A stretch of 53,106 bases of DNA from Candidatus Beckwithbacteria bacterium (lineage in GTDB: Bacteria > Patescibacteriota > Microgenomatia > UBA1400 > CG1-02-47-37), in NCBI GenBank assembly GCA_026397255.1, contig JAPLVF010000005.1, forward strand, positions 1-53,106, in the 5' to 3' direction. The notes beneath the pieces are model-generated. The model saw nothing but the letters and a program-made list of their open reading frames with translations, did no database searches and was not told where the DNA came from. Of the stretch, positions 1-53,106 are shown one piece after another. The number at the start of each line of letters is the position of its first letter. The stretch's first letter is position 1. The position numbers and the translations under genes were made by a program.

Positions 1-216
1 TTTACAAAAGTTGAAACTGACGGCGAAAAAATTAATTTTACAACTGATAACCGGGTAAAATGTTTGAATTGTCAAAAGGGCATAAGTGATCCTTTTAGCC
101 TAGTTTTTCCGGCTGGCAAAGAAATTGATTTTATTATTACCAGCGACCAGTTAATTAAATCGATAACATTCACTGAACCTGAAGACAAGGTGGCTGAATT
201 TGTTTTTTGGAAATAA
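1..216 (+). CDS. C-terminal end of an unknown protein (partial)
   Basis: The reading frame is open from the first base of the window to a TAA at 214-216, so the start lies outside. Seventy-one residues are visible. They contain a CxxC pair (Cys21 and Cys24 of the visible part, CLNC) and otherwise look like a beta-rich soluble domain with a hydrophilic end (VAEFVFWK). I do not recognise the family. A lone CxxC could bind metal or form a disulfide, but there is not enough sequence to decide. It converges on the AIR-synthase-like gene with 11 bp between the two stop codons. Confidence 0.6.
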   Translation, partial: FTKVETDGEKINFTTDNRVKCLNCQKGISDPFSLVFPAGKEIDFIITSDQLIKSITFTEPEDKVAEFVFWK

Positions 217-227
217 TAGAGGAAAAT

Positions 228-1244
228 TTATTTAAAAATCTTAGTTATTTCGTCTTTGGCTGAAAAATCCAGATCTTCAACTCTTCCCGCAGTCACTATT
301 TTAAGCCCCTGATTTTTCTCCTTAATTTCTCCTATGGTAGTAGCTAAAATTTTGTGCCTTCTTAAGACCGAAGTGATCGAATCTACGCTTTCTGGAGGTG
401 CAATGATTAATAAGGCTCCCGAAGCTATTGTTTTTAACGGATCTAAACCATATTCTTCACAAAGGATTCCTGATTCTTCTAGAATCGGAATTTTTTCTCT
501 GTCAACCAGCAAGCCAACCCGCGAGGCTTGGGCTACTTCATAAAGTCCGGCGGAAAGTCCTCCCTCTGTCGGATCGTGCATTGCATGAACGACAAACTGA
601 TTTGCCAAAAGTGCGTCTCTAACTACCGAAAGGCCGGGTTGATGAAGAAAATTTTGACTTTTTCGGATAAACTCTTCGTCGTACCCTCTCTTTTTTAATT
701 CCTCTTGTTTTTCCCTCGCGATGATTGACGTGCCCTCGATGACGATACCTTTTGTTAAAATAATTGCATCCCCAGGTTTAGCTCCCGATGTAGAAACTAA
801 TTTCTCTTTGGCAACTTCGCCCAACATCGCACCAACAACAATTGGCCTGTCCAAATTATAAGTAACCTCAGTGTGTCCCCCAATAACCGATACCCCTAAT
901 TCCTTAGATGCTTGAGAGATTTGAGCAAAAATCTCCTCGATTTCTTTCTCGGTGGTCTTTCCGTTCTGAAGAAGTATGGTCGGGAGAAACCATTTTGGGG
1001 TAGCGCCGGTTGTGGCAATGTCATTTGCGTTGACCTGAACCGCATACCAGCCAATGTTGTCCGTTGCAAAAGTTATCGGGTCGGTTTTTACAACGAGGAA
1101 GCGGTCGGGAAATTCAATGACCGCCGCGTCTTCCCCCAGTTTGGGTCCCAAGGCCACCCGGGGGTCTGATAAGGTTTCGTATTTTTTCAGTAGCCTTTCC
1201 AATAATGGAAAATCCAATTTCCCCAGCGGCAACATTTTTTTCAT
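228..1244 (-). CDS. AIR synthase-related protein (PurM/HypE/ThiL superfamily)
   Basis: A 338-residue protein of the ATP-binding PurM-like superfamily, which contains AIR synthetase, HypE, ThiL and SelD. Visible family signatures are GEDAAV (residues 37-42), KTDPI (53-57), VNANDIATTGA (71-81) and GGHTEV (122-127), which form the nucleotide and metal site. The C-terminal half holds the second alpha/beta domain (HDPTEGG near residue 224). HypE proteins end in a catalytic cysteine (PRIC-type tail). This protein ends DEITKIFK, so it is unlikely to be a true hydrogenase maturation factor, and no hydrogenase genes are nearby. The exact substrate is unknown. A GAGGAAG Shine-Dalgarno-like stretch precedes the ATG. 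Confidence 0.8.
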   Translation of the reverse strand: MKKMLPLGKLDFPLLERLLKKYETLSDPRVALGPKLGEDAAVIEFPDRFLVVKTDPITFATDNIGWYAVQVNANDIATTGATPKWFLPTILLQNGKTTEKEIEEIFAQISQASKELGVSVIGGHTEVTYNLDRPIVVGAMLGEVAKEKLVSTSGAKPGDAIILTKGIVIEGTSIIAREKQEELKKRGYDEEFIRKSQNFLHQPGLSVVRDALLANQFVVHAMHDPTEGGLSAGLYEVAQASRVGLLVDREKIPILEESGILCEEYGLDPLKTIASGALLIIAPPESVDSITSVLRRHKILATTIGEIKEKNQGLKIVTAGRVEDLDFSAKDEITKIFK

Positions 1245-1298
1245 CTTCCTCTTTTCTTCCGGCAGCTTAGCTTAGCAAGTTTAACTATCAATTTATAC

Positions 1299-1381
1299 TG
1301 TCTCATTTATCTTGGTTCGACCTTGCTCACCACAAACACTCGACTCCGCTCAGTGCAAGCATTAAGCCTTGATGTGAGACA
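1299..1381. repeat. Inverted-repeat-bounded element with an internal hairpin repeat
   Basis: TGTCTCA at 1299-1305 and TGAGACA at 1375-1381 form a perfect 7-bp inverted repeat around 69 bp. The interior includes a copy of the CACT...AGTG repeat (1337-1360). It lies in the spacer between the AIR-synthase-like gene and a divergent methyltransferase. It could be a small non-autonomous element or a transcribed structure. No coding potential is seen. Confidence 0.35.
1337..1360 (+). repeat. Tail-hairpin repeat, copy 1 (CACT/AGTG type)
   Basis: CACTCG followed by CTCAGTGCAAGC. It belongs to the dispersed family with the pattern C(A/C)CTTCG-variable loop-CTCAG(T/G)GCAAGC, also found at 3646, 3807, 4586, 18556, 47314 and 49996. 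The CACT and AGTG arms can pair. Confidence 0.55.
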
Positions 1382-1465
1382 ATGGTTATAGGGATAGAAT
1401 GGTCCCAGACCGGCCCGCTCAACTGCGTTTGTAGCTTAAATTTAATTATAAATAAAGAGTTGATT

Positions 1466-2158
1466 ATGTTAGATAAAGGAGATAGAACGCCAAAAGAGTA
1501 TGCGAGCGTTCAGGCTCAAATACAAAAACAAAAGAATGCATTAGAAGCACGTTTGTTAGAACATCCATTGGATAACTTTAAAACCTTTTACTTTATAGCC
1601 TTGGATTTGGGGTTTGCTGACGAAGAAGAGTTAATACAATATCTTCAGAATAAAAAAGTTTTAGATGTAGGTTCGGGTTTTAATGGTCTAGCGATTGGCA
1701 GTATTTTAAAAGGCGTTTCTACTGATATCATATCTGTAACTCCACGCAAGAGGGATCCAAATTTTCAAGTTTATATGAGAAAACTTTTAGAAAGTGAAGA
1801 TGAATATAGAGTGTATAGTCGGGAAGAGAAAGATAAAGCAATAAAAGAAAGTATGCAAAAAACTTATTTTATGTTTGCTCATGATTTATCTTTTTTTAAA
1901 GATGAAAGTTTTGATGTGGTTATTGATAATGCGGCGAGTTTTTATTATGCCAGAAATGATGAGGTTCTTCTTCTCAGGCAAGGTTTGCGTGAAGAGTTAA
2001 GGGTGTTGCGTCAAGGAGGAACTATACGAGTTGGAGACTTTAACACATATGGTTATAATCCTCCGAGCTGGAGGGAAGGAGTCCTTATTGATGAAGGTGT
2101 AAATTATAGTGTTTTTAAAAACCCACATACATCTGGAGTTGAAATCACTAAAATATGA
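1466..2158 (+). CDS. Class I SAM-dependent methyltransferase-like protein
   Basis: A 230-residue protein with a class I methyltransferase core: motif I is VLDVGSGFNG, a motif-II-like region follows as SFDVVIDNAASF, and a late strand reads LRQGGTIRVGDF. The ATG at 1466 was chosen over the in-frame ATG at 1382, because the upstream 28 residues overlap the repeat-rich spacer and do not look like family sequence. The substrate cannot be told from sequence. Its AT-rich codons and its isolation between single genes would fit recent acquisition, but this is only an impression. It is convergent with the acyltransferase gene downstream. Confidence 0.7.
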   Translation: MLDKGDRTPKEYASVQAQIQKQKNALEARLLEHPLDNFKTFYFIALDLGFADEEELIQYLQNKKVLDVGSGFNGLAIGSILKGVSTDIISVTPRKRDPNFQVYMRKLLESEDEYRVYSREEKDKAIKESMQKTYFMFAHDLSFFKDESFDVVIDNAASFYYARNDEVLLLRQGLREELRVLRQGGTIRVGDFNTYGYNPPSWREGVLIDEGVNYSVFKNPHTSGVEITKI

Positions 2159-2169
2159 TGAGTGGGAAT

Positions 2170-3186
2170 TTACCCAGTTAATTTAGACAGATACGGAATT
2201 TTGTGGATGAGATAAGCCAAAATGAATGAAACAGAACTGGTTAAGAAAAAGAAAGTGAGATTGGGCCAGAACTGAGAGAAGGTTGCCAGTGGCCAAATTG
2301 TTTCTAAAACAATAATGTGGATAAAAAAGACTAAAAAAGAGAGGCGGGAAATAGTTTTTACAAGGGCAAGATTAAGTTTAATTTTGGTAAACAGATAATA
2401 TAAGATGGCGGCAAAAGAAAAGGTATAAGGTAATATTAACGGCCGCCAGTTGGAATAAAAAAATAAATAATTCCCGGTTTGATAATATAAACGTTCTCCC
2501 TGGTAAAAAATAAAGTAAGCGAGGGTGAGAGTAATTAAGATTAACAGCCAGAGAAATTTTTTAACAAAATTAAGCAATTGTTCCTGATGGTGAGATAAAA
2601 CCATGCCGACAATAAAAACATAATAGTTAAAGAAAGCGACTTTAATAGGGTAAAAAGTATTAGTGGGAAGTAAGTAATAATCCTGATATAAAAACAGTAA
2701 TTCAATGATACCTAAAATTATCAGCATCCAGCGATTGGTAAAAAAATGATACAAGCGATGCAGGAGCGGGAAAATAAAATAAAAGATTAAGAGAGACGGG
2801 ATGAAGTAAAGCTGATAAGAAGCAGTGCCGGAAACCAAACTAATAAAAAAATTGTTATTAAGTTGGGAGTAAACAAAATAAAAGTAAACAATGCTCCAAA
2901 AAACATAAGGAATAAAAATCCGGCTAAGACGTTTTTTTAAATATTCCCAATAATTGGCGTGATGGGAATAGTTTAGTTCCAGGACAAAACCGGAAATCAT
3001 AAAAAACAGCGGTACGGTAAAGCGGGAAGCCTGGTTAAGAAATAAGGTCCAGGGAAGATGGTAAAGGTCGTTGGCGGTGGCCTGAAAGGCTTTGGTGGTC
3101 GTGTGGATTAAAATTACGGCTAAAATAGAGATTAGTCGGAGAAGATCAATCGCCGGATTGTAAGTTTTTGCTTGAGTATCGGGCAT
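2170..3186 (-). CDS. Acyltransferase 3 family membrane protein (OafA-like)
   Basis: A 338-residue polytopic membrane protein with about ten hydrophobic segments. The N-terminus has the family pattern NPAIDLLRLISILAVILIHT, in which the Arg and the His of the first transmembrane segments are the expected catalytic and acyl-donor features. A second family feature is FTVPLFFMISGFVLE near residue 60. Members transfer acyl groups (often acetyl) to cell-surface glycans or lipids. The glycan target is unknown here. It stands alone, with the tRNA cluster beginning behind its start on the other strand. Confidence 0.85.
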   Translation of the reverse strand: MPDTQAKTYNPAIDLLRLISILAVILIHTTTKAFQATANDLYHLPWTLFLNQASRFTVPLFFMISGFVLELNYSHHANYWEYLKKRLSRIFIPYVFWSIVYFYFVYSQLNNNFFISLVSGTASYQLYFIPSLLIFYFIFPLLHRLYHFFTNRWMLIILGIIELLFLYQDYYLLPTNTFYPIKVAFFNYYVFIVGMVLSHHQEQLLNFVKKFLWLLILITLTLAYFIFYQGERLYYQTGNYLFFYSNWRPLILPYTFSFAAILYYLFTKIKLNLALVKTISRLSFLVFFIHIIVLETIWPLATFSQFWPNLTFFFLTSSVSFILAYLIHKIPYLSKLTG

Positions 3187-3237
3187 GGCAAAATTTTAGC
3201 AAGATATTCAGCAAAAGAATAGATTTGATTTTTTTGG

Positions 3238-3243
3238 TATAAT
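3238..3243 (+). promoter_or_regulatory. Putative -10 box for the tRNA-Leu cluster
   Basis: TATAAT lies 15 bp before the 5' end of tRNA-Leu. No good -35 is visible at the usual spacing. Confidence 0.45.
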
Positions 3244-3257
3244 TTTAGCTGATTGAA

Positions 3258-3341
3258 GGCCAGATGGTGAAATCGGTATACACGCAAGACTTAAAATCTT
3301 GTGACCGCAAGGTTGTGAGGGTTCGAGTCCCTCTCTGGCCA
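3258..3341 (+). tRNA. tRNA-Leu (anticodon UAA)
   Basis: Acceptor GGCCAGA pairs with TCTGGCC. The anticodon stem CAAGA/TCTTG encloses the loop CTTAAAA, giving anticodon TAA. There is a class II variable arm, a T-loop GTTCGAGTC, and discriminator A at 3341. CCA is not encoded. Confidence 0.95.
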
Positions 3342-3379
3342 CCTCGCTTCGCTCGGTGCGGAGCACATTAGTTGTCGGC

Positions 3380-3452
3380 CGGGGTGTGGCTCAGTTGGTA
3401 GAGCGCTTCGTTTGGGACGAAGAGACCGCCAGTTCGAATCTGGCCACCCCGA
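3380..3452 (+). tRNA. tRNA-Pro (anticodon UGG)
   Basis: Acceptor CGGGGTG/CACCCCG. Anticodon stem CTTCG/CGAAG with loop TTTGGGA gives TGG. Discriminator A at 3452. CCA is not encoded. Confidence 0.95.
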
Positions 3453-3477
3453 CAGCGCAGATTTTATTTAGAGATCT

Positions 3478-3548
3478 GCGGGTATGGTTCAATGGTAGAA
3501 CCACAGATTTCCAATCTGTTGATGCGGGTTCGATTCCCGCTACCCGCT
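3478..3548 (+). tRNA. tRNA-Gly (anticodon UCC)
   Basis: Acceptor GCGGGTA/TACCCGC. Anticodon stem ACAGA/TCTGT with loop TTTCCAA gives TCC. Discriminator U at 3548. The short D-loop is typical of glycine tRNAs. Confidence 0.95.
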
Positions 3549-3574
3549 CCCTTCACAGAGTTCAGGGTAAACCT

Positions 3575-3647
3575 GCGCCCATAGCTTAACGGATAAAGCG
3601 GCTGCCTTCTAAGCAGTAGACTGGGGGTCCGATTCCTCCTGGGCGCA
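3575..3647 (+). tRNA. tRNA-Arg (anticodon UCU)
   Basis: Acceptor GCGCCCA/TGGGCGC. Anticodon loop CTTCTAA gives TCT. Discriminator A at 3647. The tail-hairpin repeat begins within its last bases. Confidence 0.94.
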
Positions 3648-3681
3648 CTTCGGCCCGCGTTTAGCGGGCCTCAGTGCAAGC
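3646..3681 (+). repeat. Tail-hairpin repeat, copy 2, with GC-rich inner stem
   Basis: CACTTCG begins in the tRNA-Arg 3' end and the copy closes with CTCAGTGCAAGC. The interior holds a perfect 7-bp stem GGCCCGC/GCGGGCC (3652-3658 and 3664-3670), so the whole is a stacked hairpin of about 36 nt. It probably acts in tRNA 3'-end formation or termination, though it lacks a T-tract. Confidence 0.6.
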
Positions 3682-3732
3682 CTTTCGGAAATACCTCAAG
3701 GCAAGCACATAAGTGGTAGAATATTGATAAAT

Positions 3733-3808
3733 GGTGACTGTAGCTTAGCTGGTTTAAAGCGCCTCCCTGTGGAGGAGGAGATCGGCGGTTCAAATCCGCT
3801 CAGTCACC
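3733..3808 (+). tRNA. tRNA-His (anticodon GUG)
   Basis: Acceptor GTGACTG/CAGTCAC with the extra G(-1) at 3733 facing C73 at 3808, the hallmark of histidine tRNAs. Anticodon stem CCTCC/GGAGG with loop CTGTGGA gives GTG. Confidence 0.95.
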
Positions 3809-3836
3809 CTTCGTCGTTTCACTCCTCAGGGCAAGC
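3807..3836 (+). repeat. Tail-hairpin repeat, copy 3 (CCCT/AGGG type)
   Basis: It starts in the last bases of tRNA-His with CCCTTCG and ends CTCAGGGCAAGC. Compared with the CACT/AGTG copies, both arms changed together. After it, up to 4050, I see no gene, only AT-rich spacer. Confidence 0.6.
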
Positions 3837-4030
3837 CCATAATTTGTATTGAGAGTATTTTAAGGTTTTTTCCTCAAGAGAATCCCCTATCCAAAGGTCA
3901 TCTCAAAACGACTACAGGAAAGATTAAATTGACTAACCACATTTCTTCTGTTAACATATTGTTTAATGTTATTCTACAAATACTTAACCAACCGCCGTGG
4001 TTTCCGTACTAGCCTTTCGGAGGTTTTGTT

Positions 4031-4037
4031 GTAATAA
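4031..4037 (+). promoter_or_regulatory. Putative -10 box upstream of the structured leader
   Basis: GTAATAAT follows GAGGTTTTGTT. Nearly the same string (GAGGTTTTTGTTATAAT) precedes the NYN gene at 4692-4708. It would start a leader of about 70 nt before the ATG at 4111. Confidence 0.35.
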
Positions 4038-4050
4038 TAAATTAATTCAC

Positions 4051-4098
4051 ATCTGCAAGACACGCCTCCGTAAGGAGGTTTTTTTGTGTCTTGCAGAT
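4051..4098 (+). promoter_or_regulatory. Nested hairpin leader with internal terminator-like stem
   Basis: A perfect 13-bp outer inverted repeat (ATCTGCAAGACAC at 4051-4063, GTGTCTTGCAGAT at 4086-4098) encloses CCTCC-GTAA-GGAGG (4065-4078) and seven T (4079-4085). The inner part alone is a classical intrinsic terminator. The outer pairing would lock the T-tract inside a long stem. It sits 12 bp before a start codon, so a transcription attenuator or RNA-level switch is plausible. Confidence 0.55.
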
Positions 4099-4110
4099 TA
4101 AAAGGAATAT

Positions 4111-4503
4111 ATGAAACAAGAAACAAATGATTCTTTTAATGAATTAATACAGGCGGTGGAAGCTGCCGGCGGCTGGGATGGTTATTATCAAATATCGTAC
4201 AAAGAACAGCTAAAAAGACGACAGCAGCGGGTTAAGGAGTTTGATCATACGTCTTCGGCAGACTCGGCCGATCGACATATTTATGCCGAAGATCTGTCCG
4301 AAATTGAACAAATCCAGACGCTGTTTTCGCTTCATGAGGCTTTGAGCGAATATGGCTATAGACAGGATAACCTGTTCCTGAAACTGGCACACACTCTGGA
4401 CTATTACGGCAGTGTTTTGCTGCCGATGAAGAAGTTAGTTGAGCAGGGCAAAACACAGGAGGCCATTGATCTCTTTTCTCAGCCGCGTCACTATCACAGG
4501 TAA
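4111..4503 (+). CDS. Hypothetical protein, 130 residues
   Basis: I do not recognise this protein. It is soluble, charged and probably mostly helical, with an acidic and Gln-rich middle (EDLSEIEQIQTLFSLHEALSEYG) and a His-rich tail (QPRHYHR). An AAAAGGAAT Shine-Dalgarno-like site at about 4099-4107 supports the ATG. The gene has its own leader hairpin and its own terminator, so it is a monocistronic unit, and its base composition is more GC-rich than the spacer around it. No domain, signal peptide or membrane segment is visible. Confidence 0.6.
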   Translation: MKQETNDSFNELIQAVEAAGGWDGYYQISYKEQLKRRQQRVKEFDHTSSADSADRHIYAEDLSEIEQIQTLFSLHEALSEYGYRQDNLFLKLAHTLDYYGSVLLPMKKLVEQGKTQEAIDLFSQPRHYHR

Positions 4504-4513
4504 ATAAACCAAG

Positions 4514-4540
4514 AAAGGGGCCAAACAAGGCCCCTTTCTT
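4514..4540 (+). terminator. Intrinsic terminator
   Basis: A 9-bp perfect stem AAAGGGGCC/GGCCCCTTT with a 6-nt loop follows the stop codon by about 10 bp. A short T-rich tail follows. Confidence 0.75.
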
Positions 4541-4585
4541 TAGGTTCCAACCACCCTTCACTAAAGTTTCGGAGTGGCATGGCGT

Positions 4586-4610
4586 CCCTTCGGGGGTACT
4601 CAGGGCAGGC
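4586..4610 (+). repeat. Tail-hairpin repeat, copy 4 (CCCT/AGGG type)
   Basis: CCCTTCG followed by CTCAGGGCAGGC. It lies in the 214-bp spacer between the hypothetical gene and the NYN gene, not next to a tRNA. Confidence 0.5.
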
Positions 4611-4666
4611 GTTCGCTGTGTATCTTGACACGCTCTTAAAAGTAGTGTTAAATATATTTATTCTCG

Positions 4667-4700
4667 CCTCGTCCAAGCCTTACGGCCCGACGAGGTTTTT
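4667..4700 (+). terminator. Terminator-like hairpin just before the NYN promoter
   Basis: CCTCGTC (4667-4673) pairs with GACGAGG (4689-4695), followed by five T. It may insulate the NYN gene from upstream transcription. Confidence 0.5.
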
Positions 4701-4702
4701 GT

Positions 4703-4708
4703 TATAAT
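4703..4708 (+). promoter_or_regulatory. -10 box of the NYN gene
   Basis: TATAAT ends 9 bp before the ATG at 4718, predicting an mRNA leader of only a few bases. Confidence 0.6.
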
Positions 4709-4717
4709 GGATTAAAT

Positions 4718-5308
4718 ATGCCAATACAAAAACTACAAATACTTTATATTGATGGAGAGAATTTAAAGTTTTATCTTAAAAGCGTATTGGGTTCCAAGTC
4801 TATTCAGAAACCATATTTATTGGAAAATATTGATTACGAAAAACTATTCACTTCTGCATTGGCAGACTTTGACTTATCCGAAAAAAGATTTTATTCGGCA
4901 AAACTTAGAGAACAACAAGGGTTTTTAACAAAATCCAGAGAATTGATTCAAAGGCAAAGAGCTTTAAAGTCACACTTGGAACAACAAGGGTTTACTTTTA
5001 TTATTTCTGGCAATGTTAGAAAACAATCCGTTAGTGTTAACGGGAGAAGTAAAACTATTTTTAAAGAAAAAGGTGTGGATGTAAGAATAGCTGTTGATCT
5101 TGTATCTGAATCTTGTGATGGTAAAGTTGGAAAGGTTATATTGTGCAGTTCGGATTCAGATTTACAGCCGGCTGTTTCCGAAGTTAAGCGTAGAGGAGTT
5201 GAGGTAGTTTATTTAGGTTTTGAGATTTGTCCAAATAAAGGATTAACCTATACAACAAGTAGAACTATTCTTTTGAGAAATTCGGAAGTGCTTGACTCGT
5301 ACAATTAA
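4718..5308 (+). CDS. NYN domain (PIN-like, LabA/DUF88-type) putative RNase
   Basis: A 196-residue single-domain protein of the NYN superfamily, PIN-fold metal-dependent nucleases. Acidic active-site residues are visible: IDGEN near residues 11-15, KGVDVRIAVDLV (118-129, with Asp121 and Asp127) and SSDSDLQPAV (144-153). A final strand reads GVEVVYLGFE. The pattern matches LabA/DUF88 proteins, which are thought to cut RNA. The natural target is unknown. It has its own promoter with almost no leader, and no antitoxin-like partner adjoins it, so a toxin role is not supported. Confidence 0.85.
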   Translation: MPIQKLQILYIDGENLKFYLKSVLGSKSIQKPYLLENIDYEKLFTSALADFDLSEKRFYSAKLREQQGFLTKSRELIQRQRALKSHLEQQGFTFIISGNVRKQSVSVNGRSKTIFKEKGVDVRIAVDLVSESCDGKVGKVILCSSDSDLQPAVSEVKRRGVEVVYLGFEICPNKGLTYTTSRTILLRNSEVLDSYN

Positions 5309-5377
5309 GTTCTGTGTAGGTTCCAACGTCCCTTCGGCAATAATCAAACAAGAGTGATAAAATAAATTTAAAGAGGT

Positions 5378-6949
5378 ATGAAGTTTTTAAAGAAAGAAAA
5401 GTTAGTTATTCTGTTATTGATTGTTTTAGGTTTTTTATTTCGTTGGTATCTGATCAGAGACAACTATTTTGAGTTTTATTATTATCAGGCCAGAGATGCC
5501 GATGTTTCCCGCTCAATTCTGGAAAAAGCCGATTTAAAGATTCAAGGTCCGGCAACGAGCGGGACTAACGACAAAATTTACAATGGTGTTCTGTATTACT
5601 ACTTAACCGGACCTATTTATACGTTATTTAAAGGCAACCCTCTGGCCCCGACTTTATTTTTAAGTTTCTTAAGTTCTTTAGCAGTGGTGCCAATATATTT
5701 AATTGGTAAAGAGATTTTTAAATCAAGAAACGTAGGTATTGCTGCAGCTTTGCTCTATGCTTTTTCCGTGGATGCTAGCCAGCTGGGAACCTGGTTAGGG
5801 AATTCCAGTATCGCTACTTGGTCGGTCCCCTTTTTTTATTTTTTTCTGTGGCAGTCTTTATTTAAAAAGAAGAAAAAGTTTTTAGCGCTAACAGCTTTAT
5901 TTTTAGGTCTGGCCAATCAGGCAACTCTCTACACGGCTTACTTAATAGGAATCGTGGTAATGGTATATATTTTTCAAGCGATAAAAGAAAAAAACTTTTG
6001 GTTCTTAGGTGGGAAAAATTTCTTTAAGGCAATAGCAATTTATTTAATGGTTGTCAGCCCAATGATTCTTACCCAAATTAAGCTACTGCTAGCCGGGGTG
6101 TACAAATTAAATCAGTTAAGCACAAATGCCGGCGGAAAGCCTACCTTCTATGAATTAATTAGGGGAATTAGCGGAGTATATGTTAATAAAGCGGAGATGA
6201 CTTTATTGCCATCAATACCAAAAGTTTCACTAATGCTAGTTTTTCTCATTATTTTTTGGTTTCTAATCAGAAAAGATTCCCGAGCAAAAAAGATTTTTAT
6301 TAGTCTGTGGCTGTTTACGCCGGCTCTACTGTTTTTAATCTTGGGTCGGGCTTCCTATTACTCTATAACCGGTTTAAATTCAGGTATTTATTTAATTGTT
6401 GCCTGGATTTTTTACCAAGGTTTTAAAAAAACTTTGCCTAACATGTTGCGTGTGGCAACGACAGTAGGAATCATAATTTTTATTGCCTCAAACTTTAACG
6501 CGGTGCAAAAGATCAGGGAAACACAAGCGAATAACTTGACCGTCCAAAGCGGGGCCTTTTTAAATCGGTTGCTGGAAGTCGTTGATTACACTTATAAAGC
6601 AGCTGGCGGCAAGCAATTTTCAATCTCTGCCTTAACTAACCCTTATAAATACAGCACGACTTGGGCTTATTTATATTCTTGGTACGGAAGGGAACACTAT
6701 GGTTATCTCCCCAAATTTGTTGGTTCGGATCAAAAAGGAATCCCGGCCGGTGACTTACTCGAAAATATTAAGACACCGGAAAAAATCCATTTTTCTATTT
6801 ATGAAACCGACCCCGGAGGATTAGCCATGTTTGTGCCGGAATTTAGAAAATGGCAAGAGGAAATCGCCGGTCCAGCTAGCGCTAAACTTAAGTTCGGATC
6901 GATATCTTTGGAACAAAGAGGTGTAAATAAGTTTATGGTACCAAAGTAA
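5378..6949 (+). CDS. GT39/ArnT-like membrane glycosyltransferase
   Basis: A 523-residue integral membrane protein with about 10-12 hydrophobic segments and a soluble C-terminal region (from about residue 390). The first segment is followed by an extracytoplasmic loop with ARDAD (residues 38-42), the acidic pair expected for GT-C fold enzymes of the PMT/ArnT family. These move sugars from a lipid-phosphate carrier to proteins or surface glycans. An AAGAGGT Shine-Dalgarno-like site precedes the ATG. The 3' end overlaps the convergent helicase gene by 17 bp. The acceptor cannot be told from sequence. Confidence 0.75.
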   Translation: MKFLKKEKLVILLLIVLGFLFRWYLIRDNYFEFYYYQARDADVSRSILEKADLKIQGPATSGTNDKIYNGVLYYYLTGPIYTLFKGNPLAPTLFLSFLSSLAVVPIYLIGKEIFKSRNVGIAAALLYAFSVDASQLGTWLGNSSIATWSVPFFYFFLWQSLFKKKKKFLALTALFLGLANQATLYTAYLIGIVVMVYIFQAIKEKNFWFLGGKNFFKAIAIYLMVVSPMILTQIKLLLAGVYKLNQLSTNAGGKPTFYELIRGISGVYVNKAEMTLLPSIPKVSLMLVFLIIFWFLIRKDSRAKKIFISLWLFTPALLFLILGRASYYSITGLNSGIYLIVAWIFYQGFKKTLPNMLRVATTVGIIIFIASNFNAVQKIRETQANNLTVQSGAFLNRLLEVVDYTYKAAGGKQFSISALTNPYKYSTTWAYLYSWYGREHYGYLPKFVGSDQKGIPAGDLLENIKTPEKIHFSIYETDPGGLAMFVPEFRKWQEEIAGPASAKLKFGSISLEQRGVNKFMVPK

Positions 6950-8075
6950 TGGCGATGCCTTGTTTGTCGGCCCGGCCGGTGCGGCCAATGCGATGGATGT
7001 AGTCGTCTTGGGTTTCCGGCAAATCAAAATTAATGACATGGGTGACATTGGCAATATCCAGACCCCGTTGAGCGACATCAGTGGCCAGTAATATCTTGAC
7101 CTCGCCGTTTTTAAACTGCCTCAAAGCTTTTTCTCTTTGGCCTTGGGTTTTATTGCCGTGAATGGCGGTAGCCTTAAATCCCCTTTCAATTAATGTTCTG
7201 GCCAGCTTTTCCATACTCCACTTGGTCCGGCCAAACACTAGGACACGGTCAAACCCAGGCTTAATTAAAAGGTCGTGCAAGACGTCAATTTTATTCCGGC
7301 CATTAAGCCTGACAATTTCCTGATTAACATTATCGGCCACCGCTCCGGTTTTAACTGAGATAATTACCGGATTTCTTAAAAAACCGGCCATGACGTCTTT
7401 GACTTTGCCTTCGATAGTAGCGGAAAAAAATAATGATTGCCTTTTTTGGGGTAAAAACGAAATTAAGTGTTGGATATCATGAATGAAACCCATATCGAGC
7501 ATGCGATCGACTTCGTCAAGAACGAAGATGGTAAAATTGCTTAATTGGAGAATCCGTCTTTTCTGCAAATCCTTTAATCGGCCGGGTGTCCCGATGACAA
7601 ATTGCGGGTTTTGGCGTAAGTGTTTAATTTGCTGGCCCATTGCGGCGCCACCAATGCATAAGGCCGAATATAGTCGTAGATTTCTGGCAAGCGTCACAAA
7701 CTCGGCTTCAATTTGGGTGGCTAATTCTCTGGTGGGGGTAATCACTAAGACTTTATCATGGTTATTTTTGTAAACTTTATCAATTAAAGGAATGAGAAAG
7801 GCGGCGGTTTTACCGGTGCCGGTATTAGCCACACCCACGACATCTTGGCCGGCAATAACCAGAGGAATGACTTGATCTTGAATGGGGGTAGGAATTAAAT
7901 AACCTTTGTTTTTGGCATTAAGTTTGATTTGGTCGGTTACCGGAAAATCAGCAAAGTCATGCTTGATTGCCACGACGTCCAATCTGGATTTTTGAGGGGT
8001 TTGATTAATAAAAAAGGATGGGTTAAACGATCGCGGTTGTCTACGGGCTCGGAAAAATCGCTTCTGTCGGTACAT
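6933..8075 (-). CDS. DEAD-box-family RNA helicase (RhlE-like), DEVD variant
   Basis: A 380-residue two-domain superfamily 2 helicase that unwinds RNA with ATP. Motifs in order: Q-motif IPTPIQDQ (61-68), Walker A ANTGTGKT (83-90), PTRELA (114-119), TPGR (163-166), motif II DEVD (187-190) in place of DEAD, SAT, ATDVAQRGLDI and HRIGRTGR. It ends shortly after the core, so it lacks the long basic tail of many RhlE proteins, but has a short Arg-rich N-terminus. It lies 3 bp after a CarD-like gene, so the two are probably co-transcribed. Confidence 0.92.
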   Translation of the reverse strand: MYRQKRFFRARRQPRSFNPSFFINQTPQKSRLDVVAIKHDFADFPVTDQIKLNAKNKGYLIPTPIQDQVIPLVIAGQDVVGVANTGTGKTAAFLIPLIDKVYKNNHDKVLVITPTRELATQIEAEFVTLARNLRLYSALCIGGAAMGQQIKHLRQNPQFVIGTPGRLKDLQKRRILQLSNFTIFVLDEVDRMLDMGFIHDIQHLISFLPQKRQSLFFSATIEGKVKDVMAGFLRNPVIISVKTGAVADNVNQEIVRLNGRNKIDVLHDLLIKPGFDRVLVFGRTKWSMEKLARTLIERGFKATAIHGNKTQGQREKALRQFKNGEVKILLATDVAQRGLDIANVTHVINFDLPETQDDYIHRIGRTGRADKQGIAITLVP

Positions 8076-8078
8076 ACT

Positions 8079-8582
8079 TTAGGATATGGAAACGCTTGGC
8101 TGGCTGTTTTTCAAAGTTGACAAAATCAGCAACTCAGCTTTTTCCAGTAAAATTCCTTTGGCGGCGGCAATTTCCTGGGTAGCCTGAATCATCGCCTGTT
8201 GATAAATACCTAATTTCCCCCCGGCTAAAAAACCGGATTTATCCTGTTTTTCCAGCCATAATTGTTGGAGCAATTTTAAAGTTTCGGCCAATTCGTTGGT
8301 ATTTAGGGCAGATTTGATTTCGAGAAGATTAAGTGCCGCAGTCTTGTTGGGCAGTTTAGAAATTGAGACCAGTAACTGTTCCGCTTTTTCCCTAGACACA
8401 GGTTTGCGAAGATTTGGGTTATGTGAATTTTGCAATTGAACGGAATAAGTCAGACCATGACTGGCTTTTAGATTAAAGTATGGTTGTAAGTCAATGGAGT
8501 CTTTTTTAACATGGCTAACTTTTAAGACTTTTCCATGACGGACAAGTAAATCACCAACAGCAAAGCTTAAAGTGTTTAACAT
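8079..8582 (-). CDS. CarD-like protein (RNA polymerase-interacting domain plus helical domain)
   Basis: A 167-residue protein. The N-terminus (FAVGDLLVRHGKVLKVSHV) resembles the Tudor-like RNA polymerase-interacting domain of CarD and Mfd. The rest is helical (residues about 75-160), as in the CarD DNA-binding domain. The segment HNPNLRKPVSREKAEQLL sits at the expected linker. CarD proteins bind the polymerase beta subunit and stabilise open promoters. The similarity is judged by eye, so confidence is moderate. A TATAAT box on the minus strand (8635-8630) and GGAAGG before the ATG give it its own promoter and ribosome site. Confidence 0.55.
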   Translation of the reverse strand: MLNTLSFAVGDLLVRHGKVLKVSHVKKDSIDLQPYFNLKASHGLTYSVQLQNSHNPNLRKPVSREKAEQLLVSISKLPNKTAALNLLEIKSALNTNELAETLKLLQQLWLEKQDKSGFLAGGKLGIYQQAMIQATQEIAAAKGILLEKAELLILSTLKNSQPSVSIS

Positions 8583-8644
8583 ACCTTCCCAACCTGATTC
8601 CGATCTTAAGAAGCTAAATAAGTAGTTTAATTATAGCACAGAAA

Positions 8645-9457
8645 TTATTTTTCCGCCTGATGGAGATTATAGTTGGCTAAACCAGTTTCGAAACTTTCTT
8701 TTTCTTTAACAAAGGCTAAATAGTTACGCTTGATTGCTAAAAAAAACGGAAAAGGCAATAAGCCCAACAATTGAATTATTAATTTTAGTCGTTTTCCCAG
8801 CTGATAGAAATGTTCAACGGTGGGTTTTACCGCATTAAGCTTTGTGGTTACCCTAATTTTCTTAAATCCGGCCAAACCTATTTGTTGGCTCATTTCTTTT
8901 GTTGTATCAAGTTTTTTAAGACTAAATGATTTCTGCCAATCTTCGACTAATTGTTTTTGTTTTTGCGTGTTTGGGTGTTTGGTAAGATAACCATCGGCAA
9001 TAAGGAGTCGGCCGCCGGGTTTAAGAATCCGGTAAGCTTCTTTAAGAAAAGAACTTTTGGGGGTGGCGTAACAAATACTTTCAATGCCATAAACGACGTC
9101 AAAATAATTATCAGGGAAATTGGTGTGAGTATAATCCTGAACCTGGAAATTTGTTCGGGGATGTTTTTTGGCAAATTTAATTTGAATGGGTGTAATACTA
9201 ATTCCTGTGACCCAGGCGCCAGTTTTTTCGGCGATGTAAATTGCGGTACTGCCGACGCCACAGCCGGCATCTAAAACCCTTTCCCCTTTTTTGATTTTAG
9301 CGAGATCAATAATGGCTTGATTTTCGTTAAGAGCGGCTTGATAAAGTGAATGGGTGTTTTGGTTCCAAAAACCGTGATGAAATTGGTTGCGGCAGAATAC
9401 CCGATAAAGCCACTGGCTGGAGTTGTAATAATCAATAATTTCCCGTTGATAGGTCAT
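8645..9457 (-). CDS. SAM-dependent methyltransferase (class I, UbiE/sterol-type)
   Basis: A 270-residue methyltransferase. Motif I is ERVLDAGCGVGSTAIYIAE (about residues 59-77), the post-motif region reads GISITPIQIKFAKK, motif II is FDVVYGIESICY and motif III is LKPGGRLLIADGY. This layout matches the small-molecule and lipid methyltransferases related to tocopherol, sterol and cyclopropane-type enzymes. The substrate is not predictable. Its start codon overlaps the end of the PfkB kinase gene, so the two are probably one transcription unit. Confidence 0.82.
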   Translation of the reverse strand: MTYQREIIDYYNSSQWLYRVFCRNQFHHGFWNQNTHSLYQAALNENQAIIDLAKIKKGERVLDAGCGVGSTAIYIAEKTGAWVTGISITPIQIKFAKKHPRTNFQVQDYTHTNFPDNYFDVVYGIESICYATPKSSFLKEAYRILKPGGRLLIADGYLTKHPNTQKQKQLVEDWQKSFSLKKLDTTKEMSQQIGLAGFKKIRVTTKLNAVKPTVEHFYQLGKRLKLIIQLLGLLPFPFFLAIKRNYLAFVKEKESFETGLANYNLHQAEK

Positions 9458-10305
9458 TAAAAGTTAATATTAAACTTAATTTTATCAGTTGAGAAGAATA
9501 GGCGTTGACGGGCAAGAGAGTTAGCAAAATGTCCGGATTCGCTTATATTTTTGGTTTTAAAATAACGGTAAGCAAAAGCGGCGCTAAAAACATCGCCGGC
9601 ACCGACAGAATCAATAATTGCTGAGGCGGGCACAGCGACTGTGGGTAGAATTATAGATTCAGTTGAAGTGACGGCCAAAGCCCCTTTTTCTTCCTGGGTC
9701 ACCAACCAAATTAGGGGAAATTTTTGAGCGTAATTTTTAGCTTTATCTATCATTTCCGGAACGTCCTGTTCTGAGGTAATGATAACGTCAAAGAAGGGCA
9801 AAATTTGATCGGCTTCAGAAAAATTCCGAAGCAGCACTTCGCCGTCGGATTGAAATTGGCGATAATAGCCCTGAGGGAGAAAAACTTTTAAGGTTTTAGA
9901 ATTGGCAAAAGAGACAAATTTTTTAACATAAGCGGGAGTGATATTAGGTTGAAGCGGAGCAAAAAAAAGAATATCGGCCTGGAAAATTAGTTGCTGAAGG
10001 GGTAAATCAATAGAGGCGCAAGGAGGATTGTCTAAATTTAGGGCTGATTGAGTTCTGGTTCCTTGTTTGATAATATTTTCATAAATAAGCGTGTTGGTAG
10101 AGTTAGGAACTGGCGGGTAAATGTTAATGTTTTTCAAGAAAGGTAAATAATCCGGACCATATGAAGCAACGATCGTCAGTCGGCAATCGGGTAACTCTCT
10201 AAAAATTTTGTGCATAAACATAGATGGACTGCCCGGGCCAAGATAGCGAGAATTTTCCGAAGTATTTTTGTCCAGGCAAACATGCCCGAAAATGACAATA
10301 TTCAT
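9457..10305 (-). CDS. PfkB-family sugar/nucleoside kinase
   Basis: A 282-residue ribokinase-fold protein. The N-terminal strand is MNIVIFGHVCLDKN and the C-terminal signature is DSVGAGDVFSAAFAYRYF, with the GAGD anion hole and catalytic Asp. Members phosphorylate sugars, nucleosides or related alcohols with ATP. The specificity here is unknown. The ATG at 10305 was chosen over an in-frame upstream start at 10329, because the upstream codons overlap the divergent gene and the shared promoter. The gene is translated divergently from the tRNA-guanine transglycosylase gene with a 16-bp spacer. Confidence 0.82.
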   Translation of the reverse strand: MNIVIFGHVCLDKNTSENSRYLGPGSPSMFMHKIFRELPDCRLTIVASYGPDYLPFLKNINIYPPVPNSTNTLIYENIIKQGTRTQSALNLDNPPCASIDLPLQQLIFQADILFFAPLQPNITPAYVKKFVSFANSKTLKVFLPQGYYRQFQSDGEVLLRNFSEADQILPFFDVIITSEQDVPEMIDKAKNYAQKFPLIWLVTQEEKGALAVTSTESIILPTVAVPASAIIDSVGAGDVFSAAFAYRYFKTKNISESGHFANSLARQRLFFSTDKIKFNINF

Positions 10306-10321
10306 AACTGTATAATACAGC
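10306..10321. promoter_or_regulatory. Symmetric bidirectional -10 between kinase and Tgt genes
   Basis: The spacer is 16 bp. CTGTAT-A-ATACAG at 10308-10320 is a perfect palindrome with one central base. On the plus strand TATAAT (10311-10316) is 5 bp from ATG 10322. On the minus strand TATTAT lies about 6 bp from ATG 10305. Both mRNAs would be leaderless. Confidence 0.55.
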
Positions 10322-11323
10322 ATGGCCAATCAATTTTTTAAATCGCGTTCCGGTAAAATCCCCTACCCGCTGTTTTTCCCAGACGCGACCAGAGCGGTAG
10401 TGCGGACATTGACATCCGAAGATTTAATTAAGACTAAAACTTCGGGAATTTTGGTTAACACTTTGCATTTATATTGGGATTTAGGCGAAAGTGTTTTGAA
10501 AAAATTTAAGGGAATCAGCAACTTTATGAATTGGCCAGGGGCAGTAATTTCCGACTCAGGCGGATTTCAGGTAATGAGTTTAGCGAAAAAAGGGTTAGGG
10601 AAAGTGACTGACGAAGGGGTGAGATTTAATTTGACGAAAAAGAAACAAGTGCTGTTGACTCCGGAATTATCAATTAAGTACCAAAGCCTTTTAAAAACTG
10701 ATTTAATGGTGGTCTTGGATGATTTTACCCCGCCAGGAGTGACGAAAAAACAAGCGCGAGAAACAGTGGAGAGAACGATTGAATGGGCGAGAAGATGTAA
10801 AACAGAGTTTGCCAAAATTTATAAAAATAAAAAAGACCGACCTTATCTTATCAGCGTGGTTCACGGAGGAGATTACCTGGATTTGAGAAAAGAATGCACC
10901 GAGCGGTTAGCAAAAATTGGTTTTGACGGTTATGGTTACGGCGGTTGGCCGATGGACAGAAACGGAAAATTTAATTTAAAGGTGGCCAGCGTTATTAGGG
11001 ATAACGCGCCCAAGGATTCTTTGTTGTACGGTTTGGGTGTGGGTAAGCCGGAAGATATTATCGCTTGCTACAAATTAGGCTTTAAAATCTTTGATTGTGT
11101 GATTCCGACCCGGGATGCCCGGCATGGCCGATTGTTTGTGTTTAAAAACAAAGGTTTTGATTATGAGAGTATTTATCCGCAAAAGAGCAGATATAAAACT
11201 GACAGAAAATGGGGCTATTTACACCATTTATTTAAGATTAAGGACCCAGCTGCTTGGAGGTTGGCGACGATGAATAATTTAAGCTTTTACTCTACTTTAA
11301 TGGCAAAACTGCGCGAAGCTTAA
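10322..11323 (+). CDS. tgt: tRNA-guanine transglycosylase-like protein lacking the zinc site
   Basis: A 333-residue Tgt-fold (beta/alpha)8 enzyme. Tgt exchanges guanine in tRNA for a 7-deazaguanine (preQ1 or queuine) at position 34. Visible are SDSGGFQ (77-83, with the expected general base Asp78) and FDCVIPTRDARHG (257-269, with the expected nucleophile Asp258). Two features are unusual. The CxCxxC...H zinc site expected around residues 280-320 is absent, with no cysteine there and MNNLSFY where HNL is normal. The GGLAVGE-type base-pocket loop reads YGYGGWPMDRNG (204-215). No queuosine biosynthesis gene lies in the window. It may be a paralogue with altered substrate. Confidence 0.85.
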   Translation: MANQFFKSRSGKIPYPLFFPDATRAVVRTLTSEDLIKTKTSGILVNTLHLYWDLGESVLKKFKGISNFMNWPGAVISDSGGFQVMSLAKKGLGKVTDEGVRFNLTKKKQVLLTPELSIKYQSLLKTDLMVVLDDFTPPGVTKKQARETVERTIEWARRCKTEFAKIYKNKKDRPYLISVVHGGDYLDLRKECTERLAKIGFDGYGYGGWPMDRNGKFNLKVASVIRDNAPKDSLLYGLGVGKPEDIIACYKLGFKIFDCVIPTRDARHGRLFVFKNKGFDYESIYPQKSRYKTDRKWGYLHHLFKIKDPAAWRLATMNNLSFYSTLMAKLREA

Positions 11324-12506
11324 GATGAAGTTTTTTGGCAAAGCGGTGGGATTCGTTGCGCAGGTATTGAAGCAATTGAAAGCCGGGATTGTCGGACTTT
11401 ACCTGCAGGGAGAGAACCTGTAGGCTAATAAGGCGGTCGGGACGTTTAGCCAGACCGATGACCGGAATATTCCAGGTAAGAATTTTTTTAACGGCCTTAA
11501 GTTGATTTTTACCGCCGTCAATCAAGATTAAATTGGGGATTCCCCACTCCAAATGGCGCTGCCGGCGCGTTAAAACTTCCTGCAGCATTTTTAAGTCATT
11601 AGGAGTGTTTAAAGAACAAATTTTGAAATAACGGTATTGATCTGGGCGAGGCTGACCGTTGATAAAAACAACCATAGAGGCAGTCGGGTTTTTACCCAAA
11701 AGGTTACTGACGTCATAGGCTTCAATCCGGGTTAAAGGATAGGCCGGCGGGAGAGGGAAAATACGTTTTAACAAACGCCTTAAGTAAATAATCCGTTCGT
11801 TGGTTTTGTCTGAACTTAAAATCGGCAGGTCAAGTTTTTCGGTGATTGGCGCCGAGGATAAATTATTTATGGCTTGGATTTGATTGCGATAATCAGCGGC
11901 CGTTTCATAATCTTGCGTGCGGGCGGCGGTTTTTAACTTTTCTTTTAATTGAGTTAAAAGCAGTCTTTTTTTACCGCCAAGTAAAAGTTTCAGATGATTA
12001 ATTATTTGTTGGTAATCGGAAGCAGAAATTTTACCACAACAAGCACCGGGACAAAGATGCAGGTGGTAGTAAAAGCAGGCTTTACCAGGTTTGGCGTTAC
12101 AATAGGGAAAAATTCTTCTCAAGGTTTTTAAAATAAAATAGAGTTGTTTTGAAGAAGAAAATGGGCCAAAGTCGCCGCTTTTTCGGGTAACTAAAACTTT
12201 TGGAAAAGTTTCTTTAGTGATGCTGACGTAAAGTTTGGATTTGTCGTCTTTTAACAAAATGTTGTATTTAGGCTGATAAGTTTTTATGAGCTCTGCTTCC
12301 AGTAAGATTGCTTCAAATTCCGAATCTGACTGCTGAAATTTTATTTTGGTTCTTTCGGCAAGCATCTGCCTGGTTTTAGGACTACTTTGATTAATTAAAG
12401 TGTAGCTTTTTAAGCGATTGTTAAGATTTTTGGCTTTGCCAACGTAAATTACTTCCTTCTTTTTATTTAAAAACCAATAAACTCCTGGAGTTTGAGGAAA
12501 CTTCAT
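11292..12506 (-). CDS. uvrC: Excinuclease ABC subunit C, short form
   Basis: A 404-residue UvrC, against roughly 600 in model bacteria. The order is: GIY-YIG nuclease (GVYWFLNKKKEVIYVGKA, start to about 80), cysteine-containing region (about 145-160), UVR motif (KLKTAARTQDYETAADYRNQI, about 190-210) and the UvrC RNase H-like domain (IEAYDVSNLLG, LILIDGGKNQL, GLAKRPDRL, NESHRFAKKLH). It stops just after HRFA, so the C-terminal HhH module is missing. A copy of the RAYT palindrome encodes residues 361-369 (LQVLSLQV). It overlaps uvrA by 4 bp, and its end overlaps the convergent tgt gene by 32 bp. Confidence 0.93.
   Translation of the reverse strand: MKFPQTPGVYWFLNKKKEVIYVGKAKNLNNRLKSYTLINQSSPKTRQMLAERTKIKFQQSDSEFEAILLEAELIKTYQPKYNILLKDDKSKLYVSITKETFPKVLVTRKSGDFGPFSSSKQLYFILKTLRRIFPYCNAKPGKACFYYHLHLCPGACCGKISASDYQQIINHLKLLLGGKKRLLLTQLKEKLKTAARTQDYETAADYRNQIQAINNLSSAPITEKLDLPILSSDKTNERIIYLRRLLKRIFPLPPAYPLTRIEAYDVSNLLGKNPTASMVVFINGQPRPDQYRYFKICSLNTPNDLKMLQEVLTRRQRHLEWGIPNLILIDGGKNQLKAVKKILTWNIPVIGLAKRPDRLISLQVLSLQVKSDNPGFQLLQYLRNESHRFAKKLHLKLRAVLPLK
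11402..11424. repeat. RAYT-type palindrome inside uvrC
   Basis: Arms CCTGCAGG (11402-11409) and CCTGTAGG (11417-11424) enclose the loop GAGAGAA. It is within the coding region and keeps the frame open. Confidence 0.85.
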
Positions 12507-15328
12507 AAGATTTTTTTAAGATATTGGCCGGTGTAAGAATTTTTAATTTGAGCGATTTGCCAGGGGGTGCCGGCGGCAATAATTTTGCCGCCTAGGTCGC
12601 CGCCTTCAGGACCAAGATCAATAACCCAGTCAGCATTTTTAATAATATCCAAATTATGCTCGATAACAATGACGGTGTTTCCCTGATTGACCAGTTGTTT
12701 TAAAACCAAAAGCAGTTTGTTCAAATCTTCGAAATGCAGGCCGGTAGTCGGTTCATCAAGGAGGTAAAGAGTATGGCCGAAGCCGTGAACGGATAATTCT
12801 CTGGCCAGTTTAATCCTTTGGGCTTCCCCTCCCGAAAGCGTCGGAGCCGGCTGGCCAAGAGCAATATAACCTAAACCAACTTCCTGAAGGGTGATCAGTT
12901 TCCGGTAAAGGGGTGAATAACGAGGAAAAAATTTCAGAGCCTCATCAACAGTTAAATTTAAAACTTCGGCAATATTTTTATCCTGATATTTTACTTCCAG
13001 GGTGGAGGAATTGTAGCGACTACCATGACAAACTTCGCAAGCAATATAAACGTCGGCCATAAATTGCATGAGAATTTTGACTTGACCTTCCCCTTGGCAG
13101 GCTTCGCAGCGGCCGCCCCGAATATTAAAACTAAACCGTCCCGGCTTAAAGCCGTGAATTTTAGCATCTTTGGTTTGACTAAAAAGCGCGCGAATAAAAT
13201 CAAAAGCCTTAGTGTAGGTGGCCGGGTTGCTTCTGGGTGTACGGCCGATCGGACTTTGATCAATTAAAGCGACTCGGGTAATAGTTTCATAGCCAGTAAT
13301 AGATTGATAATTTTTTTTAGTTTCGTCTTTTAAAGCAGGATAAAGCGTGTCATGAATTAAAGTTGATTTCCCGGAACCGGAAATGCCGCTGACGACAATC
13401 AAATTACTTAAAGGAAATTTAACAGTAATATTTTTCAAGTTGTGTTCAGTGCAACCAACCAACTCAAGTGATAGATTGCTTTTTAATCTTGATTCGGCAA
13501 CAGAAATTTTCTTTTTTCCTGAGAGATATTGTCCAGTCAGAGAGTTTTTATTGCTGATAATTTGATTACGGGTTCCAAAAGCGATAATTTCTCCGCCGTT
13601 TTTTCCGGCTTCAGGGCCGAAGTCAAAAAGATAATCGCTTTGCAACATGATTTCCCGATCGTGTTCAACAACAATAATGGAATTACCTAAATCACGCAGC
13701 TCTTTAAGGGTGTTAATTAGACGTTGATTATCCCTTTGATGCAAGCCGATCGAGGGTTCGTCCAGAACGTAAAGAACGTTGGTCAGGCCACTGCCGATTT
13801 GAGAAGCAAGCCTGATCCTTTGGCCTTCACCGCCGGCTAAAGTAGCGGCTTCCCGGCTTAGGGTTAGATAGTCTAACCCAACGGAAAGGAGAAATTTTAA
13901 GCGGGTAGCAATTTCTTTTAAAATGGCGCTGCCGATTTGCAGCTCTTTTTTGTTTAGAGAGGTGGTTGAAGACGAGCTAAGGGTGGTGATAAATTGATAA
14001 GAGTCTTTGACAGACAAATTGGTTAATTCAAAAATGTTTAATTTATCAATACTAACAGAAAGAGATTCGGGCTTTAAACGGCTGCCATGACAGCTAGGAC
14101 AGATGGTTTTATTCATGTATTTGGAAAATTCCTGACGGATAAAATCGGAGCTGGTTTGGCTAAACCGCCTTTCCATGTTGGGAATGACCCCTTCGAAGGA
14201 ATCATCGCCGTAAAGAACGGTTTTTTGGACTACTGAAGAGAATTGATTCCAGGGGGTGTGAAAGTCAGCTAATGGTTCTAATTTCTGATTAAGCCAACTG
14301 CCGGTAGCCAACTGCGAGGCAAAGGGAATAATGGCCCCTTCAGACAAAGTCAGATTAGGGGCAATAATTTTTTGAGGATCAATTTTTAAAAGTGTGCCTA
14401 AACCGGTGCAGACGGGGCAAGCGCCGTGTGGAGAATTGAAGGAAAAAATCCTCGGTTCCAATTCAGGCAAACTAATTTGGCAATGGGGACAAGCATAATT
14501 GGAAGAAAAAAGCTGGTCAGAAAAGCTTTTAGGTTTTTCAGGAAAAGAAAAAGAAGAATCTTTAATCTGGCTGACAATGACTAAACCATTAGAGAGTTTT
14601 AAAGAAGTTTCTAAGTCTTGAGTTAGACGGGAGTTCAATTGTTTAACTTCAGCAGAGTCTTTCAACTGGGTTTTGGAAAAAGAAATCCGGTCAATTAAAA
14701 CATCAACGGAATGCCGATTGGTTTTAATTAAAATAATATCATCATCCAAATCAAAGATTTTTCCGTCAAGCCTGATTTTTTGAAAACCTTTGGATTTTAA
14801 ATTTTTAAATAATTCCAAAAAACTGCCTTTTTTATCGCGGATAACCGGACTTAAAACCATATAGCGGACAACCGAACTAGTTTGAGCACTTTGAGTAATT
14901 AAATTAATCGCCATTTGGCTGATTTGATCTAAAGAAAGCTGACTGATTTCCTGACCGCATTTAGGACAATGAGGCCGGCCGATACGGGCGTATAAAAGCC
15001 TTAAATAATCGTAAATTTCCGTAATCGTTCCAACGGTGGAGCGGGGGTTGTGAGAAACGCTTTTTTGGTCAATGGCGATGGCCGGAGACAGGCCGCTAAT
15101 TTGATCAACGTCCGGTTTGTCCATAATGCCTAAAAATTGCCGGGCGTAACTAGAAAGAGATTCGACATAACGACGCTGACCTTCGGCATAGATGGTATCA
15201 AAAGCCAGGGAGCTTTTACCGGAACCGGAAAGGCCGGTAAAAACCACCAGTTTATTTTTGGGGATTTTTACGTTCAGGTTTTTTAGATTATGCTGGCGGG
15301 CGCCTTTGATATAAATATAATCATCCAT
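12503..15328 (-). CDS. uvrA: Excinuclease ABC subunit A
   Basis: A 941-residue UvrA, the damage-scanning ATPase of nucleotide excision repair, of full family length. Two ABC modules are visible: Walker [16 protein letters not shown] with signature [12 protein letters not shown], then [15 protein letters not shown] with [15 protein letters not shown]. Zinc-finger cysteines occur as CPKCGQ, CPHC...CPVC and CEACQGEG...CEVCHGSR. The final block is [14 protein letters not shown]. It sits between uvrB (3-bp gap) and uvrC (4-bp overlap), so all three subunits would be made from one mRNA. Confidence 0.98.
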
Positions 15329-15331
15329 AAG

Positions 15332-17323
15332 TTATTGTTTTAGTTTTTTGATAATATCCCTGATTTGTGCGGCAACTTCAAAATCCATGTTTTTGGCACT
15401 TTGGTTCATTTTTCTGGTTAAATCTCGAACCAACTTTTCCCTATCTTCAGGGGTCAGGCCGGAAAGTGGAATTGGTTCAGGGAGAGCTGCTTTTATTTGA
15501 TTGACCAGTTGTTGGCGGATTGGTTTACTGATAGATTTGGGGGTTAACTTATGTTGGAGATTATATTTTATTTGTATCTGCCGGCGGCGGTTAATTTCAC
15601 TGATAGCGGTTTTCATTGATTTAGTAATCGAGTCGGCGTACATTAAAACTTGGCCGTTAATATTGCGGGAGGCCCGGCCCATAGTTTGAATTAAGGAAGC
15701 TCTACTTCTGAGAAAACCGGCTTTATCGGCGTCTAAAATAACCACCAAACTGACTTCCGGCAGATCCAGGCCTTCCCGTAAAAGATTAATGCCGACAATG
15801 GCGTCGTAATCCCCTTTTCTTAGAGCCTCCAGAATGTCGCTGCGGTCAAGAGTTTTAACGTCGCTGTGAAGATATTGGACTGATATTTTTTTCTCTTTTA
15901 AATAATTGGATAAAGCCTCGGCAGTTTTTTTGGTGAGGGTGGTGATTAGAACTCTTTCATTTTTCTTAACCCTTTTTAAAATTTCTTTAATTAAATCTTC
16001 GATTTGGCCGTTGGTTTTTCTGATCGATATGGCCGGGTCGATTAAGCCGGTCGGCCGAATAAGTTGTTCGACCACTTGGTTTCCAGATTGGCTGATTTCC
16101 CATTCCTCTGGAGTAGCGGAAGTGTAGATAACTTGGTGGACCCGATGTAAAAATTCAAGAAATTTAAGCGGCCGGTTGTCCAGGGCAGAGGGAAGCCGAA
16201 AACCGTAATCAATTAAAGTGGTTTTGCGGGATTGATCTCCACGATACATGCCCCTGATCTGAGGGATAGTCATGTGTGATTCATCAATAATTGTTAAAAA
16301 CCCGTTGGTTTTGAATCGGCTGGTATTAAACTCAAAGTAATCAAGAAGGGTAAAGGGCGGGTTACCGGGACGGCGGCCGTCAAAATAACGGGAATAATTT
16401 TCGATGCCATTAACGTAACCTAAGGCTTTAATCATTTCTAAATCATGGGTGACTTTTTGTTCCAAGCGATATCCCTCGACGATTTTTCCTTGAGTCTTAA
16501 ATTCTTTAAGTCTGGTTTGCAGATCAAGATTAATTTGTTTTAGCGCCTGGGTTTGAGTGACGGGATTGGTTAAATAATGCTTAGCCGGGTAAATATTGGC
16601 CCGGTAAGGGTGAGGCTTTAATTGTTTAATTAATTGAAGCGTTAATGGTTTAACGAAAGAGATTGATTCAATTTGGTTATCCAGTAAAATCAGACGGATT
16701 ACTTGATCGGAATAAGCCGGCCAAATAATGAGTGATTCCCCCTTAATTTGAAAACAGCCGCGTTTAATTTCCGTGTCGTTGCGTTCATACTGCAGGTCGG
16801 TTAAGCGGGAAAATAAGGTTTGACGGTCAATTAACTGACCTTCAATTAATTCTAAAACTTTCCGGCCGTATTCTACCGGTGAGCCTAAGTTGTAAATACA
16901 GGAGACAGAAGCAACCACGATTACATCCGGGCGGCTTAATAGGTTAGCAGTAGCCGAAAGACGGAGTTTGTCGATTTCATCGTTAATGTCGGTTTCTTTT
17001 TCGATATAAGTGTCGCTGGCCGGGATATACGCTTCCGGCTGATAGTAGTCGTAATAAGAAACAAAATAGCTGACGGCATTTTGGGGAAAAAAGTCACGAA
17101 ATTCCTGATAAAGCTGAGCGGCCAAAGTTTTATTGTGAGAAATAACCAGGGTGGGTTTTTGAGTTTTAACAATGACATTGGCAATCGTAAAAGTTTTGCC
17201 ACTACCGGTAACTCCCAATAAAGTTTGGTGGGATTTACCTTTATTGACTCCTTGGACCAGCTTATCAATTGCTTGAGGCTGGTCTCCGGTCGGCTGAAAA
17301 TCTGACTTTAGTAAAAATGGCAT
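15332..17323 (-). CDS. uvrB: Excinuclease ABC subunit B
   Basis: A 663-residue UvrB helicase-like subunit that loads on damaged DNA after UvrA. It opens with FQPTGDQPQAIDKLV, then Walker A GVTGSGKT, the beta-hairpin region YYDYYQPEAYIPASDTYIEKE, IDESH (motif II), TSATP, and the C-terminal UvrC-binding UVR motif (MNQSAKNMDFEVAAQIRDII). The ATG at 17323 was preferred over the in-frame 17347 because family proteins start just before this point. It is the first gene of uvrB-uvrA-uvrC and diverges from the thiamine pyrophosphokinase gene. A CCACGTA/TACGTGG inverted repeat lies in the shared spacer. Confidence 0.97.
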   Translation of the reverse strand: MPFLLKSDFQPTGDQPQAIDKLVQGVNKGKSHQTLLGVTGSGKTFTIANVIVKTQKPTLVISHNKTLAAQLYQEFRDFFPQNAVSYFVSYYDYYQPEAYIPASDTYIEKETDINDEIDKLRLSATANLLSRPDVIVVASVSCIYNLGSPVEYGRKVLELIEGQLIDRQTLFSRLTDLQYERNDTEIKRGCFQIKGESLIIWPAYSDQVIRLILLDNQIESISFVKPLTLQLIKQLKPHPYRANIYPAKHYLTNPVTQTQALKQINLDLQTRLKEFKTQGKIVEGYRLEQKVTHDLEMIKALGYVNGIENYSRYFDGRRPGNPPFTLLDYFEFNTSRFKTNGFLTIIDESHMTIPQIRGMYRGDQSRKTTLIDYGFRLPSALDNRPLKFLEFLHRVHQVIYTSATPEEWEISQSGNQVVEQLIRPTGLIDPAISIRKTNGQIEDLIKEILKRVKKNERVLITTLTKKTAEALSNYLKEKKISVQYLHSDVKTLDRSDILEALRKGDYDAIVGINLLREGLDLPEVSLVVILDADKAGFLRSRASLIQTMGRASRNINGQVLMYADSITKSMKTAISEINRRRQIQIKYNLQHKLTPKSISKPIRQQLVNQIKAALPEPIPLSGLTPEDREKLVRDLTRKMNQSAKNMDFEVAAQIRDIIKKLKQ

Positions 17324-17337
17324 AACCTTATATTTTA

Positions 17338-17366
17338 CCACGTACAAAAGAATACTTTATACGTGG
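17338..17366. promoter_or_regulatory. Inverted repeat in the uvrB/TPK divergent spacer
   Basis: CCACGTA (17338-17344) and TACGTGG (17360-17366) form 7-bp arms around 15 bp. It overlaps the upstream part of the minus-strand uvrB promoter region (TAAAAT at 17338-17333). It could be an operator. I do not see the same arms before lexA. Confidence 0.35.
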
Positions 17367-17376
17367 CAGGCCGTTA

Positions 17377-17382
17377 TATAAT
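17377..17382 (+). promoter_or_regulatory. -10 box of the thiamine pyrophosphokinase gene
   Basis: TATAAT ends 5 bp before ATG 17388, so transcription should begin at about the start codon. Confidence 0.6.
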
Positions 17383-17387
17383 GAGTG

Positions 17388-17993
17388 ATGGTCAAAAGGG
17401 CAGTAGTGTTTGCTAACGGTGAATTGGCGGATGTTTCCTGGCTTGCAATTAAAAAAACAGATTTATTAATTGGGGTGGACGGCGGAACAAAATATATCCG
17501 AAAGCCTGATTTGATAATCGGCGACCTAGACTCATTAAAGAAAGTGCCGAAAAATATTCCAATAATAAAATATCCCAGAGATAAAGATATGACTGATATG
17601 GAACTGGCGCTGGAATACTGTTTAAAACAGAAGATTGAGGAAGTGATTTTGGTCGGGTTTTTAGGTAGACGCTTGGACCACATGATTAGTAATTTAATGG
17701 TTTTAGCAAAATTACCAATTAAAGTATCGATTATTGAGGGAAACCAAGAAATATTTTATTGTAAAAATAAAATAGAGATTAGTGGGAAGAAGAACGATTT
17801 AATTTCTCTGATTCCCCTACTGGGAGATTGTCAGGGTGTAATGACTCAAGGTTTAAAATGGTGCCTACAAGGAGAGAACCTGCAGGTTGGGGAAAGCAGA
17901 GGGGTGAGCAATGAGATGCTGGGTAATAGATGTACTGTTGGTTTGAAACGAGGATGTTTACTAATTATTCACACCTTCAAGGATGTTCCTTGA
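17388..17993 (+). CDS. Thiamine pyrophosphokinase
   Basis: A 201-residue enzyme that makes thiamine diphosphate from thiamine and ATP. Signatures are DGG (31-33), GDLDSL (45-50), RDKDMTDMELAL (64-75), GRRLDH (93-98) and the C-terminal thiamine-binding strand GLKW...GESRGVSNEM. The cofactor would serve the 2-oxoacid oxidoreductase at 25 kb. Residues 159-167 (CLQGENLQV) are encoded by a RAYT-type palindrome, and the stop codon lies in a second palindrome (17974-17996). ATG 17388 is preferred to a GTG at 17385 because of the -10 spacing. Confidence 0.88.
   Translation: MVKRAVVFANGELADVSWLAIKKTDLLIGVDGGTKYIRKPDLIIGDLDSLKKVPKNIPIIKYPRDKDMTDMELALEYCLKQKIEEVILVGFLGRRLDHMISNLMVLAKLPIKVSIIEGNQEIFYCKNKIEISGKKNDLISLIPLLGDCQGVMTQGLKWCLQGENLQVGESRGVSNEMLGNRCTVGLKRGCLLIIHTFKDVP
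17864..17886. repeat. RAYT-type palindrome inside the TPK gene
   Basis: CCTACAAG, loop GAGAGAA, CCTGCAGG. It is in frame, and the encoded segment has the length expected for the family. Confidence 0.8.
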
Positions 17994-17996
17994 AGG
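17974..17996. repeat. Palindrome containing the TPK stop codon
   Basis: Perfect 9-bp arms CCTTCAAGG and CCTTGAAGG around ATGTT. The TGA at 17991-17993 lies in the right arm. A partial third arm, CTTGAAGG, follows at 17999-18006. It may also serve as a terminator-like structure. Confidence 0.7.
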
Positions 17997-18016
17997 TTCT
18001 TGAAGGTTATACATCA

Positions 18017-18475
18017 ATGAAAGAAGAAGCACTATTTTTACTTTTTAAAGAAGATTGGTGTGTGACAAAAGTAGACTATCTGCAAGACGCGCCAATTACC
18101 TCTAGAAGGCATAGCGAGTGTCCTTTATATATTGCCATTGGGAGTGATAATAAGCTGGGAATCTTTCATATTCCGGCAACAGATATTGATGCCATATTGA
18201 CCTCTGGAGTTTTGGAAAAATTATCAAAAGAGGTTAAGTTAATTAGAAAAACCTGCGTTTTATCTTTTTTTGACCGATCACCGATTAAAGCGGAAAGGAT
18301 TCATCTTGTGGAGAGAGAAGTGGGGATAAATCCGCAACAAACTATGGACGTTGATTTATCCAAATATGTACCGGCCGGAACTTTATTTGATCTAGAACTT
18401 AATGAAAAAGGAATTTCGGCTAATTTTTCGAATGAAAGTATTTTAATTGTGGAGTTAAAACAATTACTAGCGTAG
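18017..18475 (+). CDS. Hypothetical protein, 152 residues
   Basis: I do not recognise this protein. The ATG at 18017 was chosen over an upstream in-frame start at 17930, because the upstream part overlaps the TPK gene and its palindrome. It is soluble, with no signal peptide or membrane segment, and appears mixed alpha/beta. Its middle contains ECPLYIAIGSDNKLGIFHIPATD and its end DLSKYVPAGTLFDLELNEKG, which looks like a small beta-barrel-type domain. It follows TPK by 23 bp and could be expressed with it. It is followed by tRNA-Lys on the other strand. Confidence 0.55.
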   Translation: MKEEALFLLFKEDWCVTKVDYLQDAPITSRRHSECPLYIAIGSDNKLGIFHIPATDIDAILTSGVLEKLSKEVKLIRKTCVLSFFDRSPIKAERIHLVEREVGINPQQTMDVDLSKYVPAGTLFDLELNEKGISANFSNESILIVELKQLLA

Positions 18476-18485
18476 ATAATTCTTG

Positions 18486-18558
18486 TGAGCCGGCCGGGAC
18501 TCGAACCCGGGACAAATTGCTTAAGAGGCAATTGCTCTACCGACTGAGCTACCGGCCC
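18486..18558 (-). tRNA. tRNA-Lys (anticodon CUU)
   Basis: Acceptor GGGCCGG pairs with CCGGCTC (one G-U). The anticodon stem ATTGC/GCAAT encloses CTCTTAA, giving CTT. T-loop TTCGAGT. Discriminator A. CCA is not encoded. The body is nearly the same as tRNA-Lys(UUU) at 47238. Confidence 0.94.
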
Positions 18559-18575
18559 TTCGCTACGCTCAGGGC
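18556..18575 (+). repeat. Tail-hairpin repeat, copy 5 (CCCT/AGGG type)
   Basis: CCCTTCG-loop-CTCAGGGC, overlapping the 5' end of tRNA-Lys(CUU) on the opposite strand. A nested GC-rich inverted repeat (CTCCGCC at 18584-18590, GGCGGAG at 18605-18611) follows directly. Confidence 0.5.
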
Positions 18576-18583
18576 TGGCCTTT

Positions 18584-18611
18584 CTCCGCCGGTTGGCGGA
18601 TCAAGGCGGAG
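18584..18611. repeat. Nested inverted repeat
   Basis: CTCCGCC (18584-18590) can pair either with GGCGGA (18595-18600) or with GGCGGAG (18605-18611), giving two alternative hairpins. It is in the short spacer between tRNA-Lys and the end of rlmN. Confidence 0.5.
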
Positions 18612-18654
18612 CCCATTTTACTTAGGGTAAAGCCATTTTAACATATCTAAGGTG

Positions 18655-19674
18655 TTATTTCCCCAGACAGAGTTGGCCGCAGGCGGCCTGAATGTCTTCA
18701 CCGAAAGATTTACGGACAGTAAAATCGACATGATTGGCTGTTAAAATTTGCCCGAAAGCTCGGAGTTTTTCCGGGGAAGACCGCTGAAATTCAAAACGCT
18801 CTTTATAAGTATGAAATTGAATTAAGTTAACGTGATAAAGGTAATTTAAGCGGCCCTGAGATTTAATTAATTTAACTAAGGCCTGAGAGTGTTCGGGAGA
18901 ATCGTTAACGTTATTAAGTAATAAGTAAGCAATAAAGATTTTTCTTTTGGTAAGTTTTAAGTGCTCGGTTAAGACAGACATGACTTGCTTTAGAGGGTAA
19001 AGTTTATTAACCGGCATTAATTCGGATCGTTGATTATCAAAAGGAGAATGCAGAGAAAAAGCCAGATTAATTTGGGGAAACAGTTTGGTGAAACGCTTAA
19101 TTTCCGGGATAATGCCGACAGTGGAAAGGCTGATTTTTCGGTCGCTATAGCCAAAGCAATTTTTGTCGGTAAAAATACGGATAGCGGCAAAAACGTTATC
19201 GGGGTTCATAAGAGGCTCACCCATGCCCATAAAAGTAAGGTGGCCCTGGAATTGATCATAAACTTTAAAATACAAAACCTGGTCGGTAATTTCATCGGCG
19301 GTAAGTTTTTTCCGCAAGCCCATTGTTCCGGTGGAGCAAAAGCGGCAGCCCAAGTTGCAGCCGGACTCGGAGGAAACGCAGACAAAAGGGTCTTTTTTAG
19401 TCATGACGGACTCGATTTGGGCGCCATCCCTGGTTTCCAACAGTATTTTTTTGGCGATTGCTCCCTCTGATTGTTTAATTTTTTTTAAAAATAAAACAGT
19501 GCCGAGTTTGGCCTTAAGTGTATTTCTTAAGATAAGAGGGAGATTGGACATTTTTTGGTAATCAAGAATGTTTTCCTGATAAATTGCCGTTAAAATCTGC
19601 TGTAAACGAAAAGCCGGCTGGTTTAGGTCCGCCAGAATTGATTTAATTTGGTCAAGACGGGAAAGTGTTGACAT
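18655..19674 (-). CDS. rlmN: RlmN-type 23S rRNA (adenine2503-C2)/tRNA methyltransferase
   Basis: A 339-residue radical SAM methyltransferase that makes m2A in 23S rRNA and, in several bacteria, in tRNA. The CxxxCxxC iron-sulfur motif is CNLGCRFC (Cys106, 110, 113). Family blocks SSESGCNLGCRFCSTG, FMGMGEPLMN, ISLSTVGI and AFSLHSP follow, and near the end a cysteine in GQLCL fits the second catalytic cysteine region. The ATG at 19674 was chosen because any start further upstream would lie inside tRNA-Arg. The start codon is only 7 bases after the tRNA 3' end. Confidence 0.95.
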   Translation of the reverse strand: MSTLSRLDQIKSILADLNQPAFRLQQILTAIYQENILDYQKMSNLPLILRNTLKAKLGTVLFLKKIKQSEGAIAKKILLETRDGAQIESVMTKKDPFVCVSSESGCNLGCRFCSTGTMGLRKKLTADEITDQVLYFKVYDQFQGHLTFMGMGEPLMNPDNVFAAIRIFTDKNCFGYSDRKISLSTVGIIPEIKRFTKLFPQINLAFSLHSPFDNQRSELMPVNKLYPLKQVMSVLTEHLKLTKRKIFIAYLLLNNVNDSPEHSQALVKLIKSQGRLNYLYHVNLIQFHTYKERFEFQRSSPEKLRAFGQILTANHVDFTVRKSFGEDIQAACGQLCLGK

Positions 19675-19681
19675 AAATAAG

Positions 19682-19753
19682 TGCTCCCGGCGTGAATTGA
19701 ACACGCATTTTTCGTTCCGAAGACGAACGCTCTATCCGTTGAGCTACGGGAGC
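19682..19753 (-). tRNA. tRNA-Arg (anticodon UCG)
   Basis: Acceptor GCTCCCG/CGGGAGC. The anticodon stem TTCGT/ACGAA encloses CTTCGGA, giving TCG. The D-arm GCTC/GAGC has a short loop. Discriminator A at 19682. Its first base overlaps the last base of the stop codon of the upstream solute-binding protein gene. Confidence 0.93.
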
Positions 19754-21096
19754 TAACGACTAATAGTATAAACCGTCGGGTGCTCCAGAAAAATAGCCGG
19801 CAAGTCTTCCACTAAAAACCGCTGGAAATCCTGGTAAATTTCTTTTCTTTTAGTTAAGTCAGAGATTTTGCGGCCGTCTTCCAGAAGTTTATCGATTTTT
19901 AAATCAGAATAATGAGTCACATTCGTGTCTTGAGTGGAATGCCACAAGGTATGTTGGTCCGGGTCGGGCGGGATTTCCTGGGTAATCAGTAAAACCTGGA
20001 AATCAGGTTCAATACTGGAAACAATTTTAATTTCAGTTTGGATATGCAAAACTTTTTCCCAGGAGGCGGCAATCGATTCCGCCAGATCTAGAAATGATTG
20101 ACTGGTGCCCAGAGTAATTTTTAGCTGTCCGGAAATTGAGGCATCCTGAGAAAATTTAGAGTACAGGTCCTGGGCTTGCACTGGGCTAAAATCATATGGT
20201 TTGACTTTAGAATTATAGGCCCAGGAATCCGGGCTAATCGGCGATAAGGCCCGACTGTCAGCAGAGGCGGATTTATTTTCTAAGGCATAGGCTAGTGCCT
20301 GGCGGAGGTTTTTCTGTCCGAAAATCGGATTGGACAAATTAAAAATTAAGGCAACGTACTGCTGGTTATTAATTTTTTTGGTTAATTTAACCTTTGACTG
20401 CCAAGTTTTGTCTAAAGGGTTAATCAATAAATTTTCCAAGCGATCGATTTCCCCTAATCTAAATCCCAACCAGGCTGACTCCTGAGAAGGATAAAATTTA
20501 TAAATTAGGTTTTGTGTAGATCCGGTTAATTCCAGCGACTTTAAATAAGGACCGGAAAAATGGACTGATTTAATAATATATTGGCCGGCACCGACAGTCT
20601 GATTCTTAAATAAAGGGCGGGAAAGAACTGTTAAAAACGGAGAATACGGTTCTTTAAGTTTAAACTCCAGGGTATAATCGTCGATTGCCTTAAATTCAAT
20701 ATCCGGAATATCAAAAGCAAGGTCTTTGGTTTTAATTTCTGTTCCATCTGACCAAAAATTATTCGGTTTCAGAAAAATTTTGTAGACCGTTTCATCGCTA
20801 TTTATTTCCCATTTTAAGGCTAAATCGGGTTGAGGCAGCCCGGAAATATCAATTTTAGTCAAGCCCCGGCTGATTACCTGGGTAATTGCCGGCGGCAGAT
20901 TGTTAAAAGTATATTGACTGACTTGGCCGATTCTGATTTGAGGCTTGAATTTGGGTAAAATTAGCGGCAAAAGATTTTTAGTAAATAAAACTAGACAGGC
21001 GCCTAAAAGGGCGGCATAGCCAATCAATTTTTTGTGTTTAAAAAAAAATGATTTTACCAACCAAAAAGGCTTGCGGAAAGAGCGCGTCAAAATCAT
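19753..21096 (-). CDS. Family 5 extracellular solute-binding protein (peptide/nickel type)
   Basis: A 447-residue protein. A basic N-terminus and one membrane segment (about residues 24-45) replace the usual lipobox, so it would be membrane-anchored and face outwards. The rest follows the SBP family 5 layout: LTKIDISGLPQPDLALKWEINSD, FLKPNNFWSDGTEIKTKDL, LEFKLKEPYSPFLTVLSRPLF and QALAYALENKSA, with an ending that includes YSDLKIDKLLEDGRKI. Family members deliver peptides or similar solutes to ABC transporters. No permease genes are adjacent. It overlaps secG by 4 bp, and its TAG stop touches tRNA-Arg. Confidence 0.85.
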   Translation of the reverse strand: MILTRSFRKPFWLVKSFFFKHKKLIGYAALLGACLVLFTKNLLPLILPKFKPQIRIGQVSQYTFNNLPPAITQVISRGLTKIDISGLPQPDLALKWEINSDETVYKIFLKPNNFWSDGTEIKTKDLAFDIPDIEFKAIDDYTLEFKLKEPYSPFLTVLSRPLFKNQTVGAGQYIIKSVHFSGPYLKSLELTGSTQNLIYKFYPSQESAWLGFRLGEIDRLENLLINPLDKTWQSKVKLTKKINNQQYVALIFNLSNPIFGQKNLRQALAYALENKSASADSRALSPISPDSWAYNSKVKPYDFSPVQAQDLYSKFSQDASISGQLKITLGTSQSFLDLAESIAASWEKVLHIQTEIKIVSSIEPDFQVLLITQEIPPDPDQHTLWHSTQDTNVTHYSDLKIDKLLEDGRKISDLTKRKEIYQDFQRFLVEDLPAIFLEHPTVYTISR

Positions 21097-21305
21097 AAAT
21101 GGAAATTAAAAAGCGAAACGATGACAAAAGCGACAGCTAAAACTATGGTGGTTAAGAACACAGTCTTTTCCATGCCTCTTTTGGAATGATAGGCTTGTGA
21201 TTGTCCGCCAAAAGTGCTGCTTAAACCCGTACCTTTAGCTTGTAATAAGATTAAGCCAATTAAAAGCAAGCTGATAATAATTTGTAAAATAATCAGCCAG
21301 GACAT
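21093..21305 (-). CDS. secG: Preprotein translocase subunit SecG
   Basis: Seventy residues with two membrane segments (about 4-21 and 46-66) joined by the conserved cytoplasmic loop LLQAKGTGLSSTFGGQSQ. SecG assists SecYE in protein export. Length and loop are typical. It is in a minus-strand operon of envelope genes, 3 bp after the holin-like gene. Confidence 0.92.
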   Translation of the reverse strand: MSWLIILQIIISLLLIGLILLQAKGTGLSSTFGGQSQAYHSKRGMEKTVFLTTIVLAVAFVIVSLFNFHL

Positions 21306-21308
21306 AAA

Positions 21309-21716
21309 TTACTCCTCAATTAAAAATTTGTTTAAAAAATTAAATACCAGACTTAAGAAAAAGGAGGCCAGAATAAGAGAGACAAAAGGATTAATAAATA
21401 AGGTAGGGGTGATAAAACCAGCATAAGAGATAGAGAAGAAGGTAAAAGCGGTCACGGTCAAGTCGGGAATAATTTTGGTGGCAATCAGCAGGACAAGAAC
21501 ATTGGCGAGCCAGCTAAATAAACCTAAGGTCAGTAAATTAATCGGCAGGAGTAAGAGTTTAATAACTGGTTTAACCAGTTGGTTTAAAAGGCTAATGATA
21601 AAACCGGCCCAAATCAGATTTAATAAATCTTTAGGAATATTAAGGCCAGGATAAAACTTAGCTACAATAAAGAGGCTAAAAGCGGTCAATAAACTTTGAC
21701 GAAGAAAATGTTTCAT
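21309..21716 (-). CDS. Four-TM holin-like membrane protein (phage holin superfamily IV type)
   Basis: A 135-residue membrane protein with four hydrophobic segments. It contains the typical LLNQLVKPVIKLLLLPINLLT block followed by GLFSWLANVLVLLI. Proteins of this type are found widely in bacteria that have no prophage here, so the name reflects the family rather than a lysis role. It overlaps the transglutaminase-like gene by 4 bp. Confidence 0.8.
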   Translation of the reverse strand: MKHFLRQSLLTAFSLFIVAKFYPGLNIPKDLLNLIWAGFIISLLNQLVKPVIKLLLLPINLLTLGLFSWLANVLVLLIATKIIPDLTVTAFTFFSISYAGFITPTLFINPFVSLILASFFLSLVFNFLNKFLIEE

Positions 21717-23542
21717 ATCTTTGGTTTTATTATAATCTTTTTGAGAAGCAAAAAAATTGCGATGAGGAAGATCAGCCCGGATATCCAGAGTAAAAAAGTT
21801 TTATTAATAAAAGAGAGAGAGTAAATCGGTTTAATGGTCAGACTGTGTTTAATTGAGGAAAATTGTGAAGCGGCCTCTAAATTTAACACAAAATTTTGTG
21901 TCCAGGAGGAAGCAGGCAGTTCGAAAGGGATCGTGAAGTGAGATTGCGGCGGCAGGGCGGGAATTTCCCAAAAATCGACAGTCGGCTTAAGGCGGTTAGT
22001 GGTGAGCTTAACGGTTTGGTTATAAAGAGCAATATTTCCCGTATTGGTTAAGATAATTTCTCCCCTGATAGGGGTACCGGCCAAAGCATTATGTGGAAGA
22101 CGAATCTGTAAAGAAGTCTCAGGTTGATGAGTCAAGGGCGAACCGAATTCCACGGAAACATCTTTGGTTTGATCAGGATTGGTTTTATAACCGCCAGCCG
22201 GAATGGGATATTGACTATCTTTCCCTAAAATAACAAAAGTGAGATGATTTAAATCAGTCCGATTAAAAAAATCGACGCCGCCAGTGGTATTGCCCCACGT
22301 GGGGTCAACGGGGATCCAAAGATTTTTTTCCCGGTCAAAATATTCCGACCAGGCATGAAGGATATCACCTTTAAGGCTTAATGGCCGTAAACCCGGATTG
22401 GTAGTATAGGCGTAGCCATTGATTGCCCGGCTGGGAATATTGGCTGCCCGGGTTAAAGCCACAAACAGATCAGTAAATTCCGTACAAATAGCGGAAGTGG
22501 GACTATCCAGGGCGTTGGCGGCACCGAACCTGGTGGTGTTGTCAGAAATTCGGCCGTAATCATAAATTAGATTGTCAACTAAATACTGGTAAATTTTTTT
22601 AGGGGTCACTAATTCTTGGGCCAGTTTGACAATTCTGGGGTTAGTGGTTTCCCAATATTTTTGGCTGGAAAGATAGTTAACGGAACTATTGAGAGTGCTC
22701 AGAAAACTATTTTTTGGCTCAAGGTAAAGTTCGGCTGAGCCGCTAGCGATAATTTTCAAGCTTTGTTTAGAAGTTAATAGATAGTTGGCCAGCCAGTTGC
22801 CGTCGCTATCGACGGTAATGTTTTCCGGCTGGGGCTCTAGAGTTTGATAAAGAACAGTTTGCCAGGCGGTATCCGGCGGCAAAGCAATGGCGGTTTTGAC
22901 CGGAAAGAGATTATTATTTTGCAGGTGATAATTGAGATTAAAATTAAAATATTGGATTTGGCCAAAAGTAGCGGAAATACCTTTTTCAAACAAATCAGCG
23001 GGATTAAAACGATAGACAACGAACTGATCATTATTGGTGACACTGATAGGATTAGGGGTGATCGTGGAAACCGGGCCGAAAGCCAGAGGGACAGATAAAG
23101 TTAGCTGGTAGGTTTTTAGGTTATCCGTTTTAGTAAATTTAGGAATAGAAATTTCCCAAACATTTCCCAAACGATGGCTGAAATCAGCACTGTCAAATTT
23201 CAGGTTAAAAATTTGCGCTTTGTCTTTACCTAAAACTTTTTGAGGGAAAGAAACAGTAATATTGGTGGTTTTTGTACCGGTGATGACTTGAGGTTGAAAT
23301 AACTCATCGTTATTATCAGTGACGAGGATATTGGACAATTCAGTCGAGCCGATGGTTAAAGTAAACTCTTTAGCGTAAATATTGGAAAGCTGGTTGGTTA
23401 AAGTAATGTTCAATTCGGCATGGGTCAGGCCGTCGGGCTTAACGGTGTAATTAACAATGTAGTCAGTTAAAAATTCGGTTTGGGCAAAAACAGGTTTAGA
23501 TAAAAGAAAGAACAATAAAACAGTAAAAAGACGTTTAAACAT
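21713..23542 (-). CDS. Secreted transglutaminase-like protease/transferase with C-terminal anchor
   Basis: A 609-residue protein. A signal peptide ends near KPVFAQ (residue 21). A beta-rich region follows (to about 290), then a transglutaminase-like core with Cys353 (AICTEFTD), His396 (HAWSEYF) and Asp413 (VDPTWG) as the expected triad. A beta-sandwich domain (about 480-570) and one C-terminal membrane segment (about 580-600, followed by KK) complete it. The enzyme would act on the outer face, either cleaving or cross-linking amide bonds. TACAAT on the minus strand (23554-23549) lies 6 bp before the ATG. Confidence 0.85.
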   Translation of the reverse strand: MFKRLFTVLLFFLLSKPVFAQTEFLTDYIVNYTVKPDGLTHAELNITLTNQLSNIYAKEFTLTIGSTELSNILVTDNNDELFQPQVITGTKTTNITVSFPQKVLGKDKAQIFNLKFDSADFSHRLGNVWEISIPKFTKTDNLKTYQLTLSVPLAFGPVSTITPNPISVTNNDQFVVYRFNPADLFEKGISATFGQIQYFNFNLNYHLQNNNLFPVKTAIALPPDTAWQTVLYQTLEPQPENITVDSDGNWLANYLLTSKQSLKIIASGSAELYLEPKNSFLSTLNSSVNYLSSQKYWETTNPRIVKLAQELVTPKKIYQYLVDNLIYDYGRISDNTTRFGAANALDSPTSAICTEFTDLFVALTRAANIPSRAINGYAYTTNPGLRPLSLKGDILHAWSEYFDREKNLWIPVDPTWGNTTGGVDFFNRTDLNHLTFVILGKDSQYPIPAGGYKTNPDQTKDVSVEFGSPLTHQPETSLQIRLPHNALAGTPIRGEIILTNTGNIALYNQTVKLTTNRLKPTVDFWEIPALPPQSHFTIPFELPASSWTQNFVLNLEAASQFSSIKHSLTIKPIYSLSFINKTFLLWISGLIFLIAIFLLLKKIIIKPKI

Positions 23543-23548
23543 TTATCT

Positions 23549-23554
23549 ATTGTA
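23549..23554 (-). promoter_or_regulatory. -10 box of the transglutaminase-like operon
   Basis: TACAAT on the minus strand, 6 bp before ATG 23542. This predicts a leaderless mRNA for the envelope operon. Confidence 0.5.
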
Positions 23555-23563
23555 ACATGGGGC

Positions 23564-23613
23564 TTGACATGCGGTTTTTGTTCGGGCTAAGATGAAACAA
23601 AGATAAAACAAAG
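23564..23613 (+). promoter_or_regulatory. lexA promoter with direct repeats
   Basis: TTGACA (23564-23569), an 18-bp spacer and TAAGAT (23588-23593). Two AAACAAAG repeats (23595-23602 and 23606-23613) lie 11 bp apart, one helical turn, over the likely transcription start. They are a candidate operator. Confidence 0.5.
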
Positions 23614-23630
23614 TTAAACCAAACATAATT

Positions 23631-24257
23631 ATGCCGGTAACCCTTTATAAACGCCAAAAACAATTGGTTGATTTTATTGCTCAGTACATTCAAGGCCACG
23701 GTCACTCCCCGACTCTCCAAGAAATTGCCGATTCAATGAATTTATCTTCTCTGGCAACGGTCCATGAACATATTGCCACTTTAGCCAGAAAAGGAATTTT
23801 GAAAAAATACGAAGGTTCTGTTAGAGGTTTGGAGATTATTGACCCCAGATATAATAATGTTGGGGCGGGGCTAAGCTTGCCGATTTTAGGCTATATCGCC
23901 GCCGGCAAGCCAATTGAACCCTACACAGATCCGAATGCTTCTTACAGCGTGGCACCGACCATGGTTTCTGGTAAAAAGCGCTCGTTTGTGTTGCAAGTCA
24001 GGGGCGATTCGATGGTGGATGAGGGAATTTTGGACGGTGACTATGTGGTGATTGAAGAAGAGCAGGAAGCGAAAAACGGGGAAATCGTGGTTGCACTTTT
24101 GGAAAACGGTTTGGCGACGCTGAAAAGATTTTTCAAAGAAGCGACCAGGATCAGATTAGAGCCGGCTAATTCGACGATGAGCCCGATTTATGCCACTAAT
24201 GTCCGGATTCAGGGTAAGGTTGTGGGGGTGATCAGGCGGTTTAACCAGGCTAACTGA
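23631..24257 (+). CDS. lexA: LexA repressor
   Basis: A 208-residue SOS repressor. The N-terminal winged helix has SPTLQEIADSMNLSSLATVHEHI (26-48). The self-cleavage site is Ala91-Gly92 in LGYIAAGKPIEP. The Ser-Lys dyad is Ser127 (GDSMVDEGI) and Lys165 (LATLKRFF). LexA represses DNA-damage genes until RecA triggers its cleavage. The window also holds uvrBAC, a natural regulon candidate, but I do not see a shared operator. It is divergent from the transglutaminase-like operon and overlaps the convergent DedA gene by 8 bp. Confidence 0.95.
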   Translation: MPVTLYKRQKQLVDFIAQYIQGHGHSPTLQEIADSMNLSSLATVHEHIATLARKGILKKYEGSVRGLEIIDPRYNNVGAGLSLPILGYIAAGKPIEPYTDPNASYSVAPTMVSGKKRSFVLQVRGDSMVDEGILDGDYVVIEEEQEAKNGEIVVALLENGLATLKRFFKEATRIRLEPANSTMSPIYATNVRIQGKVVGVIRRFNQAN

Positions 24258-24897
24258 TTTTTGAACGGTAGCGTTTGTTCTTGCTTAATTTGTGGTAGAC
24301 ATAGAAAGCGACGGCAAAAACTCCCAAGGCAAAAATAACAACGTCAAACTTGTGAAAATATTGGCCTAAAGAATGCCAATTTTGACCTAAAACCTTTCCC
24401 AGATAAGTTAAGGGGAGACTCCAAATAAATGTGCCTAAGAAGGCAAAGAAAGCAAATTTTTTAACATTCATCCGGCTCATGCCGGCCGGTAAAGAGATAA
24501 AAGTGCGGACGACCGGTAAAAGCCGGCTGGTAAAGGTAACTAATTGACCGTGTTGGTTAAACCAATGTTCAGCCTCATCCAGTTCGTATTCAAAAATCAG
24601 CAGAAATTTACCGTATTTTTTAATCAGCCGGCGGACAAATTTCTCGCCGCCATAATATCCAAGAGAGTATGACAGCAAAGAGCCGAGAGTGCCGCCCAAG
24701 CTGCCGGCGATAACCGTTCCTAAAAAAGTAAAGCGGCCGGAGGCGACCAAAAAGCCGGAGAAGGGCATAATAATTTCCGAAGGTAAGGGAATGTTGGCTG
24801 ACTCGATAGCCATCGCCAAAGAAATGCCTAAATAACCAAGGTGATTAATAATTCCCATGGCAAAATTACCTAAGAAACCAATCAGGGATTCAATCAT
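24250..24897 (-). CDS. DedA family membrane protein
   Basis: A 215-residue DedA (SNARE-associated/VTT domain) protein with about five to six hydrophobic segments. Family signatures are ESANIPLPSEIIMPFSGFLV, GSLGGTLGSLLSYSLGYYGG, and FTSRLLPVVRTFISLPAGMSRM with the conserved Arg pair. DedA proteins are linked to undecaprenyl phosphate or phospholipid flipping and to membrane homeostasis. It overlaps the beta-subunit gene by 8 bp at its start. Confidence 0.9.
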   Translation of the reverse strand: MIESLIGFLGNFAMGIINHLGYLGISLAMAIESANIPLPSEIIMPFSGFLVASGRFTFLGTVIAGSLGGTLGSLLSYSLGYYGGEKFVRRLIKKYGKFLLIFEYELDEAEHWFNQHGQLVTFTSRLLPVVRTFISLPAGMSRMNVKKFAFFAFLGTFIWSLPLTYLGKVLGQNWHSLGQYFHKFDVVIFALGVFAVAFYVYHKLSKNKRYRSKIS

Positions 24898-25705
24898 AAA
24901 GGGAAACTAAAGTTTGGTGTTTTAATATAGGAAAATGTTGATGAAATGCCGGTTTGTTTGTTTCATAAAAAATCCCAATTGGTAGTTTGGCCGTTTCCAA
25001 GCTTTTTGCCAAGGCTGAATTAAAATCAGCCGGGTCGTGCTTGGTTTTATGTAAATCGTAGATATGCTCACGATACCAGCTGTAGGGGCGGGTTTTATTA
25101 AAAGTTGGGCAGGGTTGAAGCACATCAACAAAGCTGAAGCCAATATGTTTAGTGGCAGCAACCAAAAGTTTAGTCAAATGAGAGATGTTGCCAGCAAAGC
25201 CGCGGCCAACAAAGGTGGCGTGATTGACTAAAGCGTTAGCAATAGGGTTAAAAGCGGCCTCGATCGCCCCTCGGGGGGTGCTCGGGGTAACAGTGCCCTG
25301 AGGGGTGGTGGGAGATTTTTGACCGGTGGTGAGGCTGTACAGAAAATTATCGTGGCTGATGACCACCAAATCATGGTTGGCACGGCAGGCTTCGATAAAA
25401 TGGCCGATACCTTCACCAAAACAACCACCGTCGCCGATGACGGAAAAAACCTTCAAATCATAATTGGCTAGTTTAATACCGGCAGCCACGGGAATCGCCC
25501 GGCCGTGCAGGCCGTGGAATCCCTTAACGTTAAGAAAGTCTGCCATATTACCGGAACAACCGACGTCATAAGTAAAAACAGCGTCGTTTAAAGTGAGATT
25601 AAGTTCGTCAAGGGCAGTCTTAATAGCGCCAAAAATGGCGTAATTGCCGCAACCCGGACACCACGTTGGCGTAACTTTGGTTGTTCTTTGTAAGTTTGAT
25701 GTCAT
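24890..25705 (-). CDS. 2-oxoacid:ferredoxin oxidoreductase, beta subunit
   Basis: A 271-residue TPP-binding subunit. CPGCGNY near the N-terminus matches the conserved Cys motif of this family. The TPP/Mg motif starts GDGGCFGEGIGHF and continues to VISHDNFLYSLTTGQKSPTTP. CPTFNK is near residue 200. With the alpha/gamma subunit it would oxidise pyruvate or 2-oxoglutarate to acyl-CoA and reduce ferredoxin. The ATG at 25705 (MTSNLQ) is favoured, and a TTG at 25714 is the alternative. No separate ferredoxin-like delta subunit is visible nearby. Confidence 0.88.
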   Translation of the reverse strand: MTSNLQRTTKVTPTWCPGCGNYAIFGAIKTALDELNLTLNDAVFTYDVGCSGNMADFLNVKGFHGLHGRAIPVAAGIKLANYDLKVFSVIGDGGCFGEGIGHFIEACRANHDLVVISHDNFLYSLTTGQKSPTTPQGTVTPSTPRGAIEAAFNPIANALVNHATFVGRGFAGNISHLTKLLVAATKHIGFSFVDVLQPCPTFNKTRPYSWYREHIYDLHKTKHDPADFNSALAKSLETAKLPIGIFYETNKPAFHQHFPILKHQTLVSLYD

Positions 25706-25707
25706 AA

Positions 25708-25753
25708 TTTTCAATTTTCAACCTGCCTGACGGCAAGGCAGGTTTTCAATTTT
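25708..25753. repeat. Palindrome flanked by 11-bp direct repeats at the alpha/beta junction
   Basis: TTTTCAATTTT occurs at 25708-25718 and again at 25743-25753. Between and partly across them is AACCTGCC (25720-25727), TGACGGCAA, GGCAGGTT (25737-25744). The palindrome encodes the end of the alpha subunit (KTCLAVRQVEN) and leads to its stop codon. The direct repeats look like a target duplication. Confidence 0.7.
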
Positions 25754-27201
25754 GCAATAATTTCTTCTGGGTAAAATGGCCGGCCGTCATATTTAAGGAT
25801 TTTATCTTTAATGATTATGCCGGTTTCCTGGGCAATCAGTTTTGCTAATTGGGCAGTGGAGTTAGATTCAAGACAAATCAAGTGTCTAGTTTTATCAATT
25901 AATTTAAGGAAAGCGTTTTTGGGAAACGGCCAAACCCAAGAAAAGTGAAGAAAATTAACGTCAGGTAAATCTTTCAGAGCGGCTAGAATCGGCCCCTTAT
26001 TAGAACCCCAGGAAATCAGAGTGGTTTTGGCTTTTTTCGGGCCAAATAGTTGAGGCGCAATCAGATCAGAACTAAGCAAAATAGTATCGATTTTTTTCAT
26101 CCGGCGATTAACCTGTTTGGTTCTCTCACTTGATTCTTCAGTGGAAAAGCCGGAATCGTCATGCTCATAACTATTGGTTAATAAAGCCGGTTGATGGGGG
26201 TAGCGAGTAATGTTTTTTTTAACTGGGAAAGCAGGGGTGGTGTAATAAGACTCCCCTAAATTTTTATCGGTTAAAATAATTACGGGTAGGCGATATTTTT
26301 CGGTTAAATTTTGGGCCAAACTGGTTAATAAGAAAGCTTCTTCACAGTCGCCGGGAGCTAAGACAATTCGGGGAAACTCATCTTGACCGGCATTGATGGC
26401 AAATAAAAGATCGCCTTGCCCGCTCCAAGTCGGCATGCCAGTAGCCGGACCGGGACGCATGCCTAAAACGATAACCACCGGGGTTTCAGTAATACCGCTT
26501 AAGCTCAAACCTTCGGTCATGAGAGAAAAACCGCCACCGGAGGTAGCGACCATTGACCGAACACCGGCATAAGAGGTGCCGATGGCCATATTAATGACGC
26601 CGATTTCATCTTCGGCATGGTGGACGATAATTTTAAATTCGTCGGCTTTGGCAGCTAAAAAATGCAGGATAGAAGTGACCGGGGTCATCGGATAAGCGCT
26701 ATAAAATTTCAGGCCGCCGTTAACAGCGCCTAAAGCCAGAGCTTCGTTGCCGTTGACTAAGATTTGGTTTTTTAAAGGAGGCAGTTTAAGGGGTTTAATT
26801 GGTTTTTGGCAGGATTTATAGCCTGTTTCAGCCGCCCGCAAATTTAAGGCGATTACTTCTGAAGGTTTTTTGGCAAAAGCGGCTTTAATGACGTCATCTA
26901 AAATTTCTAAACTTAAGCCTAATTTGGCACAAGATAAACCTAAGGCAAAGATATTTTTTGGTTGGACCAAAGATTGGTCTTTTAAGGAAATCTCAAGGTC
27001 AAACTTTGATTGGGGACTGTAAACAGGTTCGGTTGAGGCCAAAACCTGAAAAGTGTTTAAGCCGCCGCGAATAAGCGAAGGGTATTCGGTGTATGCGTGA
27101 ACGTAATAACCTGTCTTAAAAGCTGCCTGGGCAAAGATTAAACCGGCGACCTTAATGCCTTCCCCCGCTGCTCCAGTAATTTTCCAGTTAAAGCCTGTCA
27201 T
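25711..27201 (-). CDS. 2-oxoacid:ferredoxin oxidoreductase, fused gamma-alpha subunit
   Basis: A 496-residue protein. The gamma domain is N-terminal (residues 1 to about 150, with GAAGEGIKVAGLIFAQAAF and YTEYPSLIRGG). The alpha domain follows (GNEALALGAVNGGLKFYSAYPMTP, HHAEDEIGVINMAIGTSYAG, TSGGGFSLM, GLSLSGITETPVVI). This gamma-alpha fusion is common in 2-oxoglutarate-type (KorA) enzymes, so pyruvate is not the only possible substrate. The last 11 residues come from a palindromic insertion-like element. TAAAAT on the minus strand lies 10 bp before the ATG. Confidence 0.9.
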   Translation of the reverse strand: MTGFNWKITGAAGEGIKVAGLIFAQAAFKTGYYVHAYTEYPSLIRGGLNTFQVLASTEPVYSPQSKFDLEISLKDQSLVQPKNIFALGLSCAKLGLSLEILDDVIKAAFAKKPSEVIALNLRAAETGYKSCQKPIKPLKLPPLKNQILVNGNEALALGAVNGGLKFYSAYPMTPVTSILHFLAAKADEFKIIVHHAEDEIGVINMAIGTSYAGVRSMVATSGGGFSLMTEGLSLSGITETPVVIVLGMRPGPATGMPTWSGQGDLLFAINAGQDEFPRIVLAPGDCEEAFLLTSLAQNLTEKYRLPVIILTDKNLGESYYTTPAFPVKKNITRYPHQPALLTNSYEHDDSGFSTEESSERTKQVNRRMKKIDTILLSSDLIAPQLFGPKKAKTTLISWGSNKGPILAALKDLPDVNFLHFSWVWPFPKNAFLKLIDKTRHLICLESNSTAQLAKLIAQETGIIIKDKILKYDGRPFYPEEIIAKLKTCLAVRQVEN

Positions 27202-27220
27202 GATAGAATCATTTTACCAT
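27202..27220. promoter_or_regulatory. Divergent -10 boxes between the oxidoreductase and rsmI genes
   Basis: The spacer is 19 bp. Plus-strand TAGAAT (27204-27209) is 11 bp before ATG 27221. Minus-strand TAAAAT (27217-27212) is 10 bp before ATG 27201. Both mRNAs would have very short leaders. Confidence 0.45.
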
Positions 27221-27913
27221 ATGAGTGCGCTTTACATTGTGTCAACGCCGATAGGCAACCGGCAGGATATTACTTTAAGAGCCATTGAAGTTTTAGATCA
27301 GGTCAATTATCTTTTGTGCGAAGATACCCGGAAAACCAAACTATTGCTCGATTTTTATCATATTAAAAAATCGCCGATGTTAATTAGTTTTTATGAGCCG
27401 GTGGAAGAACAGAAAATCCCTCAAATAATTGGGTGGTTGAGAGAGGGGAAAAATGTCGGACTGGTGACAAATGCCGGGACTCCCCTACTCTCTGACCCCG
27501 GATTTAAGCTGGTCAGAGCGTGTGTGAAGGAGAATATTCAGGTAATTCCAATCCCCGGGGCGTCGGCCCTATTGGCGGCCTTGGTGGTAAGCGGTTTGCC
27601 AACCGATAAATTTATGTTTTTAGGTTTTTTACCCAAGAAATCAGGGAAGAAAGAAAGATTATTAAATAATGTTGTCGAGATTTTAAAAATTCAAACTCAG
27701 ACAGTAATTTTGTACGAGTCTCCTTTTCGGATAATTAAGACTTTGGAATTGCTACAGAAATTAATGCCGGAAAGCCAGGTGGTTATCTGCCGCGAATTGA
27801 CCAAAAAATTTGAAGGAGTGATCAGAGGAAAACCAGAAGAACTTATCAAAAAATTGAATCAGGGCAAAGTTAAAGGTGAAGTGGTGATTTTGATATCGAC
27901 GATGTCCAGATGA
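27221..27913 (+). CDS. rsmI: 16S rRNA (cytidine1402-2'-O)-methyltransferase RsmI
   Basis: A 230-residue tetrapyrrole-methylase-fold rRNA methyltransferase that modifies C1402 in the ribosomal P site. Signatures are LYIVSTPIGNRQDITLRAIEVL (start), LLCEDTRKTKLLL, GLVTNAGTPLLSDPGF, PIPGASALLAALVVSGL and LYESPFRIIKTL. The C-terminal extension of long RsmI proteins is mostly absent. ATG 27221 was chosen because the family begins there. Its 3' end overlaps the convergent acyl-CoA synthetase gene by 55 bp. Confidence 0.94.
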   Translation: MSALYIVSTPIGNRQDITLRAIEVLDQVNYLLCEDTRKTKLLLDFYHIKKSPMLISFYEPVEEQKIPQIIGWLREGKNVGLVTNAGTPLLSDPGFKLVRACVKENIQVIPIPGASALLAALVVSGLPTDKFMFLGFLPKKSGKKERLLNNVVEILKIQTQTVILYESPFRIIKTLELLQKLMPESQVVICRELTKKFEGVIRGKPEELIKKLNQGKVKGEVVILISTMSR

Positions 27914-29835
27914 TGGGGGCTGATAATGGCCGGGTTGATATCGATAGTTTGAATTTGGGGATAATCGGACACTAATTGGGAAAGATTTAGAATTAATTTA
28001 ATCACTGGTTTTAAGTCAATAGGGGGTAATCCCCGAGCGCCCAGTAAAATCTGGCCAAGTTTGGTTTGCTTGATCAAATTAAGAATAATGGTTTGGTTAG
28101 TGGGTAAAAATGTCCGAACAATATCCTGGTAAAGCTCGGTATAAATACCGCCGGAACCAAAAGTCAGCAAGGCCGGGTAGCCGGGTTGGCGATTCATTCC
28201 GATAAATAGTTCATGACCTTCACTAATCTGCGGCTGGGCTAAAATGCCGGTAAAGGTGTGACTTATTTTTTTGAAAGCAGTTTTAACGGCGGTTAAAGAT
28301 TTTAAATTAAGATAAATAGCTTTATTTTCAGTGCGGTGATAGCCCGCGGATGAATCAGTTTTTAAAACAATCGGAAAACCCAACTCTTGAGTTAAGTAAA
28401 TTAAATTATCAGGTTTTGCCGAAACCGTTTTGATAAGAGGCAAATAATAGATTTTGGCTAATTGGCTGATCTGGTGCCAAGAAAGCTGGCCTGAAGGGAG
28501 AGAGATTTTTTGGCGGTTAACTGTTTTGAAAGAGCGGACAGGGTAAAGCGGACGATGATTCCGATGATGCCAATAAGAAAATAACAGGCTTAAATATTTG
28601 ACGGCGGATTGGGGAAAATCAATGGTGGCAATTTTATTCTGACGAAGAATTTCCTTGGCGGCATCATTAATCCGGCCGCCTAAAAGAGAAACGACCACCG
28701 GTTTTTTAACATGTTTAAATTTATCGACCACAGTCTGGCAGGTTAACTCCAGCTGTGTGCCAGCCTGAGGTGTCAAGATAATTAAAAAAGCATCTTTAAT
28801 ATGATCCTTAATGACTTGATTAAAAGCGGCCACAAAACGATCAGTGAGGGCGTCGCCGAAAACATCTAAGGGTTGAATAACATCTAAGTTAAACTGACTG
28901 GCACTGTCAGTGGCCAAAATCCCCGGCCCACCGGCATTAGTGACAATTGCTAAGTCGTTATCGGTTAAAGGCGGCTCAAGAGAGAAAATTTCCAAGAGAT
29001 CGGCAAATTCTTCCAGAGTATCTACCTGCAAACAACCGGCCTGTTCAAGCAAAGTGTTAACAATTTTGCGATCAGGACTGAGAGCGGCAGTGTGACTTTG
29101 AGCGGCGACTTTGCCTTTGGTGGTCAGGCCGCCGAAAATAACCACAATGGGTTTAATCCGGCTAACCCGGCTGGCAATTTTTAAAAATTCCGCTGGGTCG
29201 GCAAAAGACTCAAGATATAAACCGATAACTTTAGTGTTTTTATCAGTTGATAGGTAGGAAAGCAGGCCATTTTCGGTGATGCCAATCCGGTTGCCTAAAC
29301 TCGCGAATTTGGAAAAACCCAGATGCTCGGTTTTAGCCCAATCAAATAAGAAGGAACCAATAGCGCCGGATTGAGTCACTAAACTGATGTTTCCAGCCGG
29401 CGGGGCGGTTTTAGCAAAGGTCAGGTCTAAACCTGCCTGAGGATGGGCATAACCCAGGCAGTTCGGGCCTAAAACTTCCAGGGAAGAGTTGGCTATTTTC
29501 GCCTTAATTTCGCCTTCAAGGAGAGAACCTGCAGGGCCGATTTCCGAAAATCCGGAAGAAATAATAATCACGGAATTAACTTTTTTATTAAGACAGTTTG
29601 AGATTACTAGTGGAATAAAAGCGGCGGGAATGACGATGACGACTTGATCAACAGAATCAGGAATGGCTGTAACTGAAGCAAAGCAAGGACGGTTAAGCAC
29701 GTGCTTGTATTTGGGATTAACCGGGTAAACCGGACGAGAATAATTCAATAATTTAGAAAAAATTTGGTAACCGAGTTTGGATTTATTAGGAGAAGCGCCG
29801 ACAACCGCGATTGATCGAGGAGAAAATAGATTCAT
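27859..29835 (-). CDS. ADP-forming acyl-CoA (acetyl-CoA) synthetase, fused alpha-beta
   Basis: A 658-residue enzyme that turns acyl-CoA, ADP and phosphate into acid, CoA and ATP. The CoA-binding domain (SPRSIAVVGASPNKSKLGY, GPNCLGY) is followed by the succinyl-CoA-ligase-like domains (SLVTQSGAIG, SHTAALSPDRK with His248 as the likely phosphohistidine) and a C-terminal ATP-grasp domain (GFPIVLKTDSSAGYHRTEN). With the oxidoreductase it forms the usual fermentative acetate-ATP route. Residues 101-108 (PAGSLLEG) are encoded by a RAYT-type palindrome with no family length change. It overlaps gpmI by 4 bp. Confidence 0.9.
   Translation of the reverse strand: MNLFSPRSIAVVGASPNKSKLGYQIFSKLLNYSRPVYPVNPKYKHVLNRPCFASVTAIPDSVDQVVIVIPAAFIPLVISNCLNKKVNSVIIISSGFSEIGPAGSLLEGEIKAKIANSSLEVLGPNCLGYAHPQAGLDLTFAKTAPPAGNISLVTQSGAIGSFLFDWAKTEHLGFSKFASLGNRIGITENGLLSYLSTDKNTKVIGLYLESFADPAEFLKIASRVSRIKPIVVIFGGLTTKGKVAAQSHTAALSPDRKIVNTLLEQAGCLQVDTLEEFADLLEIFSLEPPLTDNDLAIVTNAGGPGILATDSASQFNLDVIQPLDVFGDALTDRFVAAFNQVIKDHIKDAFLIILTPQAGTQLELTCQTVVDKFKHVKKPVVVSLLGGRINDAAKEILRQNKIATIDFPQSAVKYLSLLFSYWHHRNHRPLYPVRSFKTVNRQKISLPSGQLSWHQISQLAKIYYLPLIKTVSAKPDNLIYLTQELGFPIVLKTDSSAGYHRTENKAIYLNLKSLTAVKTAFKKISHTFTGILAQPQISEGHELFIGMNRQPGYPALLTFGSGGIYTELYQDIVRTFLPTNQTIILNLIKQTKLGQILLGARGLPPIDLKPVIKLILNLSQLVSDYPQIQTIDINPAIISPHHLDIVDIKITTSPLTLP
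29513..29535. repeat. RAYT-type palindrome inside the acyl-CoA synthetase gene
   Basis: CCTTCAAG, loop GAGAGAA, CCTGCAGG. The left arm has diverged by two bases from the best palindrome, while the loop and right arm are intact. Confidence 0.75.
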
Positions 29836-31460
29836 AGTAAGGTCTTGCCGGTCATTGATTCAGGTTTAGGCAGATGTAATATTTTTAAAACAGTCGGCGC
29901 CACGTCAGCCAAAATTCCTAGACCAGTGCTACTCGTCTGAACTGGCCAATTATTGCTGACAGCGATAAACGGGACAGGATTGGCAGAATGTTCGGTGTCG
30001 ACAGCGCCGGTTTGCAGATTAATTAATTCTTCAGCATTACCGTGGTCGGCGGTAATTAAGGCGGTACCATTTAAGGATAAAATAGTGGGAATAGTTTGAC
30101 TTAAAAATAAATCGACGGCTTCACAGGCTTTGATGGTGGCGGCCAGGCTGCCGGTGTGGGCGACCATATCCGGGCAAGCAAGGTTAATTGCGATAAACGA
30201 GTATTGTTTTTCTTTTAATTTGTTATTAAGAATTTGCGTTAATTTGGGTGTGGACATTTCCGGTTGTAAATCATAAGTGGCGATCTTAGGAGAAGGAGTA
30301 ATTTCCCAATCTTCGCCGCTAAACGGTTGTTCCCTTAGGCCGTTGAAATAGTAAGTCACGAATCTTTCTTTTTCCGTCTCGGCAATCTTAAGCTGGGTTA
30401 AATTAGCTTCGCTTAAGATGCGGGAGAGCGGTAGATCTACATGCATTGGTTTGAAGGCCACCTGAACGGGTAAACCTGATTGATATTCAGTCATAGTCGA
30501 GAAAAATAGATTCTTTAAAAACAGATGGCGCTTAAACGGCGGAGAAACTGAGGCTTTTTGCGGTAAGTGGCTATGAAGGTATTTATCGGACAGGGGATCA
30601 AATGCCAGTTCGTTGGCTTTTGCCTCAAAATCCGGTAAAACAAAAGCTTTAGTGAGCTGACGCGGCCGGTCAACCCGAAAATTATAAAAAATAACGGCGT
30701 CGTTGTCCTTGATTAAAGATAGTGGTGTCCCGCTCCCATCAGTAATAATCGTTGGCTCGATAAATTCATCGCTTTTACCACTAGCATAGGAGTTTTCGAC
30801 TGCCTGAGAAGGAGTGAGGACTTTTTTACCAACGCCTTCGGTTAAGCACAAATAGGCTTTTTCTGTCCTGTCCCAGCGAAAATCACGGTCCATGGCATAA
30901 TAGCGGCCGGTGACGGAAGCAATTTTGCCAATCCCCATTTCTTTCAAGTGCTGTTCAATTTGAGCGAGGTAAATTTGTGAGGTAGTTGGCGGAGAGTCCC
31001 GGCCGTCGGTAAAAAGATGCAGAGAAAGCTTGGAGATATTCTGCAATTTAGCTAATTTAATCAAAGCAAACAAGTGTTCGTTATTGGCGTGAACCCCGCC
31101 GGAGCCAACTAAGCCTAACAGATGAAGATAACTATGGTTAGTCTTGGCATAAGTAATTGTTTTTAAAAGCGTTTCATTCTGGAAAAAACTGCCGTCGGCA
31201 ATGGCGGTATTAATCCGAGGCAGGTCCTGAAAAACGATTTGTCCGGCGCCCAAATTGATATGGCCAACTTCGGTATTACCGTCATCTCCATGAGGTAAAC
31301 CGACGGCCTCCCCTGAGGCAATTAACTGAGTTGATGGATAGGCATGAAGAAGTTTATTGAAATAAGGAATTTGGGCTTGGGTAATGGCATTGCCTGGACT
31401 AGGCGGAGCAATCCCCCAACCGTCCATGATTATTAAAACCACCGGGTTATAATTGTTCAT
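29832..31460 (-). CDS. gpmI: 2,3-bisphosphoglycerate-independent phosphoglycerate mutase
   Basis: A 542-residue alkaline-phosphatase-superfamily enzyme that interconverts 3- and 2-phosphoglycerate. The first metal motif is LIIMDGWGIAP (Asp13). The nucleophile motif, usually GNSEVGH, reads GNTEVGH with Thr63 in place of the phosphoserine. Later metal ligands are in ITADHGNAEEL and TEHSANPVPF. ATG 31460 was chosen because the family starts at this point and longer forms run into eno. It overlaps eno by 14 bp and is the third gene of pps-eno-gpmI-acyl-CoA synthetase. Confidence 0.93.
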   Translation of the reverse strand: MNNYNPVVLIIMDGWGIAPPSPGNAITQAQIPYFNKLLHAYPSTQLIASGEAVGLPHGDDGNTEVGHINLGAGQIVFQDLPRINTAIADGSFFQNETLLKTITYAKTNHSYLHLLGLVGSGGVHANNEHLFALIKLAKLQNISKLSLHLFTDGRDSPPTTSQIYLAQIEQHLKEMGIGKIASVTGRYYAMDRDFRWDRTEKAYLCLTEGVGKKVLTPSQAVENSYASGKSDEFIEPTIITDGSGTPLSLIKDNDAVIFYNFRVDRPRQLTKAFVLPDFEAKANELAFDPLSDKYLHSHLPQKASVSPPFKRHLFLKNLFFSTMTEYQSGLPVQVAFKPMHVDLPLSRILSEANLTQLKIAETEKERFVTYYFNGLREQPFSGEDWEITPSPKIATYDLQPEMSTPKLTQILNNKLKEKQYSFIAINLACPDMVAHTGSLAATIKACEAVDLFLSQTIPTILSLNGTALITADHGNAEELINLQTGAVDTEHSANPVPFIAVSNNWPVQTSSTGLGILADVAPTVLKILHLPKPESMTGKTLL

Positions 31461-32700
31461 TGGCAATTTCCAGTAAACGATTATATTTAGCAATTCTTTC
31501 CCCGCGGGAAGGAGCGCCAAACTTAGTGTAGTCGGCACCTAAACCAACAGCCAGGTCGGCAATAAAGGTATCATTAGTTTCTCCGGAACGATGGGAGACA
31601 ATAATTTTCCATTGATTTTCCCGGCAATATTTCACCACCTCAACTGTTTCGGAAACGGTACCGATTTGGTTGGGTTTAACTAAGATGGCGTTACAAGCCT
31701 TTAAATTAATGGCTTTTTTAACCCGTTCTTTATTGGTAGTTAATAAATCATCTCCAACTATAAGAGTTGTTTCCCCTAACTCTTCAGTTAATTTAGTCCA
31801 ACCTTCCCAGTCATCCTGAAACAGGGCATCTTCCAAGAAGAATAAACGATACTCGCGGTTAAGTTCAAGATAATAAGTAATTAATTCGAGGCGATTAAAA
31901 GACTGAGCCCGATCTTTAATCTGATAGTGATTATTGTGAAAAAAATAGCCAGCGGAAACATCCAGACCTAAAAAAACATCCTGAGTAAATTTATAAGGCG
32001 TCAGCTTAATGGCTTCCAGAATGACCTGTAAGGCATCAAGATTGGTAAATAAGTTGGGAGCATAGCCACCTTCATCGCCAACACTGTGAATCGCCTGACG
32101 CTGAATCAAGACTTTTTTGAGATTTTTGTAAATGTCGATGCCAATTTGCAAGGCTTCGTGATAGGCAAAACGGTTAGAGGGAATTATATGGAATTCCTGG
32201 AAATCAAGGTTGCCGGCACCATGAGCGCCGCCATTAATAATATTAAAAGTCGGAGTCGGCAAATGTTTAAAATCTTTAACTAAGCCGTACTTTTGAGATA
32301 AATAAAGATAAACAGGCAGATTGTAAGCGGCAGCAGCGGCCTTGAGGCAAGCAATCGAGACGGAAAGTAAAGCATTGCCTCCCAACCGGCTTTTATTGGT
32401 GGTACCGTCAAGTTCAATTAAAAGTTGATCAATTTTGGTTTGATAACTGGGGTCAAGACCGATAATTTTGGGAGCAATAATTATATTGACATTGGCCACG
32501 GCTTTTAAAACGCCCAAACCAGAAAAACGCGATAAATCATTATCCCTTAACTCAAGGGCTTCATATTTGCTGACAGAAGCTCCGGAAGGAATGCTGGCAG
32601 TACCGAGTTGCCCGGTATCCAGTTTGATACAGGTTTGAATAGTTGGATTACCTCGGGAATCAAGAATTTCCGAGGCTTTAACGCTAATGATTTTAGCCAT
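31447..32700 (-). CDS. eno: Enolase
   Basis: A 417-residue enolase, converting 2-phosphoglycerate to phosphoenolpyruvate. Visible blocks are EILDSRGNPTIQT (11-23), NIINGGAHGAGNLDFQEFHI with the catalytic loop residues, SVGDEGGYAPN, LFFLEDALFQDDW, and LVKPNQIGTVSETVEVV followed by SHRSGETNDTFIADLAVG. The length is slightly below the usual 430. It is translated with the PEP synthase gene (8-bp overlap), so substrate and product enzymes are coupled in one mRNA. Confidence 0.97.
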   Translation of the reverse strand: MAKIISVKASEILDSRGNPTIQTCIKLDTGQLGTASIPSGASVSKYEALELRDNDLSRFSGLGVLKAVANVNIIIAPKIIGLDPSYQTKIDQLLIELDGTTNKSRLGGNALLSVSIACLKAAAAAYNLPVYLYLSQKYGLVKDFKHLPTPTFNIINGGAHGAGNLDFQEFHIIPSNRFAYHEALQIGIDIYKNLKKVLIQRQAIHSVGDEGGYAPNLFTNLDALQVILEAIKLTPYKFTQDVFLGLDVSAGYFFHNNHYQIKDRAQSFNRLELITYYLELNREYRLFFLEDALFQDDWEGWTKLTEELGETTLIVGDDLLTTNKERVKKAINLKACNAILVKPNQIGTVSETVEVVKYCRENQWKIIVSHRSGETNDTFIADLAVGLGADYTKFGAPSRGERIAKYNRLLEIANEQL

Positions 32701-34990
32701 GGATTAATTTCTTTTCAGCCTGATAAATAAGATTACGGGTTTGATCAATCATATCCGGAGAAACAGAAACGCTGGTAATCCCCCATTTGACTAACTTTTC
32801 GGTTAAGTCCGGGTAAATTGACGGCGCTTGGCCGCAAATTGAACAGCTAACCCGATTGGTTTTACAGGTGGTGATAATTTTTTCCAGAGATTTTAATACG
32901 GCCGGATTGAGTTCATCATACTCAGAGGCAACTTCGCTGTTATCCCGATCAACGCCTAAAGTCAGCATGGTGAGATCGTTGGAGCCAATGGAAATGCCGT
33001 CAAGACCGACGTCAAGAAAATCTTCCAATAAAATGACATTGCTGGGAATTTCTGCCATCATCCACAGTTGGAAGGAGGGGGAACGGACTAGACCGTGAGC
33101 ACTGACAATTTTTTTGACGGAGATAAGCTCTTGAACTGTACGAACGAAAGGAATCATTAACCAAAGGTTTTTAAAGTCGTGGTGATTACGGGCTATTGTT
33201 AAAGCTTTTAATTCCAGATCAAAAACCTTTTGATCATGGATATAACGAAAAGCTCCCCGGTAGCCGATCATGGGGTTAAATTCTGTCGGTTCGTAGGCTT
33301 TGCCGCCAATCAAATTAGAATACTCGTTAGTTTTAAAATCAGTGGCCCGATAAACTACGGGACGGGGATAAAAAGCTTTGGCAAATTTAGTTAAACCATC
33401 GACTAAACTGGAAATAAATTTATCTGTTTTGCCGTCAGCGATTAATTTTTTAGGATGGATGCCGATTTGGGCAATCATAAATTCCGCCCGAAGTAAGCCA
33501 ACGCCGTCGACATTTTTCTGAGCGGTAGCGGCAGCTAAATCCGGTTCGCCGAGGTTAACATAAACCTTGGTAGCGGTAGGAAAAAAGTCAGCCACAAATT
33601 TTTTCGGATTAGGAGCAAGTGGTTTTTTAGGTGAAGCCAATTTAATTTTAGAAGGAGTTAGATGGCCGCCGGAGAAAATTTGGCCGGTTATACCATTGAC
33701 AGTAATGACTTTTCCAGAAGTCAAAATTTTAGTGGCAGTACCGGTACCAACGATACAAGGAATACCTAGCTCCCTCGAAACTATAGCCGCATGGGAAGTT
33801 TGACCGCCTTTGTTTGTAACAATGGCGGCGGCTTTTTTCATGGCCGGGACAAAGTCCGGTGTAGTCATGTCAGTAACCAAAATTTCCTGGGGTTTAAGTT
33901 GATTAATTTCCCGGGCGGAGGACAGAATTCTAACAAAGCCGGAAACAATCCCTGGACTAGCAGACTCACCTTTCAAGATTAATTTTCCGGTAATGGTAGG
34001 GGAATTTTTGGAGACAAGTTCTTCCTGAATGGTGGTGATCGGGCGGGACTGAACAAGATAACATTTATTTTTTTCAAAAGCCCACTCAACATCCTGAGGA
34101 AAGAAGTAGTGCTGCTGGATTTTATGACCGAGCTTAGCCAGAGTAATGATTTGCTGATCAGTTAGTTTTGGCCGAGAAATATTTTTCTTATTAATTTTTA
34201 CTTCCTGATTTTTGTTGTTAACTAAAATTAACTGTTTGGTTTGCGGATTGACTTGTTTTTGTAAAATTTTCCAGGAAAGTTTTTGCACTAAATAATGGTC
34301 GGGGGTGTAGATTCCCTGAACTATCTGTTCCCCCAACCCCCAAATAGCCTCGATAACAATTTGATTTTTGTCGTTACTAATCGGGTTAACGGTGAACATA
34401 ATGCCAGAAATCTTACTCTCGACCATTTTTTGAACCGGAACAGCCACGCCGACATTAAAATGACCATAACCTTTTTCTTCGCGGTAGAAAATCGCTCTGG
34501 GTTCAAATAAAGAGGCCCAACAGCGACGGACGTTCTGAACAACATTGGCTTCACCTTTAATGTTTAAAAAGGTTTCCTGTTGACCGGCAAAAGAAGCATC
34601 AGGTAAGTCTTCGGCAGTGGCCGAGGACCGGACGGCAACGAGGCTTTGAGAAAAACCATGGCCCAGGCTTAAATATTTTTTGATTATCGGCAGAGAAATT
34701 TCTTCAGGAATGGGAGAATTAAGAATTAATTTTTTGATTTGGGCAGAAACTGAGTTTAAAGATTTAATATTTTTAAGATCGTGGTCAGCCAAAATCGCTT
34801 TAATTTTTGGAACCAATTTATTTATTTTCAAAACATGAAAGTAAGCCGCGGCCGTCACGATAAAACCAGGCGGGACAGAAAAACCAGCTTGGGTTAATTC
34901 ACCTAGGTTGGCCCCCTTACCGCCGACAATAGCAACATCTTCTTTACAGACTTCGTGAAACGAAACAACAAATGGCAGGTCTTTGGACAT
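32693..34990 (-). CDS. ppsA: Phosphoenolpyruvate synthase
   Basis: A 765-residue PEP synthase. The N-terminal ATP-binding domain has VGGKGANLGELTQAGF (22-37) and VRSSATAEDLPDASFAGQQET. The phosphohistidine domain has GGQTSHAAIVSRELGIP with His400. The C-terminal TIM barrel ends with SICGQAPSIYPDL, carrying the catalytic Cys. The enzyme makes PEP from pyruvate, ATP and water. In organisms lacking pyruvate kinase it is sometimes proposed to run in reverse. It heads the glycolytic operon. TATCCT, 6 bp before the ATG on the minus strand, is a weak -10 candidate. Confidence 0.95.
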   Translation of the reverse strand: MSKDLPFVVSFHEVCKEDVAIVGGKGANLGELTQAGFSVPPGFIVTAAAYFHVLKINKLVPKIKAILADHDLKNIKSLNSVSAQIKKLILNSPIPEEISLPIIKKYLSLGHGFSQSLVAVRSSATAEDLPDASFAGQQETFLNIKGEANVVQNVRRCWASLFEPRAIFYREEKGYGHFNVGVAVPVQKMVESKISGIMFTVNPISNDKNQIVIEAIWGLGEQIVQGIYTPDHYLVQKLSWKILQKQVNPQTKQLILVNNKNQEVKINKKNISRPKLTDQQIITLAKLGHKIQQHYFFPQDVEWAFEKNKCYLVQSRPITTIQEELVSKNSPTITGKLILKGESASPGIVSGFVRILSSAREINQLKPQEILVTDMTTPDFVPAMKKAAAIVTNKGGQTSHAAIVSRELGIPCIVGTGTATKILTSGKVITVNGITGQIFSGGHLTPSKIKLASPKKPLAPNPKKFVADFFPTATKVYVNLGEPDLAAATAQKNVDGVGLLRAEFMIAQIGIHPKKLIADGKTDKFISSLVDGLTKFAKAFYPRPVVYRATDFKTNEYSNLIGGKAYEPTEFNPMIGYRGAFRYIHDQKVFDLELKALTIARNHHDFKNLWLMIPFVRTVQELISVKKIVSAHGLVRSPSFQLWMMAEIPSNVILLEDFLDVGLDGISIGSNDLTMLTLGVDRDNSEVASEYDELNPAVLKSLEKIITTCKTNRVSCSICGQAPSIYPDLTEKLVKWGITSVSVSPDMIDQTRNLIYQAEKKLIHG

Positions 34991-35023
34991 TAATCAAGGA
35001 TAGCAGAAAAGATATTTTTTTTC

Positions 35024-35054
35024 TACACCTGCAGGGAGAGAACCTGTAGGTGTA
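35024..35054. repeat. RAYT palindrome, upstream flanking copy (best arms)
   Basis: Core CCTGCAGG (35028-35035), GAGAGAA, CCTGTAGG (35043-35050), with pairing extended by four bases each side (TACA/TGTA), giving 12-bp arms with one mismatch. It lies directly before the transposase gene, and its right edge overlaps that gene's -10 box. Confidence 0.88.
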
Positions 35055-35058
35055 TACT
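35053..35058 (+). promoter_or_regulatory. -10 box of the RAYT gene, fused to the palindrome edge
   Basis: TATACT begins inside the extended right arm of the palindrome and ends 7 bp before the GTG start at 35066. The -35 region would be in the hairpin. Confidence 0.5.
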
Positions 35059-35065
35059 AAAATAT

Positions 35066-35692
35066 GTGCCCGCCAAAAATGTAATAAAAGAGTATGAGAG
35101 GAATGCTTATTACCATCTGTATAATCGCGGAGTAGCTAAAACCGCAATTTTTTTGGATAATCAGGACTATAAAACCTTTCTTTATTACTTAAAACTTTAC
35201 TTGAGTTTTCCTGATAAAGAAGCTGCCTTAACTAAAATTCCCCCATCAAGGAAACTAAGAAATTACGCTGGTCAAATAAATTTGATTTGTTATTGCCTAA
35301 TGCCCAATCATTTTCACCTACTAGTCTTTCAAAAGGATCCGCAGACAATAAATTTTTTTATGAAATCTTTAGGAACAAAATACTCAATGTATTTTAATAA
35401 GAAATATAAGCGCGTCGGTTCATTATTTCAAGGACCTTATAAGGCGGTGGAAATCACTAGTGAAAATCAGTTATTATATTTATCAAAGTATATTCATCGC
35501 AACCCTATAGGTCTTACAAGGAGAGAACCTGTAGGCTATAAATACTCCAGCTATACGAATTATTTAGGACTAATAAATCAGGTTTGGGTAAAACCGCTGG
35601 ATTTTATCGGCAAAGATTATAAAAGCTTCGTGGAAGAAATTGATGAGAGGGATAGTTTCTTTACTAAAAACATTATTCTTGAGGATGATTGA
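35066..35692 (+). CDS. REP-associated tyrosine transposase (RAYT, Y1/HUH family)
   Basis: A 208-residue Y1 transposase-like protein. The HUH motif is NHFHLL with His82 and His84. The tyrosine region is SLGTKYSMYFNKKY (101-114) followed by the conserved RVGSLFQGPYKAVEI. The helical end has YIHRNPI and SSYTNYLG. RAYTs cut single-stranded palindromes near GTAG/CTAG-type tetranucleotides and are linked to spread of REP sequences. Palindromes with GTAG arms flank the gene on both sides (35024 and 35698), and a third lies within codons 149-157. The start is GTG, 7 bp after TATACT. Confidence 0.92.
   Translation: MPAKNVIKEYERNAYYHLYNRGVAKTAIFLDNQDYKTFLYYLKLYLSFPDKEAALTKIPPSRKLRNYAGQINLICYCLMPNHFHLLVFQKDPQTINFFMKSLGTKYSMYFNKKYKRVGSLFQGPYKAVEITSENQLLYLSKYIHRNPIGLTRREPVGYKYSSYTNYLGLINQVWVKPLDFIGKDYKSFVEEIDERDSFFTKNIILEDD
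35513..35535. repeat. RAYT-type palindrome inside the transposase gene
   Basis: CTTACAAG, loop GAGAGAA, CCTGTAGG. It encodes LTRREPVG of the transposase C-terminal part, with the frame open. Confidence 0.8.
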
Positions 35693-35697
35693 AGATC

Positions 35698-35724
35698 GAC
35701 CTACAGGGAGAGAACCTGTAGGTC
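35698..35724. repeat. RAYT palindrome, downstream flanking copy (perfect)
   Basis: GACCTACAGG (35698-35707), GAGAGAA, CCTGTAGGTC (35715-35724), with perfect 10-bp arms. It starts 5 bp after the transposase stop and also lies just after the convergent PGI/PMI gene, so it may work as a two-way terminator. Confidence 0.9.
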
Positions 35725-35735
35725 GGATTAGTTCT

Positions 35736-36737
35736 CTACTTCTCTAATTGTTTCTTGAAGTAGTCAACCCAAGGGATCGAGGCCGGATTAATTCCATAAA
35801 GCTGAGACAAGTAGTAGGTGGCAAAACCGGATAAAGTAAAGGCTTCCAAGACCTGAGTCAATTTTGACGGGCCGGTCAGATTAATTGAGGCAGTAGCAAT
35901 TGACTGTTGCTTAACGACATCCTGAGTTAAAGCAAAACGTTTCTGAATCCTAGGAGTATAAAATTTTGAATTAATAAAGATAAATAGGGCGGTTTTTTTA
36001 AGACTGGCCGGATATTTCAGCCCTTCCATTAAATGATGATTTAGTTCGGAAATATACCGATAGTCAGAAATCATTTTGGCATTTTCGTTAATTTGATTGG
36101 CAAAGCCATTACCAAAACCTTTTAAGAATTCGGCAGTAATGATAAATGGATGCCTGTCTTTTAAAAGCGGGGCTAATTTTTGGGCTTGACTGACTAATCG
36201 ATCGGCTTGTTGACGGATAAAATTAATGGCGGCCATAATCTCTGCCTCATCAATCTTTAACAACCCCAAAGAATGCAATAAACCCATGTGGCCAAATAAC
36301 AAGTAACCAGCGCCGATGCGCGGTTGGCCGCAAGGGTTAAATTTTTGGGGATTAAAAATATAGCCGGGAACGTCAATTATTTTTCGGCTGCTGATTTGAA
36401 TAATCTGGGCGCTTTTTTTTACAGCCTCCTGAGCGCAGCTAATAACTTCTTCAGTGGTACCGGAATAAGAAGATAAAATTACCAAAGTATCAGCATTAGC
36501 GTAAGCGGGTAAAGTATAATCCTCCACAATTTCATAAGGCAGAGTAATCCGGTCACGGAAAAGCTCTTTGACAGTTTTAGGGGTAAAGCGGGAACCACCC
36601 ATGCCGCAAACAACTATATTTTTAACGCTTTGGTATTTTGGGGGGAATTTAATTTTGGAACTTTCCTGCCAAGCCTCAAAACACTGCTCGGGAAAAAATT
36701 TAAGGGATCCGAAAACATTTAAAGGATCAAGGTTCAT
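35736..36737 (-). CDS. Bifunctional phosphoglucose/phosphomannose isomerase
   Basis: A 333-residue SIS-domain isomerase interconverting glucose-6-P or mannose-6-P with fructose-6-P. The first SIS domain has VVCGMGGSRFTPKTV and ILSSYSGTTEEVISCAQEA. The middle has LFGHMGLLHSLGL. The second domain includes NENAKMISDYRYISELNHH. The C-terminal LSGFATYYLSQLYGINPASIPWV matches the bifunctional PGI/PMI family. It overlaps the phosphomannomutase gene by 4 bp, so both hexose-phosphate enzymes are co-expressed. Confidence 0.9.
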   Translation of the reverse strand: MNLDPLNVFGSLKFFPEQCFEAWQESSKIKFPPKYQSVKNIVVCGMGGSRFTPKTVKELFRDRITLPYEIVEDYTLPAYANADTLVILSSYSGTTEEVISCAQEAVKKSAQIIQISSRKIIDVPGYIFNPQKFNPCGQPRIGAGYLLFGHMGLLHSLGLLKIDEAEIMAAINFIRQQADRLVSQAQKLAPLLKDRHPFIITAEFLKGFGNGFANQINENAKMISDYRYISELNHHLMEGLKYPASLKKTALFIFINSKFYTPRIQKRFALTQDVVKQQSIATASINLTGPSKLTQVLEAFTLSGFATYYLSQLYGINPASIPWVDYFKKQLEK

Positions 36738-38107
36738 AATTTTCTTTTACCTCCATTACTTTCAATAAATTTAACTAATTCAGCGGTTTTTTGCGATAGA
36801 ATTGTTTGATTATCCGCCTCTAAATTAAGCCGTAACAGCGATTCGGTGTTGGAGGCGCGAATATTGGCCCACCAGGAATCAAACCAAAAAGTAACACCGT
36901 CCAGCCAGTCTATTGATTTAGCCAAAGGCTGATAATGAAGTTCCAATTGTTTTAAAACCGCTTGTTTGTCGGTGACCATAAAATTAATCTCTCCGGAAGC
37001 GGGATACTGGTCGTATTGTTTGACTAATTGAGAGAGAGGGATATTTTTTTGGGAGATTAGTTCCAGGACCAGTAAGGCGGCAATAATAGCGGAATCAGCA
37101 AAAAAGTTGTCCCGGAAATAATAATGGCCAGAGTGTTCACCGCAGAATAGGCCGTTGTACTGACGCATCGCTTCTTTAATGAGAGTGTGGCCGACCCGAA
37201 CACGGATAGCTTTTCCCTGATATTTTTTAATAATTTCCGGTACTACCCGGCCGACAATGGCGTTATAAAGCACGGTGTCTTTAGGACTTTTTTGGAGTAA
37301 ATTTTCAGCAATAATGGCAGACATAATTGTCCCGGATAAAATCCGGCCGGTTTCGTCAACCAGAACCACCCGGTCACCATCACCGTCAAAAGCCATGCCG
37401 ACATCCGCCCCAACTTCTTTAACTTTAGTAATGGTAGTTTGCATGTTTTTTTCCTCACTGGGGCTGGGAATGTGGTGCGGAAAACTACCATCCAAATCAT
37501 AGTAAATTTCGGTGACCTGCCAGGGTAATTTTTTGCTAAAAGCCGGCATAAAGTAGCCCGCCATACCGTTACCGGCATCAACGACCACTTTAAACGGCTT
37601 CATTTTACCAAGACCAACAAATTTTAGAACGTGGTCAACCCAGCCGGACAAAATATTCCTTTGGGTTAAGGTGCCCGGTTTAATATTTTTAATAATTAAA
37701 TCCTGCTCAGAGACGGCTAAATCCCGGATTTGATAAATACCGCTGTCGCCGCTAACGGCAATGGCGCCTTGTTTGACAATTTTCAGGCCGTTATATTCCG
37801 GCGGATTATGGGAAGCGCTGATGGTAATTGCCAAATCTTCAGAGCAGGTCGCACTGGCATAATAAAGCATGTCCGTGGCAATCAATCCTAAGTCAACCAC
37901 ATTAACGCCCAGCTCTAAAAATCCATTGATAAAAGCCTGGTGTAGTTGAGGGGAAGTTAAGCGCATGTCCCGGCCAATCTGGACTGATTTAGGTTTAAAA
38001 TAAGCGGTGATTGCTTGAGCGATTCGTTTGATCCCGGCTTCATCTAGTTGTGAGGGAACTAGCGCCCGAATATCGTAATCTTTAAAAATAGACGGGTCGA
38101 GGGTCAT
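36734..38107 (-). CDS. Phosphomannomutase/phosphoglucomutase
   Basis: A 457-residue alpha-D-phosphohexomutase that moves phosphate between C1 and C6 of mannose or glucose. It opens with SIFKDYDIRALVP. The phosphoserine loop is TISASHNPPEYNG (Ser99). The metal loop is AFDGDGDRVVLVDE. The sugar-binding loop is CGEHSGHYYF and the phosphate-binding domain is at the end (RASNTESLLRLNLEAD). It follows the delta-like gene by 9 bp and sits in the same minus-strand run as the ATP synthase operon. Confidence 0.95.
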   Translation of the reverse strand: MTLDPSIFKDYDIRALVPSQLDEAGIKRIAQAITAYFKPKSVQIGRDMRLTSPQLHQAFINGFLELGVNVVDLGLIATDMLYYASATCSEDLAITISASHNPPEYNGLKIVKQGAIAVSGDSGIYQIRDLAVSEQDLIIKNIKPGTLTQRNILSGWVDHVLKFVGLGKMKPFKVVVDAGNGMAGYFMPAFSKKLPWQVTEIYYDLDGSFPHHIPSPSEEKNMQTTITKVKEVGADVGMAFDGDGDRVVLVDETGRILSGTIMSAIIAENLLQKSPKDTVLYNAIVGRVVPEIIKKYQGKAIRVRVGHTLIKEAMRQYNGLFCGEHSGHYYFRDNFFADSAIIAALLVLELISQKNIPLSQLVKQYDQYPASGEINFMVTDKQAVLKQLELHYQPLAKSIDWLDGVTFWFDSWWANIRASNTESLLRLNLEADNQTILSQKTAELVKFIESNGGKRKL

Positions 38108-38116
38108 TTAATTATT

Positions 38117-38674
38117 CTAAAGACCGGCTAACAAAAGGTCAAGCTGAGCGGTTAAACTTAAGTCAGTTTGGCCGGATTTAATTGACCAATCGATTTCCAG
38201 CAGCCGGCGGTGGAGTTTGAGCCATTTAGTGTCAGGGTTTCTTTGAATTAATTGAGCAATCCGGCGGTGTAAAAGGTAAAACACCAGCTCCACCGGCTCT
38301 GTCTTGATAGTGGCGTGAAAATCTTTAAGAGTAAGAGAGTTTAAAAACTGAAAAACAATTTTTGGCAGTCTGAATTCTTTTAAAACAAATCCCAACTGAA
38401 TCAATTTTTTACAAGTGACGGCCGACAAAGATTTTTTCTCCCAAATAAAAACGTTTTGCTTAATATTTTTAGATAAAATTGTCAAAAAATTATCTTTAGG
38501 TAAATGATTGATAACTACTCCCCGATCAGATCCGAACAGGGAAGACGATTCCAAAATTTGAGTTAAAGATTCGGGCGTTAAATCAGCCGCCTCCAAGCGG
38601 ACAAAATCTTTGGCAGAATCATTTAAAAATTGCCGGCTTTGGACAGTATTATCACCGTGAATGACAGTAATCAT
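38117..38674 (-). CDS. DNA polymerase III delta subunit-like protein, short
   Basis: A 185-residue protein resembling the clamp-loader delta subunit (HolA) in outline: MITVIHGDNTVQSRQFLND at the start and a helical C-terminus with LVFYLLHRRIAQLIQRN and WSIKSGQTDLSLTAQLDLLL, which match the delta collar domain. It has no Walker motif, as expected for delta. It is about half the usual 330 residues. The assignment is by pattern and is moderate. It overlaps the upstream metallopeptidase gene by 23 bp. Confidence 0.6.
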   Translation of the reverse strand: MITVIHGDNTVQSRQFLNDSAKDFVRLEAADLTPESLTQILESSSLFGSDRGVVINHLPKDNFLTILSKNIKQNVFIWEKKSLSAVTCKKLIQLGFVLKEFRLPKIVFQFLNSLTLKDFHATIKTEPVELVFYLLHRRIAQLIQRNPDTKWLKLHRRLLEIDWSIKSGQTDLSLTAQLDLLLAGL

Positions 38675-39032
38675 GCCACAACCTTTCTACACTTCTATTA
38701 TTAACAAAATGTGATCGTTTTGTCCCGTGCGGGATTAAACTGCCGGAAAAGTTTTTAGGAATGTGCAGTAATTCATGAATCAATACTTTTAGCTGATCAT
38801 TGGCTGATAAATGATCAAATTTCTCGGCTAAGATTTCAATACAATAGTGTGGCTTTAAGCGTAGGGCGATCTGCCAAATCCTAGGAAAAGCCCAGATTCT
38901 GGCCCGGGCGCGGCTGGAAGAACCGTGACTGCGAAAGCAAACGATTGAATTTACATCCAGATAATCAAGAGAAAGTTTTTTCACCAATTGTTTAACTTTG
39001 GTTTGAATATCCGGAGCTAATAAAAACTCCAT
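38652..39032 (-). CDS. Putative metallopeptidase (HExxH, phage-type/SprT-like)
   Basis: A 126-residue protein with HELLH (86-90), the gluzincin-type zinc motif, followed by IPKNFSGSLIPHG. The HELLHIPKNFSG block is characteristic of the small putative metallopeptidase family related to SprT-like proteins and often seen in phages. The earlier segment (IVCFRSHGSSSRARARIWAFPRIWQIAL) fits the family beta-sheet. The substrate is unknown. It follows atpC by 3 bp and overlaps the delta-like gene, so it appears to ride in the ATP synthase operon. Confidence 0.75.
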   Translation of the reverse strand: MEFLLAPDIQTKVKQLVKKLSLDYLDVNSIVCFRSHGSSSRARARIWAFPRIWQIALRLKPHYCIEILAEKFDHLSANDQLKVLIHELLHIPKNFSGSLIPHGTKRSHFVNNRSVERLWHDYCHSR

Positions 39033-39035
39033 AAT

Positions 39036-39470
39036 TTATTCCTGAACCGGGGCACGGTAGTGATGACGTTTTTGAGCGACTTTTAATTCTAAAACCGCTT
39101 TTCTTAAGTCGGACTCGGCCAAAACAAACTGTTCGTGGGATAGTTTTTCCCTTAAAGCTTCTTCGGCTTTTCTTTTAGCGGCTTCGACCTGAGCAATATC
39201 AATCTCCTCCGCTCTGACAGCGGAGTCAGCCATGACACTGACTTGGTCATCATGAACATCTAGCAGGCCGCCAGAGACGGCTAACATATTCATAGACGGG
39301 CCTTTAAATATATATAGTTCGCCGGCTTGAAGTTTGGTTAATAAACCAATGTGGCCGGGAAGAATGCCGATTTGGCCGTCATAACCGGGAGCAAGAATTA
39401 AATCAACCTCATCATTTAAGATTCTTTTTTCCTGAGTAATAATTTCCAGATGCAGTTTTTTTAAGGCCAT
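39036..39470 (-). CDS. atpC: ATP synthase epsilon subunit
   Basis: A 144-residue F1 epsilon subunit with the N-terminal beta-sandwich (KLHLEIITQEKRILNDEVD, APGYDGQIGILPGHIGLLTKL, LAVSGGLLDVHDDQVSVMAD) and the C-terminal helical hairpin (IDIAQVEAAKRKAEEALREKL). Epsilon links the c-ring to the gamma shaft and can inhibit ATP hydrolysis. It is the last ATP synthase gene, 6 bp after atpD. Confidence 0.95.
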   Translation of the reverse strand: MALKKLHLEIITQEKRILNDEVDLILAPGYDGQIGILPGHIGLLTKLQAGELYIFKGPSMNMLAVSGGLLDVHDDQVSVMADSAVRAEEIDIAQVEAAKRKAEEALREKLSHEQFVLAESDLRKAVLELKVAQKRHHYRAPVQE

Positions 39471-39476
39471 AAAAGA

Positions 39477-41772
<2,296 letters not shown>

Positions 41773-41776
<4 letters not shown>

Positions 41777-43305
41777 AGATCAGACTCGCTTTCTTCAAGG
41801 GGAACCAAGTCTTGATGACTGGCATTAAACCTGCCGGTAATTTTGGTTAACTCTTTGATTAGTTTGTCAGATAGGGTTTTTTCCTGAGCGACAGTTTTAC
41901 CGATTTGCGGATGAGTCGAAGACAGATATTTTAGATATTCATCCTGCCATGATTTAACTTTTTCCAGAGGAGTTTTATCTAAAAAGCCATTGGTGACGGC
42001 CCAAATCAACATAATCTGGTTTTCCACGGACATCGGGTCATCCCAGCCCTGTTTTAAGATTTCGGTAATGCGCGAGCCGCGATCTAACTGGGCTTTAGTG
42101 GTTGGGTCAAGATCGGAGGAAAATTGAGCAAAAGCGGCTAATTCCCGGAATTGAGACAGTTCCATCCTCAACTTCCCGGCCACCTGACGCATGGCTTTAA
42201 CCTGAGCGTTGCCGCCGACACGGGAGACAGATAAACCAACATTAATAGCCGGGCGGATGCCGGAATTAAATAAATCAGTTTCCAAATAAATTTGACCGTC
42301 AGTAATGGAAATAATATTAGTAGGGATATAACCGGAAACATCACCGGCCTGAGTTTCAATAATGGGTAGGGCGGTAATCGAACCGCCGCCATAGGTTTTG
42401 TTTAACTTTAAAGAGCGTTCCAGCAGCCGGGAGTGAAGATAGAAAATATCGCCGGGATAGGCATCCCGGCCGGAAGGACGGCGTAAAAGCAGGGATAGCT
42501 CCCGGTAAGCCCAAGCGTGCTTAGACAGATCATCAAAAACCACCAGCGCATCCTGACCTTTTTGACAGAAATATTCAGCGACAGCCATGCCTGAATAAGG
42601 GGCAAGATATTGCAGAGCCGGGGAATCGGCGGCAGTGGCGGCCACAATAATCGTATGGTCAAGGGCATTGAATTTTTTCAAGGTATCTACTAACTGGGCG
42701 GTAAAAGCGGCTTTTTGGCCGATCACGACATAAATACAAATTAATTTTTTATTTTTCTGGTTAATTACGGTAGTCAGGGCGATGGCGGATTTACCGGTGG
42801 AACGGTCGCCGATAATCAATTCTCTCTGGCCGCGGCCGATAGGAATCATGCTGTCTACGGCGGCAATGCCGGTTTGGACCGGTTGATTGACTTTTTCCCG
42901 GGTGATGACACCGGAGGCAATTTTTTCGAGCGGGTTAAAAGCAGTGGTTTTAGGGGCCGATTGGCCATCGATAGCCACACCCAGAGGATTAACGATCCGG
43001 CCAATCAGGGCTTCTCCAACCGGAATCTGTAAAACTTTACCGGTAGTGGATACTTCATCACCTTCCCGAAGATGGCGGTAATCACCTAAAATAATCGCTC
43101 CGACATAATGGCGCTCCAAATTCAAAACCAGACCAAAAGTCTTTTGAGGAAATTCCAGAATTTCGGACATCATGGCTTCATCCAAACCGCTAATAGTGGC
43201 GACACCGTCACCCAAACTTAAAATCCGGCCGACGCTTTTAGACTTAACTTCCGGGGCAAATCGGGCAATCCGCTGGCTGATTATTTTTTGAATATTGTTA
43301 GTCAT
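41773..43305 (-). CDS. atpA: ATP synthase alpha subunit
   Basis: A 510-residue non-catalytic nucleotide-binding F1 subunit. The P-loop reads [19 protein letters not shown]; the usual form is GDRQTGKT, so two positions differ. Other blocks are [61 protein letters not shown] and the arginine-containing [21 protein letters not shown]. It overlaps atpH by 8 bp and atpG by 4 bp. Confidence 0.98.
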
Positions 43306-43648
43306 AAAGCACTTTAGTTTTTAGTTCTTCCAAACGCCGGTTGATTGTTGCGTCAATAATCCGGCCGGCAATTTTAATCCGGAAGCCGGCAATAATGGAG
43401 GAGTCAAGATAAGTTTTCACCCGAATTGGGCGTTTAAAATAATTAGATAGATAGGTCTTGATCAGTTTAAACTGAGTTTCTGTCAAATTAACCCGTGAGT
43501 ATACCTTAGCTAAGTCCGGATCGGTTTTAATCCAACTCGCCTCTTGTAAACTTTGGGAGATTGGCTGTAATAAATCCAGAGACTTGATCGATTTTAAATA
43601 ATCAATAATTCCTTCAACAATGGCAGTTACCCGGTTATCGTCTTTCAT
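43298..43648 (-). CDS. atpH: ATP synthase delta subunit, short form
   Basis: A 116-residue protein in the delta position. The C-terminal half matches delta/[45 protein letters not shown]. The N-terminal six-helix domain of the usual 175-185-residue subunit is largely absent; only about 60 helical residues precede the conserved part. Delta ties F1 to the peripheral stalk. The reading frame is intact and overlaps both neighbours, so this is a real short protein and not a frameshift. Confidence 0.85.
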
Positions 43649-44130
43649 TTCAGTTTAGCAATTTTTTTGATTTCGTTATCGATAACTTCACGCTGCTCCC
43701 GCTGATTTAAACTACCCTTAAGCACTTTAGCGGCGGCTTCAACTACTAAATCGGTAACGTGACCGGTAATCCGAGCCTCTTCATCGGCTAGTTTTTGGGT
43801 CAGCAACAGCAGTTTTTTATCAACTTCGGTTTCGGCCTCCTGCCGGGCATTGTCAAGAATTTGCCGGCCGGTTTTAGCGGCTTCTTTTTTAGCCGCTTCC
43901 ACAATTTTGACGGCTTCTTTTTCCGACTCTTCTACCGCTTGTTTCTTAATTTCGGCAATTTTGGACTTCTCTTTTAAATTATTTTCCGCCGCTTTAATGG
44001 AATCCTCAATTTTTTTGTTGCGCTGGTTGATGATGGTGATTACCGGTTTATACAAAAATTTGTTTAAAATAAAAATAAGGATGCCAAAATTAATTATCTG
44101 AAATAGCAACTGATACCATTGTATTTCCAT
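43645..44130 (-). CDS. atpF: ATP synthase b subunit
   Basis: A 161-residue peripheral stalk subunit. It has one N-terminal membrane segment (about residues 5-26, IINFGILIFILNKFLYKPVI) and then a long charged coiled coil rich in Lys, Glu and Ala (residues about 35-155). The order c-b-delta is standard. It follows atpE by 3 bp and overlaps atpH by 4 bp. Confidence 0.94.
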   Translation of the reverse strand: MEIQWYQLLFQIINFGILIFILNKFLYKPVITIINQRNKKIEDSIKAAENNLKEKSKIAEIKKQAVEESEKEAVKIVEAAKKEAAKTGRQILDNARQEAETEVDKKLLLLTQKLADEEARITGHVTDLVVEAAAKVLKGSLNQREQREVIDNEIKKIAKLK

Positions 44131-44133
44131 AAA

Positions 44134-44364
44134 TTAAACAAATTTAAGAATCAGAGCGATAACCAAAGAATAAATGGCGATGGCTTCAGCGAAAGCGACG
44201 CCTAAAATCATGACCGTCTGCACTTTGGCGGAAGCTTCCGGATTGCGGCCGATCGCCTCCAAAGCTTTAGAAACTATTAAACCAATGGCGATAGCCGGGG
44301 CTAAGCCACCGACAGCAATTGTCGCACCGACAATGATGTCACTTGAGGTTTTGATGTCAGCCAT
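44134..44364 (-). CDS. atpE: ATP synthase c subunit
   Basis: A 76-residue hairpin of two membrane helices joined by the polar loop GRNPEASAKVQ (39-49), which contacts gamma and epsilon. The ion-carrying carboxylate is Glu60 in GVAFAEAIAIYSLV. Residues after it are hydrophobic and there is no Gln on helix 1 at the sodium-ligand position, so a proton-coupled ring is more likely. An AAAGG ribosome site precedes the ATG. Confidence 0.95.
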   Translation of the reverse strand: MADIKTSSDIIVGATIAVGGLAPAIAIGLIVSKALEAIGRNPEASAKVQTVMILGVAFAEAIAIYSLVIALILKFV

Positions 44365-44399
44365 ATTTTTGACCTTTCAAAAAAATAATTAATAAACAA

Positions 44400-45119
44400 C
44401 TAATGTTCAGTCATGGTGGCAATATTGATAAAGACCAGCGTCAGTGTAGCAAAAACTAAAGCCTGAATAAAGCCGATGAATATTTCCAGGCCTAAAAACG
44501 GCAGCGGGGCGACTAAAGGAATAAGGAAGGCAATTACGGCTAATAAAACTTCGCCGGCAAAAATATTACCAAATAACCGAAAGGCAAAAGAGACAACCCG
44601 GGAGAACTCGCTTAACAAATCCAGAATGCCGACAAAAAAATTAATCGGACTGGAGAAATTGAAAAACTTTTTAAAATATTTTAACCCTAAAGTTTTATAG
44701 CCATAAATTTGGACGCTGACGACACTAAAAATTGCCAAGGCCAAAGTAATGTTTAAATCAGCGGTGCCGCCGCGGATAAGGGAAACACCATGCCAGGTGA
44801 TGGTTTCGGCTCCCGGAAGCAAACCAGCCCAATTAGCCAGAATCACAAACAAGAAAATCGTGGCGACGAGCGGAAAAAAACGCCCTGCCTGCTGTGGGGT
44901 GATTGATTGAACGAACCCATAAAAAGATTCAATAATTGTTTGAACAAAAAGGACAAAACCGGATTTTTTAGCTGATTTAACCAAAGCGGAAAATCGAAAA
45001 GCAATTGCCGACAAACCTAAAGTAACCAGCAAACTAACCAGCATAGAATTGGTAAACGCAAATTTGCCGAAATTAAAAATCGGCTCTGCCGATATGGAAA
45101 TATTAAGTGACATAGTCAA
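44400..45119 (-). CDS. atpB: ATP synthase a subunit
   Basis: A 239-residue polytopic membrane subunit with about five to six hydrophobic segments. The essential arginine region is SEFSRVVSFAFRLFGNIFAGEVLLAVIAF, and the last helix is FIGFIQALVFATLTLVFINIA. It forms the ion half-channels against the c-ring. The leader-like start MTMSLNIS offers a second Met two codons later. It follows an unknown gene by about 20 bp, where atpI is found in other operons. Confidence 0.95.
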   Translation of the reverse strand: MTMSLNISISAEPIFNFGKFAFTNSMLVSLLVTLGLSAIAFRFSALVKSAKKSGFVLFVQTIIESFYGFVQSITPQQAGRFFPLVATIFLFVILANWAGLLPGAETITWHGVSLIRGGTADLNITLALAIFSVVSVQIYGYKTLGLKYFKKFFNFSSPINFFVGILDLLSEFSRVVSFAFRLFGNIFAGEVLLAVIAFLIPLVAPLPFLGLEIFIGFIQALVFATLTLVFINIATMTEH

Positions 45120-45140
45120 TAAATATATCTAATAGAGATT

Positions 45141-45998
45141 TTACTTGTGGCGAAAAAGTTCGTCAAGGGTGAAACCTAGTTGTTTCTGAAGATTATCGAT
45201 CAGGCCCTGAGCTTTTTCCCGGGAATCAGGCCAGGCAGAAAAACGGTAATGATCAATAATTTTCCATAAAAGTTTCGCCTGATATTTAGGCAAAGGAAAT
45301 TTGTTCTTGTATTCTTCATCCTGAGGAAGATCGGCAGAAAAAGCCAGTGATCCAGTCCCGGGTTTAGTTTTTTGAATTTCTTTGATCAGTTTAACTTTGG
45401 TCATTTTATCCAATTTTTCATCTCTTACTCGGACGATTTCGTTAATATGAGAGATTAAAATCCGGCCAGTGCCGGAGATGATGGCATCGTGGACAATCGG
45501 CGACGGTTCACCTTTGGCTCCCAGGTAGGTCACCCGGGAAAAAACAATTTTTTTCAAACCGTCAAGAATAATATTTACTTCGGAAATCAGGGCGTTTTGA
45601 AATAAAACATTAGTTAAGGCCTGGACAATGGCATACCTGGTCTGGTAACTATCGATATTAAAGCTGTTAATTTCCGGATCAAGTGCCCAAAAAAGCAACT
45701 GATTGATTACCGCTAACCGTTGATTGCGGCCAGAGCCAGTGGCAGGATTAGAGGTTAAGAAAATTTCAACCTGTTTATCAATTTGGTTGGAGTGAATAAC
45801 CGGCGGTAGTTTTTTATTCCGGGCCTTAACCAATTTGACCCGGTGCTCTAAAAATTTGTCCGTATCAGCTTCGCCAAAAAAACTGCTTAAAAAATCATAG
45901 CGGGGAGTCCAATCGTGACGAAAAGTGAGAAAAATGATCAGATCAAATCGCAGCCAAAGGTAGGTTAAAAGCATCAGAAAATATTTAATTGGGTTCAT
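45141..45998 (-). CDS. Unknown protein heading the ATP synthase operon
   Basis: A 285-residue protein that I do not recognise. One hydrophobic stretch occurs near the N-terminus (residues about 7-26, FLMLLTYLWLRFDLIIFLTF), then a long soluble helical body containing TSNPATGSGRNQRLAVINQLLFWALD and HDAIISGTGRILISHINEIVRVRDEKLDKM. It ends FTLDELFRHK. It is most likely membrane-associated with a cytoplasmic domain. It is the first gene before atpB and shares a palindromic promoter with a divergent secreted-protein gene, so it probably controls or assists the ATP synthase operon, though that is only inferred from position. Confidence 0.6.
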   Translation of the reverse strand: MNPIKYFLMLLTYLWLRFDLIIFLTFRHDWTPRYDFLSSFFGEADTDKFLEHRVKLVKARNKKLPPVIHSNQIDKQVEIFLTSNPATGSGRNQRLAVINQLLFWALDPEINSFNIDSYQTRYAIVQALTNVLFQNALISEVNIILDGLKKIVFSRVTYLGAKGEPSPIVHDAIISGTGRILISHINEIVRVRDEKLDKMTKVKLIKEIQKTKPGTGSLAFSADLPQDEEYKNKFPLPKYQAKLLWKIIDHYRFSAWPDSREKAQGLIDNLQKQLGFTLDELFRHK

Positions 45999-46013
45999 GT
46001 ATACTAGTATACG
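45999..46013. promoter_or_regulatory. Palindromic shared -10 between two divergent leaderless genes
   Basis: The spacer is 15 bp and 14 of it (45999-46012) is the perfect palindrome GTATACTAGTATAC. TATACT reads on both strands: plus at 46000-46005, minus at 46011-46006. The two ATG codons lie 8 and 7 bp from the ends of these boxes. Confidence 0.6.
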
Positions 46014-46604
46014 ATGGGGCGCTTTAAAATTGTAGTTTCGATCAGTTTGGTAATTTTAAGTTTAGAAACTGTGGGATTGTGGCTGGGACAAAAAAATTTG
46101 AATAAAAAAATTGGAGAGTTGAGCAATCGGCCAGATCCCAAAATCGTTTTACCTTCCCCAACTTTAATTCCTTCACCCTCTTCCCTAGCCTCACCTTCCA
46201 TGGAATCTTCACCAGTTCCGAGTTTTAAACCACTGACAACAGCGGAAACCCCTTTCCAGCCGCAGATGATTTATCTGGGTGCGGCGAACACAACCAAAAC
46301 CGAGTGGACGGAAACTAATCTTGAAGTCAAATTAAACAGTATTGATTATCCGGCAGACGTTAATGCCGTTTTTGAAGCCGGTTTGTCGATTATCAGCGGT
46401 GAGGCCTGGGCCAGGTTAAAAAACAAAACCAGCGGGGCAATTATGTCGGTAACGGAAATTTATAACAACAGCAATAGCGTGGTCTGGAAAACTTCACCCA
46501 GTTTTAAACTGCACCCAGGCAATAATGTTTACGTGGTGGAACTAAAGTCTTCCAGCAGCGAGCTAGCCAATCTCTCCGGGGCGAGGATAAAGATCAGTAA
46601 GTAA
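46014..46604 (+). CDS. Membrane-anchored exported protein with Ser/Pro linker
   Basis: A 196-residue protein with an N-terminal membrane segment (residues about 5-24, acting as signal anchor), a short helix, then a low-complexity linker rich in Pro and Ser (about 46-75) and a beta-rich extracellular domain (about 85-196, ending SGARIKISK). I do not recognise the domain. The linker resembles that of the convergent lytic transglycosylase gene, so both may act in the cell envelope. It overlaps that gene by 11 bp. Confidence 0.65.
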   Translation: MGRFKIVVSISLVILSLETVGLWLGQKNLNKKIGELSNRPDPKIVLPSPTLIPSPSSLASPSMESSPVPSFKPLTTAETPFQPQMIYLGAANTTKTEWTETNLEVKLNSIDYPADVNAVFEAGLSIISGEAWARLKNKTSGAIMSVTEIYNNSNSVVWKTSPSFKLHPGNNVYVVELKSSSSELANLSGARIKISK

Positions 46605-47109
46605 CACAGTTAGGCCACATACTTTCCTTTCCTTGGGAAAGTATATAGGCCGCCGTCTGGACCGATTCTTCGGCCGAAAAACGCAGGTTCGGATTAGTAT
46701 CCTTGCCGATTTCTTGGCGGATATTTTTCCACGTAGCCGGGCTAAATTGGAACAGACCGGCATATATTCCATTCTTCGCCCGGGAATTAAATCCCGATTC
46801 GCAAATAGCAAGATGCCTTAAAACATTCGGATTGACACCATACTGGGCTGAAAATTTATCAATAAAGGCATTTATTTCCTGAGAAACCGCTGGTGAGGGC
46901 AGGGGAACAAAAGAAGGCTGAGGAGAAAGGCTAGGTTTTAGGGAAGCAATTGGTGAAGGCGTAGGTGAAGGTGAAGGTGAAGAGTTGTAATCCTGTGCAG
47001 CCAGAGGAGATAAAAAAGTTTGTTTAGGTTTTGGTTTCATAAAAAAATAAACCGAGGCCAGAAAAATTATTAACATCATTCCGAAATAAATATGTCGCCG
47101 TTGTTTCAT
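46594..47109 (-). CDS. Anchored lytic transglycosylase-like protein
   Basis: A 171-residue protein with an N-terminal membrane segment (residues about 9-24), a PSPSPTPSP linker (43-75) and a small lysozyme-like domain (about 77-171). The motif LAICESGFNSRAKNGIYAGLFQFSPATW carries the likely catalytic Glu104 and matches soluble lytic transglycosylase/resuscitation-factor-type domains that cut peptidoglycan glycan strands. The short domain and extracellular anchor fit a wall-remodelling role. Confidence 0.82.
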   Translation of the reverse strand: MKQRRHIYFGMMLIIFLASVYFFMKPKPKQTFLSPLAAQDYNSSPSPSPTPSPIASLKPSLSPQPSFVPLPSPAVSQEINAFIDKFSAQYGVNPNVLRHLAICESGFNSRAKNGIYAGLFQFSPATWKNIRQEIGKDTNPNLRFSAEESVQTAAYILSQGKESMWPNCVTY

Positions 47110-47152
47110 CTGATAATTTTAGCATTAGTCCCTTTCTCTATATCTTCAAGGA

Positions 47153-47175
47153 TCTTCAAGGATAATCCCTGTAGG
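47153..47175. repeat. Degenerate RAYT-type palindrome with altered loop
   Basis: TCTTCAAG, loop GATAATC in place of GAGAGAA, CCTGTAGG (47168-47175). A duplicated CTTCAAGGAT unit lies on the left side (47144-47153 and 47154-47163). It lies in the spacer upstream of tRNA-Lys. Confidence 0.5.
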
Positions 47176-47190
47176 CTGCACTTAAAGATA

Positions 47191-47220
47191 TTGATGAAGA
47201 ACAATAAATAAATGTATAAT
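47191..47220 (+). promoter_or_regulatory. Promoter of the tRNA-Lys/tRNA-Glu pair
   Basis: TTGATG (47191-47196), an 18-bp spacer, and TATAAT (47215-47220). The tRNA begins 17 bp later. Confidence 0.6.
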
Positions 47221-47237
47221 GCGCTGATAGTTTAAGT

Positions 47238-47310
47238 GGGCCGGTAGCTCAGTCGGCAGAGCATCTGCCTTTTAAGCAGAGTGTCCCGGGTTCGAGTCCC
47301 GGCCGGCTCA
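47238..47310 (+). tRNA. tRNA-Lys (anticodon UUU)
   Basis: Acceptor GGGCCGG/CCGGCTC with one G-U. Anticodon loop CTTTTAA gives TTT. Discriminator A at 47310. The body is nearly the same as tRNA-Lys(CUU) at 18486, so they are probably duplicates that differ in the anticodon arm. Confidence 0.95.
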
Positions 47311-47313
47311 CCT

Positions 47314-47337
47314 CACTTCGCTGCGCTCAGTGCAAGC
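47314..47337 (+). repeat. Tail-hairpin repeat, copy 6 (CACT/AGTG type)
   Basis: CACTTCG-loop-CTCAGTGCAAGC, located 3 bp after tRNA-Lys and before tRNA-Glu. Confidence 0.6.
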
Positions 47338-47357
47338 GCTTCATTTGAGGCACAGGT

Positions 47358-47429
47358 GGCCCCGTAGTCTAACGGTTAGGACACCACCCTTTCAAGGTGG
47401 GGATACGGGTTCGATTCCCGTCGGGGTCA
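47358..47429 (+). tRNA. tRNA-Glu (anticodon UUC)
   Basis: Acceptor GGCCCCG/CGGGGTC with one G-U. Anticodon stem CCACC/GGTGG with loop CTTTCAA gives TTC. Discriminator A at 47429. Its last three bases overlap the stop codon of the opposite-strand gene. Confidence 0.95.
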
Positions 47430-47873
47430 CAACTTTTTTTTCTTTCTAATTACTAGCGAGGTAATTAGAGCCGCTAGGAAAATTGTTGCTCCATAAAAAC
47501 AAGCGGTAGTAAAGGGATTTGCCGTTGGCACACCTGAACAGGAAGTTTTTACAATAGTTTTAACTGAATAAAACTTAATTAATTCATAAGCAAAATTTCC
47601 CCAGGCAAAAATTGTTCCGGCAATCAGTAAATAACTCAAATTTTTCTCATGCTTTAACTGCTCGGCCTTATTCCTTTTTAGAATAATAATTGACCAAATA
47701 AAACCAATTAAAAAAGCAAAAGCGCCATAAAAACATGGCGTCAAGACTGGATTAGTGGTGGTGCAATTCAAAGAATAATATCTCTTAAAATCAGTGTAGA
47801 TTGTAAAGTAGGCAAAAATCGTCCCCGCCAACAGAACTAAGCTTTGTAAATAAAAAAGAATTTTTTTCTTCAT
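47427..47873 (-). CDS. Four-TM membrane protein with internal duplication and paired cysteines
   Basis: A 148-residue membrane protein I cannot assign. It is built of two similar halves (about 12-66 and 82-143). Each has a hydrophobic helix (LAGTIFAYF; IAGTIFAWG), an outside loop with cysteines ending in CFYGA, and a second helix with a basic end. Cys37/Cys47 and Cys112/Cys125 are in matching places, so each loop could form a disulfide or bind metal. It is translated directly after the permease with a strong GGAGG ribosome site. A role in metal or thiol handling is inferred from the operon. Confidence 0.7.
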   Translation of the reverse strand: MKKKILFYLQSLVLLAGTIFAYFTIYTDFKRYYSLNCTTTNPVLTPCFYGAFAFLIGFIWSIIILKRNKAEQLKHEKNLSYLLIAGTIFAWGNFAYELIKFYSVKTIVKTSCSGVPTANPFTTACFYGATIFLAALITSLVIRKKKKL

Positions 47874-48850
47874 ATTCCTCCATTAAATAAATAGCCAATA
47901 ATCATAATGCCAACAATGGTAATCCCGAAAAACATTGCCAGGAGTTGCCAACGCATAACTTTTTTCAAGATAAGGGCTTCTGGTATAGAAATAGTGACAA
48001 TAGAGGTCATGAAAGCCAGGGCGGTTCCAAGAGGGACACCTTTGCCGACCAATGCTTCCATAACCGGGATAACGCTAACGGAATTAGCATAAAGAGGCGC
48101 ACCCAGAAGCGTGGCTAAAGGAATAGTCCACCAGGCTTTGGTAGATAGATATTTTTCCACAAGGTTAGTTGGAACAAAGCCATGAATAAGAGCACCAATA
48201 CCCACCCCCAGAACAACATAGGGAAATATTTTTTTAGTAATATACATTCCGTCATGCCAAAAATACCTAATCAAGGCTTTAAATGGTAATGAAGCCCCAC
48301 CGTTATCTGTTTCAACCTGCTGCCGGGATTTAAATTTCAAAAGCTCCGGCTTAATGTATTTGCCAACATGCAATCTTTGAATTAACATCCCTCCTAATAT
48401 GGCAACAGTAACTCCAATAAGGTTGTATAAAATTGTTACCCTCATTCCAAACATCGCCGGGAAAAGATATAGAGATGACTCATTAACCAAAGGGGAACTG
48501 ATAAGAAAAGCAAAAGTGACTCCCAACGGTATTCCTGCTCCCGCAAAGCCAATAAACAGCGGGATTGATGAACACGAACAAAACGGAGTAATCACACCCA
48601 ATAAAGCAGCTAAAAGATAATCTAAACCGAACCAGCGCCGTTTAGTTAAAATATCCCGGACCTTCTCCATTGGAAAATAGTAACGGGTAATTGCCATCAT
48701 ATAGTTGATAACAATTAACAAAAGGCCGATCTTAATAAGATCATAAATAAAGAAATTAATCGTATCTCCCCAATAAGAATGAGGAGTAATTTTTAGCCAT
48801 TGGTAAGTAGTCAAATCGGCAAAAAATTGGATTGGTCTGAAAATATCCAT
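47870..48850 (-). CDS. Permease of the ArsP/DUF318 family
   Basis: A 326-residue membrane permease with about eight to ten hydrophobic segments. The family motif TPFCSCSSIPLFIGFAGAGIPLG has Cys91 and Cys93, and a mirrored segment LLGAPLYANSVSVIPVMEALVGKGVPLG occurs in the second half. Related proteins export organoarsenicals or heavy metals. It lies between a redox-active thioredoxin-like gene and a cysteine-containing membrane protein, downstream of an ArsR repressor, so metal or metalloid efflux is the natural reading. Confidence 0.88.
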   Translation of the reverse strand: MDIFRPIQFFADLTTYQWLKITPHSYWGDTINFFIYDLIKIGLLLIVINYMMAITRYYFPMEKVRDILTKRRWFGLDYLLAALLGVITPFCSCSSIPLFIGFAGAGIPLGVTFAFLISSPLVNESSLYLFPAMFGMRVTILYNLIGVTVAILGGMLIQRLHVGKYIKPELLKFKSRQQVETDNGGASLPFKALIRYFWHDGMYITKKIFPYVVLGVGIGALIHGFVPTNLVEKYLSTKAWWTIPLATLLGAPLYANSVSVIPVMEALVGKGVPLGTALAFMTSIVTISIPEALILKKVMRWQLLAMFFGITIVGIMIIGYLFNGGI

Positions 48851-48853
48851 AAA

Positions 48854-49138
48854 TTAACAATTCTCTCCACAACTGCATTGACTTGGTTTTGATTCAGCTA
48901 CCGCTCCCGAAGTAATCGCTTTCTTTATCTTCTCAATATCCGGCAAGAATCCAACTAAGACTGGTCTACCATCAATAGTAAGCACCGGACTGGACATAAC
49001 ACCCATCTCAATAATTTTGGAAACATCAGTGATATACTCCACTTTTTCTTTAAGGTTTAGTTGTTTAACCGCTTCTTGAGTTAGCTCATATAGCTTTTTA
49101 CAGGTGGGACAGCCGGACCCGAGAACTTGAATTTTCAT
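48854..49138 (-). CDS. Small thioredoxin-like protein (MTH895/TM0996 type)
   Basis: A 94-residue thioredoxin-fold protein with the active site GCPTCKK (Cys10, Cys13) directly after the first strand and the cis-Pro segment MSSPVLTIDG. The tail CSCGENC adds three cysteines (88, 90, 94), unusual for the family and suited to metal binding. The ATG at 49138 was chosen because an AAAGGAGTT ribosome site lies just upstream; a longer frame reaches 49213. Proteins of this type are often encoded beside ArsP-like permeases. Confidence 0.88.
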   Translation of the reverse strand: MKIQVLGSGCPTCKKLYELTQEAVKQLNLKEKVEYITDVSKIIEMGVMSSPVLTIDGRPVLVGFLPDIEKIKKAITSGAVAESKPSQCSCGENC

Positions 49139-49151
49139 AGGTTTAACTCCT

Positions 49152-49460
49152 TTAGATTTTGAATAATAAATTGGTAATATGCTTGCCTTTTTTAGTGAGT
49201 GAGTAATAAACACGCAAACCCCGTTTTTCGCATGAGATTAAACCAGCATCTTTAAGGTCTTTTAGGTGATGAGACACCAAACTTTGGGATAAAGCTACAT
49301 GTTCAATAAGATCACAAACACAGTGCTCACCTTGACGCAAAAGACAAAGAAGTTTCAACCGATTAGTTTCAGCAACCAAATTAAGAAGAGTCGATAACGA
49401 ATTAACTTGCTTAAACTCTGGCTTATTTACCTTACAGCAATTATATGAACCCATATTCAT
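49152..49460 (-). CDS. ArsR/SmtB-family metal-responsive repressor
   Basis: A 102-residue winged-helix repressor. CVCDL (Cys47, Cys49) matches the As(III)-sensing alpha3 site of ArsR and the matching site of CadC, and Cys8/Cys9 in SYNCC could add the CadC-type N-terminal ligands. The recognition helix is LSQSLVSHHLKDLKDAGL and the wing is EKRGLRVYYSL. ATG 49460 is used here; ATG 49454 fits the promoter spacing equally well. An operator-like palindrome overlaps the start. Metal would release it from DNA and switch on the operon. Confidence 0.9.
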   Translation of the reverse strand: MNMGSYNCCKVNKPEFKQVNSLSTLLNLVAETNRLKLLCLLRQGEHCVCDLIEHVALSQSLVSHHLKDLKDAGLISCEKRGLRVYYSLTKKGKHITNLLFKI

Positions 49461-49490
49461 ATGGTAATGTTAATTAAGCCATTTTGTCAA
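49443..49490 (-). promoter_or_regulatory. arsR operon promoter with SmtB/ArsR-type operator
   Basis: On the minus strand TTGACA (49490-49485) is followed 18 bp later by TACCAT (49466-49461). The perfect inverted repeat ATATGAA-N6-TTCATAT (49443-49462) covers the end of the -10 and the start codons. It matches the TGAA-N6-TTCA core of SmtB/ArsR operators. Confidence 0.65.
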
Positions 49491-49629
49491 ATACAGCGGA
49501 ATCGTTAGAAACTTGTGGTTCTATTCCCATAACTTGAGTATTGTAAACCGAGACGAGATATGTCTGGGGCGAAGAGGTTAAATAGGTCTATTATTAGGGT
49601 CACTAATATTCGGATTGATATATCAATCT

Positions 49630-49652
49630 ACTACGAGGAGAGAACCTGTAGG
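49630..49652. repeat. RAYT-type palindrome after rplS
   Basis: ACTACGAG, loop GAGAGAA, CCTGTAGG (49645-49652). The copy ends 1 bp before the rplS stop, in the position of a transcription terminator for the pyrG-rplS operon. The rest of the 193-bp gap shows no gene. Confidence 0.75.
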
Positions 49653-49653
49653 C

Positions 49654-49980
49654 TTATTTGGAGGTTTTGACTTTGAGGGCGGTTTTGCCGACGCGGGAAC
49701 GAAGATAGTAAAGTTTGGCGCGGCGGACGTTACCGGTTTTAGTAACGGTTATTTTTAAAAGGTTGGGGCTGGCAACCGGCCAAATTTTTTCCACACCGAT
49801 GCCATCAACAGCAATTTTACGGACAGTAAAAGTTTTACCGATGCCCCGGCCTTTAATACTGATCACGGTTCCCTGAAAAGTCTGAGATTGGGCTTTATCA
49901 GCTTGGAAAAATTGGTGCTTAACTTTAACAGTATCGCCAACTTTAACCTGGGTGTCTTTGATTTTAGTGGTGAGGGCCAT
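49654..49980 (-). CDS. rplS: 50S ribosomal protein L19
   Basis: A 108-residue L19 located at the 30S-50S interface. Family blocks are VGDTVKVKHQF, QGTVISIKGRGIGKTFTVRKI, GIGVEKIWPVASPNLLKITV and VRRAKLYYLRSRVGKTALKVK. The N-terminus is shorter than in model species. It follows pyrG by 4 bp, an unusual partner; L19 is more often next to trmD. Confidence 0.96.
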   Translation of the reverse strand: MALTTKIKDTQVKVGDTVKVKHQFFQADKAQSQTFQGTVISIKGRGIGKTFTVRKIAVDGIGVEKIWPVASPNLLKITVTKTGNVRRAKLYYLRSRVGKTALKVKTSK

Positions 49981-49984
49981 AGAG

Positions 49985-51637
49985 TTAGGATTCTACACTT
50001 CGCAGCGCTTGGGTGCAAGCTTTGACAAATTCCATAAAAATCGGGTGAGGGTTCAAGGGGCGGGATTTGTATTCCGGGTGGCCTTGGGTCCCCATAAAAA
50101 ATGGGTGGTCCTGAGGAGAAAGTTCGATAATTTCCACTAAATTTTCTTTAACTGACAGGCCGGAAATGATTAATCCGGCTTTAGTTAAAGTAGAGGCATA
50201 AGCATCATTAAATTCATAACGGTGGCGGTGGCGCTCATAAATATTATAATTATTATAAATTTTATAAGCCAAAGTGTCTGGTTTAATCCGGCATTCCCAG
50301 CGACCAAGTCTCATCGTTCCCCCATAGGCTCTAAGTTTTAAGTTTCTTTTCTGTTCAGGAATAATGTAAACCACCGGGTATTTAGTTTTGGGGTTAACTT
50401 CGGTAGTATTAGCGTCAACCAAATGGGCAACATTTCTGGCAAACTCGACCACGGCCAACTGCATCCCAAAACACAGACCTAAGTAAGGAATTTTATGGAC
50501 ACGGGCGTAGTGAATAGCTTCGATCATGCCGTCAACACCCCGCGGCCCCCAGCCAATCGGCACAATAATCCCCTGGCAGTCTTGAAGAGATTCAGCCACG
50601 TTTTGGGGATTAATCTTTTCGGAATTAACCTGTTTAATCTTAACTGCCACTTGGCTATGCCAACCGGCATGATTAATGGCCTCAATTAAAGAAGCATAAG
50701 AATCAGTTAAGTGATATTCGCCTGAAGCAAAATACTTACCGACAACAGCAATATTAACTTTGGTTTTCTTGGGCGATTGGATCAGGTTAACCAATTTTTT
50801 CCAAGCTGATAGTTCCAGTTTTTTAGCAGGCAAGTGAAGGAGTTTAAGAATCTTTTCACTGAATTGCTGCTTATTAAAAATTAAAGGCAGTTCGTAAACA
50901 TTGGGCACATCGGGTGAAGAAATAATGTGCTCGGGTACAACATTGCAGAATAAGGCAAAGCGGTCCATCCGGCGGGTGTCGATCATCCGGTCGGCCCGGG
51001 CAACGATAAAATCCGGCTGAATGCCCATGGAGTTTAAGAGTTTAACAGATAATTGAGTGGGTTTGGTTTTGGGTTCGCCCAAATGCGGCGGAGTCGGCAA
51101 GTAGGAAACATGAACATGAACAACTGTGTCCCCATATTTCAACTTCATGATCCGGGAGGCCTCATAGTACAAAGCATTTTGATATTCGCCGGCGGTGCCG
51201 CCTAATTCAATCACAACAATATCGGCGTGGTTTTTATCGCCCACTTTTTTAATTCTTTGAATAATCTCATCGGTCACGTGAGGAATCGCTTCGACATCCT
51301 CTCCCTTGTAGAAAAAATTGCGTTCCTTGTCGATCACGGTTTTGTAAATCTGACCCATGGTAATAAAGTTTTCCATAGACAAGTTAATATCTAAAAACCG
51401 TTCGTAAGTACCCAAATCCATGTCGGTTTCGGCACCGTCTTCGCACAAGAAAGGATCACCGTGCTCGATAGGATTAATTAAGCCGGCATCTAGATTAAGA
51501 TAATTTTCACATTTGACCGGAACGACTTTAAATCCGTGCGATTTTAATAGATAACAAAGAGAAGCGCTGACCGTGCCTTTACCTAAGCCGGATAATACCC
51601 CACCGGAAATAAAAATGTATTTCGTATTGTGCGGCAT
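49985..51637 (-). CDS. pyrG: CTP synthase
   Basis: A 550-residue CTP synthase making CTP from UTP, ATP and glutamine. The synthetase domain starts with KYIFISGGVLSGLGKGTVSASL. The next block, usually DPYLN-D-GTM-P--HGEVFV, reads ENYLNLDAGLINPIEHGDPF here, so several metal-site neighbours differ. The glutaminase domain has Cys in YLGLCFGMQLAVVEFARNV and the HPE triad part in GTQGHPEYKSRPLNPHPIF. TATAAT on the minus strand is 5 bp before the ATG. A tail-hairpin repeat encodes the C-terminal ACTQALRSVES region. Confidence 0.95.
   Translation of the reverse strand: MPHNTKYIFISGGVLSGLGKGTVSASLCYLLKSHGFKVVPVKCENYLNLDAGLINPIEHGDPFLCEDGAETDMDLGTYERFLDINLSMENFITMGQIYKTVIDKERNFFYKGEDVEAIPHVTDEIIQRIKKVGDKNHADIVVIELGGTAGEYQNALYYEASRIMKLKYGDTVVHVHVSYLPTPPHLGEPKTKPTQLSVKLLNSMGIQPDFIVARADRMIDTRRMDRFALFCNVVPEHIISSPDVPNVYELPLIFNKQQFSEKILKLLHLPAKKLELSAWKKLVNLIQSPKKTKVNIAVVGKYFASGEYHLTDSYASLIEAINHAGWHSQVAVKIKQVNSEKINPQNVAESLQDCQGIIVPIGWGPRGVDGMIEAIHYARVHKIPYLGLCFGMQLAVVEFARNVAHLVDANTTEVNPKTKYPVVYIIPEQKRNLKLRAYGGTMRLGRWECRIKPDTLAYKIYNNYNIYERHRHRYEFNDAYASTLTKAGLIISGLSVKENLVEIIELSPQDHPFFMGTQGHPEYKSRPLNPHPIFMEFVKACTQALRSVES
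49996..50020 (+). repeat. Tail-hairpin repeat, copy 7, in the end of pyrG
   Basis: CACTTCG then GGGTGCAAGC, with one G-T pair in the arms. It is read as codons at the C-terminus of pyrG on the opposite strand. Confidence 0.5.
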
Positions 51638-51642
51638 ATTCT

Positions 51643-51648
51643 ATTATA
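51643..51648 (-). promoter_or_regulatory. -10 box of pyrG
   Basis: TATAAT on the minus strand, 5 bp before ATG 51637 and partly against the end of dnaE. This predicts a leaderless pyrG mRNA. Confidence 0.6.
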
Positions 51649-51650
51649 CC

Positions 51651-53106
51651 TTATTGGTAATTTTTTAGCAACTCGTCGATGGCGCCCTTGATTGACGCAA
51701 AATTAATGGTGTATGGTAAATCAATTTTCTTAACGTCAGTGCCATTTTTCAATTGGATAATTATCTGGTCGTTGCCGGGATTAACTTGGAATAATTGGTT
51801 TAAGGAAACCAGCACATCTTTCGGGGTATCTTGATTTAAGTAAATTGTGTGAGTTGAGGGTTTAGCGGAAGTTTGGGGAGCAGGCTGATCAGCTTCTGCC
51901 GGCTGAATGGCGTTGTCAACGATAACAGCGAGCCGATCTTTGTAGTCAACTTTGCCGGTCACTAAAACCGGCTGGTCATTAATCCAGATTGATTTAGTGG
52001 CGGCAAAAATTTTGGGGAAAATTACCAATTCGACGGTGCCACTGTTGTCATCTAAATTAGCAAAAGCCATTTCTTTATTCCCTTTTTTGGTGATAATGAT
52101 TTTTAAATTTTTAATAACGCCGCCGATCGTCACAGTTTGATTAATTAAAGTGTCCGGGTCAAGGTCGGCAACCCGGTGAGAAACTAATTTTTTAATTTGC
52201 TCCATGGATTTAGCCAGGGGATGGTCGGTTAAATAAAATCCCAGCAGTTGTTTTTCGAAATTTAATAAATCGGTTTTGTTAAACTCTTCACTGTCGGCCA
52301 AGTTGTCTTTAACTACCCCACCGCTTGGTTCATTGGTTTTAAATAAAGAAACCTGGGGGCTGTTTTTAGTTTTTTGGGAATCGGCGGCCTGCTGACGGAG
52401 TAATTCCAAGGACAACAACATCTGGCTTCTTTTAGCAAACGCGTCAAAGGCTCCAACCTGAATTAAGCTTTCTAAAACTTTTTTGTTAACTTTTTGCTGA
52501 TCGACACGCTCACAAAAATCAGTCAGACAGGAAAACTGACGCTTGCGCCGTTCTACTAAAATAGCTTCTATAGCAGCCACCCCGACATTTTTAATGGCAG
52601 TAAAGCCAAACCTGATCGCCTTAGAATTCAGGGAAGCCTTATCTTTAAAAATGATAAAACCGACGTCAGACTGATTAATATCCGGCGGGTAAACTTTAAT
52701 CCCCAGGCGTTTAGCCTCTTCCACGGCCACGGGAATTTTATCTTTATTATTGGATTCGGCCGTCAGTAAAGCGGCCATGAATTCGACCGGGTAATTAACT
52801 TTCAAGTAAGCCGTCTGATAGGCAATCATGGCGTAAGCAGTAGCGTGGGCCTTGTTGAATCCATAGCCAGCAAATTTTTCGATGTAACCCCAAACCCGGT
52901 CGGCAATTTCTTTGGTATAGCCCTTGGCGCGGGACTGTTTAATGAATTTAATTTTTTCTTTAAACATTAAGCTTTTCTTTTTCTTGCCAATCGCCCGGCG
53001 GAGGATGTCTGCCTCACCTAAAGAGTAGCCGGCCATAACATTGGCAATCTGCAGGGCCTGTTCCTGATAAACGGCAATGCCGTAAGTTTCTGATAAAACC
53101 GGCTTT
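51651..53106 (-). CDS. dnaE: DNA polymerase III alpha subunit, C-terminal part (partial)
   Basis: The frame runs off the right edge, so the N-terminus, with the PHP and palm regions, is outside the window. The visible 484 residues begin in the fingers region (LSETYGIAVYQEQALQIAN, AGYSLGEADILRRAIGKKK), then GYGFNKAHATAYAMIAYQTAYLK, an HhH-like segment (FGFTAIKNVGVAAIEAI), and an OB-fold domain (TVTIGGVIKNLKIIITKKGNKEMAFANLDD, VELVIFPKIF). The end is a short tau/clamp-side region. DnaE is the replicative polymerase. Confidence 0.95.
   Translation of the reverse strand, partial: KPVLSETYGIAVYQEQALQIANVMAGYSLGEADILRRAIGKKKKSLMFKEKIKFIKQSRAKGYTKEIADRVWGYIEKFAGYGFNKAHATAYAMIAYQTAYLKVNYPVEFMAALLTAESNNKDKIPVAVEEAKRLGIKVYPPDINQSDVGFIIFKDKASLNSKAIRFGFTAIKNVGVAAIEAILVERRKRQFSCLTDFCERVDQQKVNKKVLESLIQVGAFDAFAKRSQMLLSLELLRQQAADSQKTKNSPQVSLFKTNEPSGGVVKDNLADSEEFNKTDLLNFEKQLLGFYLTDHPLAKSMEQIKKLVSHRVADLDPDTLINQTVTIGGVIKNLKIIITKKGNKEMAFANLDDNSGTVELVIFPKIFAATKSIWINDQPVLVTGKVDYKDRLAVIVDNAIQPAEADQPAPQTSAKPSTHTIYLNQDTPKDVLVSLNQLFQVNPGNDQIIIQLKNGTDVKKIDLPYTINFASIKGAIDELLKNYQ

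Follow-up and report, generated by a model that had tools for sequence, protein, structure and literature searches.

The window analysed here, a 53,106-nucleotide stretch of a Candidatus Beckwithbacteria genome, carries a transposase-like gene with the same palindrome on either side. This raises the question of whether enzyme and palindrome belong to one system and, if they do, how the palindrome reached its other positions. RAYTs are regarded as transposases that have become domesticated.

The enzyme and its locus

The RAYT (TnpA-REP) gene lies at 35066..35692 on the forward strand and encodes 208 amino acids from a GTG start. Its protein matches Pfam Y1_Tnp (E 1.7e-9) and scores 35 bits against the NCBIfam model REP_Tyr_transpos (REP-associated tyrosine transposase), below the curated cut-off of 80. 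A search of the PDB with the single protein sequence returned no match, and a profile search with the RAYT profile returned a weak match to ISDra2 TnpA. For a structure model built with 27 relatives as input (pLDDT 85.8), the top Foldseek match in the PDB was 4ER8, the E. coli TnpA-REP in complex with a REP hairpin (E 2.4e-6), followed by the ISDra2 and IS608 transposases. The HUH motif (codons 82-84, 35309-35317, forward strand) and Tyr142 (35489-35491, forward strand) supply H82, H84 and the presumed catalytic Y142, all invariant in the 27 relatives. The fold, the Pfam match and the two invariant histidines bear out the HUH transposase with His82/His84 that an earlier note on this DNA had described. 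Further motifs recognized by eye are NHFH, FQ, YIHRNP and a C-terminal SSY.

Characterised TnpA-REPs recognise their hairpin on single-stranded DNA (PMC8266576). By analogy, the window enzyme is likely to recognise and cut its own hairpin as single-stranded DNA, probably on the lagging-strand template.

The gene stands between a PEP synthase-like gene (32693..34990, reverse strand) and a phosphoglucose isomerase-like gene (35736..36737, reverse strand). Both neighbours are kept, in the order ppsA-RAYT-pgi, in two further genomes of the Beckwithbacteria family, GW2011_GWC1_49_16 (CP011210.1, L215; here G002) and G003. The RAYTs of the three genomes are 57-58% identical, and the locus carries a different palindrome in each of the three at the upstream, second internal and downstream positions.

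The F1 palindrome family

The palindromes that border the window RAYT, CCTGCAGGGAGAGAACCTGTAGG upstream (35028..35050, forward strand) and CCTACAGGGAGAGAACCTGTAGG downstream (35700..35722, forward strand), confirm the flanking pair reported earlier. Both form stable hairpins as single-stranded DNA (folding z -5.2 and -7.0). They belong to a family with a 23-bp unit, F1, whose conserved 16-nt core, comprising the loop and 3' arm, is GGAGAGAACCTGYAGG.

A count over the whole window genome (G000; 895,369 bp in 19 contigs), as the earlier note had suggested, gives 14 copies of F1 with an identical core in all 14, and no core at one or two mismatches was found in this genome. The left arm varies among the copies and sometimes has the form of an older family, CCTTCAA. 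Conservation ends sharply at the limits of the 23 bp. The core is a 16-mer in which a single position is two-fold; chance predicts about 0.001 occurrences in this genome, and the pattern read backwards occurs 0 times, so the F1 copies are not due to chance. The core is absent from all 88 related genomes searched, in which no RAYT is closer than 65% identity to that of the window. The possibility that F1 is equally common in relatives lacking this transposase did not hold.

The search recovered each of five further copies listed earlier, at 11402, 17864, 29513, 35513 and 49630, all on the forward strand. That at 35513..35535 is a true copy, but it lies inside the transposase ORF itself, where it occupies the second internal slot in frame, encodes LTRREPVG and has an imperfect left arm (CTTACAA). 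Three others are likewise present but fall within a uvrC-like gene (11402..11424; gene 11292-12506, reverse strand), a thiamin pyrophosphokinase (TPK) gene (17864..17886; gene 17385-17993, forward strand) and a CoA-ligase-like gene (29513..29535; gene 27859-29835, reverse strand), so that they are not extragenic REPs. The copy at 49630..49652 directly follows the stop codon of the ribosomal protein L19 gene (49654-49980, reverse strand) and has the left arm ACTACGA. A sixth listed site, 47153..47175 (TCTTCAAGGATAATCCCTGTAGG), had been taken for an F1 copy with an altered loop. This was rejected, as the sequence matches the family of another RAYT of the same genome, on contig C7 at 24602. The window also contains a palindrome of this C7 type that the earlier list lacked, CCTTCAAGGATGTTCCTTGAAGG at 17974..17996, overlapping the TPK stop codon.

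F1 departs from canonical REPs in several respects. The tetranucleotide that guides RAYTs belongs ahead of the hairpin (PMC6006769, PMC8266576). In F1, the GTAG that had been read as a RAYT recognition signal at the stem foot sits within the 3' arm and is GCAG in 6 of the 14 copies. No base outside the 23 bp is conserved among the 14 copies, including 5' of the hairpin, which leads us to reject a GTAG guide; the canonical 5' GT[AG]G foot is likewise missing from F1. Rather than being extragenic, 11 of the 14 copies lie inside ORFs, the RAYT gene among them, and inverted REP pairs of the REPIN kind are not the unit of this family. Two other RAYT traits are present: hairpins of a private dispersed repeat family border the gene, and the gene does not move as an insertion sequence, given paralogues that are 30-62% identical and one locus in three genomes.

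Away from the RAYT, F1 copies are solitary, while the three at the RAYT share one orientation. Those within genes occur in either orientation relative to the host gene, and the two at 35513 and 17864 fold poorly as single-stranded DNA (z -1.1 and +0.9). The strand reading GAGAGAA is the G-rich strand in all 9 copies with a clear skew. This fits a lagging-strand template, although it is weak evidence, given the few copies and the mostly positive skew of the contigs in this assembly. In two genes, F1 encodes residues of the C-terminal tail: GatB (C8:341-1654), which ends in ...PTGREPAGLAK, and SecA (C13:102651-105380).

Several RAYTs per genome, each with its own palindrome

The window genome encodes six RAYTs, single-copy paralogues with pairwise identities of 30-62%. 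Each is flanked by a different palindrome, and the families have 4-14 copies. RAYT homologues are present in 30 of the 89 genomes searched. With six in this genome alone, these figures run against the earlier view that reduced genomes usually lose such elements. Named homologues come mostly from Microgenomates-type Patescibacteria, the closest from Candidatus Beckwithbacteria.

Palindromes cluster near their own RAYT: when copies away from RAYT genes are summed over all six families, 10 are no more than 25 kb from the cognate RAYT, where 1.8 would be expected. The fold, the motifs, the copies on the flanks and this clustering agree with the earlier proposal of a RAYT-type enzyme that has a dispersed palindrome family of its own in a reduced genome. 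We consider it likely that the locus is a REPtron, consisting of a RAYT of the HUH/Tyr single-stranded DNA nuclease type and a private 23-bp hairpin, with spread as proposed below.

Other families show further patterns. One has 9 copies in a related genome, G001, and 11 in G003, with 0 in both G000 and G002. Another, with the core GGAGACTCC (e.g. CCTGCAAGGAGACTCCTCGCAGG and GCTGCGAGGAGACTCCTCGCAGG), is found on contig C11 at about 73.7 kb, in the CobO gene, and at about three other places in G000; no RAYT of this genome has matching flanks, and the family is possibly the relic of a lost RAYT. Three genes hold palindromes of two families each: TsaD (C12:5-1108), C1:12015-14495 and C13:72207-73307, the last with F1 and F6. 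These genes look as if they had repeatedly tolerated such elements. Unlike the window locus, where the palindrome differs between genomes, the 71% identical RAYTs of two genera at C13:170012 (L012) and G002:825625-826260 share one palindrome, ATCACACACC[C/G]GGTGTGTGAT. At one RAYT locus, L084, the upstream, internal and downstream copies all have arms with identical mismatches (CCTACAAGGTCTCACCTTGAAGG). A perfect arm would place a TAG stop in the reading frame of the internal copy, and the flanks may therefore carry a copied constraint that arose from coding.

Fixed palindrome slots inside RAYT genes

We compared each RAYT gene with the sequences on either side of it, first in 50 and later in 111 non-redundant homologues (<90% identity). 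Only two places in the gene, around codons 50-55 and 150-155 (reference numbering), stood out clearly from the background in similarity. The first precedes the HUH motif, and the second comes directly after the helix of the catalytic tyrosine. Upstream and downstream flanks share a palindrome in 98 of the 111 RAYTs. The first internal site is filled in 36 and the second in 63, and 78 have an in-frame palindrome at one or both; two other ORF stretches, used as controls, gave 1 and 0. Among the peptides that these in-frame elements encode are LQGxSLK and FKDSPCRL. In the window RAYT, the first internal slot (codons 50-58, 35213..35239, forward strand) is without a palindrome, although it holds one in many relatives. 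The window RAYT is thus a member of a group of Patescibacteria RAYTs with a predicted hairpin at up to four fixed positions: upstream, two in frame and downstream.

The palindromes that fill these slots differ between RAYTs. The flank palindrome is common to about 2% of RAYT pairs whose proteins are less than 50% identical, to 24-55% at 55-70% and to 94% at 70-75%. Each RAYT has its own palindrome, whose similarity rises with that of the protein. An internal copy is closer in sequence to the flanks of its own gene than to the equivalent slot in the nearest relative (Wilcoxon p 0.001 and 0.0002), and the similarity score between the first and second internal copies is 19.9 within one gene and 9.9 between genes. 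Across the RAYTs compared, palindrome sequence follows the locus and not the slot, and slot positions persist while their sequences change.

Palindrome slots shared by host genes of different genera

The same pattern extends to genes unrelated to the RAYTs. At one position in TPK (slot B), palindromes occur at an equal codon and in equal phase in three genera: CCTACAAGGAGAGAACCTGCAGG in G000, ACTTCAAGGATCAACCTTGAAGT in G002 and ACTTCAAGTAGAGTACTTGAAGT in G001. In each genome the slot is filled by a resident family or a close variant, and the element of G001 is identical to the internal copies of that genome's own RAYT. A second position (slot A), 98 bp upstream of slot B, is occupied in G001 and G002, again by each genome's own family. 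Exact slots are also common to G000 and G002 in a membrane-protein gene (C13:72207-73307) and in CobO; for the families of the CobO elements, neither genome has a matching RAYT. About 0.002 such coincidences between F1 and the G002 family would be expected at random. Comparison across these genera shows that some host-gene positions have been retained and filled with each genome's own palindrome. PheT was rejected as a further exact slot on inspection: palindromes of two genomes share a loop, yet their positions are offset by about 15 nt, as if this tolerant loop had been hit independently in each.

Many of these elements have no net effect on protein length. Those in TPK, CobO and IMPDH overlay solved homologues (3LM8, 4HUT and 1VRD, respectively) without an indel. 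We made 50 anchored comparisons with homologous sites scored as palindrome-free; in 38 of them the net length difference was at most 2 amino acids from zero, and the exceptions ranged from -9 to +18. The underlying alignments are of moderate protein identity, an imperfect palindrome is present at a few of the sites and not all comparisons are independent. A plain 24-nt insertion at every site is thus unsupported, although there are clear exceptions. Homologues have gaps of 4-6 amino acids at the C13 gene, and differences of +8 and +11 amino acids occur elsewhere, including at some G002 sites.

Replacement or insertion

The exact retention of slots, the many length-neutral sites and the invariant loop and 3' arm of F1 next to a variable left arm speak for replacement. 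We tentatively propose, at slightly less than even confidence, that spread occurs largely by replacement of resident hairpins. Hairpins would be exchanged with, or converted onto, resident or partly matching sites; a shift in the specificity of the enzyme would then lead to genome-wide turnover of its palindromes, and new insertions would also arise and be tolerated in surface loops. The pattern suggests that one short sequence was copied over another across the genome. For F1, the claim of recent spread is partly right, but, to judge from the sites that different genera have in common, some copies seem to have taken the place of older palindromes and not to have entered empty sites.

Several points count against this explanation. 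Cutting, movement and replacement are all inferred; several in-gene copies fold poorly as hairpins; and the insertion-like sites (gaps of 4-6, +8 and +11 amino acids) and the PheT offset speak against replacement itself.

The main alternative is ordinary RAYT-mediated insertion followed by selection, to which we give a substantial chance, though one short of even. Palindromes would insert often and near the RAYT, and only in-frame hits in tolerant surface loops would survive, namely in two loops of the RAYT and in loops of other proteins. Shared slots would then reflect how few sites tolerate insertions, without any resident being overwritten. The two PheT palindromes in one loop fit this alternative, as do the gaps of 4-11 amino acids in homologues of the C13 gene and at some G002 sites, the local clustering of copies and the differing reading phase of the second slot among distant RAYTs. 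It fits less well with the exact codon and phase common to the three genera at TPK slot B and with the exact C13 and CobO sites, with the roughly 0.002 coincidences expected at random for F1 against the G002 family, or with the length-neutral overlays on solved homologues.

A stricter form of replacement is possible but rather doubtful. In it, the RAYTs of these minimal-genome bacteria would spread their hairpin chiefly by overwriting resident palindromes and coding stretches that partly match, site for site and with length unchanged, so that a shift in specificity rewrites all slots. If it were true, conversion and not insertion would be the way in which this mobile element propagates, and the slots in the RAYT's own gene and in host protein genes would all have been rewritten to the new palindrome.

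The internal palindromes could instead be functional parts of the RAYT gene, such as an autoregulatory mRNA or ssDNA hairpin selected to match the specificity of the enzyme. Palindromes at one or both of two fixed positions, as in 78 of 111 RAYTs, with copies that match their own flanks, would be expected of such a part. We nevertheless consider this unlikely: one or both internal copies are missing from many RAYTs, the first was either lost from the window RAYT or never present there, the second copy of the window RAYT folds poorly, and unrelated host genes show what looks like equal overwriting.

It is very improbable that the palindromes have nothing to do with the enzyme and flank it by accident as a chance repeat, terminator or RNA element. 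The poor folding of in-gene copies and the inferred nature of the enzyme's activity on the hairpin would allow it, but each of the six RAYTs has a private family, palindrome and protein diverge together, flanks match in 98 of 111 RAYTs and the 23-bp unit is sharply bounded. A terminator or RNA element is further disfavoured because in-gene copies lie in both orientations and some do not fold. Least probable of all is an IS200/IS605-type insertion sequence moving with its ends, which we reject despite the shared fold family, as the paralogues are divergent and single-copy, the orthologues are syntenic in three genomes and the palindromes elsewhere stand solitary.

An enzyme gene with its own putative substrate at fixed in-frame sites, and orthologous genes of related genera in which some positions stay while the palindrome is exchanged, provide a natural record of changes in substrate specificity. 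The slots retained across genera offer a direct way to ask whether REPs spread by insertion or replacement. Some strongly reduced Patescibacteria genomes hold several such systems, which would rewrite short stretches of conserved proteins (TPK, CobO, IMPDH, UvrC, PheT and others).

Comparison with known systems

Our literature search on RAYTs in Patescibacteria/CPR and on concerted evolution of REPs found nothing relevant, although absence elsewhere is unproven. In Proteobacterial REPtrons, each enzyme has one private REP family, with a hairpin-bordered gene and dispersed copies (PMC2817692, PMC6006769, PMC8266576). The systems described here resemble the REPtrons of E. coli, Pseudomonas, Stenotrophomonas and Marinomonas in their HUH/Tyr enzyme, the presence of several systems per genome and the co-evolution of enzyme and REP. 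Unlike those, they have no 5' GTAG foot and only 4-14 copies per family, mostly solitary and often intragenic, and their palindromes sit inside the enzyme gene at two fixed sites. Like REPINs, the palindromes are non-autonomous and dispersed with a RAYT (PMC3116915), but they are mostly single 23-bp units and not inverted REP doublets.

Rickettsia palindromic elements and intragenic REPs are likewise short palindromes that sit in the reading frame of unrelated protein genes. Intragenic REPs are known, and recB has different REPs at about one site in two Xanthomonas species (PMC3733652). Here, in contrast to both, each main family has a cognate RAYT that carries the element at fixed sites.

In-frame REPs within the tnpA-REP gene itself have been described for subclass 2.4 (Bertels group 4; Cyanobacteria/Bacteroidetes) and called unique to it (PMC6006769). 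The window group shares this feature. In subclass 2.4, however, the insertions lie mostly between HUH and Tyr and vary in length, whereas here they are at codons of about 50 and 150, with no similarity peak within codons 82-142. The motifs also differ, with FQ and YIHRNP here and WQ and YIxNNP in subclass 2.4. By eye, they are closer to subclass 2.1 (Bertels group 1; NH[YF]H, FQ, Y[IV]HLNP and C-terminal SS), for which automatic and manual searches found no associated REP (PMC6006769), unlike the matching flank palindromes in 98 of 111 RAYTs here. The lack of a GTAG foot, as judged from the F1 copies, would also set these RAYTs apart from the known kinds. The fixed double slot outside the HUH-Tyr interval, together with the turnover of slots across genera, looks new.
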